Below, one piece after another: positions 1-64,000 of a stretch of 64,000 bases of DNA. The notes beneath the pieces are model-generated. The model searched no databases, was not told the DNA's origin, and saw only the letters and a program-made list of their open reading frames with translations. Position 1 is the first letter of the stretch, and every line of letters starts with the position of its first letter. Source of the stretch: Xanthostigma xanthostigma (Eukaryota > Arthropoda > Insecta > Raphidioptera > Raphidiidae); assembly GCA_963575645.1 (NCBI GenBank), contig OY754464.1, positions 3,844,001 to 3,908,000 of the forward strand. The letters are read 5' to 3'. The position numbers were made by a program, and so were the translations under genes.

Positions 1-769
1 AAATATGAAAATATTTTTAATTTAGTGCTGCCAAGCTGCTTTCTTTATTATCCTCGTTCTTCACATTCAAAAGTATACTCTGAAAAATATCCAATTGCTC
101 AAATTTCTCCTGTCTCCTTTGTATGAACAGCTTATGACTACGGGAGGAAATGACAATTAGGAACCAAATAAAAATGCGAGCTTCAGGATATAGGTTCCAG
201 GTCCCACAATTATCGGAGCCACAAAAACCAATACCGGGGATTATCCTTCCTCTTGAATTAGGATGTAATTTCTACAGCACCTGTTTGGTAGAAAAAATTG
301 TGCCTACATCCATTACATTTATACATGAAACCTTGAATGTAACGGAAGTTCATCGGTTACTTTTCTTTGTCAAGATTATCGAATGAAACGAAAAGGTTAT
401 CATCCCGATTTGTATCCATTTCTCAAGAGCCGCTTTATGAAATACGCTGCTTTCTTTGTCCGCGACTAGGTATTAACTTTTGAATGCTGCTGTGCCGCAA
501 CACATTTATAATCACAACACGCCCAGGGCCGCACTAAACCACTTAACAACAAGTGTTTAAAAATAAAAATAATATGCATCCGTTGTGTTTTACTTGCAAC
601 GCAATATTCAGAATATGGCACAAAATAATATGTTGAATGTTGATGTTAGAGAAGATCGAGTGAATTATAAATATTATATTATTGAAAAGTTGTTTTTATC
701 TTAAAAAAAATGTGCCTATGCTATTTTTATGTGTATACAGCATGTTTCAAAATAATGGTGATTGGTGAT
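1..769. other. Intergenic, no supported gene
   Basis: Only short open frames are present (longest 78 codons at 150-386) and none resembles a known protein. I see no RNA gene or clear element boundary. Confidence 0.5.
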
Positions 770-1320
770 CTTCCGGGCTTGAAGGCTGTGGTTCATTGGT
801 ACCTGACGCTTCGTCTACAAGTGTAGTAGACATTATCAAAGGCGATGTCCAAATCTTCTTGGTTTTCAGGTTTGCAGGCCGCGATCTATTGATATTTTTA
901 CCTGACGTTTCGTCTACAACTGCGGTAGACATTATCAATGGCGATGTCCAAATATTCTTGGTTTCCGGGGATTCAGGCCGTGATCCATTGGTATTTCTAC
1001 TTGACGTTTCGTCTACAACGGCGGTAGACATTATCAAAGACGACGCTCCAAACCTTCTTGTTTTTCGGGGTTGCAAACCGTGATTCATTGGTATTTCTAT
1101 CTGACGTTTAGTCTACAACTGCGATAGACATTATCAAAGACGATATCCAAATCTTCTTGGTTTTCGGGGCTGCAGGCCGTGATCCATTGGTATTTCTACC
1201 TGACGTTTCGTCTACAACTGCGGTAGACATTATCAAAGACGACGCTCCAAATCTTCTTGGTTTTCAGGCTTGCAGGCCGTGATTCATTGATATTTCTAGT
1301 TGTGGATGAAACGACAGGTA
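770..1320. repeat. Minisatellite, about five 99-bp units
   Basis: The landmark CTGACGTTTCGTCTACAAC recurs near 801, 901, 1000, 1100 and 1199, a period of about 99-100 bp. Since 99 is a multiple of three, open frames persist on both strands (747-1088 minus, 796-1083 plus) as 33-residue repeats. A partial copy in the opposite orientation follows at about 1296-1375. It could be a repeat exon of an unrecognised gene, but both strands are open and no splice context is evident, so tandem repeat is the safer call. Confidence 0.75.
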
Positions 1321-1375
1321 GAAATACCAATGAACCACAGCCTACAACTCCAGAAATCAATTAGAAGGTTTGGAA

Positions 1376-2700
1376 CATCTGCACTAGGTGATATCATTCT
1401 TCGCAGTGGCGGCTCCTACTTCTCACGCAAAGCGTCATCACATGGAAATTATGTAATTCGTTGCTTTCTTACCAACTTGAGGTTATCTACATACAATATT
1501 TGAACACTTTGTAAAACAGTTTGACGTGCGTAAATAAGAATATGAGATGAGATTTATTTGCCCTCCTTAAATTTCAAGTGAATAAAATCAGTACGGTTCT
1601 GTTTGTTGTAAATTAGCTTTTAAAATTATTGATCGTTGACACGTTAAAATATAAAATATAAAACAATATAAAAAAGATTTGTAAATAAATTTCTCAAAGT
1701 GAACTTGAAAACATTTCAAAGCTGTACATTTTGTTTTTTTTCGAATAAATCTAATTTAATGATATTATTGATTCTAGTATTATGTACTCGTATATTCAAA
1801 AAACGAAAAAATACTTCTAATCCAGTGGCGTAGTTAAAAATTGAATGTAGTCATTTTTTTCACTATCCTCTATAAAATAACTGCTTAACAATTGTTGGAG
1901 AATTTTTCAGGTTTTCTTATATATAACAAAAAGTTCGCAAAAGTGTGGATTTTTCAATGTAATTTTAAACATATAGAATAATCCCGCTACGGAGATTGGC
2001 TGCCCGAAACTAAATCACACCCACTGGTTTTTTCGACAACTGGTATATACATCTCTTTCCATAGTCATATCTCCATCTATGCGCGAAAGTGATGTGCTTG
2101 TTAGGCCCAGCTTTGACGTCATCATACGACACCTAAACTCAGTCGTTTGAAATGAACACATTTGTTTAATTCTTGCTTGCAATTAAGAAGGGGGATTTCT
2201 AGCGTAGAAGCCTGTTTTTGATACTTAATTTCGCTAATTTTTTCTGGGAAAAGTAAGGTTAACACAATGAAGAGAGTTTTGACTACTTTTTAAAAGATGT
2301 AGGGTACAAAAAAACGTTTTTTTCAAAAAAATCGAGAGCGCGGAATTTACCCCCACCAAAAACACGGCGTGCAGGATATCATCCCTTCCAGTCATCAAAA
2401 ATATAGAAATCAGTCAGATTCTTAAAGTAGAGACTTGTGGTTTCTGTTCTGACCTGAATGAGATTTTTCACGATATGAAGGCCAAAGTTACGGCCCCTCA
2501 AAGATGGAAAAAATTGTAAAATTTGTTAATACTTTTTGAATATCGCGCTATTTGTAGAAATTTTGGAAGCCTCTACTTTATGAATCTGGAAGAGATGATA
2601 CACTATACACACCGTTTTATTGTGATGGGGGCTGATTAAGCGCCCTGCAGGGCCAGCATGTTATGATTTATTGAAAAAAAAATGTTTTTGTAGCTTTTAT
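1376..2700. other. Intergenic, probably transposon-derived
   Basis: No gene, tRNA or clean element terminus is recognised. The segment has long A/T runs and frames broken by stops. Confidence 0.4.
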
Positions 2701-2707
2701 CTTTAAA

Positions 2708-2862
2708 AAAATAAAGAATAGTTACTTCTTACCACAACAGTTTTATTAGCGGATGTACATTTCGGGAACAATGCTCTCATCTTCAGCAAACACTAAACTT
2801 CCCGAAATGTACATCCGCTAATAAAACTGTTGTGGTAAGAAGTAACTATTCTTTATTTTTTA
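2708..2862. repeat. Foldback (inverted repeat, ~60-bp arms)
   Basis: The left arm (about 2708-2767, containing ACCACAACAGTTTTATTAGC) is repeated as reverse complement at about 2799-2862, around a ~31-bp loop. The match is nearly perfect, as in a foldback-type MITE or a recent hairpin-forming insertion. No target duplication was identified. Confidence 0.75.
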
Positions 2863-3089
2863 TTTTTGTTTCAATCACAGTGCTCTTAATATTTGTACTT
2901 CTATCTTTTAATTTTGTATTTATCTTAATTTCAAAAAAATCATGAAGTTAGATATCAAAAATAGGCTAGAAGAGAGAGTATATAAAAGCAAAACATTCTG
3001 TTTGTTCAAAATTATCAAATTTTGATATGCGGAACAAGAACAACCCTATTGCAACCTTTCAGCATTACTAATCTTTAAGGCACTAACAA

Positions 3090-3700
3090 TAACTAGTGTG
3101 ACCTGTGCGAATTATTCGCACTAAATAAGTATAATAATTATCACTTTACAAAATTATTTTTTAAATATGATTGCAGGTATTCAATTCGTTTCTAATTTTG
3201 CACACTGCTTATAATGTTCTTCTTTTTGTTGTATTACAATATGAAGCTCAGATGACAGATCGAAGAAATATTTTAGTAAAATTGTCATATAGAGGCGCAA
3301 GTAGCAAAAGCGTTGAGCTAAGCCGTCAGATGGCATCATGCAGCATTGCTGTGACGTTGTTCAGCGTTTCTCGCAGTTTCAAAATTAAAGCCGTTAGATG
3401 GCAGTATGCAGTATTGTGTCTGTTGTATTACAACATGAAGGTCAGATGACAGATCGAAGTGTCGACGTTGTTTCAAAATTAAAGCCGTCAGATGGCAGAC
3501 GTTGTTCAGCGTTGCTGTATTTTAATTAATTTACAACAACAAAAGCAACAATAAATTTTTTAGTTGTCGATGTCAGTAGAGCAAGCAATTATCTGTAAAA
3601 TGATATATAATTTATGTGGAGAAATTGTGAAGTTTTTTCTAAAAAGGGAGGCAAACATCTTAACCTTAACGTATTAATATATTATATGATAATCGTTTTG
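3090..3700. repeat. Dispersed repeat shared with 49.9 kb and 52.6-52.9 kb
   Basis: The segment near 3090-3190 (GTGACCTGTGCGAATTATTC) recurs near 49926-50018. The segment near 3200-3690 (TTTTGCACACTGCTTATAA) recurs near 52565-52960, in the same orientation. Here the two parts are adjacent; in the DHX30 intron they are separated by about 2.5 kb of other repeats. This suggests one parent element that was interrupted there. No coding capacity is recognised. Confidence 0.6.
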
Positions 3701-3945
3701 TACGAGTCGCTTGTGACTCCCCAACACGTAGGTGTGTTTTGTGTATAATGCGAGTCAGTTAAACAGAAACCTATCGACACCGTGCCCGAGAATGCGCGGA
3801 ATGCCGCGACGTCAGCCTTGACTCAGTGCGGTGGAGAGTCAGCAGAAGAGACGAAGCCCCAACAACTCCGAGTCCACCGGTGCGTGTAGAACCTCTGACG
3901 TACTGACCTCTGACTTTGGCTAAACTTAGAAAAGTGACTTTGAAA

Positions 3946-4452
3946 CAGCGTTGCCAGTTTTTTTTTTCGCTAAGTCGGGATTTTGGAACTCTTTGAGTGA
4001 AAACAGCGGGATTCTTTCGTCGAAAGCGGGACATAGTCAAAAAACGTATAGGTATAATCAGAAGTTTTCAAATACCTATTTATCTTTTTATTTGAATTAA
4101 AATTACGTTTACGTGACAATAGATAGTAAAAATAGCCATAAAAAATGTATTTTAATAAAAATATAATATTTTAAATCAGATTTACCCTATCGTTAAATAG
4201 TTGTCTTAATCGTCTTCAGAATAAAAAATTATTCAAACAATAGTCTGTGGAGTGAGTGTTACAAATTGCAATAAGAGAATAATTATTTATAAGAATTACT
4301 TATTTATGATATTTCTGTGAAGATTTAACTTCTTTTAAAGTTATCCCCGAGTTATCCCCGAAAAGCGGGACTGAGCCTGTCCCGCACGGGACATTTAATT
4401 TTGATTTAAAAATCGGGACGGGCCGCAAAAATCGGGACGCCTGGCAACGCTG
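3946..4452. mobile_element. Non-autonomous hAT element (MITE), 507 bp
   Basis: The termini are the perfect inverted pair CAGCGTTGCCAG / CTGGCAACGCTG. The element is flanked by an 8-bp direct repeat CTTTGAAA (3938-3945 and 4453-4460), which is the hAT target-duplication length. Internally it repeats the GGGAC/GTCCC-rich motif. A shorter opposite-orientation relative lies at 61623-61895. No transposase frame is present. Confidence 0.85.
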
Positions 4453-4889
4453 CTTTGAAAGTATCTATACAAAATTGTTGCGATGACTTTTGAACCGAGG
4501 GCACGCCCTAAATAATTGAACCTTATAGAGTCATTCTGAAATCAGACATTTTTGATATGGAATAATCTTCCAGCATTTTTGATGGAAAATTAAAGTTAAT
4601 CGAAAATCAAATCTTCTAAAGTTTCTGATGAAGACCAGAACTTTCATTTGCAGGCGTTATAGTGCAGATGTAACGAATGTCAATTTTTAGACATTCGTGA
4701 ATACGACATTTTTTCAAGGTTAGAATTTGACAGCCGATTGGCCGCGCACGTCGTACGCACACATTTATAGTGGGTCTGCGGGTACTAGGTTGATTATTAA
4801 TACTATAAGACAAAAGCTTCGCTATACCTAATATTAAAGTAAAGGCTGATAAAAGGCATAATTGCGAGGTTATCTTAAGTTATTTTTAA

Positions 4890-5175
4890 AGCAAGGAGTA
4901 AGAAAAAATTCCAGCCAATTGGGCGACGGGACCATTCCAACTTAAAAAATGTTGACATTTGATTATAATAAAGAAAATATAATTTTTGATATCGCGTGAG
5001 GTGACGCGGGTAACGGCTAGTATTCAATATGATATTTGCTATTCGTTGCCATGGTTACCTACATAATATGTTCCACGTCATGTAAAAATTAATCAAAGCA
5101 TGCCGAACTAGTTTATTTCTGACAGATCCATAAAACAAAAAAGCGGCTGATTTTTTTATATTTTCAAAATATTTC
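4890..5175. repeat. Dispersed repeat, inverted copy at ~35300-35570
   Basis: This segment, including CCAGCCAATTGGGCGACG and a palindromic TTGCCATGGTTACCTACATA, matches the reverse complement of about 35300-35570 in P450 intron 1 with modest divergence. The family is not recognised. Confidence 0.6.
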
Positions 5176-6136
5176 CGAAACTATAAAGTTCTTTTTGGTT
5201 CAGTGCCAATCTTCCAAAGTCGTCGCTGAAGATTTAACATCACACCATTTGACTATGGCCACGCCTTGAATAAACGCACCTTAAAATCTTTACGTAAACT
5301 TTACAAAGAGAAGAACACTGATTAAATATGGTCGTAATTTTCGTTTCGCCTATAATTTTGGATAACCATCAGCCGCGGTTATTATCATAGAATCGATGAC
5401 CTGAAAAAATAGTAAATGACAAAGCAACAGTCCGAAGTTACTGAACACAAATTCCACAAATGGAGTGTCTGAATAATAACCTACAATCATAACAATAAGT
5501 TCTGGTTGAGAGTACACCTACTTATTCTGCACTGATGTAACATGATACCTATTCGTTAAGTTAATGCAATATGAATGGTTGATATAAATAAATAAATCTG
5601 TACCCAAAAGGAAAAACGCTTATGTTGAATTTTCCCATTTTTACTTTCCTATATTCGGAGTATGCATTAGAAGCATATACTCTTATTCTATACTGAGCAT
5701 AGGAATAAAATCGCAATCGAACTATTAGGGTGCAAACACTTTTGTCTTTTTTACGCCGTAAACACTGGGGTATCCAGAAGGGCAAAACAAGCACTGGGAA
5801 CCCGGCTTAAGAAATTTCTAATTTGCTCCCTCCCGGGCCAAAAGCTGGATACGCCCATGTTAACGTCATAGAAAACAGAGATACTTTATTCAGATTGAAT
5901 GCAAGTACATCAACCAATCCTATCATCGGAGAAATCAGGGAATTACATCGAAGAAAGAGACGCAGATATATTTTCGATACGGTTTGTTGCTTTCACTTAC
6001 CGCACATTGAGTAGATAGACAATGTTTCATATAGTAAATTATTAAATATATGATTAGAAGTCTTTTTCTTCATACTTCGGTCGAAAATACGTATTTCCGG
6101 CATCAATTGTAAGGCAGAAAGTCTAACAATTATGCA

Positions 6137-6420
6137 TTGGTGGGATTACCCTATAGAGAAAATACAAGTTTAACACGCACTGATGCCGGAAGTATGTACT
6201 TTCGACCGGCTATAAATGTACACCGCTCCATGAGACTGCCGCCAGCCAATAGTCGCGAACAGTTGCCATTCGTGTTTTTACGTATAACCTTAAAGCTGCT
6301 TGCTTGGAATTTAACTGTGTTTTTATGTAATTAATTAATTAATGTAATTAATAAGCGTACATTCTACCGAGGTATGAAGAAAAATAGTATACACCACACG
6401 GGCAGAAAGTTTAGTGTGTA
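6137..6420. repeat. Dispersed repeat related to 37640-37885
   Basis: The stretch around 6350-6415 (TACCGAGGTATGAAGAAAAA, then GTATACACCACAC) is the reverse complement of sequence at about 37757-37800 in P450 intron 4. The region around 6060-6240 also carries CTTCGGTCG/CGACCG inverted pieces. It is probably a MITE fragment; the ends are not resolved. Confidence 0.5.
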
Positions 6421-6550
6421 ATTGGTCACTTTACATGCCTGCATACACGTATTTAATAGTATATTGTGCGACTAGTGAAAGAAGGAGAAGATTCCATTAG
6501 CGTAAAACGCACGCGAGTGGAATATTCTCTTTCGATCAATGGTCGCACAT

Positions 6551-6935
6551 AATATTTTATTCAACTAGCACGAGTAATATGTAATCGGGGCCCTGATAAA
6601 AGAGGGAAAAATAATAAATCACTTCATTGATTGACGTACACACCGCCCTCGATGCACACAAGATGGCCCTGACTTTCACTAAATTGCGATGCTGTTTTCA
6701 TATATACAATACCGCCTACCACGTTCCTATTGGTCCAGAAGCTGTGCAGTTTTTTTTCATTATTTAACGGCTTCGTCTTGCTACTGCGTTCCTATTGGTC
6801 CAGAAAATTCATTATCTCACAGTACGGCTCATTATTAGCACTCTACGCGTCAACATGAAATAATTTATTATTTCTCCCGAATTTAGCAGGGCCCCGAAAT
6901 TACATATTACTCACGCGTGTTGAATAAAAGTATAT
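6551..6935. mobile_element. TIR element, ~385 bp
   Basis: The left arm (ending CGGGGCCCTG near 6595) and right arm (starting CAGGGCCCCG near 6889) are inverted copies of about 45 bp, both containing GTAATATGTAAT and ending TTATTCAA / TTGAATAA. It is a MITE-like structure with no frame; the target duplication is unresolved. An adjacent foldback covers about 6465-6549. Confidence 0.55.
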
Positions 6936-7811
6936 TACAGCAATATCAAGAGACAGCACCGTCGATCATATTATTCATCATCATCATGAGTGCCAAATGA
7001 AATGCATTTATCACCGTGCGTTTTAAATTTAATTAGCTCCCAAGCAATGTGAAAGTTTGAAAATCTTACTATGTTGAGTTGATTTGGATTTTAAAATGTT
7101 GATTTATGAATTTCGTTCGAATCGACGTTACCGACATTTATTTGGTAGAAAGGTGCCAATGAGTGAAATATGAATCGTCTAATTTTTTTTTCCAAAAATA
7201 AATTAGACATAGTTGGTTTTACCTTTCAGTCACAGAAATAATGTATGCATATGGATATGTTGGTTCCGCGGCCATTAAATTAACGGTAACATACCGGCTA
7301 CGGACTACGGACTGATTGTATATCAGTGCAGTCGATTGGTAACGCTGTCTCTTAGTTAAAGAATAAAATTGGTCAAATTAAAGTATTTCAGTCGTGAGTC
7401 GGGAGCAGGGCAATTGCACCCACTGACACCCCCTCTCTGATTAATTAACCATAATTTCAGAATTTAACAGTGTAGCAAACATAGAAAAACTTCTATGACT
7501 GATAACGAAGATTGATAATAGGATGCACACTTACACTTAGCTCTTGGTTGAGTGAAGGTTATGATGTCTAACGTAAGATGCGAGTCACTGTGACAAAAAT
7601 GCTTATTTTAAGAAAGATTGTTGTTTAGATGTGTCACTGTAGAATGAACGATAATTCAGCCGCAGCGATAGTGAAAGTTTCGGATTTGAGTTCCGACTGT
7701 GACATTGATTGAATAATATTTTTTTTTCTATAAATACCCTATAAGTCAACAATGAATGTTTCATAATGTAATAGCAGACTATACATATAACGTTAACAGT
7801 ACCAACATCAT

Positions 7812-8355
7812 TACTAACTATAACATTAACTTCAACATTAACTTTAACATTAACTTTGACATTAACATTAACTTTAACATTAACTTTAACATTAACTTTA
7901 ACATTTAGATGTTTAGGTGTAATGTAACACAGTCCGCCGCGAGAGTGGAAAGATTCGGGGTTCGTATCCCGACGGTGACATTGTTTGAAAAAATAAACTA
8001 TTTTTTCTATGTTGATAGCATTGTAACAATGGGTGTTTCTTAACAATTGTAGCAAAACAGTAGCTACTCTATTAACTTTAACATTAACTTTAACGTTAAC
8101 ATTAACTTTAACATTAACTTTAACATTAACTTTAACATTAACTTTAACATTAACTTTAACATTAACTTTAACATTAACATTATTTTCCATTTAAAGTCCG
8201 TAATAATTTATTTTAAATAATTATGAATAACGCATTCCCGTTTTTCATAATTATTTAAAAAAAAAAACTTTAACATTAACTTTAACATTAACTTTAACAT
8301 TAACTTTAACATTAACTTTAACATTAACTTTAACATTAACTATAACGTTAACCAT
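7812..8355. repeat. 12-bp satellite (AACATTAACTTT)n in three blocks
   Basis: The dodecamer AACATTAACTTT and 6-bp variants fill about 7812-7906, 8072-8185 and 8266-8350. Between the blocks are unique spacers; the spacer near 7930-7975 carries a tRNA B-box-like GGTTCGTATCCC. A minus-strand frame across it (7603-8190) would encode an asparagine-valine-lysine repeat and is not a credible gene. Confidence 0.85.
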
Positions 8356-9854
8356 AACACTAACTTACATAACTATAACAATAAATAATTGTATGTTACG
8401 TTACCGGTACATGTAAGTCGTGAAACAGCCAGCGACAAGTCATTCAATTTCTGACTTCACACGATGTGCAGTGTACAAAAGCTCCTAGCCAGAGATTTTT
8501 TTTGACTTCAACGAATGCCGAGATAAAATATGTGGATTGGTTTTAGTTGCTCTCATAATAGGAGCTTGGTATTCTCAGGCGACGCCTGGTAAATACGGTT
8601 ATACTCTATTAAAACAATTCGCGACAGCCTAATACCTATGTCTTTCTTTAATTGGCAATCTAACAATTTCGAGCGAAGCCGGACCGGGCCACTAGTATTT
8701 CATAAAAGTCTTTTTTTTTCATGCATCGTATACACAACAATAAACCAGACCATCGATCCTCAAATCTATTTCTTCGTGGTGATTTTTAAAGATGCGTTGA
8801 ACAAAAAAATCTAGACAGATGTCTGTAGCTCAGACGCTCCGATTAATCATCTGTCAAGACAAACAAGTCGGATAAAACTACTAAAAATAAACATAGATTT
8901 ATAACTATTTTTGGACCTCTGAGGGATGAAACTTACAGTGTTAGATTATCTGTTGTAGATAACTATACACATTCAGGACTGAGACTATAACCAGCGCCGG
9001 CCTTATAGTCCCACACCTATGCCAACTGCCCAACACCCACGTCCTTTTATCAACAAACTTTACAAATATTTAATTCTGCTTAAATTGGACACGTCTTGTG
9101 CAAATAGTTGTCGAGGTTGAACAATTTTAAGCTTATCCCGGTTCACCTTAAATCCCTACTGTGGAGTTAGACGGAGCAATACGAAACTCTCAGTGTGAGT
9201 GGTGAACACGTGAGCCAGTGGTCTATGCAAATATAATACTCAGAATAAAGTATGTATGTTATTGAAACAATAACATTTTTTAAATAATTTATTAAAAACA
9301 CAATTAAAAAAAAATAATTGAACAATTTGAATAAAGTACAGTATTGATACGACAATGCGTATAGTGCATGGCAGTGGGCGGAGTGAATATCTCCTGTACA
9401 CACTAATACCCTCAAATCTCACCCGGAAAGGGTTAATGAAAACAAATTAAAATCTCTCACGGTCTCGAATCTCAACGCTGACTTACGAAAATAATATTAT
9501 TATCAAACAATTTACAGGCAATAGGTACTTGAACACTATTTTGTTATCTGTATTTATTTTTTATATACACATTTTATCTGTTAACAGGTTTCACAAATTA
9601 TCGCATAGTATTATCTGCAAAAAACAAGTTGGGCGATCTATAATATTTAGCATTATTGTCTTCTCGCTTTGCAACATTACCACAAATGCATTGTGAAGGA
9701 TAGAAAATTTCTTGGCAGCCGGTGCTGCATGGTAAATGTCCTTCATTTATATTAATCATTATAGTCATTTGAGTGTACTAGGCCAATGTGTCAGATATCA
9801 GTGTTTCCCAACTGTGAGTAAGGACATTTTTTGGAATACCTATTAAAAATTAGA
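8356..9854. other. Intergenic, no supported gene
   Basis: Only short, stop-ridden frames are present. I see no RNA gene or recognisable element. Confidence 0.4.
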
Positions 9855-10205
9855 TCTATACCAATATATAAAGCTGAAGAGTTTGTTTGTTTGTTTGGTT
9901 GAACGCGCTAATCTCAGGAAAACTACTGGTTCGAATAGAAACATTTTTTTTTGTTGGATAGCCCATTTATCGAAGAAGTCTATAGGTTATATAATATCAC
10001 GCTACGACCAATAGGAGCGGAGCATCAATGAAAAATGTAACTCAAAATTTGTCCGTCCGACAAAAACTTTTGAACGGTAACTCCGATCATCATGAAATTT
10101 GGACAAAACATTCATCTCGGTAAACTAAGATGAACGTGCGTACTTATGTCCCTCCCTTCCCCATTCGTTCTTTTGCACCCGGCTGAAACCGGGCGGGATC
10201 GCTAG
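9855..10205 (+). mobile_element. Non-autonomous Helitron, 351 bp
   Basis: The element starts with TC (TCTATACCAATATATAAAGC) and ends with CTAG. A GC-rich hairpin CCCGG-CTGAAA-CCGGG lies about a dozen bases before the 3' end, and the element sits between a host A and T. These are the hallmarks of Helitron termini. The 5' block (AAGCTGAAGAGTTTGTTTG) matches a non-autonomous Helitron type I know to be common in arthropods. It has no Rep/helicase coding sequence. Confidence 0.88.
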
Positions 10206-11239
10206 TCTGTTATATACACCCATTGTTGACGTTACAATTCAATTTTAGAAAAATTGTTACTCAAACAATGTCACTGTCGGGATTGAAATCCGAATCTTCC
10301 ACTATCGCGGCGGATGAGTTATCATTTATGTCAGAAATTGCAATTAAGCTAGAGCTTAGAAATTTTACACACGGTGACAATGCATAAATCCAATATGGTG
10401 GACTCCGTAACATGGCGGATTACCTTTTTTCCTCTTTACATGGGTATCAAATGAAAAAGTGAGATACGATAAGTGTGACCAAATATGGCGCACGCCGCAC
10501 ATCCGATCGATTTGAATTTTTGTAAACATATGTATTGCCGATGACAATTATACATAATGATTTAATCGTTTTTTGAATTAAATAATCAATGACTATTAAT
10601 TTTAATAAATTAATGTATTAATAGGAACATTTCTGAAAAACTTAAAGGAACAAAACAAAATATTAGTAAAAGAACTTTTTAAAGAAAAACTTTTATTGAA
10701 ATGTACAAGATAAACAAAAAAATTTTTTTATCATGATTTATGTTCATGAGCCTCAATTATGGTTTAAAAAGTGTTTTTTTTCTCGAACGACTACGGGAAA
10801 AAGTTTTAGAAATACTGATCAATATTATACGACATCCCCCATAGGATCGGAGTGAGTTCAGACTTCAGTGCATACATACTTGAAAACAAACATGGAGGAT
10901 GGGAAAAATGAAAATCGATGTTCGTATTTGGAATAAAAAATGAATGAAGAGTACGCTATACAGTGTGTTCACCAATTAGTGGTAAAAGTAAATAAATTAT
11001 TCTTGTATCCTACTACAGACACAAAAAAAAGTTTAAATTGTTTTTTATTCAACTCGAAATATACTATCAAAATCTGCTGAGGTATATTTTTTTGTACTTC
11101 AAACCCAACCGGAGCATTTTTTTCAAATGACAACATTTTACATTTTCGAAATCTCCATTTTTTCCCTATATAAACTCATGCAAAATATTCGAGAAAAACG
11201 TGTTCAATTTATTAATTAAATACACAGTAATTATTACTA
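10206..11239. other. Intergenic with a diverged satellite-like piece
   Basis: No gene is seen. Around 10365-10470 are words (AATCCAATATGG, ATGGGTATCAAATGAAA) shared with the 120-bp minisatellite at 51.4-52.2 kb. Around 10262-10315 is a piece similar to the spacer of the 12-bp satellite. Confidence 0.45.
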
Positions 11240-11681
11240 CAGTAGAGTCTCACTAATCCGGCACTTCAGTAGTCCGGTACATCCAATAATCCGGCACCCT
11301 CCGCTCAAGCTTCCCTCACCCCTCCCTGCTGTTATATTTTTTATGAAATGCTTTATTTTATCTACATATTATGAATTTTTCTATACAATACAATAATCCG
11401 AACATTCCAATAATCCGGCACCCTCCGCTCAAGCTTCCCTCACCCCTCCCTGCTATTATCTTTTTTATGAAATGCTTTATTTTATCTACATATTATGAGT
11501 TTTTCTATACAATACAATAATCCGAATATTCCAATAATCCGGCACCCTCCGCTCAAGTTTCTTTATTTATCAAGTTTATTTATTTTATCTACATATTATG
11601 AATTTTTCAATACAATAATCCGAACATTCCAATAATATTGCACCCCTAGTTTTTAATAGTTCCGGATTAGTGAGACTACTG
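11240..11681. mobile_element. pogo/Tigger-like MITE, 442 bp
   Basis: The termini CAGTAGAGTCTCACTAATCC and GGATTAGTGAGACTACTG are inverted repeats flanked by TA on both sides, as expected for Tc1/mariner-pogo insertions. Internally a ~120-bp unit (AATAATCCGGCACCCTCCGC) is repeated about three times. No transposase frame is present. Confidence 0.78.
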
Positions 11682-11730
11682 TAATTATAATTTACTTATG
11701 TGGGGAGTGCTATGAAAAATAGTTAGTGTA

Positions 11731-12047
11731 ATACGCGCCACGAATCTAAAAGGCTCGGAAGTTAGATGCGAATGCGAGCTTGCGCTTGTAAGTACAGTCT
11801 GTTGAAAAACTACAAACTCGCAACTCAACAAAACTAATATAACAATAACAACTTGACAATAGCGTCCTCGACTAAAGCAGGAAAGCGACAAGTGACAAAG
11901 GCAACGAGCGATCACGGCCAATCACCGACGAGCACACGTTCCGTGCAGGTAGCTGGGAGGTGGTGGGAGCCTCAACGGCTCTAAAATGTACCTTTGCGAC
12001 TCTGTTTGTGACTAAATTCCGAACCTTTTAGATCCGTGGCGCGTATT
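11731..12047. mobile_element. TACGCGCC MITE, copy 1
   Basis: The ends are TACGCGCCACGAATCTAAAA and TTTTAGATCCGTGGCGCGTA, an imperfect inverted pair. Copies of nearly the same length and orientation lie at 36072-36389 and 37127-37447. This copy sits about 105 bp left of the Polinton target site, so before that insertion it lay close upstream of the P450 gene. TA flanks suggest a mariner-like origin. Confidence 0.8.
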
Positions 12048-12151
12048 ATACTGTGTGTTTAATTAATACATCGATAACGTTTTTTTCGAGTATTTTTGTT
12101 ATGTTTATCCATCCATAACTACTGTATTTTTTTTATCTATCCACAAAACAT

Positions 12152-12157
12152 CACACT
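12152..12157. repeat. Polinton target-site duplication, left copy
   Basis: CACACT directly precedes the left TIR and is repeated at 34482-34487 directly after the right TIR. Six base pairs is the duplication length typical of Polintons. Confidence 0.9.
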
Positions 12158-13050
12158 AGTAGTGTATATGCTCATTTCCAGCGCACTCCTCAGGTGTCAA
12201 ATTACACTCAGCTGGGGGTGGGGGTAAGCGTTTCAGTCAGCTCCAATCAGAGCCTTTCCTTTTGTGAGCCAATCAGAGAGCATAACGCCCCCTTTTGTGA
12301 ACCAATGAAATGATATGAAATAGACATTATTCTCCAATCAGAGCCTTTGTTTTGTGAGGCGATCAGAGAGCATAACGCCCCCTTTTGTGAACCAATCAGA
12401 GAGCATGAAACAGTCATTATTCTCCAATCCGAGCCTTTCCTTTTGTGAGCCAATCAGAGAGCATAACGCCCCCTTTTGTGAACCAATCAGAGAGCATGAA
12501 ACAGACATTATTCTCCAATCAGAGCCTTTACTTTTGTGAGCCAATCAGAGAGCATAACGCCCCTTTCCGTGAACCAATGAGTTGATAGTTATAGCGTTAA
12601 TCGACTATATTTTGTTGTCGACGGTTTTTACATATGACCATCTGAAAAGAGCGGGAGAGAGAGAGAGAGAGAGAGAGAGAATGGAGGGAACACATGCTTG
12701 ATAAATCGAATCAATTTATATTTAGTAAAATCATTTAGTTGTTGATTCAAAGTCGTTTATAACATGAATGTATTTTCATCTCTAATTCATTGTCATCAGA
12801 GTCAGTCCGTTTTCTTATCACCGGATATTCTCAGATTACAATATAATGATAAAAGTGCAATCTGCAATGTGTCACATATATAATATAGTCATATATGCTG
12901 ACACGTATAAATAATTTAATTAAATAATTTATCAAGAATGTTAATGAGGTTAATTAAGTATACTCCGCGCCATCTATGATCAAAAAACGGAAGCGACTGC
13001 TCGCGTCATTATCAGCGTGATGTAAGCTTATGCATTCGGCCGACAGGTGG
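12158..13050. repeat. Polinton left terminal inverted repeat
   Basis: About 0.9 kb pairs with the reverse complement of about 33560-34481. The outer part holds a 91-bp-period tandem repeat, then a (GA)n tract (12656-12680), then sequence down to GCCGACAGGTGGACTT near 13040. The two TIRs differ by small indels and in number of 91-bp units. Degenerate relatives of the repeat (CCAATCAGG, GAATCGATGAGATGATAG) continue at about 13380-13600, inside the TIR limit. Confidence 0.9.
12243..12577 (+). promoter_or_regulatory. CCAAT-box array in the left TIR
   Basis: CCAAT occurs at 12243, 12269, 12302, 12334, 12392, 12424, 12450, 12483, 12515, 12541 and 12573, mostly as CCAATCAGAG. Spacing is 26-33 bp, about three helical turns, with one double gap where the unit reads GCGATCAG. 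The mirrored array (ATTGG) is in the right TIR at about 34158-34398. CCAATCA is the NF-Y consensus; binding here is inference. Confidence 0.6.
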
Positions 13051-13820
13051 ACTTTTCTGTTGCATTGTGCACATAGAATTGTAATTCGACACTTATATTA
13101 CTAAAACAGATAACATTTTTTTAAATCTAGATCAGGGGTGTGCAACCTTTTTAATCAACGGGCCCAATTTTGATTTTAAAATTTTTTGGCGTGCTGCACA
13201 TAGAGTGACACTTATTAATAATTTACAAAATTATTTATAATAAACTTTAAAAAAGTAAAGATTTCATTTACAAATTTTAATGCAAAATAAAAAAACTGAT
13301 ATTTTATCCTCAGTACGGACTTACAGCTCTGCTCATTGACCTCCACTCTGGCGTCACTGCGACGTTTGAGTCACGTGCAATGGCGCCCTCTTTCCGTGAA
13401 TCGATGAGATGATAGTTTTAATCAATCAGGGAGGGGCTTTAAGCAAACAAAAATGGCGGGTGGATGTTAATTATACTCCAATCAGGCAGTTACCCAAAAT
13501 TAGTTGTTTTGAAACAGACTTTATTCTCCAATTACACAACCGTCCCTTTCCAGCCAGTGAACCAATCGGCTTCAGCTATAATCAATCAAAATGGTGGGTA
13601 TAAAATTTGATCGAATGCCCCACCTTGTAATAACAGGTTCTAGTGACAGAAGAATATCGGATACAAACATTCAATAATATTACCCAAGTAAAGTCCGGCT
13701 CTGTCTTTTTAGCGTTTTGTAATAACAGTTCAAAGTCCAGATTATGCATTCTGCTGAGGTCGTAATTAAATTGTTTTCGTCGGAATCATATTCTCTTACA
13801 AGAGTTTTTCATTTTTTTTT
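13051..13820. other. Polinton non-coding region inside the left TIR
   Basis: There is no convincing gene. The region contains degenerate subterminal-repeat pieces at about 13380-13600 and is cut by the LTR element at 13826. Confidence 0.55.
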
Positions 13821-13825
13821 CACAT
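13821..13825. repeat. LTR element target duplication, left
   Basis: CACAT precedes the 5' LTR and recurs at 18547-18551 after the 3' LTR, a 5-bp duplication. Confidence 0.9.
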
Positions 13826-14018
13826 TGTTATATATTTGATTTCTAATTGTGTATCTGACTTTATAATTATAGTTATTATGTAAAATAGTTTTGAGTTGTA
13901 TAATATCTGTACAGAATTGTAGATATAAAAATGAATGTTTAATTTAATTTAAAAAGAGAATAAAATTTGAGTTGAACTTAAAAGGTTTTTGATTTAAAAT
14001 TAAGAAAAAGATATAACA
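13826..14018 (+). repeat. 5' LTR (193 bp)
   Basis: TGTTATATATTTGATTTC...GATATAACA, identical to 18354-18546. AATAAA within AGAGAATAAAATTTGAG is the likely R-region polyadenylation signal. Confidence 0.95.
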
Positions 14019-14023
14019 TATTT

Positions 14024-14036
14024 TGGCGACGAGGAT
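14024..14036 (+). promoter_or_regulatory. Primer-binding site for tRNA-Ser(GCU)
   Basis: TGGCGACGAGGAT begins 5 nt after the 5' LTR. It is complementary to the 3' end of insect tRNA-Ser(GCU), including the added CCA, as I know that tRNA. Confidence 0.8.
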
Positions 14037-14056
14037 TTGTAAAAGTAAAATTGAAG

Positions 14057-17000
14057 ATGCCGGACGAAGCGAAAGCGGCAGCCATGCCTTCGAGGCTACT
14101 TGGTTTCATGGAACCATACACAGTGGGAGAAAATTTTGAGGAATATTTGGAACGTGTAGACAATTATTACGAGCTGAATAATATAACAAATAGCATATTT
14201 AAAATACAATTACTTTTAAATTTAATCGGACCTACAGCGAGTGCCAAGATATCCAAAGCGTGCAAACCGAAGAAGCCCAAAGAATATTCTTATGAGCAAA
14301 TTATAAGTAAATGTAGAGCAATTTTCTGTGGTGGGCGCCTAACAATTGCAGAACATTATAAATTTAACAATAGAAACCAACAAGAAGGAGAATCTATTTC
14401 GGAATTTGCAATTGAACTGCAAGCATTAGCAGAACATTGCGAGTTCCAAGAGGCATTTCTGGATATAGCATTAAGAGATCGATTTGTAGCAGGCCTAAAG
14501 AGCGATTCAATTAAATCAAGATTACTAGGGGAAGAAAAGAAGTCTACGTTCGAAGATTTGGTGAAAATAGCGATTAGTATGGAAATGGTTAGCAAAGAAG
14601 TAGGGATTATGCACGGTCAAATAAAGGGACATCAAGAAAACAGTAAAAATCAAGGAAATATAAATTCAGTAAAACAGAAGAATAAGGAAGATAACAGGCA
14701 GAGAGGAAGAAATGAAGTTTATCAACGGAGAGGTACATACACGCATCAAGGAGGACGTTCTTTCAATTCGTACAATGAAGGTCGACAAGGAAATCGAAGA
14801 TATGAGGAAGTCACATGCTTCAGCTGCGGAGGAAAAGGTCACTTCAAGCGGGACTGTCCTTCGAAAAGAAGCTATAGGTATAATAATAATAATAATTACA
14901 ATAATAATCAATTTAGCAATAATAATCAATTTAACAATAATAACAGATTTAACAACAGAAGCTATAGCAATAACAGGTACCCCAGTTTTAGAGGTCATAA
15001 TTCTTTCAACAATAGAGTAGGTTATATAGATTCTGAGAAAGTTAACGAAGAGTTTGATAATGCAAGTAGTGAGGTCTCGGTAAATAATATAACCGTTTGC
15101 AAAAATGTGAATAGAGATACGTGTAATCAAATCGAAAGTAAAGACCCTGAATATATTTATATCAAAATAGAAAGTATTGTCCTTAAAATGGAATGTGATA
15201 CGGGGTCATGTTTTTCCATTTGTTCGCTGAATAATTTCGAAAAATATTTCAAGCATTTAACTTTAGAACGGGTTAATTTGCCATTGTCTGTCGTTACGGG
15301 TGAAAATATCAAAATCAGAGGTCAAGTCAAAGTCAAAGTCATTCTACGAAATAATAAGTATGAATTAAATTTAATAATAATTGAATCAAATAAAAATTTT
15401 GTTCCATTGTTAGGACGCGATTGGCTCGACATCCTATTTCCAAATTGGCGAAAAAACTTTCTCGTCAATTCTTGCAATTTGGGAGAAATACATTTAAATG
15501 AAATTAAAGTTAAATATAAAGCGTTATTTGATGGGAATTTAAAAACACCGATAAAAGATTTTGTGGTAGACATACATTTACAGGACAATGTACAGCCCAT
15601 TTTTCGTAAAGCGTATACATTACCGTTTTTTTTAAGAAGCAAAGTAGAGTTAGAAATTGAGCGTTTATGTAAAGAGGGTATATTAATACCGGTATCTAGA
15701 TCAGAGTGGGCATCCCCAATAGTAGCAGTTCCAAAGGGAAAGGAAGGAATTCGAGTCTGTGTTGATTGCTCGGTAACTTTGAATAAGGTTATAAAAATGG
15801 AGCACTATCCACTGCCCGTCATTGATGAAGTGTTAGCTAAACTCATAGGTGCTAAGTATTTTTGTGTGCTTGATCTAAAGGGAGCTTATCAGCAGCTAGA
15901 ATTAAAGGATAGGGCACGGGAATTGTTGACAGTGAACACGCATAAGGGGTTATTCTCTTACTGTAGGTTACCGTTCGGTATTAAATCTGCAGCATCTATT
16001 TTTCAGTGGGTGATGGATACTATTTTAAAGGGATTAGAAATGGTACACTGTTATATTGATGATATTTTAATTGGCGACATCTCATTAGACAAGTTAAAAA
16101 ATAGATTGTGTTTAGTTTTAGACAAATTGTCAGAATATAATGTTAAAATTAACTGGGATAAATGTAAATTTTTCGTGGATAAAGTGACGTATTTGGGTCA
16201 TGAAATATCGCAAGAAGGGATATCTCCCAGTAAGCAAAAGGTGGAAGCAATTATAGCTGCACCTGAACCTAAAAATGTAACGCAATTAAAGTCATTTATC
16301 GGATTAATAAACTATTATTCTAAGTTCATACCTAACTTAAATGTGAAGCTAAGTGTTCTTTACAAATTACTGCGTAAAAACTCAGTATGGGAATGGGATG
16401 AAACATGTCGCACGGTTTTCGAAAAATGCAAAAAAGAAATTTTGAAAAATAGAATCCTAGAACATTATGACCCCAGCAAGCCCATAATTATAATCTGTGA
16501 TGCTAGTGATAGTGGATTGGGTGGAATATTATGTCATATTATAAACGGTATAGAAAAACCAGTTTTTTTTGTTTCGCGTACATTAACACAAACGGAGCGT
16601 AACTATCCAATTCTACACCGCGAAGCATTAGCCGTAGTATTCGCGACGGAAAAATTCTATAAGTATATTTTTGGTCATCGGGTAACAATCTATAGTGATC
16701 ACAAACCTTTAGAATCTATTTTAAATATTAAAAAGGGAGAACCTGCCGTTATTTCAAATAGGTTACAAAGATATGTTTTTCGACTATCAAATTTTGATTA
16801 TGTTTTAAAGTATCGCAAGGGCTCCAGTATTAGTCATGTTGATTGCTTATCACGTTTGCCAAGTTCATCTGAACAATCAGTCGATGATATAGAGGAGGAA
16901 AGTTTAGGTATTAATTCTATAGTATCGGAAACAGGATTAAAATTGAATGTTGAATTAATAAGAGAAGAAACGCAAAAAGATTTATTTTTAAGAAGGTTGT

Positions 17001-18217
17001 ATCAGTTTATTTTAAGGGGGTGGAAAGATAGTAAAGTGATACCTGAATATAAGAACTATTTTTCAAAAAGTAAAGATTTGAGCATTGAACAAGGATGTAT
17101 AGTTTTCGGGTCAAGAATAGTTATTCCTAATATATTGACAAAAGACGTTTTAAATCTATTACATATGAATCACATTGGTATAACAAAAATGAAACAATTG
17201 GCTAGACGTTATGTCTATTGGGACAATATTAACAATGCCATTGAAATGTATGTCAAAACATGCGAAAGCTGTCAAAAGTTTGGGAAAGATTTTGGGCATA
17301 AGAATTTCGGAAATTGGCCAAAGGTAACTTTTCCTTTTGAAAGGGTTCATCTTGATTTCTTTTATTTTCATGGGAAGCAATATTTAATTTTGATTGATGT
17401 ATATACCAGATGGATAGAGATTAAAGAAATAAGAAATAATAATGCATATAACTTGATTAATGAATTAGAATCAATTTTTAAAATATTTGGATATTGTAAA
17501 AATTGTGTCTGTGATAATGGCCCTCCTTTCAACAGCTTTGTTTTTAAAAACTTCTGTGACAAAAAGGGCATAGTACTGTGGCACAGTCCGCCATATCATG
17601 CTCAGAGTAATGGTATAGTGGAAAGAGCGGTTCAAACTACTAAATCAGTTTTAAAAAAGTTCGTTATTGAATCACAAAATTCCATATTAGATATAAGCAA
17701 GGAAATTGATAAATTTTTATGTAATTACAGGAATTTGCCTTGTACTCATGATAATATAATACCATCTCATAGAATGTTTAACTTTAAGCCTAGATTTTCT
17801 TTAGATGCTATCAACATTAAAAGAAATATAAATCACGATATAAATATTTCGCAACATAATAAACCAACAATTAAATCAACCGAAACGGTTTTGCAAAATA
17901 ATTCTAAAATACCTTATTACAATTCTAATGATATAATTTGGTATAAGAATAATATAAGTAGTAATATTAAATGGGTAAAAGCTAGAATTATTGAGCAAAA
18001 GAGCAAACATGTTTATCAGATTAATGTTAATAATTTAATTAAATTGGCTCATGTTAATCAAATGAAATCTTTTTGTAGAGAACCTCTTAGTTGGTCACGC
18101 TCTTTGCTAAATAATCCTACCTTACCTATCATGGGTTTACGTAGTCCTATTTCTTTACCTAGAAGGTCGAATAGGTCTCGTAGACAACCTGAGAGATTTC
18201 AGGCATCTTGGGATTGA
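14057..18217 (+). CDS. Gag-Pol polyprotein of Ty3/Gypsy element
   Basis: One uninterrupted frame of 1,386 codons; the ATG at 14057 is the first in frame. Gag has a zinc knuckle CFSCGGKGHFKRDC (about residue 254) followed by an Asn-rich spacer. Protease shows the DTGS motif (about residue 382) and LLGRDW. Reverse transcriptase shows VLDLKGAYQQ, LPFGIKSA and the YIDD box. RNase H follows (DASDSGLGG; YSDHKPL). Integrase has an HHCC zinc-binding N-terminus (H..H near NHIGI; CESCQ) and the D,D,E core (HLDFF; CDNGPPF; ...IVERAV). Gag and Pol are in the same frame, so no frameshift is needed. No envelope gene follows. All catalytic motifs are intact, so the copy may be competent. Confidence 0.95.
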   Translation: MPDEAKAAAMPSRLLGFMEPYTVGENFEEYLERVDNYYELNNITNSIFKIQLLLNLIGPTASAKISKACKPKKPKEYSYEQIISKCRAIFCGGRLTIAEHYKFNNRNQQEGESISEFAIELQALAEHCEFQEAFLDIALRDRFVAGLKSDSIKSRLLGEEKKSTFEDLVKIAISMEMVSKEVGIMHGQIKGHQENSKNQGNINSVKQKNKEDNRQRGRNEVYQRRGTYTHQGGRSFNSYNEGRQGNRRYEEVTCFSCGGKGHFKRDCPSKRSYRYNNNNNYNNNQFSNNNQFNNNNRFNNRSYSNNRYPSFRGHNSFNNRVGYIDSEKVNEEFDNASSEVSVNNITVCKNVNRDTCNQIESKDPEYIYIKIESIVLKMECDTGSCFSICSLNNFEKYFKHLTLERVNLPLSVVTGENIKIRGQVKVKVILRNNKYELNLIIIESNKNFVPLLGRDWLDILFPNWRKNFLVNSCNLGEIHLNEIKVKYKALFDGNLKTPIKDFVVDIHLQDNVQPIFRKAYTLPFFLRSKVELEIERLCKEGILIPVSRSEWASPIVAVPKGKEGIRVCVDCSVTLNKVIKMEHYPLPVIDEVLAKLIGAKYFCVLDLKGAYQQLELKDRARELLTVNTHKGLFSYCRLPFGIKSAASIFQWVMDTILKGLEMVHCYIDDILIGDISLDKLKNRLCLVLDKLSEYNVKINWDKCKFFVDKVTYLGHEISQEGISPSKQKVEAIIAAPEPKNVTQLKSFIGLINYYSKFIPNLNVKLSVLYKLLRKNSVWEWDETCRTVFEKCKKEILKNRILEHYDPSKPIIIICDASDSGLGGILCHIINGIEKPVFFVSRTLTQTERNYPILHREALAVVFATEKFYKYIFGHRVTIYSDHKPLESILNIKKGEPAVISNRLQRYVFRLSNFDYVLKYRKGSSISHVDCLSRLPSSSEQSVDDIEEESLGINSIVSETGLKLNVELIREETQKDLFLRRLYQFILRGWKDSKVIPEYKNYFSKSKDLSIEQGCIVFGSRIVIPNILTKDVLNLLHMNHIGITKMKQLARRYVYWDNINNAIEMYVKTCESCQKFGKDFGHKNFGNWPKVTFPFERVHLDFFYFHGKQYLILIDVYTRWIEIKEIRNNNAYNLINELESIFKIFGYCKNCVCDNGPPFNSFVFKNFCDKKGIVLWHSPPYHAQSNGIVERAVQTTKSVLKKFVIESQNSILDISKEIDKFLCNYRNLPCTHDNIIPSHRMFNFKPRFSLDAINIKRNINHDINISQHNKPTIKSTETVLQNNSKIPYYNSNDIIWYKNNISSNIKWVKARIIEQKSKHVYQINVNNLIKLAHVNQMKSFCREPLSWSRSLLNNPTLPIMGLRSPISLPRRSNRSRRQPERFQASWD

Positions 18218-18341
18218 ATTGTAAATATTTATAATGTATATAAATTGTGTATAAATTTTGTAATGTGTATTATATTATTGTAGTATAGTTTGGTTCGGAA
18301 AAAAAATTATAAAATATTTATTTTATTTCTTTTTGTAATCT

Positions 18342-18353
18342 TATTAGGGGAGA
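18342..18353 (+). promoter_or_regulatory. Polypurine tract region
   Basis: TATTAGGGGAGA directly abuts the 3' LTR; AGGGGAGA is the likely plus-strand primer. Confidence 0.65.
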
Positions 18354-18546
18354 TGTTATATATTTGATTTCTAATTGTGTATCTGACTTTATAATTATAG
18401 TTATTATGTAAAATAGTTTTGAGTTGTATAATATCTGTACAGAATTGTAGATATAAAAATGAATGTTTAATTTAATTTAAAAAGAGAATAAAATTTGAGT
18501 TGAACTTAAAAGGTTTTTGATTTAAAATTAAGAAAAAGATATAACA
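18354..18546 (+). repeat. 3' LTR (193 bp)
   Basis: It has the same length and sequence as the 5' LTR and is followed by the CACAT duplication at 18547-18551. Confidence 0.95.
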
Positions 18547-18551
18547 CACAT

Positions 18552-18912
18552 CATAATGACGTCACGCATACCTGAAGCGGATGTGATCGTTATACAAGGT
18601 GTAATATAATATTATACTATTATATTGTTTACGCACTTATTTCACAGGTTAATTATTAATTATAAAAAACGTCAGACTTCCGGTTTGAAGCAAAGATTCA
18701 ACACAAGTCTGAAATAAAAAATAAAATAGTTAACAGTTTATGATAATTAAGAACACGAAAAAAAATACTTTTTCATGACAGCCGTTATATCTACATTACA
18801 ACGGATACGAAGACACCAGCTCAGCATTTTAAAAAGTGTCATATTTCTCTTTCGTATAATTTCAAGTATATAACGTATCCCCCCACCCCGCGTTAAGCGT
18901 GATATTACTGTA
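18552..18912. other. Polinton non-coding DNA upstream of PolB promoter
   Basis: No frame of note. This is the right-hand part of the segment split by the retrotransposon and leads into the putative PolB core promoter. Confidence 0.5.
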
Positions 18913-18913
18913 T

Positions 18914-18950
18914 TTTATAACACATAGCATACCATGAAACTTCTATCAGT
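18914..18950 (+). promoter_or_regulatory. Putative PolB core promoter (TATA + TCAGT)
   Basis: TTTATAACA with TATAA at 18916 lies 32 nt upstream of the A of TCAGT (18946-18950), the arthropod initiator. The implied start at about 18948 leaves a ~590-nt leader that contains splice-like signals. Confidence 0.55.
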
Positions 18951-19537
18951 TTGATTTAATCATTGTGTCGTGTTGCAAGTGCAGTCTTCAAGGGAATCAA
19001 CAATTTGTCCGGCAAACAACATTAACCGAAATTTGATTTAATTATCGGTAAGTAAGAAAATATTTTGAATCTGTTTAAAAAAAGATTTGTAATACTTTTC
19101 TATTTTGCTTCAGAACGTAAAAATTGTAGAGCATCGCACCCAGCTGTCATAAGATTGAGAAAACATCCGCAATATACATATTATTATAAGAAGTATGTAA
19201 AACTATAACGAATAATATTATTGATGTTTTTTACATCATAATTAATAGTATTTTTTTTTTACAGACGAATGTGAAACGAATAAAAGAACACGAACTCCAT
19301 TAACAGTGAACATCACTGCAGAAGAAAAATTACGTCGCTATTGCTTCTTAGTGAAATAGTTTTTATTACGTTTATTAATTCGCTTTCATTTTACATATAA
19401 TTTTTGCACAGAGACATTTGAAGAGTGTAAATTCATGAAAGTACTTTAGAAAATTAATGCTAGATCTTGTATATTGCTTCTTTTCAGAAAAAAATAAGTT
19501 TATCGAACATAACTAGTTTAAATATATAATTGGAAAA
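18948..19537 (+). other. Putative spliced 5' leader of PolB
   Basis: A consensus donor CG|GTAAGT at 19047/19048 is followed by acceptors TTGCTTCAG (ending 19113), a long T-run then ACAG (ending 19264), and CTTCTTTTCAG (ending near 19489). A further donor-like GTATGT lies near 19194. These suggest one or more leader introns. No coding potential is seen. Confidence 0.45.
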
Positions 19538-22500
19538 ATGTTTAAATGTGCTGTATGTGACAAGTCATTTACTAGACGTGATAATAGAAAAAGACATGAA
19601 AACGTTCACGCTGATATTTTCAAAGATGGTTTACACGAATGTATTGTGTGCGGACTACAAGTCTTGCAAACGGACGAGTTAGTTGCGCATTTGGCTCGCT
19701 CTCACAATATAAAAAAGCCTGAAAAACCAGCCGACATTTCAGTCGTTACGAACACAATGAAGCGACAACTGCAAACTGATAATGAACCGTCGACGTCATC
19801 GTCGTCGTCGACAAAAAGACAAAAATGCAGTGGTACAATCTTGTGCGAAGCTTGTGGTGTTGAAGTGTCGGCCGGTTCGTTTGGCGCTCATCAAAAGAGC
19901 ATTAGTCATAAAGCGAATATTTACGTGCATCATCGCGATAATATAGAAGTTTCAAAGTTTGCTTTTAAACACCGTATAGTAACTTATAAAATCAATAACA
20001 CAAATTACAGTTGTTTGAATATCGATGAGTTTTTCGAGAGCAACAGAACCGCATTCGTTGACTTGATAAAATTCAACCTCGAAAAACATATAACGGTTAA
20101 AGTAAATTTTGAACTCTTTGCTTGTTACTTTTTACTGAAAAATGACAAGATCGCGCGCGAACTAAAATCGTTCAATACGAAAAACGTAATCTTTAACGCC
20201 GGCACAGATATTGACGCTCACTTGACCGATTTTAAAAACAAAATTATTAAAAAAGCAGAGGAATTTCAGGAGCGCGATTCGGGCTGGGCTCTGCAAAAAA
20301 TCGACTGTTTCGAACTCAACGTCATGAAGTATAATCCGCTGCACGCTTCTTCCTATATACACTTACCGAAAAAAATCAAAAACAAAGGAGCCTGTATAAA
20401 TGTAAAAAATAATAATGATCAATTTTGCTTCGCTTGGGCCATCGTCAGCGCACTATTTCCAGCAAACAAGGACAGTGACCGCATCACATCCTATCCGCAT
20501 TACAGCGAAGTTTTAAATTTAAACGGTTTAGAGTTTCCGATGAAAATAAAAAACATTGCACAGTTTGAAAAATTGAACGATTTTTGCAGCGTGAACGTTT
20601 TCGGTCTCGATGACCGTTGTAACATCGTGGGTCCTCTCTACTGTACACGAGAGAAAAAAAACAATCACGTAAACTTGTTATATTTCAGCGACGACGCGTC
20701 AAGCAATAATCACTATGTCTGGATTAAGAATTTATCACGATTGGTCTCAAGCCAATTGACGAACAATCATTATAAAAAATTCCTGTGTGATTGTTGTTTG
20801 TCGTATTTCAGCAGCGAAAATTTGCTTCAACGACATTGTGAATACGATTGCGGAAAGGTGAGGGTAAAGTTGCCTACCGCAGATTTAAAAAAAGACCGTT
20901 TAGGGCGCGAAAGTCCCGGCAACATTATATCATTTAAAAATTATGAACGAAAAGAGCTGTTACCTTTTGTAATTTACGCCGACTCGGAAACTATACTGAA
21001 ACCCATACATACGGCAATGCCTGACTCTACCAGTTCGTTTACAGTGTCGTTGAATCAACACGTACCGCACAGTTTTTCCTACTATATAAAGTGTAGCTAT
21101 GACGCATCGCTCTCCAAACTGAGAATTTTTAACGGCAGCGACTGCACAATACAGTTCATTCAAAGTCTTGTGAGTGATGCGAAGCAAATTTATGAAATTG
21201 TAAACCGGGTAGTTCCTTTACGTAAACTCAAAAGCGAAGATATCGAACGGTTGCGCAAAGACAAATGCCATATCTGCGAGAAGAGTTTCACCGTCGAAGA
21301 GAGTAATTCGATTGTTTTGGATCACGATCATTTGACGGGTGAACCTCGCGGATATGCGCATAGCATTTGTAATTTAAATTATAAAATTCCAAAATTTCTT
21401 CCGGTATTTTTTCATAATTTGAGCAATTTCGATAGTCATCTATTCATAAAACAGTTGGCATCGGTTTGTGATAATATTTCGGTTATACCTGTAAATAAAG
21501 AGAAGTACATCTCGTTTAGTGCGAAATTTCCTTTGTCTGAATGCGATGATGATGATGATGATGAGGATGAAAATAATCATTTTAAAAGTAAAAAGTGTGT
21601 TGAAATCAGATTTCTGGACTCGTTTCGTTTTCTTTCATGCAGTTTGAGCAAATTGGCAAAAACGATGCAGGAAGAAGACTTTATCGAGCTCAGAAATCAA
21701 TATCCGGACATGGAACAATTTCAACTGGTTACAGACAAAGGCATTTTTCCATACGAGTATGTCACTTCGCTCGATGTCTTAAACGAAAAGGAACTACCGC
21801 CCATTGAATCGTTTTATTCTCAATTAAATGACGAAAATATCACAGAGGAGGAATACGAACGTGCAAAAAAAGTATGGACGGTTTTCGAGTGTGAAACATT
21901 GCTCGACTACTCGAATAACTATTTGAAAACGGATGTGATTCTCCTCTGTGATATCTTTGAAAAATTTCGCAAACTAGAACTCGCAACATACCAACTCGAT
22001 CCCGCGTGCTATTATACGCTGCCGGGAATGTCGTGGGATGCGATGTTGAAATATACTCAGGTGGAACTTGAACTGATGTCTGATATTGATATGGTGCACT
22101 TTATTCGGAAATCGTTGCGCGGTGGTATTTCTTATTGCGCGAAACGTCATTGCGTCGCCAACAACAAATATATGAGAAACGAATACAACCCCGATGAACC
22201 GTCCTCGTTTCTCGTATACTTAGACGCAAACAATCAGTACGGTTGGGCAATGTCTCAGCCTCTGCCGACAGGTGGGTTTAGCTGGCTGAGCGAGGACGAA
22301 ATTGAAAATTTTGACTTGAAACAAATTTTAAACGACGAGAACGGTGAGAGCGGTTATTTCTTAGAGGTTGACTTGGAATACCCGACTCATTTGCACGACA
22401 GACACAACGACTTTCCATTTTGCGCGGAAAAAAAAATTCCCCCGACCACTAAATCAAAACAGACAAAATTGATAAGTACGCTACATGACAAAGACCGCTA

Positions 22501-23467
22501 CATACTTCACTATAGATACCTCAATCAGTGTTTGGAACATGGACTCAAGGTGAAAAAAATTCACAGAGTGTTGAAATTTGCCCAATCGTCCTTTTTGAAA
22601 AAGTATATTGATAGGAATACGGAGCTGCGTGCTTTAGCCGAGTCCGAATTCGAGAAGGATATGTACAAGATGAAGAACAACGCGTGTTATGGAAAATCTA
22701 TTGAAAGCGTAGAAAAGCGCGTAGACGTGCGTTTGGTGAGCCGTTGGGAGCGTCAAGGAAAAAAGCGCGGCGCCGAACACTACATCAGTCAGCCAAATTT
22801 TCATTCAATAGCCATTTTTGACAGCGAGCTGGCAGCCGTGCAGATGAAACGACTCACCGTAGAATATAACAAGCCAAACTACATCGGCGCAGCAGTTCTC
22901 GACCTGTCCAAATGCTTAATGTACGATTTTTTCTATAATTATTTAAAGAAAAAGTACAATGTCGTCAATTTGGTTTACACCGACACGGACAGCTTTTTTC
23001 TCGAGGTGATGACAGACGATATTTATGAGGACATAAAGGCTGACCTACACTTGTTCGACACATCCAATTTTCCCGTCGACAACGAGTACGGTCTTCCGCT
23101 GGTCAACAAAAAAGTTCTCGGCAAATTCAAATTTGAAACGGGTTCTAACCTGATCGCTGAATTTGTAGGCCTGCGCTCGAAAATGTACTGTTTCAGACTG
23201 TTTGGCAGCGCTAGTCATTGTCACAAGAGAGCAAAAGGTGTCAAAAAGAACGTTGTTAACAATCAATTGAAGTTCGACGACTATTTGCACTGCTTACAGA
23301 CCGGTGAGACTTTAATGTGTGAAATGTGTGTGTTTAGATCGGTGAAGCATAACGTTTTTGTACAAAAAACTAATAAAATCTGTCTCAGTGCAGCGGACGA
23401 TAAGAGGTGTTTATTGGTAGACTCTCACAAAACTCTAGCGTGGGGTCACTGTAAAATCAAAGAGTGA
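19538..23467 (+). CDS. PolB: Protein-primed family B DNA polymerase (Polinton PolB)
   Basis: 1,309 residues, start ATG with AAAA before it. Predicted to replicate the linear element from a protein primer. In order: a C2H2 finger at 4-24 and further Cys/His fingers near 36-58 and 103-124; a region near 285-395 with FCFAWAIVSAL, HVNLLYF and NHYVWI, which looks like a cysteine-peptidase-type fold (inference); another zinc finger near 410-435; exonuclease motif I (YADSETI, ~480); an inserted endonuclease VII/HNH-like module (CHICEKSF...LDHDHLTGEPRG...HSICN, ~575-615); Exo II (HNLSNFDSH, ~625); Exo III (YLKTDV, ~795); polymerase motif A (LDANNQYG, ~892), B (KMKNNACYGKS, ~1043) and C (YTDTDS, ~1147). 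All catalytic residues are present. Length is at the upper end for the family because of the N-terminal modules. Confidence 0.96.
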   Translation: MFKCAVCDKSFTRRDNRKRHENVHADIFKDGLHECIVCGLQVLQTDELVAHLARSHNIKKPEKPADISVVTNTMKRQLQTDNEPSTSSSSSTKRQKCSGTILCEACGVEVSAGSFGAHQKSISHKANIYVHHRDNIEVSKFAFKHRIVTYKINNTNYSCLNIDEFFESNRTAFVDLIKFNLEKHITVKVNFELFACYFLLKNDKIARELKSFNTKNVIFNAGTDIDAHLTDFKNKIIKKAEEFQERDSGWALQKIDCFELNVMKYNPLHASSYIHLPKKIKNKGACINVKNNNDQFCFAWAIVSALFPANKDSDRITSYPHYSEVLNLNGLEFPMKIKNIAQFEKLNDFCSVNVFGLDDRCNIVGPLYCTREKKNNHVNLLYFSDDASSNNHYVWIKNLSRLVSSQLTNNHYKKFLCDCCLSYFSSENLLQRHCEYDCGKVRVKLPTADLKKDRLGRESPGNIISFKNYERKELLPFVIYADSETILKPIHTAMPDSTSSFTVSLNQHVPHSFSYYIKCSYDASLSKLRIFNGSDCTIQFIQSLVSDAKQIYEIVNRVVPLRKLKSEDIERLRKDKCHICEKSFTVEESNSIVLDHDHLTGEPRGYAHSICNLNYKIPKFLPVFFHNLSNFDSHLFIKQLASVCDNISVIPVNKEKYISFSAKFPLSECDDDDDDEDENNHFKSKKCVEIRFLDSFRFLSCSLSKLAKTMQEEDFIELRNQYPDMEQFQLVTDKGIFPYEYVTSLDVLNEKELPPIESFYSQLNDENITEEEYERAKKVWTVFECETLLDYSNNYLKTDVILLCDIFEKFRKLELATYQLDPACYYTLPGMSWDAMLKYTQVELELMSDIDMVHFIRKSLRGGISYCAKRHCVANNKYMRNEYNPDEPSSFLVYLDANNQYGWAMSQPLPTGGFSWLSEDEIENFDLKQILNDENGESGYFLEVDLEYPTHLHDRHNDFPFCAEKKIPPTTKSKQTKLISTLHDKDRYILHYRYLNQCLEHGLKVKKIHRVLKFAQSSFLKKYIDRNTELRALAESEFEKDMYKMKNNACYGKSIESVEKRVDVRLVSRWERQGKKRGAEHYISQPNFHSIAIFDSELAAVQMKRLTVEYNKPNYIGAAVLDLSKCLMYDFFYNYLKKKYNVVNLVYTDTDSFFLEVMTDDIYEDIKADLHLFDTSNFPVDNEYGLPLVNKKVLGKFKFETGSNLIAEFVGLRSKMYCFRLFGSASHCHKRAKGVKKNVVNNQLKFDDYLHCLQTGETLMCEMCVFRSVKHNVFVQKTNKICLSAADDKRCLLVDSHKTLAWGHCKIKE

Positions 23468-23497
23468 TGAGATTAAAAAAAAACTATTTTTTTAAAT

Positions 23498-23503
23498 AAT
23501 AAA
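23498..23503 (+). terminator. Polyadenylation signal of PolB
   Basis: AATAAA lies 31 nt after the PolB stop codon. Confidence 0.6.
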
Positions 23504-23542
23504 AAAACATTACTATTTTTTAAATAATGTTTAAGAAGGACA

Positions 23543-24118
23543 ATTTTTTTAGTATAATTCTAGTTTAATTAACATATTTTAGTATAATTCTAGTTTAATT
23601 AGCATATTTTAGTGTAATTCTAGTTTAATTAGCATATTTTAGTGTATGTTTTTTTTTTTTTTAAAAAAGTATCGTTAATGTTAAATTGATTTTTTCACAA
23701 AACTAAAATAGGTTATTATATTTAAATGTGTATTTTATACAATAATATTGAATTCGAGTTTAATTATCATATTTTAGTATAATTCTAGTTTAATTAGCAT
23801 ATTTTAGTATTATTCTAGTTTAATTATCATATTTTAGTATAATTCTAGTTTAATTAGCATATTTTAGTGAATGTATTTCTTTTTTAAAAAGTACCGTTAA
23901 TGTTAATTGATTTTTTCACATATTAATATAGGTTATTATATTTAAATGTGCATTTTATACAATAATATTGAATTCGAGTTTAATTATCATATTTTAGTAT
24001 AATTCTAGTTTAATTAGCATATTTTAGTGTATGTAATTTTTTTTAAAAAAAGTTGCGTTAATGTTAAATGTGTATTTTGTTCAATAATTGAATTCGAGTT
24101 TAATTAGCATATTTTAGT
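23543..24118. repeat. AT-rich tandem repeats between PolB and ATPase
   Basis: A 30-bp unit, TTTAATTAGCATATTTTAGT plus ATAATTCTAG, occurs in runs at about 23543-23645, 23755-23870, 23972-24030 and 24085-24118. The runs are separated by a longer repeated spacer (poly-T, then GTTAATGTTAA, then TAGGTTATTATATTTAAATG), giving a higher-order period near 215 bp. It is non-coding and is the only large gap inside the Polinton gene block; it could be a regulatory, origin or matrix-attachment region. Confidence 0.75.
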
Positions 24119-24214
24119 TTGTGTTTTTTTTTTATTAATTACCGTTGACATAAAAAGTTGAATGATTTTTTTTCACAAATAAAATAAATTTAAAAGTTCG
24201 CATTTTTTTTTCTC

Positions 24215-24254
24215 TATATATAAAAACCCCTCTTTCCCGTTCCCTATGATCAGT
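24215..24254 (+). promoter_or_regulatory. ATPase core promoter (TATA + TCAGT)
   Basis: TATATATAAAAA (24215-24226) lies about 33 nt before the A of TCAGT (24250-24254). The predicted start near 24252 is downstream of the first in-frame ATG (24246), so translation should start at 24297. Confidence 0.65.
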
Positions 24255-24296
24255 TGTCTTTGTGAAACGTTACGCAGTGCATTGTTAAAAAAAAAA

Positions 24297-24998
24297 ATGA
24301 AATTGATACAACAACCTGTAAAGATTAAAATTTTAAATCTAGATCAAAATAATGAATCAATAATTAAAAAACATGGACAATTACTTCCCGGCACAGTAAG
24401 GTGCATTATTGTAGGACCGTCGAATTGTGGTAAGACTAATGTAATGATTTCGCTGTTAATTGACGAAAACGCGCTCAAATTTGAAAACGTCTACGTCTAC
24501 TCAAAATCACTTCAACAGGAAAAGTATCGAATGCTTGCAGAGATTTTAAAGGGCGTAGGCAACGGGTTGGGCTATAACACCTTCACCGCCAGCGAAACAA
24601 TAATGCATCCGAACGAGGCAAAGCCGAATTCAATTTTTATTTTCGACGATGTAGCGTGTGAAAGTCAAAGTAACATTCGCGAATATTTCAGTATGGGACG
24701 ACATGCTGACGTAGACAGTTTTTACCTGTGTCAATCGTACAGTAGAATACCTAAGCAGCTCGTCAGAGACAATGCGAATTTTATTATACTTTTCAAACAG
24801 GATGACATGAATTTGCGTCATGTCTACGACGACTATGTCAATACGGACATGTCGTTTCAAGAGTTTAAAAATTTGTGCGCCAAATGCTGGGCGGAGAACA
24901 AGTATAATTTTTTCGTGATCGACAAAGACTCTGACATAAACTCAGGCAGATATAGGATGAATTTTGATAAATTCATAGCCGTGAAACGGGAAGTATAA
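24297..24998 (+). CDS. ATP: Polinton genome-packaging ATPase (FtsK/HerA type)
   Basis: 233 residues. Predicted to pump the element's DNA into a capsid. Walker A is GPSNCGKT (about residues 40-47) and Walker B is SIFIFDDVACE (about 111-121), followed by the conserved segment with SFYLCQSYSRIPKQ. The start at 24297 (AAAAAAATGA context) is preferred over ATG 24246 because the latter lies upstream of the predicted transcription start. The stop codon is inside the TATA box of the next gene. Intact, with the usual length. Confidence 0.93.
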   Translation: MKLIQQPVKIKILNLDQNNESIIKKHGQLLPGTVRCIIVGPSNCGKTNVMISLLIDENALKFENVYVYSKSLQQEKYRMLAEILKGVGNGLGYNTFTASETIMHPNEAKPNSIFIFDDVACESQSNIREYFSMGRHADVDSFYLCQSYSRIPKQLVRDNANFIILFKQDDMNLRHVYDDYVNTDMSFQEFKNLCAKCWAENKYNFFVIDKDSDINSGRYRMNFDKFIAVKREV

Positions 24999-25018
24999 AT
25001 ATACACGTCTTGTTCAGT
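24994..25018 (+). promoter_or_regulatory. TATA box over ATPase stop codon, plus initiator
   Basis: TATAAATAT (from 24994) contains the ATPase TAA (24996-24998). TCAGT is at 25014-25018, only 22 nt on; an alternative TTTCACAGTC initiator puts the start near 25025, 31 nt on. Confidence 0.45.
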
Positions 25019-25054
25019 TATTTCACAGTCATACTACTTCTCTCTCTGTGTATC

Positions 25055-25984
25055 ATGAAGAAAAAAAGCGAAATTTCTCTGCGTAGGCGTTTGAGGAGAG
25101 CTATTAAATCTGTTAGAAATAAGTATAATCAAATAAAATCTGGTGATTTTGAGAAGAGTAGAAGTGTCGAGACGCAATTGAAACCGCTCATCGAACCGAT
25201 AAAAGTTCTAATCGATCATGTGAGGAAGGAGGATGAAGAAGAACGGGCGTGTCTTAAGAGAGAAATAAAATCAGACGAAACTCCACGGAAAGTGTCTACG
25301 ACGACAAGAAGAGCGGCTTTGAGCCGTAAAATTGATTTTCAATCACCGATTTCATCTAGTACGCCTACCACCACCACAAGTCTTTCAGAATTATATTTAA
25401 ATAGAAAACCCGTGACTGATAAGGATTACGTTTATGGTGTTAAGTATAATATAGACAACAGCGACGGCGATGGAAAATACATGATTGGCAATAAGAAAAT
25501 AACTTTTCATAAAAACGATCTTGTTATCGATCAGCTCAAGATCGACGGTACTCCGGGAATTTATGAATTGATTTTCATGAAAAAACCCGAAAATTATACG
25601 CAAACGGATAAAGACATATACATGAAGATTTTGGAATATACAGGCGCTCATCTAAAAGCTGATGGTAAAATTAAGAGCAACGCGGGTTTTAAATATAAAA
25701 ATATAATCATGCCTCTGTTTGCGAATAAACAAAATACCGATAGGATAGCAGCAGAGTCAGAACAGAACAGGAGCAGAGCTGGAGCAGCTCTGCCTAGCGG
25801 CGAGGGAATATTTTTGAAAATGAACAGAAACAAGAAGAAAGAATATGTGTACTGGAATGATTTGAACGAATTGGTAGACAGACTGAAATTGTTGTACGCT
25901 TCCCAAGCAGCCGGCAATACGTCTCATCACAACGAAATTGTCTCGATCATGGAGGAATTGAGAAAAGCAAACGTTATTGTATAA
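25055..25984 (+). CDS. Conserved Polinton protein, unknown function
   Basis: 309 residues from the first true ATG; the frame opens at 25010, but only with TTG. The N-terminal ~100 residues are basic and coiled-coil-like (RRRLRRAIKSVRNKY). A central domain (~125-210) contains DKDYVYGVKYN, GKYMIGNKKITF and GIYELIFMKKP. The C-terminus has EYVYWNDLNELVDRLKLLYA, then an AGNTSHHNEI motif. I recognise this architecture as a protein that regularly sits after the ATPase in arthropod Polintons (possibly the DUF8207 family, from memory). It is probably a virion or packaging-associated protein, but no activity can be assigned. It is followed after 42 nt by the fibre-like gene. Confidence 0.82.
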   Translation: MKKKSEISLRRRLRRAIKSVRNKYNQIKSGDFEKSRSVETQLKPLIEPIKVLIDHVRKEDEEERACLKREIKSDETPRKVSTTTRRAALSRKIDFQSPISSSTPTTTTSLSELYLNRKPVTDKDYVYGVKYNIDNSDGDGKYMIGNKKITFHKNDLVIDQLKIDGTPGIYELIFMKKPENYTQTDKDIYMKILEYTGAHLKADGKIKSNAGFKYKNIIMPLFANKQNTDRIAAESEQNRSRAGAALPSGEGIFLKMNRNKKKEYVYWNDLNELVDRLKLLYASQAAGNTSHHNEIVSIMEELRKANVIV

Positions 25985-26015
25985 ATTGAGTTTTGTTTTT
26001 GACTAGATCTTCAGT
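25980..26015 (+). promoter_or_regulatory. TATA over stop codon, plus TCAGT initiator
   Basis: TATAAATT (25980-25987) includes the TAA stop (25982-25984) of the preceding gene. TCAGT at 26011-26015 puts the start A 33 nt downstream and 14 nt before the ATG at 26027. Confidence 0.65.
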
Positions 26016-26026
26016 GCCCTTTCGAC

Positions 26027-26614
26027 ATGCCCGTAGATAAGTTCGGTAGACACAGTAGACGCCTGCGGAAACTAGTTCACAATCCTCCTCCTCCTGCAGC
26101 AGTAGGATTTAAAATTGTAAATAATGATACGTTAGACTTTAATGGTAAAAAACTGATAAATGTCGGTACATCGACAGGAAATCAACAGGATGCCGTTACG
26201 GTAGACTATTTTAACCAAAAAATAACAGAAGTGATGCTCTGCTACATGAACGAATCAATACCACTATTGATTATGGATTTTTTGAAAAAATATAGCGGAC
26301 GGTTTATAATTCGTCTGTTCAGTCGCGATGCTAAATTAACACCCGAAAATCATTATACTCTGGCCGAAGGATTCGTAGAGTATATATTCGGTGAGGAGGT
26401 CAACGGGATGGAAATACAGTCTATAAGAACATCGCCCGTGGACACGAATATATTCATCAACGATAAATTGTATACGACGCTCGACTCTACAAAAATCAGC
26501 AACGGTGATCGCATAAAATTTTCAGCTAGTGCTAAAACAACACAGTTAAAAATAAAAGACAGGGTTACGCTAGGCGTGGAAATATACCTACGATATCCGT
26601 TGTTAAGTCAATGA
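26027..26614 (+). CDS. Putative Polinton fibre-like structural protein
   Basis: 195 residues starting MPVDKFGRHSRR. Residues ~30-65 read NNDTLDFNGKKLINVGTS, then DAVTVDYFNQK. This LxGxxLxNVxxPxxxxDAVT-type pattern resembles trimeric fibre/tail-collar proteins and recurs in Polinton proteins at this map position. The rest is a beta-rich domain of no known function. The stop (TGA) is one base from the next ATG. Role as a capsid spike or fibre is inference. Confidence 0.7.
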   Translation: MPVDKFGRHSRRLRKLVHNPPPPAAVGFKIVNNDTLDFNGKKLINVGTSTGNQQDAVTVDYFNQKITEVMLCYMNESIPLLIMDFLKKYSGRFIIRLFSRDAKLTPENHYTLAEGFVEYIFGEEVNGMEIQSIRTSPVDTNIFINDKLYTTLDSTKISNGDRIKFSASAKTTQLKIKDRVTLGVEIYLRYPLLSQ

Positions 26615-26615
26615 A

Positions 26616-27425
26616 ATGTTGTCGCTCAATAGACATGGCAGAGCTGATGTTGACATAGCAACTATGAGAGATTTAACAAGTGCAGAAAGGGCGGCGAGAA
26701 CTATTTACGCTAATCTAAGAAAACGCACTGCTGCAGCTGAATTGTACAAAAGAAAACAGCTTGCACCGTTCAATAGTTTGTTGCAGCAGACTAGTGCAAC
26801 AAAGAGAATAAAAAGGAACAACTATGACGACTACGGCTATACTATTATACAAAATGATGATACACAAAAAAAAACAACATTTTTGCAAAATATTGATGAA
26901 ATAAGAAAAAATGATGATGCTGAAAAAGTTCATGATGATAACAGCAACAATTATCGAGATCAATCTGTGAGTTTTCTTACGGGCATGGAAACTCGGTACG
27001 AATCGATGACCGCGAGAGAACCGCTAATTAGACGTTTTTATAAAAAAAATCTCCCCTTGCAACTATCGGTTTTGAGCGAAGCAAAAAAGTTGAAGAGAAA
27101 AGGAGACGTGTCATCATTTCAACATTATACTAAATATCTAGATGAGACCAATGAAATAATAAACATTCCGCATAGAGGAGAGAGAACATCATTTCGATTT
27201 CTATCATTTCATAACGACAATACACAAAAATCGGAAACCACTGTAAAATATTTTACCAACGACTCTATTAGTGTTAGCCGATTAGAACCTATATTAACCA
27301 ACACGAACTTAAAAATTACGTCTGTTGTTAAAGAGAGACTGCACAGTCCCGTTGTGAAAACGTCGCGGTCAAACGTGCAGCACAGAAAATTGTTTTTAAA
27401 TCCCATATTTCACACACCAAAATAA
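26616..27425 (+). CDS. Polinton protein, not recognised
   Basis: 269 residues, starting MLSLNRHGRADVDIATM, beginning one base after the fibre-like gene's stop. It is charged, rich in Lys, Arg, Asn and Thr, with an Ala/Arg-rich helix near 24-45 (SAERAARTIYANLRKRTAAA) and a low-complexity Asp/Asn segment near 85-115. No membrane segment or enzymatic motif is seen. It ends with TAA two bases before the integrase ATG. Conserved position and an open frame support a real gene; function unknown. Confidence 0.75.
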   Translation: MLSLNRHGRADVDIATMRDLTSAERAARTIYANLRKRTAAAELYKRKQLAPFNSLLQQTSATKRIKRNNYDDYGYTIIQNDDTQKKTTFLQNIDEIRKNDDAEKVHDDNSNNYRDQSVSFLTGMETRYESMTAREPLIRRFYKKNLPLQLSVLSEAKKLKRKGDVSSFQHYTKYLDETNEIINIPHRGERTSFRFLSFHNDNTQKSETTVKYFTNDSISVSRLEPILTNTNLKITSVVKERLHSPVVKTSRSNVQHRKLFLNPIFHTPK

Positions 27426-27427
27426 CA

Positions 27428-28402
27428 ATGAAACGTACAAATAACAAGTCGCCGCAAAAAGCCTCTGCAGAAAAAATCAGAATTGTCAACGAGCTGCACA
27501 AGCCGGCGAGAAAGAACTATCGACGCAGACGCGTGATCGTCAAGGGTCTCTACGACCTCTATCAAGCCGATTTGGCCGAAATGATTCCGTACGCCGGCGT
27601 GAACAACAACTACAGATATATTCTCACTGTAATCGACGCCTTTTCCAAGTATGCGTGGACGCAGCCGTTGAAAAGCAAACGTGGAAAGGAGGTTGCGGAC
27701 GCCATGTTGAAAATTTTAGAAACACTTAAAAAGCCGCCTCGTAATCTGCAAACGGACAACGGAACGGAATTTTACAATTCAAATTTTCAAAATTTAATGA
27801 AAAAATATTCCATAAATCACTATTCATCTTTTAGCAATTTAAAGAGCAGCATAGTCGAGCGCTTCATAAGAACGCTGAAGACGCGATTGTGGAAACACTT
27901 TGGCATCGAAGGAAATTACAAATGGTTTAAGGCGTTGCCGGACATTGTAGCCGAATACAACAACACCAAACACAGTACTATAAAAATGAAACCGAGAGAG
28001 GTGAATGCAAAAAATGAAAAAAAATTATTAAAGACCGTTTACTCCAATTTAAAAATAGTGGACGCTAGAAAACAAAAAATACACGTTGGCGATCGCGTGC
28101 GCGTCAGTAAATATAAACATTTGTTCGACAAAGGCTACCTTCCCAATTGGACGACTGAAATTTTTACGGTATTTAAAGTAAAACTGAACACCAATCCGCG
28201 CACTTACGAGCTGATCGACGCAAACAAAACACCGATCAAGGGCGGCTTTTACGAGGAGGAACTTCAAAAAGTGCCCGACAAGAACAATAACGTCTATTTG
28301 GTGGAAAAAGTCTTGAAAACAAAAGGTGATAAATTGTTTATTAAGTGGCTAGGTTTTGACGATAGTCACAACTCGTGGATACTCAAGAAAGACGTGGTAT
28401 AA
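27428..28402 (+). CDS. INT: Polinton integrase with C-terminal chromodomain
   Basis: 324 residues. A retroviral-type integrase predicted to join the TIR ends to target DNA and create the 6-bp duplication. The rve core gives D48 (LYQADLAEM), D110 (LQTDNGTEF) and E144 (SSIVERFIRTL), a D,D(33)E arrangement. After an SH3-like DNA-binding region (VGDRVRVSKYKHLFDKGYLP), the C-terminus from about residue 285 is a chromodomain (VYLVEKVLKTKGDKLFIKWL, then SHNSWI), which may bind modified histones and guide targeting. No clear HHCC zinc module is seen N-terminal. Catalytic residues are intact. The TAA stop lies in TATAAAAG, 3 bp from the next ATG. Confidence 0.95.
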   Translation: MKRTNNKSPQKASAEKIRIVNELHKPARKNYRRRRVIVKGLYDLYQADLAEMIPYAGVNNNYRYILTVIDAFSKYAWTQPLKSKRGKEVADAMLKILETLKKPPRNLQTDNGTEFYNSNFQNLMKKYSINHYSSFSNLKSSIVERFIRTLKTRLWKHFGIEGNYKWFKALPDIVAEYNNTKHSTIKMKPREVNAKNEKKLLKTVYSNLKIVDARKQKIHVGDRVRVSKYKHLFDKGYLPNWTTEIFTVFKVKLNTNPRTYELIDANKTPIKGGFYEEELQKVPDKNNNVYLVEKVLKTKGDKLFIKWLGFDDSHNSWILKKDVV

Positions 28403-28405
28403 AAG

Positions 28406-29281
28406 ATGGTCTTCATCCATTCATTAGGGGATTTCGTTAGCGGACGCGGACTTGTCAACACGTTAATCAACAAATTACCGCTCGAACTACATATACCCGG
28501 CTATCGTTTCTGCGGACCCGGAACAAAGTTGGAGAAGCGTTTGGACAGAGGCGACGTAGGTGTGAATAGATTGGATGAAGGTTGTAAAGAGCACGACATA
28601 GCCTACGCAAACACAAAGAATTTAAAAGAACGTCACATAGCCGATCGCAAACTTCTCGAAAGAGCTTGGGACCGTGTGAAGGCCAAAGACGCTAGTTTGG
28701 GTGAAAAGACAGCCGCGTTGCTTACGGCGACAGCTATGAAAATTAAAACTAAACTCGGCATGGGTATGAAAAGAAAGAGAACTTCTTCATCATCCGCAGA
28801 CGTTACACCAAAACGCAAACGCTCAAGCAGACGAGCAAAGTCGACGCTGAGACAAGGTAGAAGGAGTGTGAAAACTAGAAATTCCAACGTCAAGAACAGT
28901 CTTATTAAGCAGGTACAGCGGGAACTCGACGCTATAAGCTCGACGGGTGTGAACAAATATGCTGCTGCAATAAAAAAAAACGGCGGTGAATCTCGAGTGA
29001 TACCCGTACCCAAAACGGGGGGGTTTTTACCGCTAATCCCGCTGTTTGCAGGCCTGTCGGCGTTGGGAGCTCTGGCCGGCGGAGCTGCGAACGTTGCCAG
29101 AACCGTTATAGATGCAAAGGGGGCCAGGGATAAACTTTCCGAAGCGAATCGTCACAATGAAACAATGGAAGCCATAGCCATCGGTAAAAAAGGAAGCGGC
29201 TTGTATTTGAAGCCGTATAGAAGAGGTTATGGGCTTTTTTTAAGACCTTACCGACCCACGACGACTTCAAAAAACTTTTAA
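28406..29281 (+). CDS. Phospholipase A2-domain virion protein (PLA2-like)
   Basis: 291 residues. The N-terminal third is a parvovirus-VP1-type PLA2 domain: calcium-loop YRFCGPGTKLEKR (33-45) and catalytic CKEHDIAY with the H63-D64 pair. Such domains usually help a particle cross endosomal membranes; that role here is inference. Two basic nuclear-localisation-like clusters follow near 115-150 (MKRKRTSSSS; PKRKRSSRRAKS), then a Gly/Ala-rich hydrophobic stretch near 210-235 (FLPLIPLFAGLSALGALAGG), and GSGLYLKPYRRG repeats at the end. The frame ends ACT-TCA-AAA-AAC-TTT-TAA, containing an in-frame A_AAA_AAC slippery heptamer; the -1 frame there runs directly into the protease (see 29269). Confidence 0.88.
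   Translation: MVFIHSLGDFVSGRGLVNTLINKLPLELHIPGYRFCGPGTKLEKRLDRGDVGVNRLDEGCKEHDIAYANTKNLKERHIADRKLLERAWDRVKAKDASLGEKTAALLTATAMKIKTKLGMGMKRKRTSSSSADVTPKRKRSSRRAKSTLRQGRRSVKTRNSNVKNSLIKQVQRELDAISSTGVNKYAAAIKKNGGESRVIPVPKTGGFLPLIPLFAGLSALGALAGGAANVARTVIDAKGARDKLSEANRHNETMEAIAIGKKGSGLYLKPYRRGYGLFLRPYRPTTTSKNF
29269..29275 (+). promoter_or_regulatory. Candidate -1 ribosomal frameshift site A_AAA_AAC
   Basis: In the PLA2 frame the bases read TC[A AAA AAC] TTT TAA. This is a canonical X_XXY_YYZ heptamer, the same type used by some retroviral gag-pro junctions, two codons before the stop. A -1 slip enters the protease frame, which is open from 29221 but has no ATG before 29335. A stimulatory structure downstream was not established by eye. 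Confidence 0.7.
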
Positions 29282-29283
29282 AA

Positions 29284-29637
29284 ATATTGCCGAAACACGC
29301 GCTCACCGATGCGGAGATCGAACGCTATGCAAAAATGTTAAACGTTAAGTTGTTCAGAGGTGTGTACATGAGAAACGCGCTGCCTAAAAAGTTGAAAAAG
29401 AACGAGAGCGCCGTAGTAAATTTGGATGATAGAGACGGTCCCGGAACGCACTGGGTTGCGTACAAAAAAGTCGGCAAAAATGTTAAGTACTTTGACAGTT
29501 TCGGTAACTTGCGACCACCGAGAGAGCTCGTCGATTATTTGAAAGGTTGCAAAATAGTATATAACTACGAGAGAAGACAGAAATTCAACTCAGTTTTGTG
29601 CGGTCATCACTGCTTGTTTTTCCTATTGGAAACTTAG
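29284..29637 (+). CDS. PRO: Adenovirus-type cysteine protease (frameshift-fused?)
   Basis: Predicted capsid-maturation protease of the adenain/Ulp1 fold. Counting from the first ATG (29335), the triad is H39 (GPGTHWVAY), D54 (YFDSFG) and C89 (LCGHHCLFF), with Q82 nearby. Family-like sequence begins earlier, LPKHALTDAEIERYAKML, and this part has no ATG: its first codons are ATA-TTG. From ATG 29335 the protein is about 100 residues and lacks that N-terminal helix. Either the start codon is lost, a non-AUG start is used, or (favoured) it is made as a C-terminal extension of the PLA2 protein by -1 frameshifting at 29269-29275. The start given here marks the beginning of the similarity, not a proven initiation codon. 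Confidence 0.85.
   Translation: MLPKHALTDAEIERYAKMLNVKLFRGVYMRNALPKKLKKNESAVVNLDDRDGPGTHWVAYKKVGKNVKYFDSFGNLRPPRELVDYLKGCKIVYNYERRQKFNSVLCGHHCLFFLLET
29558..29594 (+). promoter_or_regulatory. Core promoter inside protease gene, for minor capsid gene
   Basis: TATATAAC (29558-29565; TATAAC at 29560) and TCAGT (29590-29594) are 32 nt apart, within protease codons, and 49 nt before the minor-capsid ATG. Confidence 0.6.
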
Positions 29638-29640
29638 AAA

Positions 29641-30357
29641 ATGTCATTCACGTTTACCCTGAGCGGAATCGAGTCGGTGATGAGTAGTTCCTTTTATCCA
29701 TCGATCGTGCTCGACGAAAACGAAGAATATCAATTGGGACTGATTGAGTTTGAGTCGTGGCACTCGATTCCAAATATCGATGAGACCAACAATAAATTTG
29801 TCTACCGTGATCCAGACCTTCCAGATATCGATGAGAATAGGAAAACGATCGAGATACCAAAAGGAACGTATGATATCCATGATATTAACGAATTCCTTGT
29901 CGAAGAATTGAAAAAAGTGAACAGAAACATTAGAATCAAAGCAAATAACAACACGTTGAAAACGGAAATAAAGAGCGATGTGATTATAGACATCGGAGTT
30001 GAAGGTAGCGTGGGATCTCTGCTGGGTTTCAGCAAGACGCGAAAAGTGTTGGAGGCAAACAGTGCACACAAATCAGATTTTACGGCACACATTTCAAAAA
30101 TAAACGCCGTCAGAGTGAAATGTAACATCGTCAGCGGATCCTATTTAAACGGACAGCCCGAGCACACTTTGTTTCAGTTCTATCCGCAAGAGGAGCCGGG
30201 CTATAAAATCTCTTTAACGCCGAGAAACGTTATTTATTTGCCAATCAATCGCAACGTGATAGACAACGTTACAATTACTATTGTTGATCAAGACGATCGA
30301 TCGGTGGATTTCAACGGCGAACCCGTTACCGTGCGTTTACATCTTAAACGCTTGTAA
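29641..30357 (+). CDS. Minor capsid (penton) jelly-roll protein
   Basis: 238 residues, starting MSFTFTLSGIESVMSSSFYP. It matches in size, position and motifs (LIEFESWHSIPNI; SVGSLLGFSKTRKVL; HTLFQFYPQEEPGYKI; INRNVIDNVTITIVD) the single jelly-roll minor capsid protein of Polintons, predicted to form pentamers at capsid vertices. It starts 3 bases after the protease stop and its TAA stop is one base before the next ATG (TAAAATG). Complete. Confidence 0.85.
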   Translation: MSFTFTLSGIESVMSSSFYPSIVLDENEEYQLGLIEFESWHSIPNIDETNNKFVYRDPDLPDIDENRKTIEIPKGTYDIHDINEFLVEELKKVNRNIRIKANNNTLKTEIKSDVIIDIGVEGSVGSLLGFSKTRKVLEANSAHKSDFTAHISKINAVRVKCNIVSGSYLNGQPEHTLFQFYPQEEPGYKISLTPRNVIYLPINRNVIDNVTITIVDQDDRSVDFNGEPVTVRLHLKRL

Positions 30358-30358
30358 A

Positions 30359-30595
30359 ATGGGAATATATTACGGAGACTATTATTTTAAAGATCAGCTG
30401 CAAACGACAAGTAACGCCAGTCGAGCGTTGTCCACTGAATCGGTAACAGCGAAAACAGCAGTAGAAACAGCAACAACTGAAAATAAAAGTAGAAAGGCAA
30501 CAAGAAAAACGGGAATCGAATCGAAAAGGAAGAATCAAATTAATAGAGAGAATTTAAATTTTCTAAAATCGATCGGACTCGAATTAAAAAATTAA
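30359..30595 (+). CDS. Small basic protein between capsid genes
   Basis: 78 residues, MGIYYGDYYFKDQL followed by a Ser/Thr/Ala-rich, then Lys/Arg-rich middle, and ending INRENLNFLKSIGLELKN. The ATG is one base after the minor-capsid stop. I recall similar short proteins with a YYG start and a FLKSLG-like end in this position in other Polintons, so it is probably real, perhaps a minor virion or cement protein; no function can be given. Confidence 0.65.
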   Translation: MGIYYGDYYFKDQLQTTSNASRALSTESVTAKTAVETATTENKSRKATRKTGIESKRKNQINRENLNFLKSIGLELKN

Positions 30596-30602
30596 AAAAA
30601 AA

Positions 30603-31832
30603 ATGCAAGACATTTTGACTGTTGATTTTCCAATCGTTCTAGACGAAAGTATAGACTCGATTCGCGTACACTCGCAGGAACCGTTCAACACCAATCAGTT
30701 GAAGACCAACGATGAAATTCGCATAGCCATTCAAAATCAGGACACCATAACTTTTCCTCACGACAGCGTGCTCGAAGTGCGCGGAAAATTGGTTGGCGAG
30801 GACGGCGGAACGGCAGAAACTTCGAGAATTATCAACAACGGAATTGCGCATCTGTTTGAGGAAATTCGCTATGAATTGTGGGGCGTGCAAATCGATTCGA
30901 CTAAAAATGTGGGCATTACCTCCACAATGATCGGTTATGTGCTGCATAGTCCGGACGATGTGAGGGCATTGTCAAATTGCGGTTGGGATTTAAGTTCAAA
31001 CAACGCCAACTTGTTGGATTCAGAGGGAAATTTTAGCGTTAGCTTACCTTTGAAATACATTCTGGGTTTCGCGCACGATCATAAGAGAGCGATGATGAAC
31101 GGTAAACAAGAATTGATATTGATACGTAAGAGGGATGATAATTCAGCAATTTTTACAACAGCGGCGCCCGCAGGACAACTTCAAAAATCGGCTAAAATAG
31201 AATTAACATCCATCAAATGGAACGTGCCTTATATCATACCGTCTAACGATATGAAAATTAAACTTTTGAAGACGGCAAATAAGAATAAAAACATTGTGTT
31301 TAGATCGTGGGATCTGTATGAATATCCTACGCTGCCGACAACAACAAAGCATGCATGGACTGTGACGAGCGCCAATCAAGTCGAAACGCCGCGTATGATA
31401 ATTGTTGGCTTTCAAACGAAACGCTACGGCACTCAACTGAAGGACAGTAGCGTTTTCGATCACTGTAAACTGCGCTCGGCCAAGCTCTTTTTAAATTCCG
31501 AATCGTATCCCTACGAACCGCTCACTATGAATTTTGATAAAAATGACTTTAATGTCATCTACGAGAAATATCTGAAAGGTCAAGAAGCCTACTTTTACGG
31601 AAACAAAAACGCGCCTCTTTTCAATAAAAATGAATTCAAAACCATATCACCGCTAATTGTATTCGATTGCTCGCGACAACCGGAAGCCATCAAGAAAGGC
31701 GTTGTGGATATCAAATTGATGATTGAATCTCATGAAAATTTCCATCCAGACACTACGGCTTACTGTTTGATTTTGCACGATAAGCTATTTACCTATCATC
31801 CTCTGCAAAATACGGTTACGAAAATAGTGTAA
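30603..31832 (+). CDS. MCP: Major capsid protein, double jelly-roll (hexon-like)
   Basis: 409 residues, start ATG in an A-run context. Predicted to form trimeric capsomers of an icosahedral shell. Typical family segments are SIRVHSQEPFNTNQL near the N-terminus, IAHLFEEIRYELWGVQID (~78-95), LPLKYILGFAHDHKRAMM (~150-167) and IVFDCSRQPEAIKKGVVDIK (~355-375). Length is within the usual range for Polinton hexon-like proteins (roughly 400-600). The frame is intact. Confidence 0.9.
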   Translation: MQDILTVDFPIVLDESIDSIRVHSQEPFNTNQLKTNDEIRIAIQNQDTITFPHDSVLEVRGKLVGEDGGTAETSRIINNGIAHLFEEIRYELWGVQIDSTKNVGITSTMIGYVLHSPDDVRALSNCGWDLSSNNANLLDSEGNFSVSLPLKYILGFAHDHKRAMMNGKQELILIRKRDDNSAIFTTAAPAGQLQKSAKIELTSIKWNVPYIIPSNDMKIKLLKTANKNKNIVFRSWDLYEYPTLPTTTKHAWTVTSANQVETPRMIIVGFQTKRYGTQLKDSSVFDHCKLRSAKLFLNSESYPYEPLTMNFDKNDFNVIYEKYLKGQEAYFYGNKNAPLFNKNEFKTISPLIVFDCSRQPEAIKKGVVDIKLMIESHENFHPDTTAYCLILHDKLFTYHPLQNTVTKIV

Positions 31833-31940
31833 ATGAGTCATAGAATTGGAATTTGTGACGATTAATTCGTCGTGGGCAACGGACGCAAATATTTCGTGAA
31901 GGAATTGATATTTTGCAATTTATGTGGTGGGGAAAACAAC

Positions 31941-31975
31941 ATAAATACTACATAACTGTTTTTAATCAATTCAGT
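31941..31975 (+). promoter_or_regulatory. Core promoter of accessory gene (TATA-like + TCAGT)
   Basis: CATAAATAC around 31941 and TCAGT at 31971-31975 are about 32 nt apart; the implied start (31973) decides ATG 31988 over ATG 31922. Confidence 0.55.
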
Positions 31976-31987
31976 CTTTGGGAAAAA

Positions 31988-32545
31988 ATGAGTGTATTCA
32001 GCACCGTTATGAGTGATGATGAAGAATGGTGTGTTGGTTTCGTGCCTGAGAGACCATCTGCGATTACTTTAGAGGAAATTCTCAGCGTAGAACTGTTCAA
32101 TCACAGACGACGTTTTATCAATCTCTCTGCAGACAATAAACAAAAATTAGAAGAATGGGGATTTTGCTTCGACGAAAATAACGCTGTGCAAAAAACACCC
32201 GTTCCTTGGAAGGAGGGTATAAGATTTTTAAAGACAGATCCACGTTTCGCGCGATTCGTTCTAGACGATGGACGTGTAGTTTTCGAAGTGTTTATCAGAA
32301 ATACACGTTATGTAAAAATGATCAATCTGCGAGTTAACGATAAAAGGACGTTCGATCAACTATACGAAAAATTGCATAGTTATTTGAAGCGGTTGAAACT
32401 TTTAAACGTTGATATAAACTTTCGTCAAGATATTAATAATCTCACACATAAACTGCAGCGAAACTTAACGATTAATAACGAAACGGTCTGTTGTGTCGAG
32501 ACGGATCTCACCAGAAGCTCGGGCCTTCGAGTGGAGGGGATTTAG
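31988..32545 (+). CDS. Polinton accessory protein, unknown
   Basis: 185 residues, starting MSVFSTVMSDDEEWCVGFVP. The frame is open further upstream (ATG at 31922), but the predicted transcription start and AAAATGA context favour 31988. No known domain is recognised; the N-terminus is acidic, the middle mixed charge (WGFCFDENN; FLKTDPRFARFVLDDGRVVF), the end helical. It lies after the capsid gene and before the PPP1R15-like gene, i.e. in the variable end where accessory genes would be expected. A host-interaction role is conjecture. Confidence 0.65.
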   Translation: MSVFSTVMSDDEEWCVGFVPERPSAITLEEILSVELFNHRRRFINLSADNKQKLEEWGFCFDENNAVQKTPVPWKEGIRFLKTDPRFARFVLDDGRVVFEVFIRNTRYVKMINLRVNDKRTFDQLYEKLHSYLKRLKLLNVDINFRQDINNLTHKLQRNLTINNETVCCVETDLTRSSGLRVEGI

Positions 32546-32563
32546 ATATATTGATATATTGAA

Positions 32564-32794
32564 ATGAAAGACCTTGTAAACAGTTTATTATGCTTGTACG
32601 TTTACAACTCAAACAGCATAAATATTTATTATAAAATGTATTTAGATAAGTGTAAGTTGTTGAATTGTCTACGCTTAAGTTCCAATGATTTTTTTATACT
32701 TAAAGATATTTTTAATTACGAAAGACTCTTTTATGAAATCTCCATAGTTTGTAGTGAAAAAATTATATCTGACTTTAATAGCTGTAATGGATAA
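32564..32794 (+). CDS. Small hypothetical ORF, 76 aa
   Basis: ATG at 32564; rich in Leu, Ile, Tyr and Asn, with no domain and no signal peptide evident. Its stop overlaps the start of the PPP1R15-like gene (ATGGATAA). It may be chance in AT-rich DNA or a leader of the following gene. Confidence 0.25.
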   Translation: MKDLVNSLLCLYVYNSNSINIYYKMYLDKCKLLNCLRLSSNDFFILKDIFNYERLFYEISIVCSEKIISDFNSCNG

Positions 32795-33311
32795 AAATAA
32801 TAAAAAAAAAGTTGTACGTTTTAACGATAAGGTAGAGATTAAATATATGGTTTGTTGGAGTTTTGCATATCGAAAAGCAAGGGTGGGGATGTGGGAGCAG
32901 ATTGCTAGGGATCGTGAACGGTTTAAAAGACGAATAGAAGCAGTCTCTCATATTCTCAGTCCGGTGCTAAGAACTGTCAATTCATCGTCATCATCCGTCG
33001 AGAACATACTAAGCTTAGTGCATAATAATCAAAACAACATGGAAATGCACGAGGCCGGTATTACAGTAATTATAAGAAATAAATACACAAACGAAATATT
33101 ACTTTCAAACTATATCGATTGTATGGATTTACAACCACAAAAAGAAATATTAACGGTTGATGATTTAAAAATTAAAATTATTTTTAACACTTCGGAAAAT
33201 TTACTCGAAGATTCAGACGATTCCGCCGATTGTGATTTTGGTAGTGATGATGATGATGATAAATATAATCAATCAGATATCGATACGTTCAGCATGGATA
33301 CAATAAATTAG
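32787..33311 (+). CDS. PPP1R15/GADD34-like PP1 regulatory protein
   Basis: 174 residues from ATG 32787. Residues 8-12 (KVVRF) fit the RVxF docking motif for protein phosphatase 1. The following ~40 residues (CWSFAYRKAR at 23-32, WEQIARDRERFKRRI at 36-50) match the conserved C-terminal block of PPP1R15 (GADD34/CReP) proteins: RVxF, then an aromatic Trp, then W-E-x-x-ARDRxRF. In that family the block recruits PP1 and, with G-actin, dephosphorylates eIF2-alpha, restarting translation after kinase-imposed shut-off. Known viral relatives exist in herpes- and asfarviruses. Here the block is N-terminal, followed by an unrelated ~120 residues and an acidic tail (DDSADCDFGSDDDDD). The FAYRxAR wording is close to insect PPP1R15 as I remember it, suggesting capture from a host. 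The frame is intact. Confidence 0.85.
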   Translation: MDKNNKKKVVRFNDKVEIKYMVCWSFAYRKARVGMWEQIARDRERFKRRIEAVSHILSPVLRTVNSSSSSVENILSLVHNNQNNMEMHEAGITVIIRNKYTNEILLSNYIDCMDLQPQKEILTVDDLKIKIIFNTSENLLEDSDDSADCDFGSDDDDDKYNQSDIDTFSMDTIN

Positions 33312-33351
33312 ATTTAAGCAATATTATTATTAACTCTGTATTGATTTTTAC

Positions 33352-33357
33352 AATAAA
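33352..33357 (+). terminator. Polyadenylation signal after PPP1R15-like gene
   Basis: AATAAA 41 nt after the stop codon, in an AT-rich tail just inside the right TIR. Confidence 0.6.
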
Positions 33358-33475
33358 TATATAAAACGTATTTTATATGTCTTTTTATTTAAAAAACTAC
33401 CTTGGGGAAAGAAATCTTTTATATTTCAGATATTATTACTAAAGAAGTATGTGGTAAGTATGTGTATCATATATC

Positions 33476-33735
33476 CTCGTTTTTTGATCAGAGATGGTTC
33501 TGTGTGTACTTAATTTAACCTCATTATCATCATTCTTGATAAATTAAACGTGTAATGAACAAGTCCACCTGTCGGCCGAATGCATAAGCTTACATCACGC
33601 TGATAATTACGCGAGCAGTCGCTTCCGTTTTTTGATCAGAGATTGCGCGAACAGTCAAGTGCAACAGAAAAAGTCCATCTTGCGGTTTATCATATAAGCT
33701 TAATCGCATCGATAATATCGCGAGCAGTGTTGCTT
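33476..33735. repeat. Tandem ~115-bp units at inner edge of right TIR
   Basis: The block CTTCCGTTTTTTGATCA plus AGTCCAxCTxxCGG occurs around 33476-33580, 33590-33690 and 33700-33760, but only once in the left TIR. The right TIR has therefore gained extra units. Confidence 0.65.
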
Positions 33736-34481
33736 CCGTTTTTTGATCATAGATGGCGCGGAGTATACTTAATTAACCTCATTAACATTCTTGATAAATT
33801 ATTTAATTAAATTATTTATACGTGTCAGCATATATGACTATATTATATATGTGACACATTGCAGATTGCACTTTTATCATTATATTGTAATCTGAGAATA
33901 TCCGGTGATAAGAAAACGGACTGTCTCTGATGACAATGAATTAGAGATGAAAATACATTCATGTAATAAACGACTTTGAATCAACAACTAAATGATTTTA
34001 CTAAATATAAATTATTTAATTAAATTATGATTTATCAAGCATGTGATTCCTCCATTCTCTCTCTCTCTCTCTCTCTCTATCTCCCGCTCTTTTCAGATGG
34101 TCATATGTAAAAACCGTCGACAACAAAATATAGTCGATTAACGCTATAACTATCAACTCATTGGTTCACAAAAGGGGGCGTTATGCTCTCTCACAAAAGG
34201 AAAGGCTCGGATTGGAGAATAATGTCTGTTTCATATCATTTCATTGGTTCACAAAAGGGGGCGTTATGCTCTCTGATTGGCTCACAAAAGGAAAGGCTCG
34301 GATTGGAGAATAATGACTGTTTCATGCTCTCTGATTGGTTCACAAAAGGGGGCGTTATGCTCTCTGATCGCCTCACAAAACAAAGGCTCTGATTGGAGCT
34401 GACTGAAACGCTTACCCCCACCCCCAGCTGAGTGTAATTTGACACCTGAGGAGTGCGCTGGAAATGAGCATATACACTACT
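33560..34481. repeat. Polinton right terminal inverted repeat
   Basis: Reverse complement of the left TIR, with a (TC)n tract at 34054-34078 and the 91-bp CCAAT-type repeat at about 34158-34400. It ends ...TATACACTACT at 34481. It carries fewer 91-bp units than the left TIR. Confidence 0.9.
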
Positions 34482-34487
34482 CACACT
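34482..34487. repeat. Polinton target-site duplication, right copy
   Basis: CACACT, matching 12152-12157. Confidence 0.9.
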
Positions 34488-34491
34488 CGTC

Positions 34492-34526
34492 TAGATAATA
34501 CCTAATGCAATGTCCTTACGTTCAGT
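34492..34526 (+). promoter_or_regulatory. Possible P450 core promoter
   Basis: GATAATACC (about 34494) and TCAGT (34522-34526) are spaced ~30 nt and precede the preferred ATG (34535). If real, the Polinton inserted about 40 bp upstream of the transcription start. Confidence 0.4.
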
Positions 34527-34534
34527 ATATAACC

Positions 34535-37500
34535 ATGTATCGTTCGGCGTACATTAGCTTCATCAAACAATCGCCAGTATTAACAAATGAACGGAGCATT
34601 GCGTCGTCATTGTTCGATGTTGCGAAAACAAACAAGCGCGAATTACATTTTGCCAATCGGACGCAAACAACAACAAGAACAGATGAACGCCGGTTATGCT
34701 TACGATGCACGCAACAATGGAACAAAAGCGCATCGAAACAAAATCTGCTGAAGGTGGATGGGCGTTTGCGAATTTGCAGTCGCAACGCGACGTCTCAACA
34801 GACGTGTCCGGCCGCAAATGAATCTTTGCTGACCGACGAAGGGAAGGCAGTAAACGGATGGAAAGACGCTGCTCCATTTGATCAAATACCAGGTTTTTTT
34901 TTTTTTTAAATACGTTGTTTTACCATTCCAACCCACAAATTGTACCTACTAGTTTAGGTCAAAAATCACTTTTCAAAATGTTACATCTTTTCGTTTTGAA
35001 GTCCCCCGAATCCAAAAAATACATTTTTGGAAAAAATCCATGCATCTGTTTGTCTGTGAGCACGATACAGGTCAAACAGATGAGCGGATTGAAACCAAAT
35101 TTTGGGAGGATGTTTGGTATGCAAATATTGTTTTTGGGGAAAATCGGCGCATGGACAGAAGAGATATATGCTATAACGATGTTTTTTTTATATAATAATG
35201 GTATACTTTTCATAACGGTTTATTATTCTATTTATTTTTTCAAGAAAGTTTTGTTCAAAAAACTTTTTATGAACTTTATAGTTGCGGAAATATCTTGAAA
35301 ATAAAAAAAAAATCAGCCGTTCTTTTGTTTTATGAATCTGTCAGAAATAAACTAGTTAAGCATGCTTATATTAATTTTTACACGACGTGCAACATATTAT
35401 GTAGGTAACCATGGCAACGAATAGCAAACATCTTATACTAGCCATCACCCGCGTCACCTCACGCGACATCAGACATTTTATTTTCTTTATTATACAATAT
35501 CAAATGTCAATATTTTTGATGTTGGAATGGTCTCGTCGCCCAATTGGCTGGAATTTTTTCTATTTATATAATAGGTATTAAAGACCGCGCACACATATCA
35601 AGCATGGACCAGCACAGCACGGAGCAGAAAAGCCTGTTCATGAAGATACCAATGTTATTTAACGGAGTAGCGGACATTAGACCAGCACCTGCAACCTTCA
35701 ACAGCCGTCAGTCGGTCGCCTGCGACTTTTGTCTTATCGTATCGTTCGCGTATTCGCTTTAATGGTGCCGGTCCTTGCTGATTTGTGCTGGTCTAGTATG
35801 CGAATCGTGCAGATTATTGGTTTGTACTGTGCTGGTCGTGCTGTCCATGTTTGAGAAGTATGCGCGGTCTTCTAATAATTAATTAATTGATTTTATAATG
35901 TTATCTGAGATCGCATTTTGATAAAATGATCAATGTCCGACATTTTAGGACCAAAACCATTTCCAATAATTGGGAATGTGTGGAGATTTCTGCCACTGAT
36001 CGGTGAATATTATGGAGTCCAAATATCAAATCTGCATAAAATGTAAGTTTTATTATTATTAACGAATATAGTACGCGCCACGAATCTAAAAGGCTCGGAA
36101 GTTAGATGCGAATGCGGGCTTGCGCTTGTACAGTCTGTTGAAAAAATACAAACTCGCAACTCAACAAAACTAAAATAACAATAACAACTTGACAATAGCG
36201 TACTCGACTGTACTTTAAAGAAGGAAAGCGACAAGTGACAAAGGCAACGAGCGATCACGGCCAATCACCGACGAGCGCACGTTCCGTGCAGGTAGCTGGG
36301 AGGTGGTGGGAGTATCAACGGCTCTAAAATGTGCCTTTGCGACGCTGTTTGTGACTAGCTTCCGAACCTTTTAGATCCGTGGCGCGTACTATAAATACCT
36401 ATATGTTGTAAAAGTCACTTTATAATAAGTACAGGTGAGTCATTTACGATATTTGGAACAATATGTAAATATCCCCGATATGCTTACTATTGACGAGTCT
36501 TATAGAAAAAAGTACGCTGAATCGATTAGGCCTAAGCGCAAAATCGTATCTCGATTAGTTATGACGCTATGTCGGTTTAAAATGTATAAAAAATTAAACA
36601 GTTTAAACTGGCTATATGAAGACTGGTTGTTCTGCAGATTTGCGGCGCTCATAGACGAACTGCCGCTGATATAATTTAATTTTAAAAACTGTAGGTAGAT
36701 ATAAGTATTTGTTTTTCGAAAAAAACAATTCTTGTGTGTTGCAGGTGGCAAAGACAGTACGGAAATACCGTTCGGTTTACTGGATTGTTCGGCCCAGATG
36801 TAGTATTTCTATACTCGCCGGATGATTTTGAAACAGTTCGTATATTTTTTGACTTGCGTTATTGATTTGCTTTTCCCACAATTAATCTTTCCAATTATTG
36901 TTGTAGGTGCTACGGAATCAGAGCATGTACCCGATCCGCGACACCTTAGCTTCATTTGTTTACTATATCGAACCAAAACCAGAAACGATCTATTCCAGGA
37001 TACTGCGGGTCTTTTAACCGAGTAAGAAATTGCAAGTAGTCTCGTTTAGAGAAGATAGTCGCAAGGTGGAGAATCTGCGCAGTAAGAAGAGTGGGAAAAG
37101 CGATCAGTAGCGGTGTGCTTTGTGTAATACGCGCCACGAATCTAAAAGGCTCTGAAGTTAGATGCGAATGCGGGCTTGCGCTTGTGCAGTCTGTTGAAAA
37201 AACTACAAGCTCGCAACTCAACAAAACTAAAATAACAATAACAACTTGACAATAGCGTACTCGACTGTACTTTAAAGCAGGAAAGCGACAAGTGACAAAG
37301 GCAACGAGCGATCGCGGTCAATCACCGACGAGCGCACGTTCCGTGCAGGTAGCTGGGAGGTGGTGGGAGTCACAACGGCTCTAAAATGTGCTTTTGCGAC
37401 GCTGTTTGTGACTAACTTCCGTACCTATTAGATCCGTGGCGCGTATTATAAATCGGGGGCAATCGTAGGCGGTATTTGTATACCTACTGTCAATGATGCG

Positions 37501-40500
37501 TTTCGACTAACGACGTATTATACGACCATATTATTGTTAGAACCGACTCGAAACTTGTTTATGCGCAGAAATGACGCTATCTTCTCTAAACGATACTGCT
37601 TTACCATAAAAAAGCTACAAAGACTAAATATAAATAGTATATACTACACCACAAGGACCGAAAGTTTGATATCTTGCACTGCGCGCCATGACGCCCTCTT
37701 CTCGCCTCGGGCATTATGACGCGCAGTGCAAGGTATCAAACTTTCGGCAAGTGTGGTGTATACTATTTTTCTTCATACCTCGGTCGTAAGTACGCTTATT
37801 AAATACATTAATACATAAAAACACAGATACATTTCAAGCAAGCAGCTTTGAGGTTATACGTAAAAACACGAATGACAGTTGTTCGCGAAATTTTTTTCTT
37901 ATATTTTAATTAATTTTTATAGCATTAAATATTCTTTTTAGTAAAAAAACAAAAAAAAATATCAGGATTGAAAAATTCGTATTTCTTCGTAACTGCAGAA
38001 CCAAAATTTGGCTATAGAACACGCAAGTGTGGGGCAATGGCACGGAACACTAATTGTGCAAGTATAGCTTGCACTTTAATTTTTTTTTATTTCGTGCATT
38101 TTTACTCTAAAAAATTAGAAGAGCAGAAAATTGCGTGCGTATTAAAATGACATACATTTCTTCAGACAAGGCGAACAATGGTACAAAACACGGAGGATAC
38201 TGAACCAGGTATTGTTGCAGCCACGCGTCGCTCAGCGTTACCTTCCCGGTATAAACGAGATTACGGAAGAATTTATGGACAGAGTGAAAATTCTCGTCAG
38301 TGCAAATCCTAATTCGGAAACGCCTGCCGATTTCATCAACGAAATTAACAAATGGGCTCTTGAATCAATTTGTGACATCGCTATGGACACCAGACTGGGT
38401 AATTTTGACAATTTGTTCGGTGGTTTTGGGCCCAAAACAATTTTTCAACTTCTAAAGATGACCTAATCTCGTCAAAATCAGTTAACTCTTTCGAAAGTCA
38501 AATTGTTCATGAGGCTATGAAACGTCGAGAAATTTTGGTTCGTCCCCTAGGTTCCGCCAATAGTGTAAAGGCCGCAGCACAAGAGGCTAGAAACGCTGCT
38601 AGATTTGCCTACTAGTTTTCTAGCGCTGGTTTTATTGATTGCTGTTAAGTTGCTTCACACGAGACTATTTTTCAAGTTTGTTTTGTGGATAGATCTGGTG
38701 CGCGCGCAGTGACAGTTCGAATATAAACACAGCGCAAAACGTATCTGTTGCCTGACTCTGAACAAAATGACGCCATGTGAGCGTTTGTTCAAGTGCCCAC
38801 GTGAAGATACTGTTTCTTGATTGGTTATTGTTTATACCTAGCAGCAGAACTAGCAGGGAAAAAAGCCTCTGTTCTAATTTTATCTTCTGAGCTAGCAAGG
38901 CAGCCCGCAGTGACGTCATTTCCAGCTTCGTGCTCAGCCTACCGGCTAGCAGAACTTCTAGCCTCGTACGCTAAAAATGTGTTTGCATTTCGTAGGTTGT
39001 TTAAGTTCAAATTTGACAGCTGATTCCGAACCACAAAAAATGATTGATCAGACATTACAAATTTTCGAACTGATGTACAGATTGGAAGTACTTCCTTCTC
39101 CGTGGAGAAAAATAAGTACTCCCACTTGGAGGAAATTTGTTAAAACTATGGACTTTACCACCAGGTATACCTACTGTATTTATTTTATTTTTATTGGTTC
39201 GAGGTTTCACAATGATTTTTTGTTTTCTTAGCACGTGTCTGAAGTACATAAACATAGCAAAAAAGCGTTTTGAATCAAAACCTAAAGACGACTCACCCAG
39301 CAGTGGTGAAGCGAGCGTTTTGGAAAAGCTGTTGAAAATTGATGAAAAATTGGCGTTTGTGATGGCGATGGATATGATGATTGCCGGAATTGATACGGTA
39401 ACTATTGCACATACGGTCATACCGCTAAATTAGCGGTATGTGCTTTATTATCGCTTTGTGCGTCAGAGCTGACTTTCGTTCATATAAGAAGTTATATCTA
39501 AGTTAATTTCACACGAAACCCATTCAAATTGAAGCTTTTTGAAAAGAGGAGATTCTAATCTATAAAACAGAACCATTTTTAAATCAATTCGAGTTCATAA
39601 ATACTATTAAAATTGTAATTGAAAATCACAAACAGCAGTTGTCGGTTGGTCTGTACGTATGTACGTACGTCACGACTCTACAGATCGCAATTTTGGTCGG
39701 ATTGCCTTGGGTCATATTTTATTCACTTTGTTTACTATCAGACCAGAACCCTATTTAAATTCACTAAAATGTGTTCAGTAGTTTAATTTTTATAAACAGT
39801 TTTATTTTTTATTATTTTTGACAGCTAATAGTTTAAAAACAATATAATAATTGCTGTATAAATATAGTGTAATCCATAAAACAAGTGCTACACTTGTATA
39901 CCGTGATAACACCACTACAGATATTAGGCAGCCGTGGCGTAATGGTTATGCCGTTGGATCCCCAAGGGCAAGGTCCTGGGTTCGATTCCTTACGATATCA
40001 TTGATTTTTTTCTTTTGTTTTTCTTTTTATTTTGTTTTATTTTATTCCACTTGATATTAATTATATATTATATTATGTATAGTTCTTAATTTTTTTTATT
40101 TTTGCAAACTTAAAAAAAAAATATTTTTTCAATTTTTAATTATTTATTTCTTTAAATTTTTAAATCTTTTTAAATTTATTAAAAATATTTTTTAATTGTT
40201 ATTTTTTTATCATACAGTGGAAAACTTGCGGGATGTGCACTTTTGGTTTTGCCAACTATTTTAATTATTGTTTCTATTATTATGACAGCCAGGGTTATTA
40301 GGGCCCAGTACTAATTCACACAATAACAAAAGTCGTGAATTGATTTTAATGGGGGAATCACGCTAAGTCACGGACAATGTTGGACTTAGCACGATATCGC
40401 GATTTAATGATTTTATTCACCTGTTTATCCAGGAGCGGATGTATAAAGGGTCTTGCAGGACAAGCCCTGGGCTCCCAAGTGTCAAGGGTTCACAAAAATT

Positions 40501-43500
40501 GAATTTTCATAATACATTTTTAATACTTTTTCGTTAATAATATAGTAAAAAATAGTTAATGTTAACGATTGAGTAAATAAATGGTGAATTTTGATAATTT
40601 TCTAGGTGAGTTTTTACGATATTGACGTGATAACGTCTTATAAATTGATGAAACACCGGCTGCATGCACGAAAAAGTGTCACGTTCCGAAATGTGTCACG
40701 TTCCGCCTGACAGCTACTAAAATTTAGGTTATGTATTATTAAATATGATATTCGAGCGGAATACGTTATCACGTAAAACTATCGTCCGTAAACCGACTTT
40801 ACAGACAACCAATTTTTTTTTTTGACTTTTTTCGGATGAATTTCCACAATTTTTTGGGCGAATTTTTACATATTTGAAATTTGGCAATTTTTTGTTTTTT
40901 TTTCAATTTTTTTGGGTGAATTTTGACATCTTTTTTTAAGTGAATTTTTACAATTTTTTGGGTGAATTTTAACAGTATTTATGAACGAAATTTGACAATT
41001 TTTTGGGTGAATTTATAGTAGGTACTAGTGACGTGCCGGAAGGTTAAAAATGTATATCCGCGGATACGGATTTGAATACAGATTTTTGGTTTCAAGATCC
41101 GCGGATACGTATACGGATCTTAACTTTCTTAGAGTACGCGGCGGTAAATATTGCACATCGATCTTTGGAAAGAGACTATCTGTTATGGGAAAAAGTTATT
41201 GACCTCTTTAAGAGTTAAGGGGTTAGGTGGGTTTCAAAATTTCAAAAAATCGATTTTTTTTTTTGCTTATCCTATAATTCAATATGTTTAGAATATTCTC
41301 TTAAAGTTTTAAAACGATCTGAGTAATATTCTAAGAGATATAGCCTTCAGATGTTCTACCCTTCAGGCTATGTTATTTGAATGTAAATCTTTAATCGCGT
41401 TTTTCTCGAAACTACGTTTTTGAAATCGGTGGTCACGATTTCTCGAAAAATTATGAACCGATCTCTTTGAAATTTTGTACACTTCTTCAAAATAACATTA
41501 TCTCGTGCTTGAACGAAGGATTTTTTTTCTATTTTAAGTGATTTTTCAAGGCCATGAAGGGTGCAAATTTTACTCAAAAAAAGGGTTTTTTTGTTCTCAA
41601 CTCCGCCAAAAATGCAATTTTATTTATTTATTTTTTTCCTTCGTCCAAGCACAAGCTTTAAGCACCTACTAACAGAAAATTTTTGGTTTTTGCATTTCCG
41701 ATGAATCTGTCATGAGTTATCCTGACCACGCCGATAGAACTTTTTTTTGAGGGGTCACAGGAAACGACGTGCCCACGCCTTAATTTTCAATATTTTTTAA
41801 TGAAAATTTCACAAACTACTTATGAAATATATACCTTTTGTATGGTAAATTGATGGAATGAAATATTTTGTTGGTTAAATAAAAAAAAATTCGTAAAAAT
41901 GTACCTGTTTTGAGCCTTTGAAACCCACCTAACCCCTTAACTCTCATAACAGATTGTCTCTTTCCAAAGATCGATGTGCAATATCTCATTATAAAGATAG
42001 TTGATTTAGTACCTTTGAGTTATGTACTATTAGTATGGTACTCACTGCGATAAATGTTTGCAATATAAAGGTACCAAATACGATTTAAAAAAATAAAAAA
42101 TAATCTAAATGGAATTTAAAAGGTTTTCATTATTACCTAATCACCTATATATATAAAATTTCATCTATGAATTGAAAATTAATAAGGTAAAAGATCCGCC
42201 AAAAACTAACGGATATGGATATCCGGCACATCACTAGTAGGTACTACTTGTTTGGTCAGGTCACCTTTCAACTCTGATTTTGATGTCATTAAAAATAAAT
42301 TTAAAGATTTAAAATAAAGCTCATTTAGAGTTCACGAAGTCGTTGGCCCCGAAAAACCTAGATCCATCCCTGTGTCTGTCTCTATCGCGTATGAACAAAT
42401 TCGCACATTATATTTCACATTACGATTTTGCAATTTTAATTTCAGACAAGCAAAACAGCAGCAGCTGCGATGTACTTTTTAGCCGTGAATCAAGACAAAC
42501 AAGACAAGCTTCGCGAAGAGCTGACCCGCTTCATCCCGGACCCCAAAACACCAATCACGCACGAAATTTTGGAAAAACTCGAGTATTTAAGAGCTGCTAT
42601 AAAGGAATCGCAGAGAATAGCGCCTATAGCCATCGCTACTCAAAGAAATACCACTAAAGATTTGGTTCTGTCCGGATACAAAATACCCAAAGGAGTGAGT
42701 AAAAACAACCGAAATACGTTTTTGAAATTTTAAAGTGAAACTTTTATTCTATCGCCCCGAATTTTTCTGGCCGTCTGTTGCATGTCGCATTACAGGCGGC
42801 CGCGGAGTAGGGGTAAAGTGAAAGGCGCTAGGAGTAGGCGCTCGGTAGAGCAGCCAAGGCCAATATGGCGGCGCCCATGGTTAACATCAGCTGACCGTGT
42901 AGTATGTATAACACATAGTCAGTCTGTCATGCGGGCAAGTGCTGTACAATGTTTACATGTTTTTATTCGTGTATTCATGTGAATATTGTTGTTTATAATT
43001 AATCGTGATGGATAAGTGTCTACAATCCAACGCCTATAATCCAATAAAAGTTTCACTTGCGTCGTGGTTTTGTTTCACAAAATGGAATTTTCTAACAGAG
43101 GACCGGATTAGGCCGTCTAGAGTTCTAGAAATTTCCACAATTAAAAATTAGAAAATAATTATTAACAAAATAATTTGATTATTGTAAGCGTGGGGTGCTT
43201 GATATTAAATGTTACAATTATTTCATTAGTAGCTATTTTAATGAAAATATAGTAACTGGCACCCCACGCTTTTTTACTATAATTTAATTATTTTGTTAAT
43301 AATTATTTTCTAATTTTTAGTTCGGTTTGCTATTAAAGCGTGTTTTTTTTTTTTAGTTTTATTGAACTATAATTTATTTTCTTAATTTTTAGTCTCAAAA
43401 CGATATCAAAAGTATTTTTTTTTAATTTTCAAATAAAATTTTTTTTCAAAATTTTTAAATTCAAACTTTTTTTATGAAATAATCGTATTGTCATCGGCCC

Positions 43501-45199
43501 TCGACACGTATGCAAATTTTCAAGTTAATCAGACTTCTTGAAATTGGTGAAAAATATGCTGAAAGATTCCTTTACATACATACAGATCAAGCTAATAAAA
43601 GCGTGTTGAAACAGTTTAGAGTGTTACGAGTAGCGCCATCTCTTGGTCACGAAATAAAGCATCACTACTTTATTTCTTTATCAATAGACGGCGGGACTTG
43701 TCAATTCTTTAAAAAACTATTCCGAATTTGAGTTATAAAGTACAAGGCAGAAAAATATAAATGAAATAAAAATTGTTTTCTTATGTGAGATCACAATCTA
43801 ACGTCAGTGTTAAACCAAATTTTTTGATAATCCTTTCTGCAATTCAGCATTAGTCTTTTTTTATTGTTGTTTGGAGTAAATATATTTCTTAAATTTTTAC
43901 AGCAAAGTGCCGCCCATTAAATTTCCGGGGCTGGCTGTTATCTATCAAAAACTGTCGCTTTTGACTACAAATAATACAATTATTACACAAAGCATTTTTA
44001 ATTTCATTCGTTGCAGACATACATCGTAATGAATAATTTTTACACGTGTCTGAGCGACAGATATTATCCTGAACCAGAGAAGTTTCTACCGGAACGCTGG
44101 ATGAGAAATAGCGGAACTGGACCCAATAAATACCCGTTTACATATTTACCGTTTGGTCACGGCGCACGCAGCTGTATCGGTAGGCGATTGGCGATGGGCG
44201 AATTAGAGATATTACTTACAAAGGTAAATACAATGACCTGGTTATCCTACATATTATTTTTCCTACATACAGTATGTAAACACGTAAGGTGCACATAGGG
44301 AAATTAGCATTGGGAAAAAATACTTGGATCAGAGTTAGCCATGACTGCATTAATTGTTATTTCTATTGAATTATCATGGTAATCTTGAGGATTTCTATTT
44401 TATTTTGATTTATTTTTATTTTACTTGGCTTGTTTAGTAATAAAAAGCTCTTATAAATCATTATTTTATTTTTTTTGTACAAAAATAAAACAAAAAAACA
44501 ACTCCATCTGTTTGGAAACATTTCATTCAAAAATTGTCTGACTGGTATGACGTATGCGCGTTGGTAAATCAGTGACCCAAATGTCTTTAGGTTCAACACG
44601 AATAGGCGGAGATATTTGATCTCGCACCATATTTAAGCATTTTTGGGAATTTAATGTCCCATTAATAAAAAAAGTCCGATTATGTTGTAATCATTTGAAT
44701 ATTTTCTTCGGTAGTATACACATTCATTTTGCAAAAGAATATTATCTGTCAAATTGAAAAACAAGATTTCAAGGCTCACTCTGATCCAGTCATTTTTTCC
44801 CAATGCTAATTTCCCTATGTGCGCCTTACGTGTTTACATACTGTATGTGTTTACCCACAAGTATGCTGTGTATTTATACAGGCATATTATGTGAGTTTAC
44901 TACAAATCTGACGTCACACCATCATGGCGGGCACCATTTTTTTGACATGTCAAAAAAGTGCAACTTTAAAATTGAAATAATAAATTAATTTTGTATTTTT
45001 ATGAACTCAAACAGATAATTTCTCAATTCTTATTTGATAAACTATCGTTTTTACTTAATATATCCTATTATATTGATTTTTTTTGCAGATGTTCCTAAAT
45101 TACAAACTTGAATGGAACAAAAAAGCAATGGTATTCGAGAGTAAACTTCTGTACGGAGTTGAAAGTCCATTACAATTTACGCTACGACCCATCCACTGA
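34535..45199 (+). CDS. Mitochondrial-clan cytochrome P450, ten exons
   Basis: Exons: 34535-34892, 35949-36042, 36745-36835 (or -36839), 36907-37021, 38166-38398, 38996-39164, 39232-39397, 42446-42694, 44017-44223, 45089-45199. About 597 residues of a haem monooxygenase. The basic N-terminus (MYRSAYISFIKQSP) fits mitochondrial import. Signatures: proline hinge QIPGPKPFPIIGN across exons 1-2, I-helix AGIDTTS across exons 7-8, ExxR as ESQR in exon 8, PERW and haem-cysteine FGHGARSCIGRR in exon 9. Most like CYP12/49/301-type mitochondrial P450s; the exact CYP is unclear. Exon 4 reads as family-like RNQSMYPIRDTLASFVYY in one frame, then RTKTRNDLFQDTAGLLTE in another, with an extra AT at about 36967. 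Using donor GTATAT (36840) instead of GTTCGT (36836) keeps the whole message open but overprints ~20 residues. The Polinton lies 53 bp upstream. Confidence 0.88.
36072..36389. mobile_element. TACGCGCC MITE, copy 2 (P450 intron 2)
   Basis: Same ends and orientation as 11731-12047, inside the intron between exons 2 and 3. Confidence 0.8.
37127..37447. mobile_element. TACGCGCC MITE, copy 3 (P450 intron 4)
   Basis: Third copy in the same orientation; its right TIR has diverged (CCTATTAGATCC for CCTTTTAGATCC). Confidence 0.8.
37637..37885. repeat. Foldback in P450 intron 4
   Basis: GTATACTACACC...GAAAGTTTGATATC and its reverse complement flank a short loop near 37690-37715, giving arms of about 65 bp. 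The outer part matches the repeat at 6137-6420. Confidence 0.6.
39928..40000 (+). repeat. tRNA-derived SINE head (P450 intron 7)
   Basis: GCAGCCGTGGCGTAATGGTT has an A-box-like TGGCGTAATGG and, 3', a B box GGTTCGATTCC. The acceptor and anticodon stems do not pair, so it is not a functional tRNA; the long A/T tail fits a SINE. Confidence 0.6.
40632..40815. repeat. Dispersed repeat (GTGATAACGTCTTATAAATTG family)
   Basis: GACGTGATAACGTCTTATAA...CGTTATCACGTAAAACTATC also occurs around 53155-53215, 53640-53780 and 59391-59950 in both orientations. Ends CGTGATAACG/CGTTATCACG are inverted, as in a small DNA transposon. Confidence 0.6.
41026..42236. mobile_element. hAT element, 1.2 kb, carrying a nested TTAA element
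   Basis: TIRs TAGTGACGTGCCGG / CCGGCACATCACTA with a perfect 8-bp TSD GTAGGTAC (41018-41025, 42237-42244). A 515-bp relative without the insert is at 48714-49228. It lies in P450 intron 7; no transposase. Confidence 0.88.
41219..41936. mobile_element. Nested TTAA-target element, 718 bp
   Basis: TIRs GGGGTTAGGTGGGTTTCAAA / TTTGAAACCCACCTAACCCC between TTAA duplications (41215-41218, 41937-41940). The related hAT copy at 48.9 kb reads AGAGTTAGCTCTC straight through, i.e. an empty site. TTAA targeting suggests a piggyBac-type transposase supplied in trans. Confidence 0.85.
42733..43058. mobile_element. Small TIR element (P450 intron 8)
   Basis: AAGTGAAACTTTTATT at the left and AATAAAAGTTTCACTT at the right are perfect inverted ends about 0.33 kb apart. 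No target duplication is clear. Confidence 0.5.
43137..43320. repeat. Foldback in P450 intron 8
   Basis: Inverted arms AAAATTAGAAAATAATTATT and AATAATTATTTTCTAATTTT, with inner arms CGTGGGGTGC / GCACCCCACG. Confidence 0.65.
44270..44843. mobile_element. Mariner-type MITE, 574 bp (P450 intron 9)
   Basis: Ends CAGTATGTAAACACGTAAGG and CCTTACGTGTTTACATACTG, TA on both sides. A ~95% similar copy is at 58140-58714 in DHX30 intron 2. No coding capacity. Confidence 0.82.
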
Positions 45200-45339
45200 T
45201 AAAACATACGCTGCACTAAGGATTCCTTACTTTAAAAATATATAAATTAGGTTAATTGCTTTTGTTTCACAAAAAAAAAGAAGGTCGAAATCAATGACAT
45301 AACGGAAGGAATGAAATTTGAATTTGTGACAAACGCCGC

Positions 45340-45384
45340 GTTTATTTTAAATAAATATACTATACAATTTTACTATCGAATTTA
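45340..45384. terminator. Shared convergent polyadenylation region
   Basis: TTTATTTTAAATAAATA gives AATAAA on the plus strand (45350-45355, for the P450) and on the minus strand (complement of 45341-45346, for DHX30). The two stop codons are 182 bp apart, so the 3' UTRs probably overlap. Confidence 0.5.
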
Positions 45385-48300
45385 TTTTAATTGTTGTAAC
45401 AGCTTCTCACCGGCATATTTCAACACAATATCCAATTCGGTCAGGATTCCGTTCCAAGCGTCTTCTAAATTCGATCGTTGTTCTTGATCGATAGACGACG
45501 CATCGTGAGTTAAAAACACCTGTACCATGTCTTGTAGCGTGTTTGATGTTTGTTGAATAAGCTCTGCCGTTCTGAAATAAATAAAAGAAACACACATAGA
45601 TTAGCTATGTTTCAACCTCTCCCCGATCGTCACAGTCATATGCAGTATTTAAAACGAAACTGTTTTTTATTGGCTTTGTGCATATGCGTCGACTTTGCAC
45701 TGTTTTGTGGCTTAAAGAACAGTTCTAGAACCGTTATAGCTACTGCGCATGGCTGTGACGATAATAATACCGTTCGCAGAGAGGCTGGAACAGAGCTTAT
45801 GTATAAACTAAATAATTGACTTTAAAGTTGAGGTATTTCAACCATAAGCTTCTCTAACACCGTCAGTATAGGCTATGTGCACGGAGGCGGAGTTACAAAT
45901 TTTTCGATGCGAGCGTTTGTGGTGAGCACTAGGGGAAACTTCGAACTCCAATTTTCCGTATGTCAGTGAGCAATGTTTATTAAAAGTGAAAGTAGTTATA
46001 ATTTTATAAAGTTTCTTAATTACAAAGAAAACATAGGAAAACTAAGCGATCTGGAAATGCTTGTTGCGCTGATGGCGATTTAAGTAAAATAAAGACCACT
46101 GGCGCCCTAATTTGACGTTTCGCTGTCAGTGTAAACAAATTAACATCAGTTTTCCTTATTACATTTTTTTTTGACACATCATGGCCAACTAAAGTTTTTG
46201 ACTTATCACCTTAGAAACATGTCGCGATTTCCATAAAAAGTGAGTTCAATAATTCTCTATTACCCACTAGCGGCGCTAATAGGCTTCGTGCACACAGCCT
46301 ATATACAGTTGACTCTGTTAGATTAAATAAATAAATATATTTTTATTGCTCCTGTTACAAAAGCAAAAAGTGCAGGATTCAAGCAAAAATTTGGGCTTCA
46401 TATTACTACAAAAGGTACTTTACAAAGTAGACTTTAAAAATAATAATAATTTTAAAGTGATGAAGAGATTGGGTAACAAATTAAGTTCTACCATCAAACA
46501 GTAGCTTATTTTACACATGCTAGGTCGTAGAACACATGTTTAGAAAATCTGGGTTGACAATTTGTTTTCTTACCTTTTGTCACATTTGATTTGAACATCC
46601 GATCCTTGTGAAAGAATTACTTCTTCTGTATTCAACTGCAAGCATAAATGTTTATTATTATTATAATTATATATACAGGGTGTCCCATTAAGAATGGGAC
46701 ATAGAACAACCGCAGATTCTCCAATTCAAAATAAAGCGATTAAGCGAAATATGCTTAGATAAAATGTTACTCGTTTCCGAAATACAGGGTGTTGAAGTTG
46801 AAAACTGAAAAATTATTAATGTCCATAATTTTTTTAATACACCGTATAATTTTACTCAAATCGACACACTTGTTAAATATCATAAAATGCACCTAACAAT
46901 AAAAAAAATAGTTCAGTACGCTCTACCAGTGGCGTACGGCAGGAGTAAGTAATGCTTGTACCCCTTCTAAATGTTACGCCGCTGTCTAAATTTTAATTTT
47001 GACTATAATTTTAATTTTTTTGATATTTTCTAAGTCAATAATGTACACTTGTTAGTTTGTTGTAAAGTCATTGGTTTTCGAGATATTCGCAGTTAAAGAT
47101 AGATAGACATGTACTTTTTATTTGTATTGTTATTAATAATATTCATTTTTACAATTTTGTCTTAAAAAAACTGCGAATATCTCGAAAACCAATGACTTTA
47201 CAACAAACTAACAAGTGTACATTATTGACTTAGAAAATATCAAAAAAATTAAAATTATAGTCAAAATTAAAATTTAGACAGCGGCGTAACATTTAGAAGG
47301 GGTACAAGCATTACTTACTCCTGCCGTACGCCACTGGTAGAGTGAGTAACATTTTATCTAAGCATATTTCGCTTAATCGTTTTATTTTGAATTGGAGAAT
47401 CTGCGGTTGTTCTATGTCCCATTCTTAATGGGACACCCTGTATATATTATTGTCTATCAAGGTTGGAAAATTATAGAGGTTGCCTCGTTCCGTTCGATAG
47501 TAGTGGGGGGATGACGTCATTCAGCGGACCTGTCACTTGATTGTGTGGCATCAAAGAATCAAAAGACAGAATATTGATATTATTTGCAATATATTGAATT
47601 TTTCCGGCAAGAGATTTAAATAGTCCTAATCCAAAATCTTTGATTAACGTCTGATTAGAACTTTTCAATAAATAAAATTATCGATCAATTTTTCAGACAA
47701 TATATTATATAAGAGTATTCGTCCCTGCAAACACCCCCTGCACCCTTCATCACAAATCTTTTCCCCTCGCCTAAAAACGGTTCGCGCTCTCCCGACGCTA
47801 TTTTTAAAGCTAGAGGGTTCTGGTAAACGCCAAATGAAAGACAAAGAATCAGACTACAGATCCTTCAGGCGATTTTTTTGAAAAACAGTTTCGCCTACGT
47901 GTGAAATATTACGTAACTTATTATTTTTTTCAAAAGGTTGTAAGTTTTTTCAGGAATTTTTTTCAAAAAATTCGCCTGAAGGATCTGTAGTCTGATTCTT
48001 TGTCTTTCATTTGGCAGAACCCTCTAGCTTTAAAAATAGCGTCGGGAGAGCGCGAACTGTTTTTAGGCGAGGGGAAAAGATTTGAGATGAAGGGTGCAGG
48101 GGGTATTTGTAGGGACGAATACTCTTAACAAAAAATAATTAATACATTAACGTTTCGATCCGGATTGAAACGTTAATGTATTAATTTTATATTTTTTGTT
48201 AATATATTGTCTGAAAAATTAGTCGATAATTTTATTTATTAAATAGTCCTAGTTAAATATAAATGACATACCTATACGTCAAAGTTCAGGGTTCACGTAT

Positions 48301-51300
48301 TGCGCGTCCGTATATGGCTAAATAAATGCTTTTACTTACCGTTTTTATATCAAAAGGCTTGTTCCTAAAGAGCAAGACTGTAAGAGGCGACAGAAGACTT
48401 GTCTCTCTGATTATGTTCGTACGTCGAGCCGAAGAATGCACTTGATACGCATAGACTAAAAATGGCGACGGAAAGGTTTTGCGTTTGCTATTCACACTTT
48501 CAGATGCGATGGTAGCTCGTTGTTTAGACCTTTCATAAAAAAAATAACGTAAAAAATTAGGATCCGTCCCGGAACTGGCAGATGCGAGACGTAAATTTAA
48601 GCTTGCCAAATACAACGTTAAGTCACAAGGCCTATGGACACTTTCTAAAGTTCTATGGATACTCTACACTCTTCCTAAAGCCCTATGAACACCAGTGCCG
48701 ACACTATTCTAACTAGTGATGTGCCGGATCGTTAAAAATGTATATCCGCGGATACGGATCTGAATACGGATAATTGATTTCAAGATCCGCGGATACGGAT
48801 CTTAACTTTCTTAAAGTACGCGGCGGTAAATATTGCACATCGACCTTTGGAAAGAGACTATCTGTTATGGGAAAAAGTTATTGACCTCTTTAAGAGTTAG
48901 CTCTCATAACAGATTGTCTCTTTCCAAAGATCGATGTGCAATATCTCATTATAAAGATAGTTTTTAGTACCTTTGAGTTATGTACTATTGGTATGGTATT
49001 CACTACGATAAATGTGTGCAATATAAAGGTGCCAAATAAGATTTAAAAAAATAAAAATTAATCTGAATGGAATTTAACAGTTCTTCATTATTACATAATC
49101 ACCTATATATATAAAATTTCATCTATAAATTGAAAATTAATAAGGTAAAAGATCCGATAAAAACTAACAGATACGGATCTTTATTCTCACTCGGATATTC
49201 GCGGATACGGATATCCGGCACATCACTATTCTTAACTAATAAATCTCAGCTAGATGTGCCCGTCAACAAAAGCCATGTTACAATCCAACGCATACACACA
49301 GTAAGTGTCACGCGCTGTCATCTAACGAAATAGTAGTAACTAAATTTAGCCCTGTTATCTAAATGTCGCCTTCAACAAAAAGCCATGTTTAATCCAACAC
49401 AACGAATTCCTCCCATAAAGGTGTCGCAATACACACTGTGCCAATAATAACTACAAACAGCGATCTGATACACAAACAGCGGGTCGTTAATTTTTACATA
49501 AGAGTCAAGTGTCCGGAAGTATTACCCGTGCGGATTTCTGGAATGTTCGGGCTAGATATGTCCGGGTTAAAGATATGTGAAACACTTACTCCGTTAAGAG
49601 CGCACTCGACTTTTTCATTCGACCTTTCACAATGTCCCAATTTCTATGATGTAAAACAGTTCCGACTCCCGAAAGTAGAACAGCTTTGACTAACTCTTCA
49701 TTCGCTGAATAACTATCGAAGAGACCCGACTGTTTTTTGTTATCGTAATTTGCTAGGTATTCGTAATGAATTTCTCTTAGTTCTGCAAAAATGAAACGGA
49801 ATTAAAGGTTTCTAATTTACTTTAATTCTGCGTTTTTCAAGTTTTTAACTTGCGCCGAAATAGAAGTTTTTGTACGATTTGACGTTGTTGCTACTGTTTT
49901 ATAATGTGCATTAATGGACACTAGCGTGACCTGTGCGAATTATTCGCACTAAATAAGTATAATAATTATCACTTTACAAAATTATTTTTTAAATATGATT
50001 GCAGGTATTCAATTCGTTTTTAGGCGCGAATAGCGTAAGCTAAAGCGCCTATATGTACTCGCTTTGTCTGTACGTCTGTGAATCTGTGAATCTGTACGTC
50101 CCACTTTTTTGTGTCACGCGTACAGCCCAAACGCCTTAACCGATTTTAAAAAACTTTTTTTTGATCGATTCGTCTCCGGGTAACTTAGATCCTAACGTCG
50201 CCCGATTTTTGAATTTTGGCCCCAGAGGGGAGAAATTTAGGAAAAACGAAGTTTTTTGCTTATAGCTCGCTCATTTTAAATCGGATCGGTTCGAAACCTG
50301 TCTTAAACGAAAGAGGAGAAAATTTTACATAAGTTTCGTACAACAGAAAATGCCCAAACATTTTTTTTATACACATTTATATAGAAATAAATTCAATTTG
50401 ATATAACCGATGGCAAACATCTTTCGGTTATCTCTCTCTGTTGCACGGCTTAACATGGCAATTTAAAAATTGCGTATGTTCTGTCTTCAAATAAAATTGG
50501 TCGATAATATTATTTATTACAATAATGAAATTAAAAGATAGCATTTGTTCAAAAACGGATGCCGTTTCTAATATTTGTGAAATGCAACGCCTTCTGAGTT
50601 AATAATTTGAATAACTAATTATTAGAACATAGGTAATACTTTGACAGATGCAAACGTCACTTTTGACATTTCTTACCATTCTGACACCACGGATGATCGG
50701 ATTGAAACCAAATTTTGGGAGGATGTTTGATATGCAAATATGAAGTGGCCTATTGTTTTTGGGGAACATCGGCGCATGCGTAAAAGAATATATCTCTTAT
50801 AATGTTGTTTTATATAAAAATAATATAGTTTGTAAAACGGTTTACTCTTCTATCTAATTTTACTAGAAATTTTTGTAAATTTTTTTGGGGAAAATCGTCG
50901 CATGCGCAAGAGATATATGCCGTCGTTGTTTTTTTTTTTTTTTTTAATAATAGCGGTGTACTTTTAATAATAGTTTTTTATTCTATTTTACAAGAAAGTT
51001 TTGTAAAATGTTTTTTTTTGAGGGAAAGTCGGCGCATGCGCAGAAGAGGCATAAGTTATAAATTTGTTTGTATATAAGAATGGTATACTTTTCATAACGG
51101 TTTTTTATTCGATCTATTTTTACAAGAGTTTTGTATAATTTTTGGGAAAAATCGACGCATGCGCAAAAGAGATACATGCCATAGTGATTTTTATAGGGGA
51201 ATTATAAAACGATCGAATAAAAAAAAAAAACTTGGTGACGTATGATGAGAGACTGTTTTAATAACTTGATATATTAAAATAATAGTTGGGTGACTAAATT

Positions 51301-54300
51301 AATAAGTGAGCGACTGAATTACTAAGTGACTGACTGGAATGCCTTCGGTAATTTTGAAGCAGATATCTTCAACCGATTGAGATGAAAATTTGTATACACG
51401 TTTAGTTTGGATGACAATGCATGGTTAACTGTGTGACGTCACTCTAAATCCAATATGGCGGACTTCTAAATTGGCGGACTAAATTTATTATGCTTTCCTA
51501 CAATATGGGTATCAAATGAAAGGGCTTGCTGAGAATAACTCGAAAAATAAAGTGACGTCACTCTAAATCCAATATGGCGGACTTCTAAAGATGGAGGACT
51601 AAGTTTATTATGCTTTCCTACAATATGGGTATCAAATGAAAGGGCTTGCTGAGAATAACTCGAAAAATAAAGTGACGTCATTCTAAAACCAATATGGCGG
51701 ACTTCTAAAGATGGTGGACTAAGTTTTTTATGCTTTCCTACAATATGGGTATCAAATGAAAGGGCTTGCTGAGAATAACTCGAAAAATAAAGTGACGTCA
51801 TTCTAAAACCAATATGGCGGACTTCTAAAGATGGCGGACTAAGTTTTTTATGCTTTCCTACAATATGGGTATCAAATGAAAGGGCTTGCTGAGAATAACT
51901 CGAAAAATAAAGTGACGTCACTCTAAATCCAATATGGCGGACTTCTAAAAATGGCGGACTAATTTTATTATGCTTTCCTACAATTTGGGTATCAAATGAA
52001 AGGGCTTGCTGAGAATAACTCGAAAAATAAAGTGACGTCACTCTAAATCCAATATGGCTGGCTTCTAAAGATGGCGGACTAATTTTATTATGCTTTCCTA
52101 CAATATGGGTATAAATGAAAGGCTTGCTGAGAATAACTCGGAAAATAAAGTGACGTCAGTCTAAATCCAATATGGCGGACTTCTAAAGATGGCGCACTGG
52201 TTTTTACAAGAAAGTTATGAATTTTTTTTTCTAAACTCATAATTTCAGAAATATTTTGAAAAAAAAATCTGTTGTTCTTTTGTTCTGAAGATGTTAGTTA
52301 GGTAGTTCTTTGTTTCATTTTTGCATGACATAATAACATATTACATAGAGAACCATGAAATTATTAAATTTATTTTTTTCCTTTCTGTGTTTCATTATTT
52401 TCAACTGTTATTTTTTTCTTAAATTAAGTAAATTAAGTTATATTATTAAGCTCCAAGTGTCGTTAAATATATACACCGATTTTCAAACAAAACACCGGGG
52501 AATATGCTGTAAAATTTCGCGCCTTGTAATTCTTGAATTACTTGGGCATATACTCCCACTGGTTAATTTTGCACACTGCTTATAACGTTCTTCTTTTTGC
52601 TGTATTACAATATGAAGCTCAGATAACAGATCGAAGAAATATTTTACTAAAATTGTCATATAGAGACGCAAGTAGCGTTGCCCGTCAGATGGCAGTATGC
52701 AGTATTTACAATATGAAGGTCAGATGACAAATCGAAGTGTTAACGTTACGCCGTCAGATGGCAGACGGTGTTCAGAGTTTAATTAATTTACAAAAACAAA
52801 AGCAATAGTAAATTTTTTAGTTGTCGATGTCAGTAGAGCAAGCAATTATCTGTAAAATGATATATAATTTATGTGGAGAAATTGTGTGGTTTTTTCTCAA
52901 AAGGGAGGCAAACATCTTAAACCTTAGCGTATTAATATATTAATATATATGATACTTTTGTCTAGGATGGTATACCTCATACATCGTTAAGGTAGTATGA
53001 GCACCAAGGCAATTTTAAATAAAAGGCTTGATTTTTTTTATATTTGGTAGATGGATGATATGTTTGATTTCTCCAAAACTAGTCGGTGGAAATTAAAAAC
53101 AAACTATTTAAATTAACGTTAAAACCTTAATAAATTATTGAAAACAAAAAAAATTGGTTGTCTGTAAAGTCGGTTTACGGACGATAGTTTTACGTGATAA
53201 CGTATTCCGTAATACATAACCTAAACCTCCCAAAATTTGGTTTCAATCCGCTTATCCTTGGTGTCGGAATGATAAGAAATGTCAAAAGTGACGTTTGCAA
53301 CTTACAAAGTATTATGTTCTAATAATAATTAGTTATTCCAATACTTAACTTAGGAGGCGTTGCATTTCACAATATACGAATGTCAAAAAATTGAATTAAA
53401 CATTAGAAATGCAGCCGTTTTCATGTTAAGACAAGACATACGTTTGCTTCTAATTTCCATGTACGGCAAATAAAGACAACCGACCGCGTCGCGCCATGCA
53501 TTAGACAACATTGCATTTATACAGCTATTTTTCTATATTTTGTATAAAAAAACTGTTTAGGCAAACTCTGTTATACGAAATCTATGTAAAATGTTCTCCT
53601 CTTTCGTTTAAGACTGGTTTCAAACCGATCTTATTTAAATTGAGCGAGAAATTAGCAAAAAGCACGCACAGGGTCAGGCGGAACGTTACGCGTTAGGAAC
53701 GTTACACTTTTTCGTGCATGCAGCCGGTGTTTTATCAATTTATAATATTGGGGATTCATCAATTTATAAGACGTTATCACGTCAAAAAAAAAAAACGTTG
53801 TGCCCAACTAATTAAAAAGATATTTGATCTTTTTAATTAAATATCTTTTTAATTAGTCGGGCACAACGTTTTTTTTTTGTTTTCAATAATTTATTAAGGT
53901 TTTAACTTTAATTTAAATAGTTTTTTTTTTAATTTCCACCGACTAGTTTTGGAGAAATCAATGAAAACATATCATCCATCTACCGTTTTACTATAAAGCC
54001 AATGTTAAATATGCCTACTTTTGAAGTCATTTATTTAATTAAATAATCGGGCCACCCCCCCACTAAAATTTTCAGAACTGGTTTAGACTCAGTCCAACTT
54101 CATATAAAAAAAATCAAGCCTTTTATTTAAAATTGCCTTGGTGCTCGTACTACCTTAAAAGTCGTTAAAAGAGAAAATATCTATCAAAACACAAAATAAG
54201 AGAAAAAACTGTAAATGTGCACTTACTATTAAGAAGAGCCATCTTGCGATAATTAATGTAATTATAATTGCACCACTCCAATGCTTCTTGATAACCGTTC

Positions 54301-56819
54301 TCATTTTCGGATCTCCACTCGTCAAATAATGTCGCCATCGCCAAATGATCGCTGAGTTCGTTTCGTTCCAATTTAATTTCTCTAGCAAGATCTCTCTTGT
54401 CTAAGCCAGTCGTAAAGAATTCAGTATCAATGCTTAAAATTGTAACTATATTAACTATTGGATCGATACATTTGAATATATACGAATATATAAGAGCTTT
54501 CGAAAGTTTCGGAGGCAGTGCGAATAAAGCTATCGACTTCCCGAGAGGCGTCAGTTGTTCTTCCGGAGTTAAAACATTTAAATTTATCAATTCGTCTACG
54601 GATTGTTTAACGGAATTTTCATCCGGTGGATCTGGTAACTGCTTAAAGAAATCAACTGCTTTCACGTCACGACTGTACACCTTCGCATCTAAAAATAAAA
54701 ACCGACTTTAACATACAGATATTTTAGAAATAATATTGTTTTTTTTTTTGCAAAATTGAAATAAATGGAGATAAAAATAATCAATCAGGTTACGCATTAT
54801 CTGGGTACTGCACAACACATATCATGCTTCTTCTTCGATTTTTTAATGACGTCTGTAGCTTCCATAATTTTGTAAACAATAAATATTTACAAAAATAAGA
54901 AGCGCGCGCAATGCTTTACTATATCCGACTTTTCACATAGGATAGTTCACTGAAATGCTGCACAGCTGGCGCTATGGTCGAAGTAAAATTCCAATAACTA
55001 CTCAAGGTCAAACTATATAATACTTCAATAAATAAAATTATCGACCAATTTTTCAGACAATACAGAGTGAGTTTTAAGTTGATGCTTTTTTTTTACAGCA
55101 TATAAAAATCAAATAGACGAGCAAATATTTCAAATAGTTTTTTTATCAAAACTCAAAAATAAGAGAGAAACAGCCTTTCGAAGTTTAAATAAATTTCATT
55201 AAATTTTCTTTAATTTTGAGGTCGGTCCTGGGGTTATATTATGTCACTATGAAAATAAGTTGTTATTATCAAGTATGTTGGTGCTTATTTGAAACTGACA
55301 TGTGTATTGTTCTGTTTTTGAGAGAACAATTTCTGTGAATACTTGATAATAATAACATATTTCCATAGTGACATAATATAACCCCAGGACCGACCTCAAA
55401 ATTAAAGAAAATTTATTTAAACTTCGAAAGGCTGTTTCTTTCTTATTTTTGAGTTTTGATATAAAAACTATTTGAAATATTTGCTCGTCTATTTGATTTT
55501 TATACGCTGTAAAAAAAAAAGCATCAACTTAAAACTCACCCTGTATATTAACAAAAAATATAATTAATACATTAACGTTTCGATCTTCTTCAGAACGGAT
55601 CTAAAAAATATAAAAAATAATTAATATTTCATTTCTAATTCGGATCGAAACGTTAATGTATTAATTATATTTTTTGTTAATATATTGTCTGAAAAATTGG
55701 TCGATAATTTTATTTATTGAAGAGTTCTAATCAGACGTTAATCAAAGATTTGAAAATATATAATAGTTTGTACTCACCTAAAACAACTTTGGTTAATGAT
55801 ACCCTCAATACTTCAGCTAACGAAAATTCATCCATATTATCGTATTTTTCTTTCGGGAATAAATGATACGATTCTCCCGGTTGCACTCTTCCGGCGCGTC
55901 CTCTGCGTTGATTAACACTCGACCGAGATATCCAATGGTTATCTATATACTCCGTACCATGATCTAAATTCAGTCTTTTTTCTTTATGAGTTCCGGTGTC
56001 AACAACGTAGACCACATCATCGATAGTGACACTCGTTTCGGCAATGTTCGTTGCTAAAATGATTTTCCGGACGCCGGGAGGTGGATGATTAAAAATTAAT
56101 CTTTGGTCGTCATGTGTAAGCCGCGAATGCAACGGCAAAACTAAACTGGTGGCTGGATCCATCGTTTCATTTAATATGTTTCTCACTTTGCGGATATCCT
56201 CCCAGCCCGGAAGAAAACATAAAATAGCACCGTCCGATTTATTTTTGTCTATCCAGCTTATCATCGTCGCAACATCTTCAGGCACTATATTTGGATTTGT
56301 TTCATTGCACATTTTTTCAGTGTTATTCAGGGACAATTCAATATCTTCTAAGAAATGAGATTTGACGGGATATGAAAAACCTGGAACAAATAATAAGGCC
56401 CTAAGTTGAAAATATAACATACTAATATACATCAATCGCCATAATTACATAGGCCTAATAGTGATTGATGTTTTAATTTATTTTTACTTTGTACTAATCC
56501 GTTTCCTATTTTTTTTTTTTAAGTGAAAACTTCTTTAGCGGCGTTGTACACTTTTTTTGTAATGGGTAAAAAATGTTAAACTCGCGTCAGGTCACGTGAC
56601 CGCGTCAGGACACGTGACCCTGATCGAAAATTTTTATACAACGTTAGACATCTAGCGTTGAAATATCGTACATAAAAAAGCAATCTATGATACAAACCAT
56701 TTTTTATTTATACAACGTTAGACATCTAGCGTTGAAATATCGTTCATAAAAATGCAATCTATGATACAAACCATTTTATTAGTGTATTTGCCATAAGGCA
56801 CTTACACTATTGGCGTCGG

Positions 56820-56879
<60 letters not shown>

Positions 56880-59800
56880 ACCACGATAACTCTCGACAGA
56901 CTTAATCGATTTAAATGAAATTTGGTCCACATGTTGGAATCCATCATCGCAAGAAGCCTATTTAAAATGGGCCCGATCGGGCCATTTTAAGGGGGGTATT
57001 TAGGGGTTGAAAAATGTTTTTGGGCCCAAAAATACCGAAAAAAATCTCAGAATCGTTTCAAATTTGAAATTTAACCCTTTAGTAATTATTGAAATGTGCT
57101 GCTAAAATTTTAATAAAATCGGCCCGACAGAACCGGACTTACAAATTTTATGAAAACGCAAGTTTACTGATATGGATTTACATACTGAAGGGTGTATATA
57201 ATTTGGTACAGATGTTGAATTGGTATGTAGTATTGAAATTAAGTAAAAAAATGTTGTTTTAAGGGGTGTATTAGAGGATAATTTTTTTTATTTTGTCCAA
57301 AAACAAAGTTAAGTTCATACAATAGAGCCACACTGCTTATAAAAGCAAATACACTATATTGTCGGCAGGGTTTCGCACTGCGACCCGAGTTTTTTACAAG
57401 TGTTGCCAATAAATAAACAATGCTTCTAAATGCAAAAAATTAAGACGTTAATATTCAAGTTTTCACTTCTGCCGGCACTCCTGGAGTGCAACCCGTCTTT
57501 TTTTTAATTAAATATCTGAACATAACAAATACAGGGTTTTGGACCGTTATTATTTATTCTACTGACCTGGAATGTGAAGCGCCGGAGCGTTATCGAAATA
57601 TTTCTGAAACAACTGAGCATCGATTGTTGCGCTCATTATAATAACTTTGAGGTTAGGGTTGACATCCAACACTTTGCGTAAGAGTACCAGAAGGATGTCA
57701 GTATTTATATCCCTTTCGTGTGCTTCGTCAACTATGACATGCGTCAAATTAGTGAGGTTAGGATCTTGAGTTAATTTCCGTAATAAAACTCCTGAAAATA
57801 AAATATAAATCCATACAAATAAGTAATACTTATTATAAATGCGAAAGTAACTTTAGTTGTCCGTTACCTACTGCTGCTGAGCAGATTGTGATAAAATTTG
57901 GCAAGGAGATAGATTGCATCCTGAAGAAGGACACAGGCTACCTTTTGTCTCAAAAAAAATCTGGAGGGGGGGTGGAAATAAGGAATGAAAATCTATATTG
58001 GGAATCCATCATTTGTCAAGTTAGGGATAGAAAATTCATATTTAGGCTTTTCGTAAGAGCTCAAGATTAAGTGTATCCGCGTTTTTGCAAAATTATCCCT
58101 CAAAGGGGTAAATTAGGTGATGATTTCAAAATTCATATACAGTATGTAAACGCGTAAGGTGCACATAGGGAAATTAGCATTGGGAAAAAAATACTTGGAT
58201 CAGAGTTAGTCATGACTGCATTAATTGTTATTTCTATTGAATTATCGTGTTAATTTTGATGATTTCTATTTTATTTTGATTTATTTCTATTTTACTTGGC
58301 TTTTTTAATAATAAAAAGCTCTTATAAATCATTATTTTAATTTTTTTTGTACAAAAATAAAACAAAAAAACAACTCCATCTGTTTGGAAACATTTCATTC
58401 AAAAATTGTCTGACTGGTATGACGTATGCGCGTTGGTAAATCAGTGACCCAATGTCTTTAGGTTCAACACGAATAGGCGGAGATATTTGATCTCGCACCA
58501 TATTTAAGTATTTTTGGGCATTTAATGTCCCATTAATAAAAAAAGTCCGATTATGTTGTAATCATTTGAATATTTGCTTCGGTAGTATACACATTCATTT
58601 TGCAAAAGAATATTATCTGTCAAATTGAAAAACAAGATTTCAAGGCTCACTCTGATCCAGTCATTTTTTCCCAATGTTAATTTCCCTATGTGCACCTTAC
58701 GTGTTTACATACTGTATACATATCTCAAAACGTATAAACATAGTGTTTTAAAGTGGTACTGCAATACGGCCATTCTGTAATGTGATGGGAATGGGTACAG
58801 AATAAAGATTTTAAAGTCAGAATAAATTCGAGTAAACTGTACGACAGCGTACCTGTTGTGCAGTACAACACAGCTCCTGTCCTTGAATTGTAATTGCTTT
58901 GCAACCGTACACAATATCCAATAGAACGGCCGACTGATTCATTTCGTTCTCTCGCTACCTGTTCAGCCAGTGATATAGCAGCCAGACGACGAGGCTGTGT
59001 CACTACAATATTGCATTTCCCTCCGTCTCCATCTTCTATCCAATGTTCCAAGATGTACTGGGGAACCTGAGTACTTTTTCCACAGCCTGGTTCACCTTTG
59101 ATTATCACCACTCGATTATCTTCGATTAAGTCAATTATTTCTTCTCTGTAACAGAAAACAATTGTTAACAGTCGAAATTGTCAGATCGTAATGTTAAAAA
59201 CAGATGGATTGTGTTCACGGTGGACACAGTTATGCCCACCAGGGGCAGATGGGCCAACGGAGATTTTGAGAGTTCTTCCGGTAGGGCGATAATCTATATT
59301 AGTTTATATCTTTGTTGTTTACTAGAATTATTTGATTTTTAACCGACTTCAACAAAAAGGAGGAGGTTCTATGTTCGTCTGTATATTTTTTTTGACGTGA
59401 TAACGTCTTATAAATTGATGAATCACGTCAAAATAAAAAGATGAAACACCGGCTGCATGCACGAAAAAGTGTAACGTTACTAAGTGAGCAACTAGAATGC
59501 CTTCGGTAATTTTAAAGCAGATATCATCAACCGATTGAGATGAAAATTTGTATACACGTTTAGTTTGAATGACAATGCATGGTTAGCTGTGTGACGTCAC
59601 TCTAAATCCAATATGGCGGACTTCTAAAGATGGCGGACTAATTTTATTATGCTTTCCTACAATATGGGTATCAAATGAAAGGGCTTGCTGAGAATAACTC
59701 GAAAAATAAAGTGACGTTAGTTTAAATCCAATATGGCGGACTTCTAAAGATGGCGGACTAAGTTTTTGACGTGATAACGTCTTATAAATTGATGAAACAC

Positions 59801-61236
59801 CAGCTGCACGCACGAAAAAGTGTAACGTTCCGCCTGACCCTGTGCGTGCAAGCGAGAGCGCAGTAATGTATTATTAAATATGATATCCGAGTGGAATACG
59901 TTATCACGTAAAACTATCGTCCATAAACCGACTTTACAGACAACCAATTTTTTTTTTTATGTATGTTCACCGATTTCTCCGTCAATTATGGACCGATTTT
60001 CAAATTTTTTTTTATTCGAAAGAGTGCACCTCAGAGGTGGTCCCATCGGAACCAAGTCAGGATCTGATGGTGGAATCCGGAGAAATCGAGGGAAACTCTC
60101 AAGTTTCAAAGACACACATAATGTTTTTTATGTATGTTCACCGATTTTTAGTGTTAGATTAACACTAAAAAGAGAAAAATAAAATATTTTTAACAAAAAA
60201 ATTGAACCGACTTCACACTAAAAAGTAAAAAATAATTGCGTATTGAAATGTTTTGGAGTCGGTGTAGTTCTCGGAATAGATTTCATTTTGGCTGACACCG
60301 ACTCCAAAACATTTCAATACGCAATTATTACTTAAAACATTCAAGTTGAAACATTTTAAATTACCTGCATTTCGCAATTGGTAGTTGATTTTTAAATCTG
60401 TTAGATCTATTTTTATTTAAATGTTTGTAAAGTTCAACACTTCGATTTAATTCGTCCAGAGAATCGTACTCAGTGGACAAATCCTCTCCTTCTTCGTCTA
60501 CCGCAAGCTCCGCTTGACTCCCAGCAGGATTCAGCTTCGACAAAATGGGTACAATTTGTTGTTCATAAATATCATTTATCGAAGACAAACTTCTCAATGA
60601 CAATTCACTGATTTCAAAGTCAAAAGGCTCTTTATTGGATTTCAGATTTTTATTATAAACTAACGGTGTTCCTGACGGACTTATTTTGTTTTGTTGTTTA
60701 AGAAAATACAATCCTTTGGCAGCTGCTTTTTTAGACGCTTCTTGTTTTGAGCTCGCCGTTGCACTAACTTTAATTGGACTAGGCCATGGCAATTTATAAA
60801 CGCAGGTCCAGGTTCTATTTGTATTACTTTTAAATTGCGGTGTTATTTTGTGTGTAGTATGTAATTCACTATTTAATATTTGATAAAAATTGTGCAGTAT
60901 TACTTTCGGCTCTGGGAAATCTTTAATAATTTGAGCATAATCTTTTTCTTCGTACGTCTCAATTTCTTCTGAATTATCAGGACGAAATGGAATTACGTTA
61001 TCATTTTCACTGTCCTTTATTAATAATTTTGCAGCATCAAATCTCTGACTATGCAGCGATGAATGTAAATATCGACAAACATTTAAAAAGGAATAATTTT
61101 TGAGGTTAAGATTGCGGTGTCGAAGTTTAAAATTTACATTTGATACAATGTGATACGATAACTCGTAATTTTTTGTCGAAAATACTGTTCTTTTTGGCGT
61201 AATATAAACACAACGTACACATCGATTTAACAACAT
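45382..61236 (-). CDS. DHX30: DHX30-type DExH-box RNA helicase, nine exons
   Basis: Exons (minus): 61236-60365, 59145-58853, 57791-57567, 56380-55778, 54688-54227, 49782-49590, 48529-48340, 46635-46574, 45571-45382. They join in phase to 3,090 nt, 1,029 residues, with GT..AG borders. The basic N-terminus (MLLNRCVRCVYITPKR) suggests mitochondria. A dsRNA-binding domain lies at about 105-180 (EPKVILHNFYQILN...ASSKQEASKKAAAKGL). Helicase motifs: I GEPGCGKSTQ, Ia QPRRLAAISLAEQV, II DEAHERD, III SATI, IV CFLPGWEDI, V TNIAETSVTI, VI QRRGRAGR; then winged-helix/ratchet and OB-fold regions. dsRBD plus DExH plus mitochondrial leader is the DHX30 plan, a helicase of mitochondrial RNA granules and ribosome assembly. 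DHX9 or DHX36 relatives are less likely. Introns are packed with MITEs; intron 5 is ~4.4 kb. Confidence 0.9.
46675..47441. mobile_element. CAGGGTG foldback element (DHX30 intron 8)
   Basis: Ends CAGGGTGTCCCATTAAGAAT / ATTCTTAATGGGACACCCTG flanked by TATA. Inside is a second inverted pair (about 46915-47100 versus 47170-47345). The left end is only 40 bp from exon 8. Confidence 0.78.
47709..48128. mobile_element. Foldback element (DHX30 intron 7)
   Basis: AAGAGTATTCGTCCCTGCAA and its reverse complement bound ~190-bp arms around about 47915. It sits next to a copy of the repeat also found at 55.55-55.73 kb. Confidence 0.7.
48714..49228. mobile_element. hAT element, 515 bp (DHX30 intron 6)
   Basis: TIRs TAGTGATGTGCCGG / CCGGCACATCACTA; flanks ATTCTAAC and TTCTTAAC form an imperfect 8-bp TSD. 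Same family as 41026-42236 and gives the empty site for the element nested there. Confidence 0.8.
50020..51390. other. DHX30 intron 5: degenerate interspersed repeats
   Basis: It contains a CGCGAATAGCGTAAGCTAAA-type repeat at ~50025-50400, and several diverged tandem pieces around 50690-51180 sharing CGGCGCATGCGCA and the ATTGTTTTTGGGGA phrase (also seen near 35130). No coding region. Confidence 0.45.
51430..52195. repeat. 120-bp minisatellite, ~6.4 units (DHX30 intron 5)
   Basis: AAAGTGACGTCACTCTAAAT starts each unit at about 120-bp spacing, followed by CCAATATGGCGGACTTCTAA and ATGGGTATCAAATGAAAGGG. Since 120 is a multiple of 3, a 191-codon repeat frame exists on the minus strand, but it is not a gene. 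About 1.5 units recur at 59590-59765. Confidence 0.88.
52991..54154. mobile_element. TIR element, 1.16 kb, TTAA target (DHX30 intron 5)
   Basis: GGTAGTATGAGCACCAAGGC / GCCTTGGTGCTCGTACTACC with TTAA at both ends (52987-52990, 54155-54158). Inner sequences around 53080-53150 and 53880-53960 are also inverted. It carries a copy of the GTGATAACG repeat. The right end is 69 bp from exon 5. Confidence 0.75.
55063..55545. mobile_element. Foldback element (DHX30 intron 4)
   Basis: GAGTTTTAAGTTGATGC and GCATCAACTTAAAACTC bound two ~230-bp inverted arms meeting near 55300. The outer CAGAGTGA/CACCCTG ends recall the CAGGGTG family. Confidence 0.75.
55550..55735. repeat. Repeat shared with 48125-48250 (DHX30 intron 4)
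   Basis: TTAATACATTAACGTTTCGATC and its inverse flank a short loop, followed by TATATTGTCTGAAAAATTGG. The same arrangement lies at about 48135-48235 and part at 47650-47700. Confidence 0.65.
56633..56776. repeat. Direct duplication, ~72 bp x2
   Basis: TTATACAACGTTAGACATCT...GATACAAACCATTTT occurs twice in tandem, DHX30 intron 3. Confidence 0.75.
56821..56875. repeat. (TA)n microsatellite
   Basis: About 26 TA dinucleotides in DHX30 intron 3. Confidence 0.95.
58140..58714. mobile_element. Mariner-type MITE, 575 bp (DHX30 intron 2)
   Basis: Second copy of the element at 44270-44843, same orientation, TA on both sides. Confidence 0.82.
59390..59950. repeat. Composite of GTGATAACG repeat and 120-bp minisatellite
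   Basis: In DHX30 intron 1, GTGATAACGTCTTATAAATT occurs at ~59397 and ~59769, around about 1.5 units of the 120-bp minisatellite (59590-59765). It ends with ACGTTATCACGTAAAACTAT near 59905. Confidence 0.6.
60222..60330. repeat. Foldback in DHX30 intron 1
   Basis: AATAATTGCGTATTGAAATG...GACTCCAAAACATTTCAATA: arms of about 40 bp around a ~35-bp loop, 35 bp from exon 1. Confidence 0.7.
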
Positions 61237-61622
61237 TTTTATTTTACACTAAACTGACAAAAAAACGGATAAAATTTAACATATAATAATACCAATAATA
61301 CGTAACATAATTTACTGACAAGGACAGCAAAAGTCACAAATACACGTGTTTTGTAAGGTTACAAAGGTACGACGTTGCCATCTATAGCATTTTTTTAGTA
61401 ATAACTAATAAGTATATAGTTCAGACAGTTTGCACTTCGAAAAAATTCCCGGGAAGCTGTATTTTGGTATTTTTTCAATTCAAGTGCCTACGATGGTTAT
61501 TTCTAACTTTATATCCTCAACTCGTTCAATTAGCTGAGAGGGTGAATGGTGGGATTTTTAGCTAATTAGGGAACCACCCCCGACGAGTCGATAACTATTG
61601 AATAATCTTAGTCGGTCCCCAT

Positions 61623-61895
61623 CAGCGTTGCCAGACGTCCCGATTTTGGCGGGATGTCCCGATTTTTAAATCAAAATTAAATGTCCCGCGCGGGACAGGC
61701 TCAGTCCCGCTTTTCGACTTTTTGCTATCTATTGTCACGTAAACGTAATTTTAATTCAAATAAAAAGATAAATATTTGAAAACTTCTGATTATATACGTT
61801 TTTTTACTATGTCCCGCTTTCGACGAAAGAATCCCGCTGTTTTCACTCAAAGAGTTCCAAATCCTGACTTGGCAAAAAAAAAACTGGCAACGCTG
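61623..61895. mobile_element. hAT MITE relative, 273 bp
   Basis: Ends CAGCGTTGCCAG / CTGGCAACGCTG and internal sequence inverted relative to 3946-4452, but about 230 bp shorter. It lies between DHX30 and the zinc-finger gene. The 8-bp duplication is not clear (GTCCCCAT versus GTCATAGA). Confidence 0.75.
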
Positions 61896-62717
61896 GTCAT
61901 AGAGAAGAGAGTCGGTCCCAGAGAACAGAATCAGATAGGTGAGCACAAAACACAGTAGGTGAGTCATTTACTCTTCTGCGAGCAGTCATCATCTTTTAGT
62001 TGCTGTTTTAAAATATAATATTATGTAGTATTAGGTATATAGTTTTTTCCAATTTATAAAATATTCAAGCAAATGTGTCAGCCGTTATCCATTTTGTGGA
62101 GGTATAGTTGAGGAAAATTGCTCATCTTTGATTGTCAAATTGGACCAATACAACAAAATATTTTATTACGATGCTAATAATCTGCAAAGAGAAAGATCAA
62201 ATTTTTCTAAATTATTAAATTTACTATTCTAATTTCAAACTATACTACGCAAGGAATTAAAACTTTGACTCAAAAGCAAAAAGCATTTTCCCAAAACTCG
62301 CATCATCAAGATATTTTAGATGTCGCTCTGCACATTTCAGCACAAAACCTTCAGCATTCAGATTTCAGTAATCAAAAATATTGAATTTCTGCAGAATATA
62401 TCATGACGAAATTTTTATTATGAAAAACGAAGGGCTGTCATATTCCCAAGAAATTTTATTCTGAAATGGTTTCATTGTTTAAGAAGTTTGTAATTGTGAC
62501 GTAGCATTTTGATTATACCTACTTATATCAATAAAGTAGTTACGTAAACGAAAAATAAATGCCAATTAATTAACACTCTTGATTTTCATAAAAAATAATT
62601 TATTTACTAATAAACCGTAAATTTTTTAAAACTTAAACAAACGTCCTAGCGTACTGTCAAACTAGCAAAAACTGATTTTAAAAGAAATCGGAACTTTTAA
62701 GGCACATATTACAAATG
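61896..62717. other. Intergenic / 3' region of zinc-finger gene
   Basis: No frame of note. It probably holds the 3' UTR of the minus-strand zinc-finger gene, with AT-rich AATAAA-like motifs near 62550-62615. Confidence 0.4.
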
Positions 62718-63992
62718 TCATACTGATGCGGTTTTCTCAGATGCGTGTTCCTGTTTGTGGGGCATTTTGTCACACTGATCCGGTTTCTGATGAGCGTGTG
62801 TTCGTTTGTGACTATTTAAAGTATTTGACCGTAAATAACACTTATTACAAATGTCACACTGATACCGTTTATATCCTGTATGTGTTCGTTTGTGAGAATT
62901 TAAGTTAGCTGATTGGGAAAAACACATATTACAAACGTCACACTGAAACGGTTTCTCACCAGTATGTGTCCGTTTGTGGATACTTAAAAAATCTGAACGT
63001 GAGAAACAACGATCACAGCTGTCGCATTGGTACGGCTTCTGATCGGTGTGTGTTCGTTTGTGACTATTCAAAGTGTCTGACCTCGAGTAAAACTTATTAC
63101 AAACGTCACACTGGTACGGTTTATCACCAGTATGCGTACGTTTGTGAGTATTTAAGTTGGCTGACTGGGAGAAACACTTGTTACAAACGTCACACTGAAA
63201 CGGTTTCTCACCGGTATGTGTCCGTTTGTGACTATTCAAATGATTTGGCAGCGAGAAAAACGCATTACAAACGTTGCACTGGTACGGTTTCTCACCGGTA
63301 TGTGTTCGTTTGTGATTGTTTAAATGACTCGATAGTGAGAAGCGCTTACTGCATATGTTGCATTGAAACGGTTTCTCACCGGTATGTGTTCGTTTGTGTT
63401 TGGCTAACATGTCTGACCGACAGAAACACTTATTACAAATGTCACACGTATACGGTTTCTCACCAGTGTGTATCATTTTGTGACTGTTTAAGTGATATGA
63501 GTGTGAGAAACACTTATTGCAAATGTCACACGTATACGGTTTCTCACCAGTGTGTATCATTTTGTGACTGTTTAAGTGATATGAGTGTGAGAAACACTTA
63601 TTGCAAATGTCACACGTATACGGTTTCTCACCAGTATGTATCATTTTGTGTCTATTTAAAACATTCAATGCTGTGAAACGCTTATTACAAATGTTACATT
63701 GATAGAGTTTCCCACTCGTATGTATATTATTTTCCTCTTCAACTTGATCAAAATAGTCAGTTTCATCTGCAGAACGAAGAGGTGTTGAGTTTTCTGATAT
63801 CTGATTAATGTCGACCTTTGTATCTTCGCCGCTGATTTCCTTAGATAAAGTTTCAACTGTGTCAGGTGTAGATAATGAGTTGTCATCCATTAATTCGACC
63901 TCGGATTTTAAAGATATTTCTTCTTTAATTTTGTTGTCTGCATTATAATTCGTAGGTTCAATCCCTTTCCAATTGACAGTCATATCAAACAT
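62718..63992 (-). CDS. C2H2 zinc-finger protein (possibly 5'-partial)
   Basis: 424 residues. The first ~95 residues are acidic and unstructured (KSEVELMDDNSLSTPD; EISGEDTKVDI). Then come 11 classical C2H2 fingers with TGEKPY/F linkers from about residue 96 and a decayed twelfth at the end (DQCDKMPHKQEH). Fingers 2 and 3 are identical, a recent duplication. It is a likely DNA-binding transcription regulator of no assigned target. The ATG at 63992 is 8 bp from the window edge and the frame is open above it, so an upstream exon or earlier start is possible. Confidence 0.85.
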   Translation of the reverse strand: MFDMTVNWKGIEPTNYNADNKIKEEISLKSEVELMDDNSLSTPDTVETLSKEISGEDTKVDINQISENSTPLRSADETDYFDQVEEENNIHTSGKLYQCNICNKRFTALNVLNRHKMIHTGEKPYTCDICNKCFSHSYHLNSHKMIHTGEKPYTCDICNKCFSHSYHLNSHKMIHTGEKPYTCDICNKCFCRSDMLAKHKRTHTGEKPFQCNICSKRFSLSSHLNNHKRTHTGEKPYQCNVCNAFFSLPNHLNSHKRTHTGEKPFQCDVCNKCFSQSANLNTHKRTHTGDKPYQCDVCNKFYSRSDTLNSHKRTHTDQKPYQCDSCDRCFSRSDFLSIHKRTHTGEKPFQCDVCNMCFSQSANLNSHKRTHTGYKRYQCDICNKCYLRSNTLNSHKRTHAHQKPDQCDKMPHKQEHASEKTASV

Positions 63993-64000
63993 GTCATACT

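Follow-up and report, generated by a model that had tools for sequence, protein, structure and literature searches.

A full-length Polinton in the genome of Xanthostigma xanthostigma (Insecta; Raphidioptera) carries, close to its major capsid gene, a gene whose product contains the core of the PPP1R15/GADD34 proteins. The window examined here is a stretch of 64,000 nucleotides of contig OY754464.1, and the coordinates of its features are given in Table 1. The gene belongs to a family of capsid-bearing Polintons that is present in many copies in the host genome, and its core is conserved by purifying selection. Judged from the sequence, the product is quite probably a viral targeting subunit of the eIF2alpha phosphatase, a reading that runs from phosphatase and substrate binding through to benefit for the element and includes capture of the core before the clades of the element split.

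Table 1. Features of the Polinton in the window (positions are those of the window)
Feature	Start	End	Strand	Remarks
Full-length Polinton (Maverick/adintovirus-like)	12158	34481	+	Inverted repeats, target duplication, capsid gene
Left terminal inverted repeat	12158	13054	.	Holds short tandem repeats
Nested Ty3/gypsy-type LTR retrotransposon	13826	18546	+	~4.7 kb; pol ORF 14057-18217
Probable protein-primed DNA polymerase B, 1309 aa	19538	23467	+	YTDTD motif at residue 1147
A32-type packaging ATPase	24246	24998	+	PF04665 29.8 bits, over cut-off
Retrovirus-like integrase	27428	28402	+	PF00665 E 7.4e-13
Phospholipase A2-like protein	28406	29281	+	PF08398 E 8.7e-12, over cut-off
Adenain-type protease-like ORF, short (100 aa)	29335	29637	+	PF00770 19.9 bits, just under cut-off 21.3
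Double-jelly-roll major capsid protein, 409 aa	30603	31832	+	PF21738 E 8.9e-94
207-aa protein between capsid and PPP1R15-like gene	31922	32545	+	Conserved in clades A to C
76-aa ORF	32564	32794	+	Overlaps start of PPP1R15-like gene by 8 nt
PPP1R15/GADD34-core gene	32787	33311	+	174 aa, without need for an intron
RVxF-type PP1-docking motif KVVRF	32808	32822	+	Residues 8-12
eIF2alpha-binding motif RVGMWEQIARDRERFKRRI	32880	32936	+	Residues 32-50, including W36, F46, R49
LSPVL, equivalent of DP71L LSAVL	32955	32969	+	Residues 57-61
Four-stranded beta domain	33057	33185	+	Residues 91-133; absent from inferred host PPP1R15
Acidic, fast-evolving C-terminal tail	33198	33308	+	Residues 138-174
Right terminal inverted repeat	33561	34481	.	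Inverted-repeat arms

The element is flanked by an identical 6-bp target-site duplication (CACACT, at 12152-12157 and 34482-34487). A terminal 22-mer begins exactly at the first base of the element, and its reversed copy ends at the last. The inverted repeats are ~0.9 kb long and rich in tandem units; the best arm is 285 nt at 99%, and a single BLAST piece covers 752 nt at 92.4%. The two LTRs of the nested retrotransposon (13826-14018 and 18354-18546, 193 nt each) are 100% identical. The 1309-aa ORF also contains one or more N-terminal C2H2 fingers and an endonuclease-VII-like block (PF02945, over cut-off). At E 0.1, neither Pfam nor PHROGs nor NCBIfam offers a polymerase family that matches it, so the name polymerase B is taken from its motif and position. 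The interval 29641-30357, which has no Pfam match, occupies what we take to be the usual place of the minor capsid (penton) protein. At its C-terminus the integrase shows a weak match to a chromodomain (PF00385, 16.9 bits, below cut-off); the definition of the Adintoviridae, in the available portion of PMC11071296, includes a PolB with an OTU-like N-terminal domain and an integrase with a chromodomain. The PPP1R15-like gene starts 954 bases past the stop of the capsid gene, which bears out its placement next to the capsid gene of a Polinton in the initial annotation. That annotation also called the element intact. It is indeed full-length, but the nested Ty3/gypsy element and a protease ORF that is short and just under its Pfam cut-off qualify the term. 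Outside the Polinton, near-perfect short-range inverted repeats occur at 46665-47451 and 47844-48000 of the window (174 nt at 100%, 108 nt at 98% and 42 nt at 98%).

The coordinates and length originally given for the PPP1R15-like ORF are exact, and the ORF lies on the plus strand. Residues 6-62 correspond to the functional core of PPP1R15/GADD34. When the 174-aa ORF was compared by phmmer with 177,635 distinct PDB sequences, human PPP1R15A was matched at E 4.5e-9 (7nzm_C, query residues 9-62). Further matches were to PPP1R15A (4xpn_B, E 1.7e-6; 7nxv_C, E 2.3e-3) and to DP71L of African swine fever virus (ASFV; 9nb9_B, E 1.5e-4), and two PPP1R15B entries were matched only weakly (E 0.2 and 0.22). 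A profile built from eight element copies gave 2e-9 to human PPP1R15A and 1.5e-4 to DP71L. The local alignment between the ORF and the human core is gap-free with a score of 133, compared with a mean of 21 and a maximum of 40 for 2000 shuffles of the ORF. Pfam family PF10488 (PP1c_bdg) matches residues 6-53 at E 0.0082 and 16.3 bits, under its cut-off of 26.1 bits, and copies from two further clades of the element described below score 17.2 bits (clade B) and 13.8 bits (clade C), also under the cut-off. Because of these scores the ORF is treated here as a protein with a PPP1R15 core and not as a member of PF10488. The homology proposed at the outset is therefore significant by pairwise search, while the match to the family HMM, which the initial annotation had named as a check, falls short.

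All core motifs that could be checked are present, with two exceptions of secondary rank: RARA is missing and PhiPhi keeps only its first residue. The docking motif is followed, as originally described, by W24, W36 and ARDRERF (residues 40-46); in clades B and C the docking motif reads KKVCF or KNVCF. The distance from the RVxF valine to the core tryptophan is 26 residues, the same in the human and viral proteins (gap-free alignment). A published eIF2alpha-binding pattern, Rx[Gnl]x1-2Wxxx[Arlv]x[Dn][Rg]xRFxx[Rlvk][Ivc] (Rojas 2015, quoted in the accessible text of PMC5346070), is matched by all five element copies tried, and is unmatched in the inferred host PPP1R15 (S for R) and in eight of 26 other sequences tried. 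W36, F46 and R49 occupy the positions of human W582, F592 and R595, with human numbering counted from KVRF at 555-558 (excerpt of PMC10743859), and human mutants at these three residues are weakened or impaired (excerpt of PMC8500838). Across clades A to C, residues 24-62 hardly vary. Both LSxxL leucines (L57 and L61) are kept in all three clades, and these leucines are needed in DP71L (PMC5346070, same portion). At the PhiPhi position (human V564 and H565; motif from the excerpt of PMC10743859), I18 fits and K19 replaces the aromatic H565. RARA (human 612-615) is absent, with SSSS at the equivalent ungapped position; it is also missing from ASFV DP71L according to the accessible text of PMC5346070.

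The C-terminal portion of the protein is different in character. Modelled alone, the beta domain gave a good AlphaFold2 model (pLDDT 82.2), whereas the model of the full-length 174-aa protein was poor (pLDDT 42.5). Searches with the beta domain gave no convincing match. Protein database searches returned 1, 23 and 13 proteins, mostly full-length or partial host PPP1R15 proteins and none with genomic context, and the layout with the core first and the new beta domain after it was not met elsewhere among the 36 database proteins returned. The same beta domain and tail are found in P0002 (105 aa, from a 1.8-kb ENA contig), so the domain is present in at least one other record. Other returned proteins are of separate interest. 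P0012 (300 aa, from a 2.7-kb ENA contig) has an N-terminal PPP1R15-like core, a RING finger (PF13920) at its C-terminus and a BIR-looking stretch; from its sequence it is possibly a virus protein that joins an eIF2alpha-phosphatase adaptor to an apoptosis inhibitor. P0003, P0010, P0017, P0021 and P0022 (104-133 aa) contain a PPP1R15-like core and are possibly viral or newly derived genes. In IMG/VR no confirmed relative was found for the PPP1R15-like protein, the capsid protein or alignments A1 and A2, nor for P0012 or P0003.

A search of the host genome (623 Mb) yielded at least 122 pieces matching the PPP1R15-like gene and at least 57 matching the capsid gene, the latter merged to 52 loci. 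Seventy-seven pieces were entered as gene copies. The 45 left out comprised the host gene, small fragments, additional pieces of copies already entered, and degraded pieces lying upstream in the capsid-less derivatives. Among the matches listed, the gene lies within 12 kb downstream of the capsid gene and on the same strand at 48 of the 52 capsid loci, the other four being capsid fragments. At full-length capsid loci a downstream gene match is found in every case listed (46 of 46), one of them, a clade B copy, being only partial. The spacing is characteristic of the clade: in the 28 listed full-length loci of clade A the gene is 907-986 bp downstream, and in the 18 of clade B it is 2117-2141 bp downstream, with one at 6073 bp. 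A search with the Pfam capsid family (53 pieces) found no further capsid lineage in the host genome. Of the listed PPP1R15-like genes with a full-length capsid gene next to them, 25 of the 28 in clade A and 12 of the 18 in clade B have no reported internal stop; for the capsid gene the figure is 45 of 46. The larger number of stops indicates that the PPP1R15-like gene decays sooner after insertion, partly near its A-rich start. An identical capsid protein is encoded at 14 of the 46 listed loci, and the window is 99.8% identical over 2714 nt to a copy on contig C4; together these indicate that the family was active recently.

Among the matches listed, 29 of the 77 gene copies entered lack an upstream capsid gene. 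A capsid-less Polinton derivative of ~18.5 kb, bounded on either side by inverted repeats, was observed (L059, L060 and L071; on C14 at ~4.2-22.8 kb), with similar derivatives on C2, C3, C4, C5, C8, C10 and C11. It contains one clade A PPP1R15-like gene, intact on C14, and a second, degraded one. When the 12 element proteins of the window were compared with the C14 pieces, only the PPP1R15-like protein matched. The gene hitch-hikes in these derivatives and is often broken. It is preceded there by a 288-aa ORF (L060 2308-3171; L028 5615) whose last quarter corresponds to the 76-aa ORF of the window and which matched no PHROGs family. In a copy at C12:13619910-13620710 (L029), and in about a dozen similar capsid-less copies, residues 64-174 are duplicated in tandem, and the first of the two repeats contains stops. 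The ends of C1-C5 (L064, L067-L070) consist of an A/T-rich satellite with GGG-AAAAAA-type units and not of TTAGG repeats.

Selection was estimated from Nei-Gojobori counts on ORFs of at least 170 aa. Between the window copy and three clade B copies, the core has a dN/dS of 0.155-0.174 and the C-terminal domain one of 0.25-0.26, compared with 0.064-0.072 in the capsid gene; for the linker the value between the window copy and clade B is 1.27. Fisher tests on the rounded counts of one A-B pair gave p 9e-6 (core), 9e-4 (domain) and 0.77 (linker). The clade C copy shows weaker constraint against the window (core 0.271, domain 0.325), and the core value between clades B and C is 0.382. Clade A copies do not differ from one another at synonymous sites of the core, so no inference on selection is drawn within that clade; between clades, core dS is about 0.5-0.6. 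Over the whole gene dS is similar to that of the capsid gene (0.73-0.79 vs 0.68-0.71), whereas dN is about five times higher (0.25 vs 0.045-0.049), as expected for a host-facing protein. Purifying selection shows that the PPP1R15-like gene has some function, the nature of which we infer.

A probable host PPP1R15 gene was identified on C11. It has 458 codons, with a GT-AG intron between KK and VHF (splice sites read from sequence), and the inferred second exon of 69 codons scores 33.7 bits and passes the Pfam cut-off. Compared with the viral gene and with human, the inferred host protein is three residues longer between the docking motif and the first tryptophan. Its core is 45.5% identical to the viral core, and 26 other proteins are 45.5-61.7% identical to the viral core. 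In trees of ~66 columns the viral clade forms one group (support 99/99 and 98/93) without a fixed place among animal PPP1R15 proteins. After four long-branch rows had been dropped beforehand (29 of 33 kept), the AU test found the tree data compatible with grouping the viral clade with the host gene (p 0.254) and also with five proteins taken as hymenopteran (p 0.142). Since the viral core is no closer to the host gene than to those of other animals, lacks the three-residue insertion and is unplaced in the tree, this host is not shown to be the donor. On this point the earlier description of the gene as host-captured needs qualifying. Capture from an animal PPP1R15 gene is likely from the sequence comparisons, and the absence of an intron in the viral gene would fit an mRNA route without proving it.

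In line with what PPP1R15 proteins are established to do, we propose that the N-terminal core docks host protein phosphatase 1 via KVVRF, and that G-actin and phosphorylated eIF2alpha are bound by the helix that carries the RxGxW...ARDRxRFxxRI block. In insects the eIF2alpha kinases are PERK and GCN2. If the gene is expressed during infection, PP1 would strip the phosphate from eIF2alpha and allow translation to continue when these kinases react to replication of the element. The beta domain and acidic tail probably serve localisation, stability or a further partner, in lieu of the extended N-terminal part that cellular PPP1R15 proteins have. The core may have been taken from an animal PPP1R15 mRNA or an intron-less copy before clades A, B and C split, and would have been kept by selection since.

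Two alternatives would deny the gene any such role. RVxF motifs are short and common and the Pfam score is below cut-off, so a basic short ORF with a motif-like stretch could in principle arise by chance or convergence. A pairwise E-value of 4.5e-9, an observed score that none of 2000 shuffles approaches, and a motif order and spacing equal to those in human leave next to no probability for such an origin, and it was rejected on the E-value and the shuffle test. The other alternative is a recent host exon carried passively, which the initial annotation had itself raised, or a retrocopy, in either case without function. This would suit a small ORF that needs no intron and resembles a host gene, as well as the many degraded copies, including those lacking an upstream capsid gene. 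However, the core is under purifying selection, the check named in the initial annotation, between clades A and B at a dS of about 0.5-0.6, and the gene stands beside every one of the listed full-length capsid loci. Both the host intron and the three-residue insertion are missing, so that, together with the selection, the gene is not a fresh host exon; the inferred host core is moreover only 45.5% identical. Passive carriage is exceedingly improbable on these grounds (selection, capsid linkage, intron and insertion differences, low identity) and was rejected.

The remaining alternatives accept a function and differ in what it is. PP1 might be recruited to another substrate, for instance a protein of the virion or of replication, or a kinase pathway; the beta domain would then pick the target, and the eIF2alpha helix would be kept only as a scaffold for PP1 and actin. 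Conservation of the beta domain between clades A and B, its lack of a counterpart in host PPP1R15 and the existence of PP1-recruiting viral proteins with other targets (herpesvirus pUL21, PMC12723162) are in keeping with this. However, the most conserved part of the protein is the eIF2alpha-linked block (residues 24-62, including the LSxxL leucines), and we consider a different substrate unlikely. The protein could also serve the host or the integrated element rather than infection: if expressed from integrated copies, it would keep stressed germ cells translating, thereby favouring transposition without a virion stage. Many integrated copies exist, some nearly identical as on C4, and capsid-less derivatives retain a copy of the gene. 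Against this, the gene is often broken in those derivatives, constraint on the PPP1R15-like gene is weaker than on the capsid gene, and an identical capsid protein at 14 of the 46 listed loci is hard to explain without capsid use. A role for the host or the integrated element in place of infection is very unlikely.

Should the preferred reading as an eIF2alpha-phosphatase targeting subunit be true, Polintons would be a third, unrelated kind of carrier of a GADD34-type adaptor, acquired by independent capture. It is an open question whether animal Polintons are transposons, viruses or both; a gene whose only sensible use is to answer a translational defence of the host, kept by selection beside a more constrained capsid gene, makes the viral reading testable. 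The finding also suggests that, in the host animal, DNA parasites are opposed by eIF2alpha kinases, and that the element has to get past a host defence in the manner of a real virus. The broader proposition is that the family is no less a living insect virus than a transposon, recently replicating and countering eIF2alpha phosphorylation with a rebuilt GADD34-type adaptor. In our view it is evenly poised; if it is true, no Polinton was known before this one to counter the translational shut-off of its host, and Polintons would be seen to face an antiviral integrated stress response.

The viral protein resembles PPP1R15A/GADD34 and PPP1R15B/CReP in its RVxF motif, core tryptophan, eIF2alpha motif, equivalents of F592 and R595 and LSxxL-like end, with the same spacing as in human. 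It differs from them in having no long N-terminal region (the core starts at residue 8) and no intron, and in its new C-terminal beta domain and acidic tail. Among insect viruses, an answer to eIF2alpha phosphorylation is provided by baculovirus PK2, which is a kinase mimic and not a phosphatase adaptor. ASFV and Polintons belong to different phylum-level groups of viruses. ASFV DP71L is similar to the Polinton protein in being short, in having the same core with an equivalent of LSAVL and in lacking RARA (accessible text of PMC5346070), but this 71-aa chain ends soon after the core, whereas the Polinton protein has ~110 further residues. By description, ICP34.5 (gamma 34.5) of herpes simplex virus is likewise a viral PP1/eIF2alpha adaptor (portions of PMC10743859 and PMC5346070), with the difference that its core is at the C-terminus (PMC5346070, same portion). 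Drosophila has one PPP1R15 gene, as stated in the excerpt of PMC10743859.

With adintoviruses and animal Polintons (Mavericks) the element shares a hexon-like capsid protein, integrase, ATPase, probable PolB, inverted repeats and 6-bp duplication. It differs from them in that no PPP1R15-like gene is mentioned in the available portions of PMC11071296, PMC8363768 and PMC11071308, in each of which the word 'phosphatase' occurs 0 times. A Polinton with a PPP1R15 gene was not found in the literature searched, in which no paper named both PPP1R15 and Polinton. GADD34-type adaptors are already known from herpesviruses and ASFV (excerpts of PMC5346070 and PMC10743859). Relative to these known viral adaptors, what seems new here is the Polinton carrier and the domain layout, with the core first and a beta domain after it.
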